DNA of 15,463 nucleotides. Source: Planctomycetota bacterium. GTDB taxonomy: Bacteria > Planctomycetota > Phycisphaerae > WQYP01. The notes under the pieces were generated by a model that had not been told where the DNA came from, ran no database searches, and saw only the letters and a list, made by a program, of their open reading frames with translations. The stretch covers positions 1-15,463 of the forward strand of contig JAJZCU010000006.1 of NCBI GenBank assembly GCA_021828935.1, in the 5' to 3' direction. Each line of letters starts with the position of its first letter. Position 1 is the first letter of the stretch. Of this stretch, positions 1-15,463 are shown one piece after another. Made by a program: the position numbers and the translations under genes.

Positions 1-56
1 TGCCTTGAGAACCGGGTCCGTGCCCTGGCGGCCATTGCGCTGCTTGCCTTGCTCAT
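1..56 (-). CDS. 5' end of a downstream operon gene (partial, cut by the window edge)
   Basis: On the minus strand an ATG at 56-54 overlaps the TGA stop (55-53) of the large NERD-kinase gene in the classic ATGA arrangement. The frame then stays open for 18 codons to the window edge, reading MSKASSAMAARARTRFSR. This overlap is typical of translationally coupled genes in one operon, so the product probably works with the NERD-kinase protein. The visible N-terminus is basic and Ala/Ser/Arg-rich and carries no diagnostic motif, so no function can be assigned. In known systems with a NERD-kinase, neighbours are often a DNA methyltransferase, ATPase or helicase, but nothing visible here distinguishes these. 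A chance overlap cannot be excluded from 18 codons alone. Confidence 0.5.
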   Translation of the reverse strand, partial: MSKASSAMAARARTRFSR

Positions 57-3000
57 TCGCATACCCCATTTAAGGCTGGAACGATTGTCAGGCACTGCCG
101 GGTTCCTTCGGAACCCACGAGGCGTTGCTCCGCCCGCACCCGAAAAATCGAGTCGTCTGCCATGGGATTCCAAGCTAGCAGCTCCCCAGCGTCCTCTTGA
201 ACCAGCCGTTGAACGAAGATAGAAAGGTTGGCAAATGTGTCGTCCGTTGACACGTCTCCGAGCTGATAGCCGTCCGCGAGCTCAAGCAGTAAGTGGAAAA
301 GCTCCGCGCCCAGTCGAAGATGTTCCTCGCGGCCGTCGCTGCACCGATAAATTAGCAGCGCCTGCCGGTGCAACCGCTCAATACCGTCAGTCGGCTGCGG
401 AAGCGACGCATTGAGGCGGAACGACGAAAGTGGTTTTTCAACCCAAAAGGCCGTCTCGGTTGGCGTCCGCGGGGTTATGCGAAGGGGCACGTTGTCTCGC
501 TCAAGCGCGCGGGGCGGGAGGTCCTCAAGGCGAGAGATTCCTTTGCATAGGTCGCGGCATATAGCTTGCAATCGCGCGTTATCAAATAGCGGAAGGTCAC
601 GGAACTTCCGCATGTGGCGACCGCAGGCGATGTCCAAGGCATCGGGGTCGCCGGCGATTTGCTTGATCTCGGCAGCGGACCATTCGAAGAACGCCCTTCT
701 GCGGCCAGATGCAAGTGCCAAATTTGGATACCGGGGAGCCGAGGGCAGCGAATCTGCGATGGGTTCGCTCGTGAGATAACGGTCGATTTGCGGGTGCGCC
801 TCTAATGCCGGATCAAGCCGAACCAACTCGCGCAGCACCTCGCCCTGGCGCGATGGCGATTCCGCTTCGAACGCTCTATCCCAATAGCCCGGAGTACTAG
901 CTCCTTTCTCACTGTGGTAGAATGTGCAGAAATGCACCCCAAAAAGAATGTAGACTAGGGCGGCGCGAAGCTCGCGTACTGTGATATGGGTTTCACCGCG
1001 CAGATGCACAGCCTGAAGCGACTCGGCGAGGCGCTCTCTCGCTCGTTTGCGCGCCTCCGCGCTTAGCTTGGTTGGAAATCCTTCCGGAGCAAAGAGCTGG
1101 CCGGCGCGAAATACCTCACAACGTGATTGGGCGGAGCAGGTGGAGCATGGCATCCACGTTTCTGCGGTGTCAGAACCGCCATAGAGTTGGTCGAGCAGCC
1201 GGTCAAGAAAATCGGTTGTTATCCTGAGCGAATCTGCTGATACGTCGCCCACCAAAGTGCGCTGATTTAAGTTGACGAATCGAATATGCCCCACGCGGTC
1301 CGCCGCGTCAGGCTGGAGCAGCCTGAACAGCGCCTCGGTGAGCGGTGTGGATTGTCCGGAATGGCGCCCTTCATACCCCTCAGTCCACTCAAGCAATCGG
1401 CCATCGTTAACGGCCAAAAGGTGGGCCACATCTTGGGAGGGAAAACCATTTTGAAAGGGGCCGAGGAACTCGTCGAGGAGATCGTCTGCAGACTTCCCCT
1501 TCCATGCAGCCGAGCCGTCAAGATTCATTTTGATAACAAGACCATCTGGTAGCTTCCCTTTAAGGATCCGGTCTGCCGACGTATGCTTGCCAAGACCGAG
1601 CCGCTGTGCAATGTGCTGAAGCAGCGACGTTTTGCCGTCCCCGGCGTTCCCGCATAGCACGACCAAACGACTTTTCCGAGACTTCATATCGCTTATCAGC
1701 GTCTGTTCAAGCGTGGTTTCCACATACGTCGACGCGGCGAAGGGGCTATCCAAGCCTCGCGTTTCCTGATTACCCGTAGGTGATCCGGGATACGACCTTA
1801 GTACATTCCCAAGCCATTCCACGTGGCGTTCGCCGATCTTGACCGCCGGAACTATTTGGGCGGTAACGGCGCCTTGAGCGCCTGCCGGATGCGGCGTTGG
1901 CGCTGCAGAGGCTGCCGGGGCGGTATCCCTCAAGAACGCATTCACATCATCCACCGACGAAAATCGACGGGTCGGGTCAGGATCGGTCGCGCGTTGGAGG
2001 AAAATGTCGAGCAACTTATCGTCGCCGTGCGCTAACCCCTCCCAGTTAAGGCCTCGGTGCTTATCATAGCTGCCGTCGTATCTGAACGGCTCGCGGTCAT
2101 AAGTTACGTGAAAGAAGGTAGCGGCGAGGGCATAAATATCGTCGCTCGGCGTTCCCAAGCGCTCTCCATTTGGTTTGAGGGCGCTGTACAGGGCAGTACC
2201 GGCGCCGTGACACTTTTCGCCGACCTTTGTTACGAAATCGAAATCCGTCAACACCAGATCGTTTCCGGACACAATGAGATTTTGCGGACTGACATCCCCA
2301 TGGACAAGCCCGTTGCGGTGAAGAACGGCGAGCGAATTACAGACGGACTTAATCCACCGAATTGCTAATTCGACGCTATTCCGTTCTTGAAGATCGTCGG
2401 CGAGCAATGTCATCACGCCACGGAACTCCGCCAAGGGCGTTCCCTCGACCCACGCCATTAGCGACACAAACCCGTTTTCCTGCCAGTCATTTGCAACTTC
2501 AAATATGGCAGAGAGGCCTGTGTGTCGGCCAAGGTGAGATCTGGCCAGCCCATAAGCGCGCAACGTTTGAGTCCCCATGGCTGCGTCACGCACAACCTTT
2601 GCAACATAGGTTCCGAGATCTTCCTTGGTTGACCGGTCGACTTCGACCACCTTGAAGGCTGCCCCCACCCCACCCGTGCCGAGTGTGTTGAGAATGCGGT
2701 AATCGCGGTCGTGAAATGTGACCAATTGCCCTTCAGTCCAATACCGGGATGGCGGCGCAGCGGGCCGCGGATGCGTTTTGCCGAGCAGGCGACCGAATTC
2801 CGCGTGCAAATATTCTAATGAGGGCCTTGTTGGCGGATCATTGACCGTGCCGCCAGCAAGGATGTCGATAGCCTTCTCGCACATTTCGCCATGGGTCCCG
2901 TCGAAGATGGTTGCCAATGAGGCGCAGACTGAAAAGACATCAGAACGCACGTCTGCGGCGCCAAGACCGCCGGCAACCACCTCTGGCGCGGCGAACTCGG

Positions 3001-4087
3001 CAGCCTTGTCCGGCAGTTGATAGCCCGCCGCCACGCTTATCTCCGACGAGATTTTGGTCCGGTCGAAACCAGTGAAGATCGGAGCGTTGTCGTGCCTTAC
3101 TAGGATATTGGCCGGGCTAAGATTTCGATGCGTGAGCTGTTCTCCGTCCGCTTTTGCTTGATGCATTTCCGCCAACGCGCGGATCGCGCCGCTTACAAAT
3201 TCGGCGCGGTCGGGCACGGACCAGGTAACATCATCTTTGCGCACGGCGATTGATGGCGCCGCCGGGTCGACAACTGTAAAGAACGACATTTCTCCCGGAT
3301 ATCCGGGAGCGTCTTGGAACGAGTCAAGAATTCGCGGCGCCCATGGGTGAAGCTGCAGCCGATGCAGCGCGTCAAACTCCCGACGAGCCCTTGTTGCCGC
3401 GTTCTTGTCGTCGCTTGCCGACAGATCGTAAAGGTGCAACACCGCCCTGTCCCGGCGGGCGGGGTGGCTACCACGGTAGACGCGGTGGAACCGATCCTCC
3501 CGGCCGGACTGAAGCTCAAGATTGACGTATCCGGCGAATCTTCGAAGGCTTCCTTCCAAGGACAGTCGGCTGCGGGGTTCCAAGCATTGGCTCAGCCGCT
3601 TAGCTTGTTCTGGCGGCAGCGTCGGCGCTCCGGTCCCGCCGATCACTTCCTTCCAATCACTTAGCCCATAAAAGGTAACGCCCCGCACCGCCTGCCCCAC
3701 CAATCGCTTAATTTTCGGCGGATCCTGCGTCAAGAGAAAAACCCCGTCAACTCGGGGCAGGCCTCGAAACTGCTTCCGGAGTGTTGTACCGATCTTACGC
3801 GCCTTACTTGTGACGAGGTCGGCCTCGCGTTCAAGATCGTAACCGCGAGCCTTAACAATTTCGGCGTTCCAGTGCTTGACCTCAATCACGCGCACGCCGG
3901 GCGGTCCAATTGCAATGATGTCAATCTCGTCGGATTGCATGCGATCGGTTACGGAGAAGGCGATGTTAGTAAGGAATATCCATTCTTCTGAGCCGGGCGC
4001 ATCCTGGACGCGGGCCTTCAGGTGCTCAATGGCCTTGCGTTCGCTTTCATTTGCGGTCGGGCCGCACGGAATAAACAACGCCTTCAT
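53..4087 (-). CDS. NERD - pseudokinase - protein kinase - P-loop NTPase multidomain protein (PglW/MAD6-like, putative defence protein)
   Basis: This 1344-residue protein appears to be cytoplasmic. Residues about 10-135 form a NERD (nuclease-related) domain with a PD-(D/E)XK-like core: DEID at 53-56 and EVKHW at 69-73. Residues about 195-440 are a kinase fold with broken motifs: HRN at 320-322 instead of HRD, and GFD at 340-342 where DFG is expected. Residues about 460-720 are a second kinase with a Gly loop (LGTGGVG, 469-475), the VAK lysine K497, HGD at 596-598, N603 and DFD at 615-617, so it is plausibly active. A low-complexity Ala/Pro linker (722-740) leads to a P-loop NTPase with Walker A GNAGDGKTS (813-821). 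A CxxC-x5-C cluster (981-990) could bind metal. NERD plus Ser/Thr kinase is the hallmark of PglW (BREX type 2) and MAD6 (MADS). The start is supported by AGGGGC eight bases upstream of the ATG. The last codon overlaps the next gene. The defence role is inferred from architecture. Confidence 0.85.
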   Translation of the reverse strand: MKALFIPCGPTANESERKAIEHLKARVQDAPGSEEWIFLTNIAFSVTDRMQSDEIDIIAIGPPGVRVIEVKHWNAEIVKARGYDLEREADLVTSKARKIGTTLRKQFRGLPRVDGVFLLTQDPPKIKRLVGQAVRGVTFYGLSDWKEVIGGTGAPTLPPEQAKRLSQCLEPRSRLSLEGSLRRFAGYVNLELQSGREDRFHRVYRGSHPARRDRAVLHLYDLSASDDKNAATRARREFDALHRLQLHPWAPRILDSFQDAPGYPGEMSFFTVVDPAAPSIAVRKDDVTWSVPDRAEFVSGAIRALAEMHQAKADGEQLTHRNLSPANILVRHDNAPIFTGFDRTKISSEISVAAGYQLPDKAAEFAAPEVVAGGLGAADVRSDVFSVCASLATIFDGTHGEMCEKAIDILAGGTVNDPPTRPSLEYLHAEFGRLLGKTHPRPAAPPSRYWTEGQLVTFHDRDYRILNTLGTGGVGAAFKVVEVDRSTKEDLGTYVAKVVRDAAMGTQTLRAYGLARSHLGRHTGLSAIFEVANDWQENGFVSLMAWVEGTPLAEFRGVMTLLADDLQERNSVELAIRWIKSVCNSLAVLHRNGLVHGDVSPQNLIVSGNDLVLTDFDFVTKVGEKCHGAGTALYSALKPNGERLGTPSDDIYALAATFFHVTYDREPFRYDGSYDKHRGLNWEGLAHGDDKLLDIFLQRATDPDPTRRFSSVDDVNAFLRDTAPAASAAPTPHPAGAQGAVTAQIVPAVKIGERHVEWLGNVLRSYPGSPTGNQETRGLDSPFAASTYVETTLEQTLISDMKSRKSRLVVLCGNAGDGKTSLLQHIAQRLGLGKHTSADRILKGKLPDGLVIKMNLDGSAAWKGKSADDLLDEFLGPFQNGFPSQDVAHLLAVNDGRLLEWTEGYEGRHSGQSTPLTEALFRLLQPDAADRVGHIRFVNLNQRTLVGDVSADSLRITTDFLDRLLDQLYGGSDTAETWMPCSTCSAQSRCEVFRAGQLFAPEGFPTKLSAEARKRARERLAESLQAVHLRGETHITVRELRAALVYILFGVHFCTFYHSEKGASTPGYWDRAFEAESPSRQGEVLRELVRLDPALEAHPQIDRYLTSEPIADSLPSAPRYPNLALASGRRRAFFEWSAAEIKQIAGDPDALDIACGRHMRKFRDLPLFDNARLQAICRDLCKGISRLEDLPPRALERDNVPLRITPRTPTETAFWVEKPLSSFRLNASLPQPTDGIERLHRQALLIYRCSDGREEHLRLGAELFHLLLELADGYQLGDVSTDDTFANLSIFVQRLVQEDAGELLAWNPMADDSIFRVRAEQRLVGSEGTRQCLTIVPALNGVCE

Positions 4088-4210
4088 GGTATTTGCCCCT
4101 GATCAGACAACCGCCATTGCGGCCATGGCCGTCCGCCTCATTGGCCTCGGGGGCCAACCGGTCGACGCGCCCGGCAGCAACGTCTCAGCAATCCCATAGC
4201 AGCGCACGGT

Positions 4211-4246
4211 TGTCAATTTGACAGTTAATGCCGGCCGTTGTCAAAT
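4211..4246. promoter_or_regulatory. Cluster of three TGTCAA half-sites (candidate operator)
   Basis: A perfect palindrome TGTCAAtTTGACA lies at 4211-4223, and a third half-site TGTCAA follows at 4240-4245. The second and third half-sites also form an inverted repeat, TTTGACA then TGTCAAA, separated by 16 bases. TTGACA is also the sigma-70 -35 consensus and occurs in both orientations here, but the matching -10 boxes are poor (TCAAAT at 17 bases). The site lies about 124 bases upstream of the NERD-kinase start and far upstream of the HipA-like gene. It could bind a dimeric repressor controlling the NERD-kinase gene or both units. The protein that would bind it is not in the window. Confidence 0.4.
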
Positions 4247-4263
4247 CATATTTTCTTTTTCGA

Positions 4264-4293
4264 CTGTTCCCGTCTGTTCCCGTCTGTTCCCGT
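4264..4293 (+). repeat. Three tandem copies of a 10-bp unit, CTGTTCCCGT
   Basis: The unit CTGTTCCCGT occurs three times head to tail without a mismatch at 4264-4273, 4274-4283 and 4284-4293. It directly follows a T-rich stretch and lies in the divergent intergenic region. A unit of 10 bp is close to one helical turn, so it would present identical faces to a binding protein. It could also be simple replication slippage with no function. Confidence 0.9.
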
Positions 4294-4558
4294 TTTGAAA
4301 TGCTCTGCCGCGACGCATCGGATATTGACGCCGGAAGGATGGGTATCGCCGCAGCGCCCGCCGGCGCCCGTTGGGAAGAGGGTACCGGCGCCATCGGAGA
4401 AGGTCGCGCGGCAGACCGTTGCCCGACGCCCAATTCCGCCCGCCAGCGCTGCAATCGGCGAGGGCTTACCGAATTTCCTGCCCAGGTCCATTCCCGAATG
4501 GTATTAAGGGGACGACGACGCCACATGAACGTGGAAAAAAGCACGGGCGGCGCGTCCG

Positions 4559-4587
4559 TTGCGGGCCACGGTTCATTGCGATAAAAT
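4559..4587 (+). promoter_or_regulatory. Candidate sigma-70-like promoter for the HipA-like/DUF3037 operon
   Basis: TTGCGG at 4559-4564 and TAAAAT at 4582-4587 are separated by 17 bases, a good match in spacing and in the -10 box, with a weaker -35. Transcription would start near 4594. That leaves a leader of about 30 bases to the GTG at 4624 and places GGAGGA (4607-4612) in it. It would put the Shine-Dalgarno-like sequence of the out-of-frame ATG at 4602 right at the RNA 5' end. No experiment supports this. Confidence 0.4.
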
Positions 4588-4623
4588 GTCGGGAGGTCTT
4601 AATGGCGGAGGACATCAGCACGC

Positions 4624-5361
4624 GTGCCAGTAGCAAACTACAAGGTTTTCCAGTGGGGCAATCCCGTGGGCCGCGGGGTGATGGGTTCGCGCTACGTGGC
4701 CGTTTCAGGCGTGGCCAAGGCCGCCACCGATGCGATGCCCATGGCCGTGGTGAATGAGCTAATTTGCGCAGACCTCGCGCGAGCCGTTAAACTTCCAGTT
4801 CCCCCGAGCTTCCTCGTCCATAATGGCGATGGGACGCCGTATCACGTATCGTTGAACTTCTATCTGGCCGGCGAAGACCTTCCGCCAGCCGACGCCGGCG
4901 CAGTGGTCGCCGACCTTCCGGCCTTTGCGGCAGGGATTGTGCTCTTCGACGCATGGGTATGCAATGAAGATCGGCATCCTAGCAACTTGGCCTATGACAG
5001 GCCATCAAGGCGTGTCACCCTTTTTGATCACAGCCACAGCTTTCTCACAGGCGACTGGCCGCAGCGGCTTGAACGCGTCAAAAGCGAGTTGGCAATCGGA
5101 AACCACTGCATAGCTCGCGAACTCACGCGAGTCGACGGCTTCAGCGCATGGCACAAGCGGATTATGGCCGTACCCGAGTTCTACATTAAGGAGGCGGTTG
5201 CGCAGGCGGTTGGGATTGGCCCGATGGACGCGCATGTCGCTGCGTTTGCTGCTGGCTATCTGCTGGATCGCCGCGATCGCCTTTTGGATTTAGTTGACGC
5301 CCATAGGGCCGTGTTCCCGAAAATAAACGAAGCGCAATGGGCTGCGCTGAAAGGAGACTGA
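4624..5361 (+). CDS. HipA-like kinase (HipA_2-type), 245 residues
   Basis: The protein shows the C-lobe signature of HipA-related kinases: a conserved N44-E45 helix (VVNELICADLARAV), the catalytic loop NEDRHPSN (114-121) with D116 as the likely catalytic base and N121 as metal ligand, and LFDHSHSF (133-140) with D135 in the DFG position. It is much shorter than classical HipA (about 440 residues) and fits the compact HipA-like family. The N-terminal ATP-anchoring lysine expected near residue 27 is not obvious (YVAVSG there). The GTG start at 4624 is chosen because an in-frame stop lies at 4600-4602 and GGAGGA (4607-4612) is a usable binding site. An ATG at 4602 with a better binding site is in another frame. 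The next gene starts two bases after the stop, so the two form an operon. The likely role is a kinase component of a defence or toxin-like pair; its target is unknown. Confidence 0.75.
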   Translation: MPVANYKVFQWGNPVGRGVMGSRYVAVSGVAKAATDAMPMAVVNELICADLARAVKLPVPPSFLVHNGDGTPYHVSLNFYLAGEDLPPADAGAVVADLPAFAAGIVLFDAWVCNEDRHPSNLAYDRPSRRVTLFDHSHSFLTGDWPQRLERVKSELAIGNHCIARELTRVDGFSAWHKRIMAVPEFYIKEAVAQAVGIGPMDAHVAAFAAGYLLDRRDRLLDLVDAHRAVFPKINEAQWAALKGD

Positions 5362-5363
5362 CC

Positions 5364-6212
5364 ATGGCACGCGTTGCACGTTACTTAATCGCCCAGCACG
5401 TCGCGGATCTTTTTCGCAACGAGCCGCGGAACGTGGGCGTTGTCGTGCAGATCGATGCCGATCACACGTCGCGGTTTATTGGGGAAAGCGCCTCGGGCGG
5501 CATTGACGGACGCTTGATAAAGCACATGCCGTACCCAGACGTATATCGCCAGTGGGTTGAGTACTGGAATTCCACACTCGCGGGCGGCGGCGACGCGCTG
5601 TCGGAAATTATTAAAACCAGCGGTGAGCATTACCGGGTCGTGGACGGGGGCGAGGTTGCGGATATCGCCGAGGATTCGGTACAGAAAGTCGCAAACTTTC
5701 TGTTTGACTCGCTTGTTGATGAAGCGGGCTTCGCCAAGTCGCTGGGAGGTGAAGAGGCGGAAATCGTCACGGTGCAACTACAGCAGGATGTCACGGCCCA
5801 GCTTGCAGCGCTGTCAATACTGTCGGACGGCGAGGCAATCGCCAATGTTAAGCATCCTGTGATGCGAAACAAGACCATCCGAGGGCAAACGGCGGCCCAC
5901 AGCCCCGCCTTGTTCCAACAGAACGGGCATCCGATTCTCATTGAGACAATTGATCTGACCGTGAGCCGGAAGATCGCGCTGCGGGATCACGCCGGATGGG
6001 CGTCTTTTATGTTCAACGATGTGCGACGTGCGGACGCGAAAGCCGAGTCGATCGCAATTACGCGTGTGACGGCGGAGGCCCAGGGGGACGAGCACGTAAC
6101 AAATGCGCTGGAAATGTTGCACGGGGCGGCGGATAAGATGGTCAATTGGATCAGCGATGACGAACGAGAGGCGTTCCTGAAAGAACGCGTCGAAGTCGCG
6201 AGATCGGCTTGA
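5364..6212 (+). CDS. DUF3037-like protein partnered with the HipA-like kinase
   Basis: This 282-residue protein is probably cytoplasmic, with no signal peptide or membrane segment. Its N-terminus (residues 3-40) has the RNEPRNVGVVV signature I associate with DUF3037 proteins, followed by RFIGES. The second half, with PILIETIDL near 200-210 and GWASFMFNDV near 221-230, looks like a second alpha/beta domain I cannot name. The ATG at 5364 is preferred over an in-frame upstream ATG at 5337 because AAGGAG (5351-5356) sits seven bases before it, and the later start leaves a two-base gap to the upstream gene instead of an overlap. HipA-like kinases and DUF3037 proteins recur as neighbours in bacteria (from memory, not checked), which suggests a kinase and its partner or antidote. 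The biochemical function is unknown. Confidence 0.65.
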   Translation: MARVARYLIAQHVADLFRNEPRNVGVVVQIDADHTSRFIGESASGGIDGRLIKHMPYPDVYRQWVEYWNSTLAGGGDALSEIIKTSGEHYRVVDGGEVADIAEDSVQKVANFLFDSLVDEAGFAKSLGGEEAEIVTVQLQQDVTAQLAALSILSDGEAIANVKHPVMRNKTIRGQTAAHSPALFQQNGHPILIETIDLTVSRKIALRDHAGWASFMFNDVRRADAKAESIAITRVTAEAQGDEHVTNALEMLHGAADKMVNWISDDEREAFLKERVEVARSA

Positions 6213-6310
6213 GGTGGATTTCCTGGGTGGGGGCGGTGGAAGGTACGGCCGGTGCATCCGCGCCGGCGGGTTATTACATTAATTTAGCCGCGAGCCTATC
6301 GTCTTATCAA

Positions 6311-7246
6311 TCATTTATCCGCCGGGCGGGTGGCGCGGCCGTCGACGGAGATGATGGTGGCGATTTCAAGTTGCCGCAGGCCGGTGGGGGTGTAGAGTTT
6401 CAGGCAGCCGGTTTGGCTGATGCCTGCGCCGGTGCCGGTGATTAAGCCGTGTTCCAGGCGCAACGTAAGGGTGCGTCCGGCCAGGGCGTCGAAGCGGGCC
6501 AATTCGCCAATCAGCCAGGCGGCGCCGGATTCGCTCACGGCCCGCAGCACGTCTTCCAGGCGCCCGAAGATGGCGCGGGCCAAACTTAAAATGTTCACAG
6601 TTTTCCCGGTGAGGCCCAGCACGGAAGTTGCCGTGGCGGTTAGTTCCGGCGGCAGGGCGCTCAGGGGCGTGTTGACGTTCACGCCGATGCCCACCACGCC
6701 CGCCCACAGCGGCCCCTGGCTGACGGCTTCACAAAGAATTCCGGCCACCTTTTTGCTGCCAGCCAATACGTCATTGGGCCACCGCACGGCCACATGCGGC
6801 ACGGAAATATCTTCCAGGGTCAGGGCCACGGCCAGGCCGGCCGCCAGGGAAAGCAGCCCGCGGACCACCGGAGGTAAATTAGCAATAATAGCGCTGGCGT
6901 ACAAGCCGCCCGGCGGGCTGGCAAAACTGCGGCCATACTGCCCGCGGCCGGCGCGTTGGGTTTGGGCCAGAATAATCAGCCCGTGGGGGTCTTCCGGCGG
7001 GTCCGATGCCGCGTGGCCATCGGGCATTTTCGCCCGTGCTTGACCGGGGCCGCGCCCATCAATGGTTAATTGAAAATGCTGCCGAATAATTTGTGCGGCA
7101 ATAGTATTGGTGGAATCGGCGTCGGTGAGCTGCCGAAAGCGCCACGGAATGGGCGCCATGGCCATTGCGTCCGCGTCCGCGGAATCGGAGGCGGTCTGAG
7201 CCACGGGAACGCCGGGCTGCGGATCGGCGGGAACGAAATTGGCCAT
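6311..7246 (-). CDS. birA: Biotin--[acetyl-CoA-carboxylase] ligase (BirA family, no DNA-binding domain)
   Basis: This 311-residue enzyme makes biotinyl-AMP and transfers biotin to the lysine of biotin carboxyl carrier proteins in the cytoplasm. Visible motifs are DSTNT (44-48), the biotin/ATP loop AGRGQYGRSF (99-108) with PPGG (111-114), RWPNDVLAGSKKVAGIL (155-171) with the catalytic-type KK (165-166), and GVVGIGVNVN (183-192). The C-terminal part (about 265-311) fits the small SH3-like domain. There is no N-terminal winged helix, so it should not be a repressor like the E. coli protein. An acidic, Gly/Pro-rich stretch at about 60-88 looks like an insertion before the catalytic core. The ATG at 7246 is chosen; a TTG at 7312 would add 22 residues that look unlike the family. 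It lies 81 bp downstream of the TIM-barrel gene on the same strand. Confidence 0.9.
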   Translation of the reverse strand: MANFVPADPQPGVPVAQTASDSADADAMAMAPIPWRFRQLTDADSTNTIAAQIIRQHFQLTIDGRGPGQARAKMPDGHAASDPPEDPHGLIILAQTQRAGRGQYGRSFASPPGGLYASAIIANLPPVVRGLLSLAAGLAVALTLEDISVPHVAVRWPNDVLAGSKKVAGILCEAVSQGPLWAGVVGIGVNVNTPLSALPPELTATATSVLGLTGKTVNILSLARAIFGRLEDVLRAVSESGAAWLIGELARFDALAGRTLTLRLEHGLITGTGAGISQTGCLKLYTPTGLRQLEIATIISVDGRATRPADK

Positions 7247-7327
7247 GGACAACTCGCGGCAAGGAAGTTTACGTTTAAGTTTCGGGAACCAGCCGACGTC
7301 GTTATTTTTCAAACAACAGCGAACGGC

Positions 7328-8134
7328 CTAGCGCCGGCCGGGCGTTGCTTGGGCAATTTGCGGCAGCAGGGCCGCCGCCGTGCGCGCCGCGCCAATAGGG
7401 TCAGACAGGTTGCGCACATCCACCACGAACGGGCCAACAAATTCATGGCCATTTAATAGTTGCACAAGTTCCCGCCATGGCGTTGAGCCTTGCCCCAGCG
7501 GAACCGCCCGCACATGTTGGCCCACCTTAACGCCATCCGCGCAGGTCACTTGCGCGGCCCTGCCTGCCAGCAGTTGGGCCTCTGCCAGTGGGTCGCGCTG
7601 CCCCAGCAGCCGCTGGGTCTGCAAGTCCGCGCGCAGGCCGCCGTGGCCAACGCTGCGCAACAGGGCCGCTAGCGTGGTCGCATCATTGCCGGACAACGCC
7701 ACCTGCACGCCGGAGCGGTCAGATAATTCCGCAATAAGTTTTGCCGCATCTTCGGTCACGGGACTTTTCAATCCGTCGGCGTCGCCGGCATACAGACTGA
7801 TCTGGCGCACCCCCAGGGCGTACGCAAAATTAACGGCCTCTTCCACGCGGTGCAGCAGGTGATCCATGCGGTCGGGATCGCTTAGGCCCTTCGCGGTGGT
7901 GGGCAAATAGATCGAACTTATGTCCAGATGATGCCCGGCCAAAATTCGCCGGACATGGCGGCGGGCGGTGGGCCCGAGTTTTTCCGGGTTTAATTCCGGG
8001 TGGCTGGTGGAAAAGGCCACGCCCCGGTAGCCGGCGTCACCGGCCAGCACAAAGGCCCGGCGCGCGTCGTCGCCGAATGGGTCAATGCCCAATGCCGCGC
8101 GCAGCGATTTATGTTCGGTGGGTTCAGCGATCAT
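7328..8134 (-). CDS. Sugar phosphate isomerase/epimerase-like TIM-barrel protein (AP endonuclease 2 superfamily), metal ligands degenerate
   Basis: This 268-residue soluble protein begins with a short tail and then LGIDPFGDDARRAFVLAGDAG, followed by YRGVAFSTSHPEL. That is the first strand-helix unit of the xylose-isomerase-like barrel. Later strands are seen at ISLYAGD, VQVALSGN and FVVDVRN. In active members the corresponding strands end in acidic or histidine metal ligands. Here the usual Glu in the middle strand is replaced by Ser (VALSGN), and the Asp/His site near LRADLQTQR is weak, so catalysis is doubtful. Similar non-canonical members are, from memory, common in planctomycetes. No Shine-Dalgarno is visible before the ATG. 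BirA follows 81 bp downstream on the same strand and may be cotranscribed. The substrate is unknown. Confidence 0.65.
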   Translation of the reverse strand: MIAEPTEHKSLRAALGIDPFGDDARRAFVLAGDAGYRGVAFSTSHPELNPEKLGPTARRHVRRILAGHHLDISSIYLPTTAKGLSDPDRMDHLLHRVEEAVNFAYALGVRQISLYAGDADGLKSPVTEDAAKLIAELSDRSGVQVALSGNDATTLAALLRSVGHGGLRADLQTQRLLGQRDPLAEAQLLAGRAAQVTCADGVKVGQHVRAVPLGQGSTPWRELVQLLNGHEFVGPFVVDVRNLSDPIGAARTAAALLPQIAQATPGRR

Positions 8135-8195
8135 GCAATCATATTAGTCTGCAATGGGTCGGCTTGCCATGGCGGGGCGGCCCCCTGTTGGAAAC

Positions 8196-8346
8196 CTTGT
8201 CGCTACCCAGATTTTGCAAGGCGATATTTCGCAAGGAGGGACATTAGTTTATCCCACCCGCACCCATAAATCGAAGCCGCATTTTATTTGGCGGCGACGG
8301 CCAGGAGAACCGCCGATGACGCGGATGAACGCGGACACGACGAAGT
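8196..8346. repeat. Dispersed intergenic repeat, copy 1 (paired with 11265-11412)
   Basis: From CTTGTC at 8196 through TACCCAGATTTTGCAAGGCGA (8204 onward), ACATTAGTTTAT, AGCCGCATT and GATGACGCGGATGAACGCGG, this block aligns with 11265-11412 along its length with scattered substitutions and small gaps. The end carries short GCGGAT iterations. Within it GCGA-TATT-TCGC (8221-8232) could form a small hairpin, weakened in the other copy. The gap 8135-8470 between the TIM-barrel gene and the small plus-strand gene is mostly this repeat. I see no gene in it. Confidence 0.8.
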
Positions 8347-8470
8347 GGGAAATGATCTTGGCCTGGTTGGCCGTTGTTCAGAAAGCGGTAGCCGGCCTGC
8401 CAGCCCGGTGGGGCGCATACAATAACGAGGAGACAGTTTTCCGAGCATCTGAGATTTTAGAGGTGTTATT

Positions 8471-8719
8471 ATGTCAATGAAAAACAAGCAGCAAAAACAG
8501 CCCACGGAAAAATCCGCTGAGCCTCAGGCCGCAGTGGCCAGCGGATATGATCGGCAGCCCGCGGACCCCGCCGGCAGCCGCGAGCCGGATCCCGCCAGGC
8601 CCAGCCCCGATGGGGCGGCGAAGGCGCCGGCGGTCCACGAAGCGTCCGACACGGCCCAAGAGCATGGAACAAATCCACAGCACCAATCAGCCGACGCGAT
8701 TACGCCCCACGGAACCTAA
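8471..8719 (+). CDS. Small hypothetical protein, predicted disordered
   Basis: This frame encodes 82 residues rich in Ala, Pro, Gln, Asp, Glu and Gly, starting MSMKNKQQKQPTEKS, with almost no large hydrophobic residues and no recognisable fold. AGAGGT (8459-8464) lies six bases before the ATG, which is the main support. A possible -10 box TACAAT is at 8418-8423 without a clear -35. A second ATG at 8477 is also possible. The opposite strand has frames of similar length here, so this could be a non-coding stretch. No function can be proposed. Confidence 0.45.
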   Translation: MSMKNKQQKQPTEKSAEPQAAVASGYDRQPADPAGSREPDPARPSPDGAAKAPAVHEASDTAQEHGTNPQHQSADAITPHGT

Positions 8720-8791
8720 CCATGCCACCATCGGGGCGCGCTTACCGCGAGGGTCCGAGGCGACGCTTTGCTGCCCACGACCATTGTGAAT

Positions 8792-9547
8792 TTATCGGGG
8801 TTGCGTCCGGGCCGGCCAAATCCTGGTGCGCACCGCCCACACGGTCAGCAGCCACGCGGGCCCGATAAGCAGCGCGCCCGTTACATCCGTGAGATAGTGC
8901 ACGCCGATGACCAACAGGCTGATGGCCACGGCCAGCACGAGTACCGCATAGGTTGTGAAGATCATTTGCCGCACGCGGCGGCTTTTGGTCAGCGCGCAGA
9001 GCACCAGTGCGGTGATTCCGAAAATGATACAGGCGCCAAGGGTGTGGCCGCTGGGAAAGCTGTATCCTGGCCGCGGCGCGTAAAACGTATCCGACACCGG
9101 CCGCGCCCGTTGAACCACATCCTTCAATCCAGTGCCAAGCACCACGCTGCCCGCCGCAGCCAGGGCCACGGCAAACGCCAATGCCATGCGCTTCATCCAC
9201 AGCAGCCACCAGCCCAGCGCCACCACCAGGGGCGCCTGCACCGGCACGCTGCCTAATTGCGTGATCCAACTGCATACATCCACGTCTGTGCGGGTTACAT
9301 GGTCATGTACATACTTTGCGAACGGGTGGTCGCACGACCACGCCAACCCGTGGTCCTTTACATCCCAGGCCAGGGCTGTGAACAGCAAGGCCAGCAACAG
9401 AGCTGACCATACCAAAGCGCGCCCGCGGAAACGCTCATCAGGCACAACGTCCGCTGCCGCCGCCGGCCCGCCACGCGTGGGCGGGTCTGTCGGCGCCACA
9501 ACATGAACATGTTGGTCCGAAGTTTCTTGCATGCACGCATTGTCCAC
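8792..9547 (-). CDS. PAP2-family (phosphatidic acid phosphatase type 2) membrane phosphatase
   Basis: This protein of up to 251 residues has an N-terminal hydrophilic tail (1-43) and about five or six membrane segments, beginning with VWSALLLALLFTALAW (46-61). PAP2 motifs are present: motif 1 as K142 with R149-P150 (KDVVQRARP), motif 2 as PSGH (165-168), and motif 3 as SLLVIGVHYLTD (210-221) with nucleophile-assisting H217 and D221. In motif 3 the usual Arg after Ser is Leu211, a conserved phosphate-binding position, so activity may be reduced or altered. Family members dephosphorylate lipid phosphates such as phosphatidate, undecaprenyl diphosphate or PG phosphate; the substrate cannot be told here. 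A GTG at 9547 opens the frame, but the ATG five codons later (9532) is equally good. No clear ribosome binding site is seen for either. It is transcribed divergently from the lipoprotein gene at 9696. Confidence 0.85.
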   Translation of the reverse strand: MDNACMQETSDQHVHVVAPTDPPTRGGPAAAADVVPDERFRGRALVWSALLLALLFTALAWDVKDHGLAWSCDHPFAKYVHDHVTRTDVDVCSWITQLGSVPVQAPLVVALGWWLLWMKRMALAFAVALAAAGSVVLGTGLKDVVQRARPVSDTFYAPRPGYSFPSGHTLGACIIFGITALVLCALTKSRRVRQMIFTTYAVLVLAVAISLLVIGVHYLTDVTGALLIGPAWLLTVWAVRTRIWPARTQPR

Positions 9548-9620
9548 GGCGGCGCGGGAAGCTCAAGCGTCGCATTGGCGATTAAGAAGGGCGCCGCTGG
9601 AAAAAGGGGCCCAGACGCCG

Positions 9621-9650
9621 TTGGCAAATGCTTTCCGTTGCCCTTACAAT
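9621..9650 (+). promoter_or_regulatory. Sigma-70-like promoter upstream of the lipoprotein gene
   Basis: TTGGCA (9621-9626) and TACAAT (9645-9650) are spaced 18 bases apart, each one base from consensus. The predicted start near 9657 gives a leader of about 40 bases containing AAGGAG before the ATG at 9696. This is the best sigma-70-like promoter match I see in the window. Confidence 0.55.
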
Positions 9651-9695
9651 CCGATGCCAAAGGACTCGCGGATGCGCATGCAAGGAGTTTTGAAA

Positions 9696-10430
9696 ATGAA
9701 ACGCAGTTGGTTAATTGGTGCAGGATGTGCCGGGGCAATGATGTTGCTGGGCGGTTGCGCCCATCATTCCAATCGTCGGATGACGCTGCGCAAAGCGGGT
9801 GAAAGGGTTTATGCGCGTAACAATCAGCCGTCGATGGATGAGAATGTCACCAGCCGAATGTTTCGGGATATCAATCATCCGCTGACCGTGCCGTACACGG
9901 GCATGATCATTGGCGGGAACTGGGGCCGCGTGTATCCCATTCCGCACCCGGTGCATCGCAACTGGGCGCCCAGTGAAGTGGTTTATCCACGCGGCGTGAC
10001 GCGCGGCAATCCCGTTTACATGCATGACCTTGACGCGCACGTTGGCTATCGGCAGTACAACCGGCGCCCGTGGTATCATCTTGGCGAGAGCCTGTTGGAC
10101 ACGCCGTGGTTTTATGTCAACGCACTGGCAACGCCGTTTCTGATGGTGGTGCATCCGCCGTTACAGCAGCGCAACACCATACAGCCGGTGCGAGGGCTGG
10201 TGTACAAGGGGTATGTTGCCACCACTGGACCGGTGGTACCTGCGCCACAGCGCGGCACGCTGCAGTGGCATTATCCATTCCTGAAGCGCAGCGCGCGATT
10301 TGGCGACGGCTTTGGCCGCCGCAAGCGCATGGGCGGGGGCACGCGCATGCGCGGCAAACATCACAGCCGGGTCCGCATTGAAAAGAAGCCCGCCCATGGG
10401 GCGCACCAGGTTGTTAAGAAAAGCGGGTAG
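9696..10430 (+). CDS. Putative lipoprotein, unknown function
   Basis: This 244-residue protein starts MKRSWLIGAGCAGAMMLLGG followed by Cys21, a signal peptide with a lipobox (LGGC), so it is probably exported and lipid-anchored. The mature part is rich in aromatic, Pro, His and Arg residues (for example NWGRVYPIPHPVHRNW), with no domain I recognise. The last 45 residues are strongly basic with repeated Gly/Arg/Lys/His, which might contact anionic envelope polymers. The ATG at 9696 is chosen over earlier in-frame codons because AAGGAG (9682-9687) is eight bases upstream and the signal peptide begins there. A second lipoprotein gene follows 42 bp downstream and could be cotranscribed. Confidence 0.8.
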   Translation: MKRSWLIGAGCAGAMMLLGGCAHHSNRRMTLRKAGERVYARNNQPSMDENVTSRMFRDINHPLTVPYTGMIIGGNWGRVYPIPHPVHRNWAPSEVVYPRGVTRGNPVYMHDLDAHVGYRQYNRRPWYHLGESLLDTPWFYVNALATPFLMVVHPPLQQRNTIQPVRGLVYKGYVATTGPVVPAPQRGTLQWHYPFLKRSARFGDGFGRRKRMGGGTRMRGKHHSRVRIEKKPAHGAHQVVKKSG

Positions 10431-10472
10431 TCGTTGGACCGGCCAACTTGCGCACGGGCGTGACGTGGCGAA

Positions 10473-10826
10473 ATGCGAGAGTACTTTATCAACATGGGCC
10501 GGGCGGGCGCCGTCTGCTGCCTGCTGTCTGGCGCAATGGTCCTGGCTGGCTGCGCGCATGCGCCGCCGTCGGAGGCCTACGGAACCGTCACGCCGATCCA
10601 CGGCATGGCCACGGTGCTGGCCGTGAATGTGTACATGCGTACGGCGGCGTTGAAGACCAGCTTCGGCCGGCAAAAGGCCTGGTGGAACAGCGGCTCGGCA
10701 TTTTACGCTGGGGGAACCGTCGGCCGCGTGTTGCAGGCGCGCAAGGGGCAGCGGATCCGTTTCGACGGTCTGTACAGCGACGGTGAAATTTTCCTATCCA
10801 AAACGTGGCTGCTGCCCGGGCGGTAA
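10473..10826 (+). CDS. Small putative lipoprotein, unknown function
   Basis: This 117-residue protein has a hydrophobic signal segment (AVCCLLSGAMVLAG, 13-26) and a lipobox LAGC with Cys27, so it is likely lipid-anchored. The mature part (about 90 residues) has alternating beta-like stretches such as TVLAVNVYMRTAALKTSFG and GRVLQARKGQRIRFDG, and may form a small beta domain. I do not recognise it. The start may be the ATG at 10473 or the one seven codons later (10494), which would give a more usual signal length. Neither has a strong ribosome binding site. It follows the larger lipoprotein gene by 42 bp on the same strand. Confidence 0.65.
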   Translation: MREYFINMGRAGAVCCLLSGAMVLAGCAHAPPSEAYGTVTPIHGMATVLAVNVYMRTAALKTSFGRQKAWWNSGSAFYAGGTVGRVLQARKGQRIRFDGLYSDGEIFLSKTWLLPGR

Positions 10827-10955
10827 AAGGCTGGGGGGATTCCATCCGGGCCGGTTCGGCGACCGTTCGAATTCGGGGGTGGATTTTGATAGAATCCTGT
10901 GAACGCGGCCCGCTTCGGAGATGCATTGCCGCACATGAATTGGAGGATTGCTATC

Positions 10956-11261
10956 ATGGCAGGCACACGAAAACGCGTTCGAGGTAAGGGTAAAAGTTTG
11001 CCGGCGCGCCGTGCCGCGGGCGTCCGTAAGAAGCCGCAACGTACTGCGCTGGAAGTCTTAACTGAATGGTATTCAACCCCCAGCCGCCGGCCGCCGGAAT
11101 ATTGGGATGATTTAATGAAAGAGATTTCCGAAAATCGATTTGCGCTTCGGTCTCCGGAGGAGCTTAACCCTCGCGCCGGCCCGGATGTGCTCGCCGCTGC
11201 CTTTGCCAGGATCCCCGAATCTCGCCGTTCTCCTCCCCATCGCCTCAAGCCCCACCATTAA
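10956..11261 (+). CDS. Small basic hypothetical protein
   Basis: This 101-residue soluble protein has a very basic N-terminus (MAGTRKRVRGKGKSLPARR, 1-19), then a mixed helical middle (LEVLTEWYS, YWDDLMKEISENRF) and a Pro/Arg/His-rich tail. The ATG at 10956 is chosen because GGAGG (10942-10946) sits nine bases upstream; an in-frame ATG at 10899 has no such site. A weak promoter could be TTCGAA (10866-10871) with TAGAAT (10890-10895). The basic N-terminus suggests nucleic acid binding, but no family is recognised. The gene ends directly at the start of the repeat region. Confidence 0.6.
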   Translation: MAGTRKRVRGKGKSLPARRAAGVRKKPQRTALEVLTEWYSTPSRRPPEYWDDLMKEISENRFALRSPEELNPRAGPDVLAAAFARIPESRRSPPHRLKPHH

Positions 11262-11264
11262 TGG

Positions 11265-11412
11265 CTTGTCATTACCCAGATTTTGCAAGGCGACATCTAG
11301 CAAGAATCAACATTAGTTTATGCCAGCCAGGCCAAAAATCGGAGCCGCATTTCTGTTTGGCCGTGGCGACCAGACGAACCGCGGATGACGCGGATGAACG
11401 CGGATACGACGG
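11265..11412. repeat. Dispersed intergenic repeat, copy 2 (paired with 8196-8346)
   Basis: This block begins just after the stop of the small basic protein gene and shares with 8196-8346 the segments TACCCAGATTTTGCAAGGCGA, ACATTAGTTTAT, AGCCGCATTT and GATGACGCGGATGAACGCGG. Its right end merges into the larger mosaic repeat starting at 11378, which suggests repeats are nested or share a module. Confidence 0.8.
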
Positions 11413-11816
11413 AGGGAATGGCGGCGACCCAATCCCGTTTCCGCAGCGGCGTTGCGTCCAATAGAAACCGCAAAATTAGAGTTTCCTTGGCATTTCGGGC
11501 GTTGGGGGCAGCGTGCGCCGGGTTGGCCGGCGGCCAAGCCGCACTGTTTTTCCACCACCCGCAACGCCGCGCCCCGGGCGAGAAACAGGTTTCCGGCACA
11601 ACGGGCGCTCCCATCGGCGGCGCGGCGCCCAATATTTCCGCCCGGGGCGGCACGTTCGCGCATCAGTGGCCCCGCAACGCCGTGGAATTGTGCCGCCGCC
11701 ACGCGCCCGCCGCGGCCCGGTTGGGCCGGCGCGGGCGGCTAACAGTTCTGGCCACGGTTTGAAATTTTTGATGCCGTGCGCGTTCGTATGCACATGACGT
11801 TTCGCCCCGGTCGCGG
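11378..11816. repeat. Mosaic repeat, long copy (copy A)
   Basis: This is the longest of three related blocks. It starts with the GCGGAT iterations, passes through a segment at 11401-11460 that matches 12121-12180 with a single mismatch, then a central segment (11534-11669) absent from copy C, then a right part ending with GTATGCACATGACGTTTCGC that recurs at 12371-12390. Reading frames exist on both strands but conflict with each other and carry no ribosome binding sites, so I call no gene. Confidence 0.85.
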
Positions 11817-11930
11817 ATGTGCCGGCCGCGGCGCCCGAATTCGCGCCGCATGGCGTCCACCATCCGCCAATACATTCGTTGCCAAATATTCCACGCCCAT
11901 TATTAGCCGCGTCCGCAGACGCGCGGGGGC

Positions 11931-12093
11931 GCGTAACAGTTTTCCGACACAAGACATGCCCCCGTCGGCGGCGCGGCGCCCGATATTTCCGCCCGGGGCG
12001 GCACGTTCGCGCATCAGTGGCCTCGCAATGCCGCGGAACTGTGTCGCCGGCACGCGCCTGTCGCTGCCCGGTGGGCCGAAGCGGGCGGCCAAG
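11931..12093. repeat. Mosaic repeat, partial copy (copy B)
   Basis: This block matches only the middle of copy A (about 11579-11742), including GGCGGCGCGGCGCCC, ATATTTCCGCCCGGGGCGGC and TTCGCGCATCAGTGGCC. It contains the segment missing from copy C. The sequence between copies A and B (11817-11930) is not repeated elsewhere in the window. Confidence 0.8.
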
Positions 12094-12107
12094 ACCAAAT
12101 GGCGGGA

Positions 12108-12403
12108 ACCGCGGATAACGCGGATACGACGGAGGGCATGGCGGCGACCCAATCCCGTTTCCGCAGCGGCGTTGCGTCCAATAAAAACCGCAAGTTAGAG
12201 TTTACTTGGGGTTCCGGACGTTGGGGGGAGCGTGATTGCGCCGGGTTGGCCGGCGGCCCCGCAACGCCGCGGAATTGTGTCGCCGCCACGCGCCCGTCGC
12301 GGCCCGATGGGCCGGCGCGGGCGGCTAACAGGTCTGGCCACGGTTTGAAATTTTTGGCGCCGTGCGCGTTCGTATGCACATGACGTTTCGCCCCGGTCGT
12401 GGA
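12108..12403. repeat. Mosaic repeat, copy with a 136-bp internal deletion (copy C)
   Basis: This block starts 720 bp after the equivalent bases of copy A and follows it closely, but after GGGTTGGCCGGCGG (12243-12256) it jumps directly to CCCCGCAACGCC. The bases equivalent to 11534-11669 are missing. The junction has a short GGCC microhomology. The right end again reaches GTATGCACATGACGTTTCGC. No gene is seen. Confidence 0.85.
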
Positions 12404-12884
12404 ACAGGCAAACGGTTCCGGCAACTTTGTGCCGTTCCCAATCATCAAAACCGATCCCCAAAGCTTTTGCCACACCCATCGTGCCCCTGCTGCGCGCGGA
12501 GTATGTTGTCGATTATCGGGCGATCAAATATTCACAGGATAAATTGATGCGCTTAACACCGTTGTGCGTCATCGATCATCGATCATTGCTCCCCGCCCAT
12601 TATGCAGGTCTAAAGTCACCCCCGGCGAAGGACGATTCTAATGGCACAAGTGCATGGATTGCACGGCTGCCGGTATGCCGCCGGAAGCCAATGACCTTTT
12701 CGTTACGGAAGAAAGCTTTACTGGAAGGGGGTGGCTGGGCGAACGACATTCAGGCGGACGAGGGCCGCAATGGCCCGTGATGTTGCGCCCAGATCCCTCG
12801 GAGATGAGGGGGGCAACCCGCGCCGGGGTTCATTGTGGCCGCCGGCGAAAGAAACCAGAGAGAAACAATTTTTTGGAGTAATTT
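12404..12884. other. Intergenic stretch without a convincing gene
   Basis: Between the last mosaic repeat and the pilin gene there are 481 bases. Plus-strand frames up to 117 codons exist (12427-12780), but they start in repeat-flanking sequence, have no ribosome binding site and show no family resemblance. A tandem ATCGATC pair lies near 12570-12586. The last bases form the leader of the pilin gene, with TGGAG at 12874-12878. I see no clear promoter. Confidence 0.5.
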
Positions 12885-13325
12885 ATGAAGACCAAACCCA
12901 AGCCCAAGAAAACCAGCACTAAAATCAAACGCGGCTTTACGCTGGTTGAAATTTTGATCGTCGTGATCATCCTCGGCATCTTGGCCGCGATTGTGATCCC
13001 GCAGTTCACAAATGCCAGCACGGAAGCCCGCAACAGCAGCTTGGCCTCTACGCTGCAGGCCATTCGCAGCCAGTTCCAGTTGTACAAGACCAGCAGCAGT
13101 GGCGACATTGGCCCGACGTTCGCGACGGATATGTTCTCCACCGCTGGAGCGTTCGTGCCGACGTACTTTGAAGCCGCTCCGGATAATCCCTTCACCCCGG
13201 GAACTGCCGGCACGTTGGTCACGTCCGCGGCGGCCGCGGGTTATGGCTGGCTGTATACCTCGGATGCGTCGGGCAACCTCTACGTGAGCGCCCTGGATAC
13301 ATCTGGAAACCTTGAGACTTATTAA
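12885..13325 (+). CDS. Type IV pilin-like / type II secretion pseudopilin (GspG-like) prepilin
   Basis: This 146-residue protein has a basic leader (MKTKPKPKKTSTKIKRG), a prepilin peptidase site G17|F18, Glu at mature position 5 (E22), and the long hydrophobic helix TLVEILIVVIILGILAAIV, followed by PQFTNASTEARNSSLASTLQ. This is a class III signal for membrane insertion, cleavage and N-methylation, then assembly into a pilus or type II secretion pseudopilus. The C-terminal domain of about 90 residues has GYGWLYTSDASGNLYVS strands like GspG-type proteins. The ATG at 12885 has GGAG (12875-12878) six bases upstream. The gene stands alone here, with no assembly ATPase or peptidase nearby, and is closed by a terminator. 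It may be a standalone pilin-like protein as in many planctomycetes rather than a canonical GspG. Confidence 0.85.
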   Translation: MKTKPKPKKTSTKIKRGFTLVEILIVVIILGILAAIVIPQFTNASTEARNSSLASTLQAIRSQFQLYKTSSSGDIGPTFATDMFSTAGAFVPTYFEAAPDNPFTPGTAGTLVTSAAAAGYGWLYTSDASGNLYVSALDTSGNLETY

Positions 13326-13350
13326 GGCTCTCCAACGGCATGAAGCACCC

Positions 13351-13392
13351 AGGCCCGGAACGGTCCGCCGTTCCGGGCCTTGTTTATTTTTG
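13351..13392 (+). terminator. Intrinsic (Rho-independent) terminator of the pilin gene
   Basis: A perfect 13-bp stem, AGGCCCGGAACGG (13351-13363) pairing with CCGTTCCGGGCCT (13368-13380), closes a TCCG loop that fits the UNCG tetraloop pattern. A T-rich tract (TGTTTATTTTTG) follows. It lies 26 bases after the pilin stop codon and isolates the pilin gene from the next one. Confidence 0.9.
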
Positions 13393-13477
13393 CTGCGTGG
13401 AGATTCAGCGTCGGAACCCTTTCGCCGATAGCAAGGTAGGAGAGGGCATATGTTGTACAGCGCCATGCGGAGAAACA

Positions 13478-15463
13478 ATGCCGTCAACGGTCACTTTAGC
13501 CTTGCCAAAACCCGCGAACACAGGCACGCCTGATTTAACCGGCCGTACTTCGCGCCTGCCGTGGTGGGCGCCGGCGCTGGTTTTTCTTTTGGCCCTTGGC
13601 GCCTACGCCAACAGCATTCCCAACCATTTCGCCTATGACGATTATGGCGTGATCGTCATGAATCCCACGGTGCAGCACAACCTTTGGTACGCGGTGTGGA
13701 ACCAGGGCTATTGGCCAAAAAAAAATGGGATGAAGCCGGACATTCTCTTTCGCCCGCTGACCATTCTCACCTACATCATGAACCACGCCACAACGCCGCA
13801 TCTTTTCTGGCCGTACCACCTTGTGAATGTTATTTTATTCGGTCTGGTTGCGGTGTTGGTCGCCATGCTGGCCTGGCGGTTGACGCGGCACGCTGGCGTG
13901 GCCGTGGCGGCGGGACTGATTTTTGCCGTGCATCCCCTGCATACGGAAGTGGTGGCCAATGTTATCGGCCGGGCGGAACTGTTGGCGGCTCTGTGGGCGT
14001 TGTGCGCATTGCTAATTTATCTGCCGCCGGGGGACATGCCGGCCGGCCCCGACCAGCGCCGCGGCTGGTGGCATGGCGTGCTGGTTTCCGCATGCATGGT
14101 GCTGGCGCTATTTTCGAAGGAAACGCCCGCCGGATTGCTCTGCGTATTTCCTATCATTGATATCTGGCGCTGGAGCAACTGGCCCGCGGATGCCCGCATC
14201 AAGTTGCGCCGCTGGCTGTCCGGCCAGGCACTGCGTTATTATTTGCCAATCTGGCTGGGCTTCGGCCTGTACATGCTGTTGCGGCTGCACGCGGTGGGAT
14301 TAATGTCCAACGACCACATGACCAGCCCCGTGGTCAATCCGCTGATGGCGGCCACGATTGGGCAGCGCATCGTCACGCCGTTCATGTTGCTGGGAAAATA
14401 CGTTTATCTGTTCTTTTGGCCGGTGCATTTATCGGCGGATTATTCAGCGCCATCACTGATGCCCACGGCAAATTGGTTGAATCCCATGGTATTATTGGGC
14501 GTGGGCGTGTTTTCCGCAGTGGTGCTGGCGGTGGTAACGTACTGGCGGAAAAACCCGCCGGTGGCCATTCTTTGTGTGCTGCTGGCGTTTAGCTACGGTT
14601 TGGTGGCCAATGTCCTGCGGATCGGCACGATCTTTGGCGAACGATTATTTTTCTGGCCCAGCGTATTTTTAACCATTCTGCTGTGCATTGCGGGAAAAGA
14701 ATTTCTGGCCCATGCGCCCCGGCTCACGCGGCCGCGCGCCATGAAGCTGGCGGGGGCCGCGCTGGCGGCGCTGGTGCTTGGCGCCATGTTGGTGCGAACC
14801 GTGCGGCGCAATCCGGTGTGGCACAATAATATTTCCATCGCATTGGCCACGGCCCAGGACAATCCAAATAGCGCCCGGAATTGCGCCTGGGCCGGCACCG
14901 TGCTGATCGCTAATACCAAAGCGCATTGGATGCATCAGTTTGGCGCCCGCCTGTTGCGCCGTTCCATCCGTTTGTATCCCACGTATTCCGCGCCGTATTG
15001 GACGCTGGCCCATTATGATCTGCAACATCAACGCTTCGGCCCTGGCCTGATCAACCTGGCAACCGCTGCGGCGTACCGGCCGGGCTTTACCTCCACGCGC
15101 TGGCATTTGAACCACGCGGTGGTCGCCCTCATGCGTGCGCCGTTAAAATCGGTGGTCGCCCAGACGAAATCTTATTTGGCAAAGCACCAGCTTTCGGCCC
15201 GGGCCCACTTCGCCTATGGATTCGCGCTGATTGCCGCCAAACGTTTCGCGCCGGCCAAGGCGCAATTTCATGCGGCGCTGCGTCTGCGGCCCATGTATGC
15301 CGAGGCCCTGGCCCAGTTGGGGCTGGTGCAGGCCTCCATGCAGCAATACCGCCGGGCAGTCGCCGATCTACGGTGCTATGTTATGCATGACCCGTACGAC
15401 GGCGAAGCCCGGTGTGCGCTGGCCCACGCGCTCATGCAGTTGAACCCAAAACAGTTTCCCACC
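13478..15463 (+). CDS. TMTC/GT-C-like polytopic membrane protein with C-terminal TPRs (partial, runs off the right edge)
   Basis: From the ATG at 13478 the frame is open for 662 codons to the window edge. GGAGA (13469-13473) is a good ribosome binding site. The N-terminal half is a multi-pass membrane region: first segment at about 31-45, then FAYDD (51-55), FRPL (91-94), FWPYHLVNVILFG (110-122), HPLHTEVV (152-159) with GRAELL (164-169), and later FSKETP. These are the hallmarks of GT-C-like proteins related to TMTC O-mannosyltransferases, where the DD after the first segment is the presumed catalytic site. From about residue 570, helix pairs such as AHFAYGFALIAAKRFAPAKAQFHAAL are TPRs. A likely role is glycosyl transfer from a lipid-linked sugar to exported proteins, but this is inferred from the family. 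A run of nine A lies at 13717-13725 inside the gene. Confidence 0.8.
   Translation, partial: MPSTVTLALPKPANTGTPDLTGRTSRLPWWAPALVFLLALGAYANSIPNHFAYDDYGVIVMNPTVQHNLWYAVWNQGYWPKKNGMKPDILFRPLTILTYIMNHATTPHLFWPYHLVNVILFGLVAVLVAMLAWRLTRHAGVAVAAGLIFAVHPLHTEVVANVIGRAELLAALWALCALLIYLPPGDMPAGPDQRRGWWHGVLVSACMVLALFSKETPAGLLCVFPIIDIWRWSNWPADARIKLRRWLSGQALRYYLPIWLGFGLYMLLRLHAVGLMSNDHMTSPVVNPLMAATIGQRIVTPFMLLGKYVYLFFWPVHLSADYSAPSLMPTANWLNPMVLLGVGVFSAVVLAVVTYWRKNPPVAILCVLLAFSYGLVANVLRIGTIFGERLFFWPSVFLTILLCIAGKEFLAHAPRLTRPRAMKLAGAALAALVLGAMLVRTVRRNPVWHNNISIALATAQDNPNSARNCAWAGTVLIANTKAHWMHQFGARLLRRSIRLYPTYSAPYWTLAHYDLQHQRFGPGLINLATAAAYRPGFTSTRWHLNHAVVALMRAPLKSVVAQTKSYLAKHQLSARAHFAYGFALIAAKRFAPAKAQFHAALRLRPMYAEALAQLGLVQASMQQYRRAVADLRCYVMHDPYDGEARCALAHALMQLNPKQFPT

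Follow-up and report, generated by a model that had tools for sequence, protein, structure and literature searches.

A large NERD- and kinase-bearing protein from a Planctomycetota bacterium is probably a variant DndF of the DndFGH anti-invader system

Introduction

Does a large protein that combines a NERD nuclease-like domain, two kinase domains, and a P-loop NTPase belong to an undescribed defence system, or to a known one? The question is raised by the gene at one end of contig JAJZCU010000006.1 from a Planctomycetota bacterium. The window that we analysed is the entire contig (15,463 bases), and the sequence ends at the downstream side of this gene, which we call F. The original prediction was that F is a defence gene, related to PglW (BREX type 2) and to MAD6 (MADS), in a possibly undescribed kinase-based locus that might include a HipA-like kinase and its neighbour. 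We consider it very likely that F is dndF, from a DndFGH system against invaders, and that it represents a variant in which a NERD nuclease-like domain is joined by a pseudokinase and a Ser/Thr kinase that looks active.

Results

Domains and conservation of F

The minus strand of the window is open across all 1,344 codons of F (Table 1). The four modules that were originally read from the sequence are all present: the motifs are where they were said to be (E69-V-K71, H320-R-N322, H596-G-D598, and GNAGDGKTS at 813–821), and three Pfam families match above their cut-offs. These are NERD (34.1 bits, cut-off 22.1; residues 13–80), APH-like (25.9 bits, cut-off 23.2; residues 203–322), and Pkinase (76.7 bits, cut-off 31.7; residues 463–672, in two stretches). 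The P-loop families of Pfam match residues 789–835, below their cut-offs only. In the AF2 model of the F core (pLDDT 90.3), a helical lid is accompanied by a beta-rich tail, and we took the edges of the core from the secondary structure of this model.

Table 1. Features of the window, with their positions, strands, and the basis for each assignment.
Feature	Positions	Strand	Basis
Possible first 18 codons of G (dndG), ATG overlapping the stop codon of F	1..56	-	G directly after F in relatives
F, likely DndF-type subunit, 1,344 aa: NERD, pseudokinase, kinase, P-loop NTPase/lid, alpha-beta domain	53..4087	-	
C-terminal alpha+beta domain of DndF core, residues ~1192–1342	62..514	-	AF2 secondary structure
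DndF core: P-loop NTPase, large helical lid, Cys cluster, residues ~756–1187	527..1822	-	PADLOC SspF, hhalign DptF, AF2
Walker A GNAGDGKT, residues 813–820	1628..1651	-	Invariant in alignments A1 (21 sequences) and A4 (39 sequences)
Second kinase, Ser/Thr, apparently active, residues 463–672; K497, H596-G-D598, N603, D617	2072..2701	-	Pfam and conservation
First kinase, inactive, residues ~180–430, HRN replacing HRD	2798..3550	-	APH-like match and conservation; edges inferred
NERD nuclease-like domain, residues 13–80; D56/E69/K71	3848..4051	-	Pfam and conservation
HipA-like kinase gene, divergent neighbour, judged outside the system	4624..5361	+	PF20613; 0/58 related loci
~290-aa protein (unnamed), paired with the HipA-like kinase; judged outside the system	5337..6212	+	0/58 loci

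F has at least 1,040 homologues with E ≤ 0.001 (among 7,993 candidates scored), so this large gene is far from a chance reading frame. Among the 120 homologues listed, 119 span at least 98% of the query. A first scan of genome contigs with a single protein as the query found zero relatives, and an alignment-based scan found 58 loci from many phyla. (L076, which matched the kinase alone, was removed before all counts.) Among viral contigs, 94 candidate stretches yielded 0 relatives.

We compared functional residues across 45 F proteins of over 1,250 amino acids, including the window's own. The NERD residues D56, E69, and K71 and the Walker lysine K819 are present in all 45. The expected residues of the second kinase are nearly as well conserved (K497 in 41/45, D598 in 40/45, N603 in 44/45, and D617 in 43/45). 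In the first kinase, the position of the HRD aspartate is an asparagine in 31/45 proteins and an aspartate in 0/45; by our reading, H218 occupies the site expected for the ATP-binding lysine. By this pattern of conservation, the first of the two is a pseudokinase and the second is apparently active.

The core of F resembles DndF

When the core of F was compared to four DptF proteins with hhalign, the two aligned over 270 columns (probability 97.4, E = 1.5e-11). PADLOC's SspF model also matches F (residues 789–1051; E = 9.7e-15). Besides this homology to DptF, the core has an intact Walker A, an ND motif, a large helical lid, and an alpha+beta tail, as expected for DndF. The original prediction that F is a defence gene appears right, and an anti-phage role for F and its clade is likely. 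TIGR03238 matches F around Walker A only (18.8 bits, cut-off 50) and reaches 32.5 bits with locus L040, also below the cut-off. Across 294 genomes of the phylum, TIGR03238 found nothing beyond the window's own weak match; across 274 genomes of another class, it found a true but partial DptF, along with four sub-threshold matches.

A fusion of NERD and tandem inactive and active kinases to the DndF core was reported by Rakesh, Aravind, and Krishnan (2024; PMC10853773), and is restated in PMC12839542. So, the kinase- and NERD-armed DndF is an already described form, not an undescribed kind as first suspected. F shares its domain order, Walker A, ND motif, Cys cluster, helical lid, and alpha+beta tail with the published form, and the relatives of F, like that form, occur in three-gene operons that mostly lack dndABCDE. 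The likeness is drawn from the architecture as PMC10853773 describes it, and relative to that description we found no structural differences.

The published account reads the DndF core as a nucleotide kinase (PMC10853773). Our structural comparison of the F core had AAA+/STAND ATPases among its matches and no nucleotide kinases, which suggests that the P-loop half of this clade may be AAA+-like instead. Tentatively, and at somewhat less than even chances, the core might be an AAA+/STAND-like ATPase that assembles upon infection, instead of a nucleotide kinase derivative that senses modified nucleotides. Foldseek with the F core gave no match at E ≤ 0.001, and a search of PDB sequences with a profile of the core gave nothing below E = 0.1. 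With a profile of the whole of F, 60 of 438 PDB matches were listed, and those were all kinases.

G and H are the constant partners of F

In all 53 of the informative relatives, F is directly followed by G. H is present in 49 of these 53 loci, and the other four break off within or just past G. Bosea lupini (L056) is one relative whose F-G-H operon is intact. In the window, G and H would likely sit just beyond the cut left end of the contig. The 18 codons at positions 1–56 may be the start of G.

The H proteins of the relatives are large, with a REase domain and a C-terminal HerA/FtsK domain. They align to DptH (hhalign E = 2.1e-22) and match structure 7es4, and the D/E/K residues of the nuclease are conserved in 16–18 of 19 sequences. 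For G, the predicted fold of one relative's protein is that of DndG, and the C-termini of the two G proteins that we scanned match SspG (5.2e-6 and 3e-10). A comparison of the DptG and G profiles gave no link (probability 0.1), and a search of PDB sequences with G gave nothing useful. (The DptG and DptH alignments omit L088, where dptG has a split, two-piece annotation and dptH is not listed; the model scans covered two G and two H proteins.) Overall, these comparisons indicate that F, G, and H of this clade travel together and are homologues of DptF/DndF, DndG (by fold), and DptH/DndH. SspFGH is similar as well: it too has three genes, and the SspF and SspG models match the F core and the C-terminus of G. 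All three of its genes are needed, and it operates with phosphorothioation by SspABCD, as described in PMC8092258.

Might F instead be an orphan or decaying copy, in a genome without G and H? Searches of the source genome for G and H had no match (the assembly is 54% complete, and these searches had no positive control), and the family does include broken loci: L074 has fragmented F, G, and H, and L068 has opposite-strand reading frames inside H. However, the reading frame of F is intact, its motifs are conserved, and no informative relative lacks G. We think that an orphan or decaying F is very unlikely.

F is almost certainly not PglW

The kinship to PglW that was originally noted is real in the N-terminal half, as the order of NERD, pseudokinase, and kinase is common to both proteins (PMC12839542). 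Also, F has weak matches to models of PglW (52.8 bits in PADLOC and 42.7 bits for NF033442), but the latter is far below the cut-off of 990. The C-terminal half of PglW is described as three wHTH domains and an inactive STAND domain with degenerate Walker motifs (PMC12839542), whereas this half of F matches DptF and its Walker A is invariant in our alignments. The partners seem to differ too: in the 59 loci (counting the window), no cluster of genes other than those of F, G, and H recurs in more than four, which bears indirectly on pglX, pglZ, brxC, brxHI, and brxD as possible neighbours. It is therefore extremely improbable that F is a PglW from BREX type 2 (Pgl). In Pgl, the kinase is reported to be required for defence (PMC4365076).

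The HipA-like gene and its partner probably lie outside the system

Upstream of F, across a gap of 536 bases, lies a divergent gene for a HipA-like protein (PF20613; 36.9 bits, cut-off 27), as had been predicted. The description of the next protein (~290 amino acids) as DUF3037-like is doubtful: it has no match in Pfam, none of its 96 homologues has a precomputed Pfam domain, and DUF3037 was found in just one of nine relatives (E = 0.12).

The divergent arrangement, and the match of the HipA-like protein to the candidate-defence model PDC-M03A (E = 1.5e-8), would fit with F, the HipA-like kinase, and the partner forming a single new kinase-based defence locus. But neither protein has homologues in the 58 F loci, except for a chance-level match of 60 amino acids (E = 0.51), and 44 of these loci extend at least 2.2 kb upstream of F, which is the room required for the pair. 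Also, the constant partners of F are G and H, on the opposite side. The pair is probably not part of the system, and we give almost no credence to a joint locus. Between positions 4000 and 4750 of the window, we found no promoter or terminator patterns, and an Rfam scan at gathering thresholds found nothing.

MADS has a related, probable restriction module

The kinship to MAD6 extends further than that to PglW. MAD6 has the same full architecture, with NERD, two kinases, and the P-loop core, and the MAD6 proteins of two plasmid loci (1,379 and 1,391 amino acids) align to F through the kinase and P-loop core. (Both loci exceed the cut-offs for MADS2, MADS6, and MADS7.) Furthermore, MADS7 matches the G proteins of two relatives end to end. 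F might then be MAD6 itself, with MAD7, MAD8, and the modification genes on the missing left side. However, the scores are far below the cut-offs: 167.4 bits vs. 460 for F with MADS6, and 160.5 and 111.4 bits vs. 410 for the two G proteins with MADS7. The MAD2 methyltransferase was matched weakly in just 2 of 58 loci (25–31% identity over part of the protein), in flanks of varying length; as a control, the two MADS loci detected each other. Finally, a quick tree, in which MAD6 and DptF are on long branches, places MAD6 outside the F clade (support 97). (The tree omits L036, L044, and L058, which are too short; L057 and L074, which have no recognisable Walker A; and the DptF of L090, whose form of Walker A was missed by the search pattern.) We consider it very unlikely that F is MAD6.

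MADS (NF047741 and NF047733; mads_6-8 in PADLOC) nevertheless resembles the DndFGH-type operons of the F clade, at just 25–26% identity. MAD7 is homologous to G along its full length. MAD8 of L080 (1,850 amino acids; PADLOC mad8, E = 1.3e-31) and its counterpart in L081 are homologous to H, with 25–27% identity over parts. Because MAD6, MAD7, and MAD8 share the architecture of DndFGH, we propose that the restriction step of MADS is probably DndFGH-like. According to a 2026 review, the mechanism of MADS restriction is unknown (PMC12904381). We found no published link between MADS and DndFGH in the open-licence literature.

Genes for DNA modification

We compared DndB, DndC, DndD, and DndE of L090 and DndE of L089 to the flanks of the 58 loci (814,895 bases) and found no match at E ≤ 1e-5. 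Both 5 kb upstream and 8 kb downstream were available for 26 of the 58 loci, and cross-matches between L089 and L090 provided a control for DndD and DndE only. More broadly, among the loci of the clade with flanks present, no modification gene recurs beside F-G-H. Elsewhere in the genomes, DndC was found above the cut-off in 4 of 22 (21 genomes from the 58 loci and the source genome), or in 6 of 22 at E ≤ 0.001, so some members of the clade may be tied to phosphorothioation. DndC was not found in the source genome, whose assembly is 54% complete.

Discussion

The division of labour among the three proteins can be sketched from their domains. G would bind DNA; DndG is described as having three winged-helix modules (PMC10853773). 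H would move along DNA by its HerA/FtsK motor and cut or nick it with its PD-(D/E)XK nuclease. The core of F would bind NTP and turn H on after sensing either an infection or the state that the complex is in. The kinase and NERD domains might form a second arm: once activated, the kinase might phosphorylate a partner protein or else proteins of the host or the phage, with the pseudokinase as a gate, and NERD might serve as a back-up effector, or a self-destructive one, by attacking DNA.

A suspected new system is now placed in a known one. There is also a gap in annotation, as no model in Pfam, PADLOC, or NCBIfam fits F of the window, nor any of the G and H proteins that we scanned (two of each); these models hit pieces or sub-threshold relatives only. 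And because MAD6–MAD8 share the DndFGH architecture, the mechanism of restriction by MADS becomes testable.

Since no modification gene recurs beside this nuclease system, one may ask how it avoids attacking self DNA. One scenario, to which we would give even chances, is that the window represents a modification-free sister of the restriction half of MADS. MAD6-MAD7-MAD8 would then be a NERD-kinase DndFGH module and MADS a methylation-guided DndFGH, with one ancestral kinase-controlled translocase-nuclease to which the self-marks (phosphorothioate, methylation, or none) were added later. If so, the branch without a mark could use its kinase, instead of DNA modification, to hold the nuclease off the host genome.

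Domain architecture of F

The DndF-type protein F is a polypeptide of 1344 aa, and Pfam places the domains listed in the table along it. This confirms the original prediction of a NERD domain, kinases and a P-loop in one chain, and the motif positions given there are exact. Among 45 F proteins of more than 1250 aa (including the window's), the D/E/K triad of NERD and the Walker A lysine are invariant. In the second kinase, K497 is conserved in 41/45, D598 in 40/45, N603 in 44/45, and D617 in 43/45. In the first kinase, the position of the HRD aspartate is asparagine in 31/45 and never aspartate. By these residues, F combines one pseudokinase with one apparently active kinase.

The locus was also proposed to be possibly undescribed, but DndF cores fused to an N-terminal NERD domain and tandem inactive and active kinases are already in print (sections of PMC10853773). 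In that description, the core comprises a canonical Walker A and an ND motif together with a very large helical lid and an alpha+beta tail; some members also have a zinc insert. The window's F shares the Walker A (at 813), the ND motif (N894-D895), the cysteines (C981, C984, and C990), and, in a structure model, the helical lid and a beta-rich tail. Its N-terminal arrangement is also common to PglW of BREX type 2 (part of PMC12839542). In a second-look alignment, the modelled P-loop half of F appears to resemble AAA+/STAND ATPases, as opposed to the published nucleotide-kinase reading.

Features of the window and of related loci
Feature	Location	Strand	Remark
F	window 53-4087	-	open frame
NERD	F residues 13-80	-	Pfam
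Kinase-like (APH) stretch	F residues 203-322	-	Pfam
Protein kinase	F residues 463-672	-	Pfam
P-loop families	F residues ~789-835	-	Pfam, under cut-off
Modelled core	F residues 743-1344		structure model
HipA-like kinase	window 4624-5361	+	PF20613 over cut-off; divergent from F
~290-aa protein	window 5337-6212	+	divergent from F
Repeat mosaic	window 11265-12403, 8196-8345		apparently non-coding
Two annotated DNA methyltransferase genes	L079:21144-23924		Rhizobium anhuiense plasmid
HipA-domain and helix-turn-helix genes	L089:5384-7572		Massilia sp. H6 plasmid
G-H-F	L073:3229-11728, L075:7620-11797		Chloracidobacterium, Blastocatellia
Four tandem G	L040:14071-21800		Thioalkalivibrio sp. HK1
Two tandem G	L028:14038-17744		Caldilineaceae
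Interrupted trio	L068:15798-19247		opposite-strand ORFs inside H
Fragmented trio copy	L074:2273-10749
MAD6-7-8	L080:7486-18779		Hymenobacter plasmid
MAD6-7-8	L081:7219-18640		Piscinibacter plasmid

Constant partners of F

The window is an entire contig (15463 bases) that ends 52 bases past the stop codon of F, and the source genome is 54% complete. Scanning species genomes with a profile, we obtained 59 loci and excluded L076, a kinase-only match; the remaining 58 come from many phyla. In five of these, the sequence stops within 100 bases of F. By tblastn, all 53 others contain the DndG-like G (~600 aa), and 49 of the 53 contain the DndH-like H (~1660 aa); the other four contigs stop inside or just after G. 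The gene order is F-G-H (47 loci), F-G and then the contig end (4), or G-H-F (2). Every other protein cluster is shared by 4 loci at most. Across the 28 loci with full-size F, G, and H, their pairwise distances correlate at 0.94-0.98 (0/999 permutations were as high), so the trio moves as one unit.

In the two G-H-F loci, F is the C-terminal core without NERD and kinases, and it nests inside the NERD-kinase clade in a quick tree. The tandem dndG-like genes between F and H are 54-86% identical in Thioalkalivibrio and 94% identical in Caldilineaceae; they could be swapped DNA-recognition subunits.

DndABCDE is commonly decoupled from DndFGH (abstract of PMC10853773). Homologs of dndB-E are absent from the available flanks of the 58 loci (814,895 bases; 26/58 with 5 kb upstream and 8 kb downstream). 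DndC scores over the cut-off in 4/22 genomes examined (the window's own is not one of the four), so phosphorothioation is conceivable in a minority of the clade.

The HipA-like pair

F had been linked to a neighboring HipA-like/DUF3037 pair. This association did not hold in the related loci: pair homologs are absent from the 58 loci, except for one 60-aa match (E = 0.51), and 44/58 are informative, with at least 2.2 kb of upstream sequence. The second protein is DUF3037-like only weakly (1/9 relatives, E = 0.12) and belongs to a family without a name (96 homologs). The two genes overlap and likely form one operon. The pair weakly matches the candidate defence model PDC-M03A. Database records assign F to one contig (16,354 bases) but the second protein to two, including a contig of 35,385 bases, so the pair may also occur without the window's F. 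In L089, a canonical Dnd locus, dndE and dptF are separated by a HipA-domain gene and a helix-turn-helix gene, which annotation assigns to another type than the window's pair. The window's repeat mosaic consists of degenerate direct repeats (43-150 nt), and one unit is present again on three other contigs of this genome.

Possible horizontal transfer

Among the matches listed from 60 relatives of the host (own genome excluded), the sole full-length F is a divergent copy from another family of the same class, with 39 and 53% identity for its halves. Also, phyla are intermixed in a quick tree of F. This pattern fits spread by horizontal transfer. Two Rhizobium plasmids hold F-G-H (versus Bosea, G is 59 and 81% identical and H is 57 and 74% identical). 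In one of these (L079), methyltransferase genes directly follow the trio.

Relation to MADS

The window's F scores weakly against MAD6 (167/460 bits), its clade is below the MADS cut-offs, and the available flanks of 56/58 loci lack a MAD2-like match at E ≤ 1e-5. As examples of MADS, we used two plasmid loci (L080 and L081) that exceed the MADS2, MADS6, and MADS7 cut-offs, and their MAD6-7-8 have the DndF-DndG-DndH architecture. In both loci, MAD6 (1379 and 1391 aa) has the P-loop core of the window's F after its kinases, with 25-26% identity through GNAGDGKT and the strands beyond. MAD7 is homologous to G, and the third protein is homologous to H (25-27% identity over parts; PADLOC mad8, E = 1.3e-31 in L080). 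From these homologies, MAD6-7-8 looks like a NERD-kinase DndFGH joined to methylation genes. In the open-licence literature, we found no paper uniting MADS with DndFGH in this way, and the consulted part of a 2026 review (PMC12904381) describes no mechanism by which MADS restricts. The new points are modest: the tandem G copies in L040 and L028, and the link between MADS and DndFGH.
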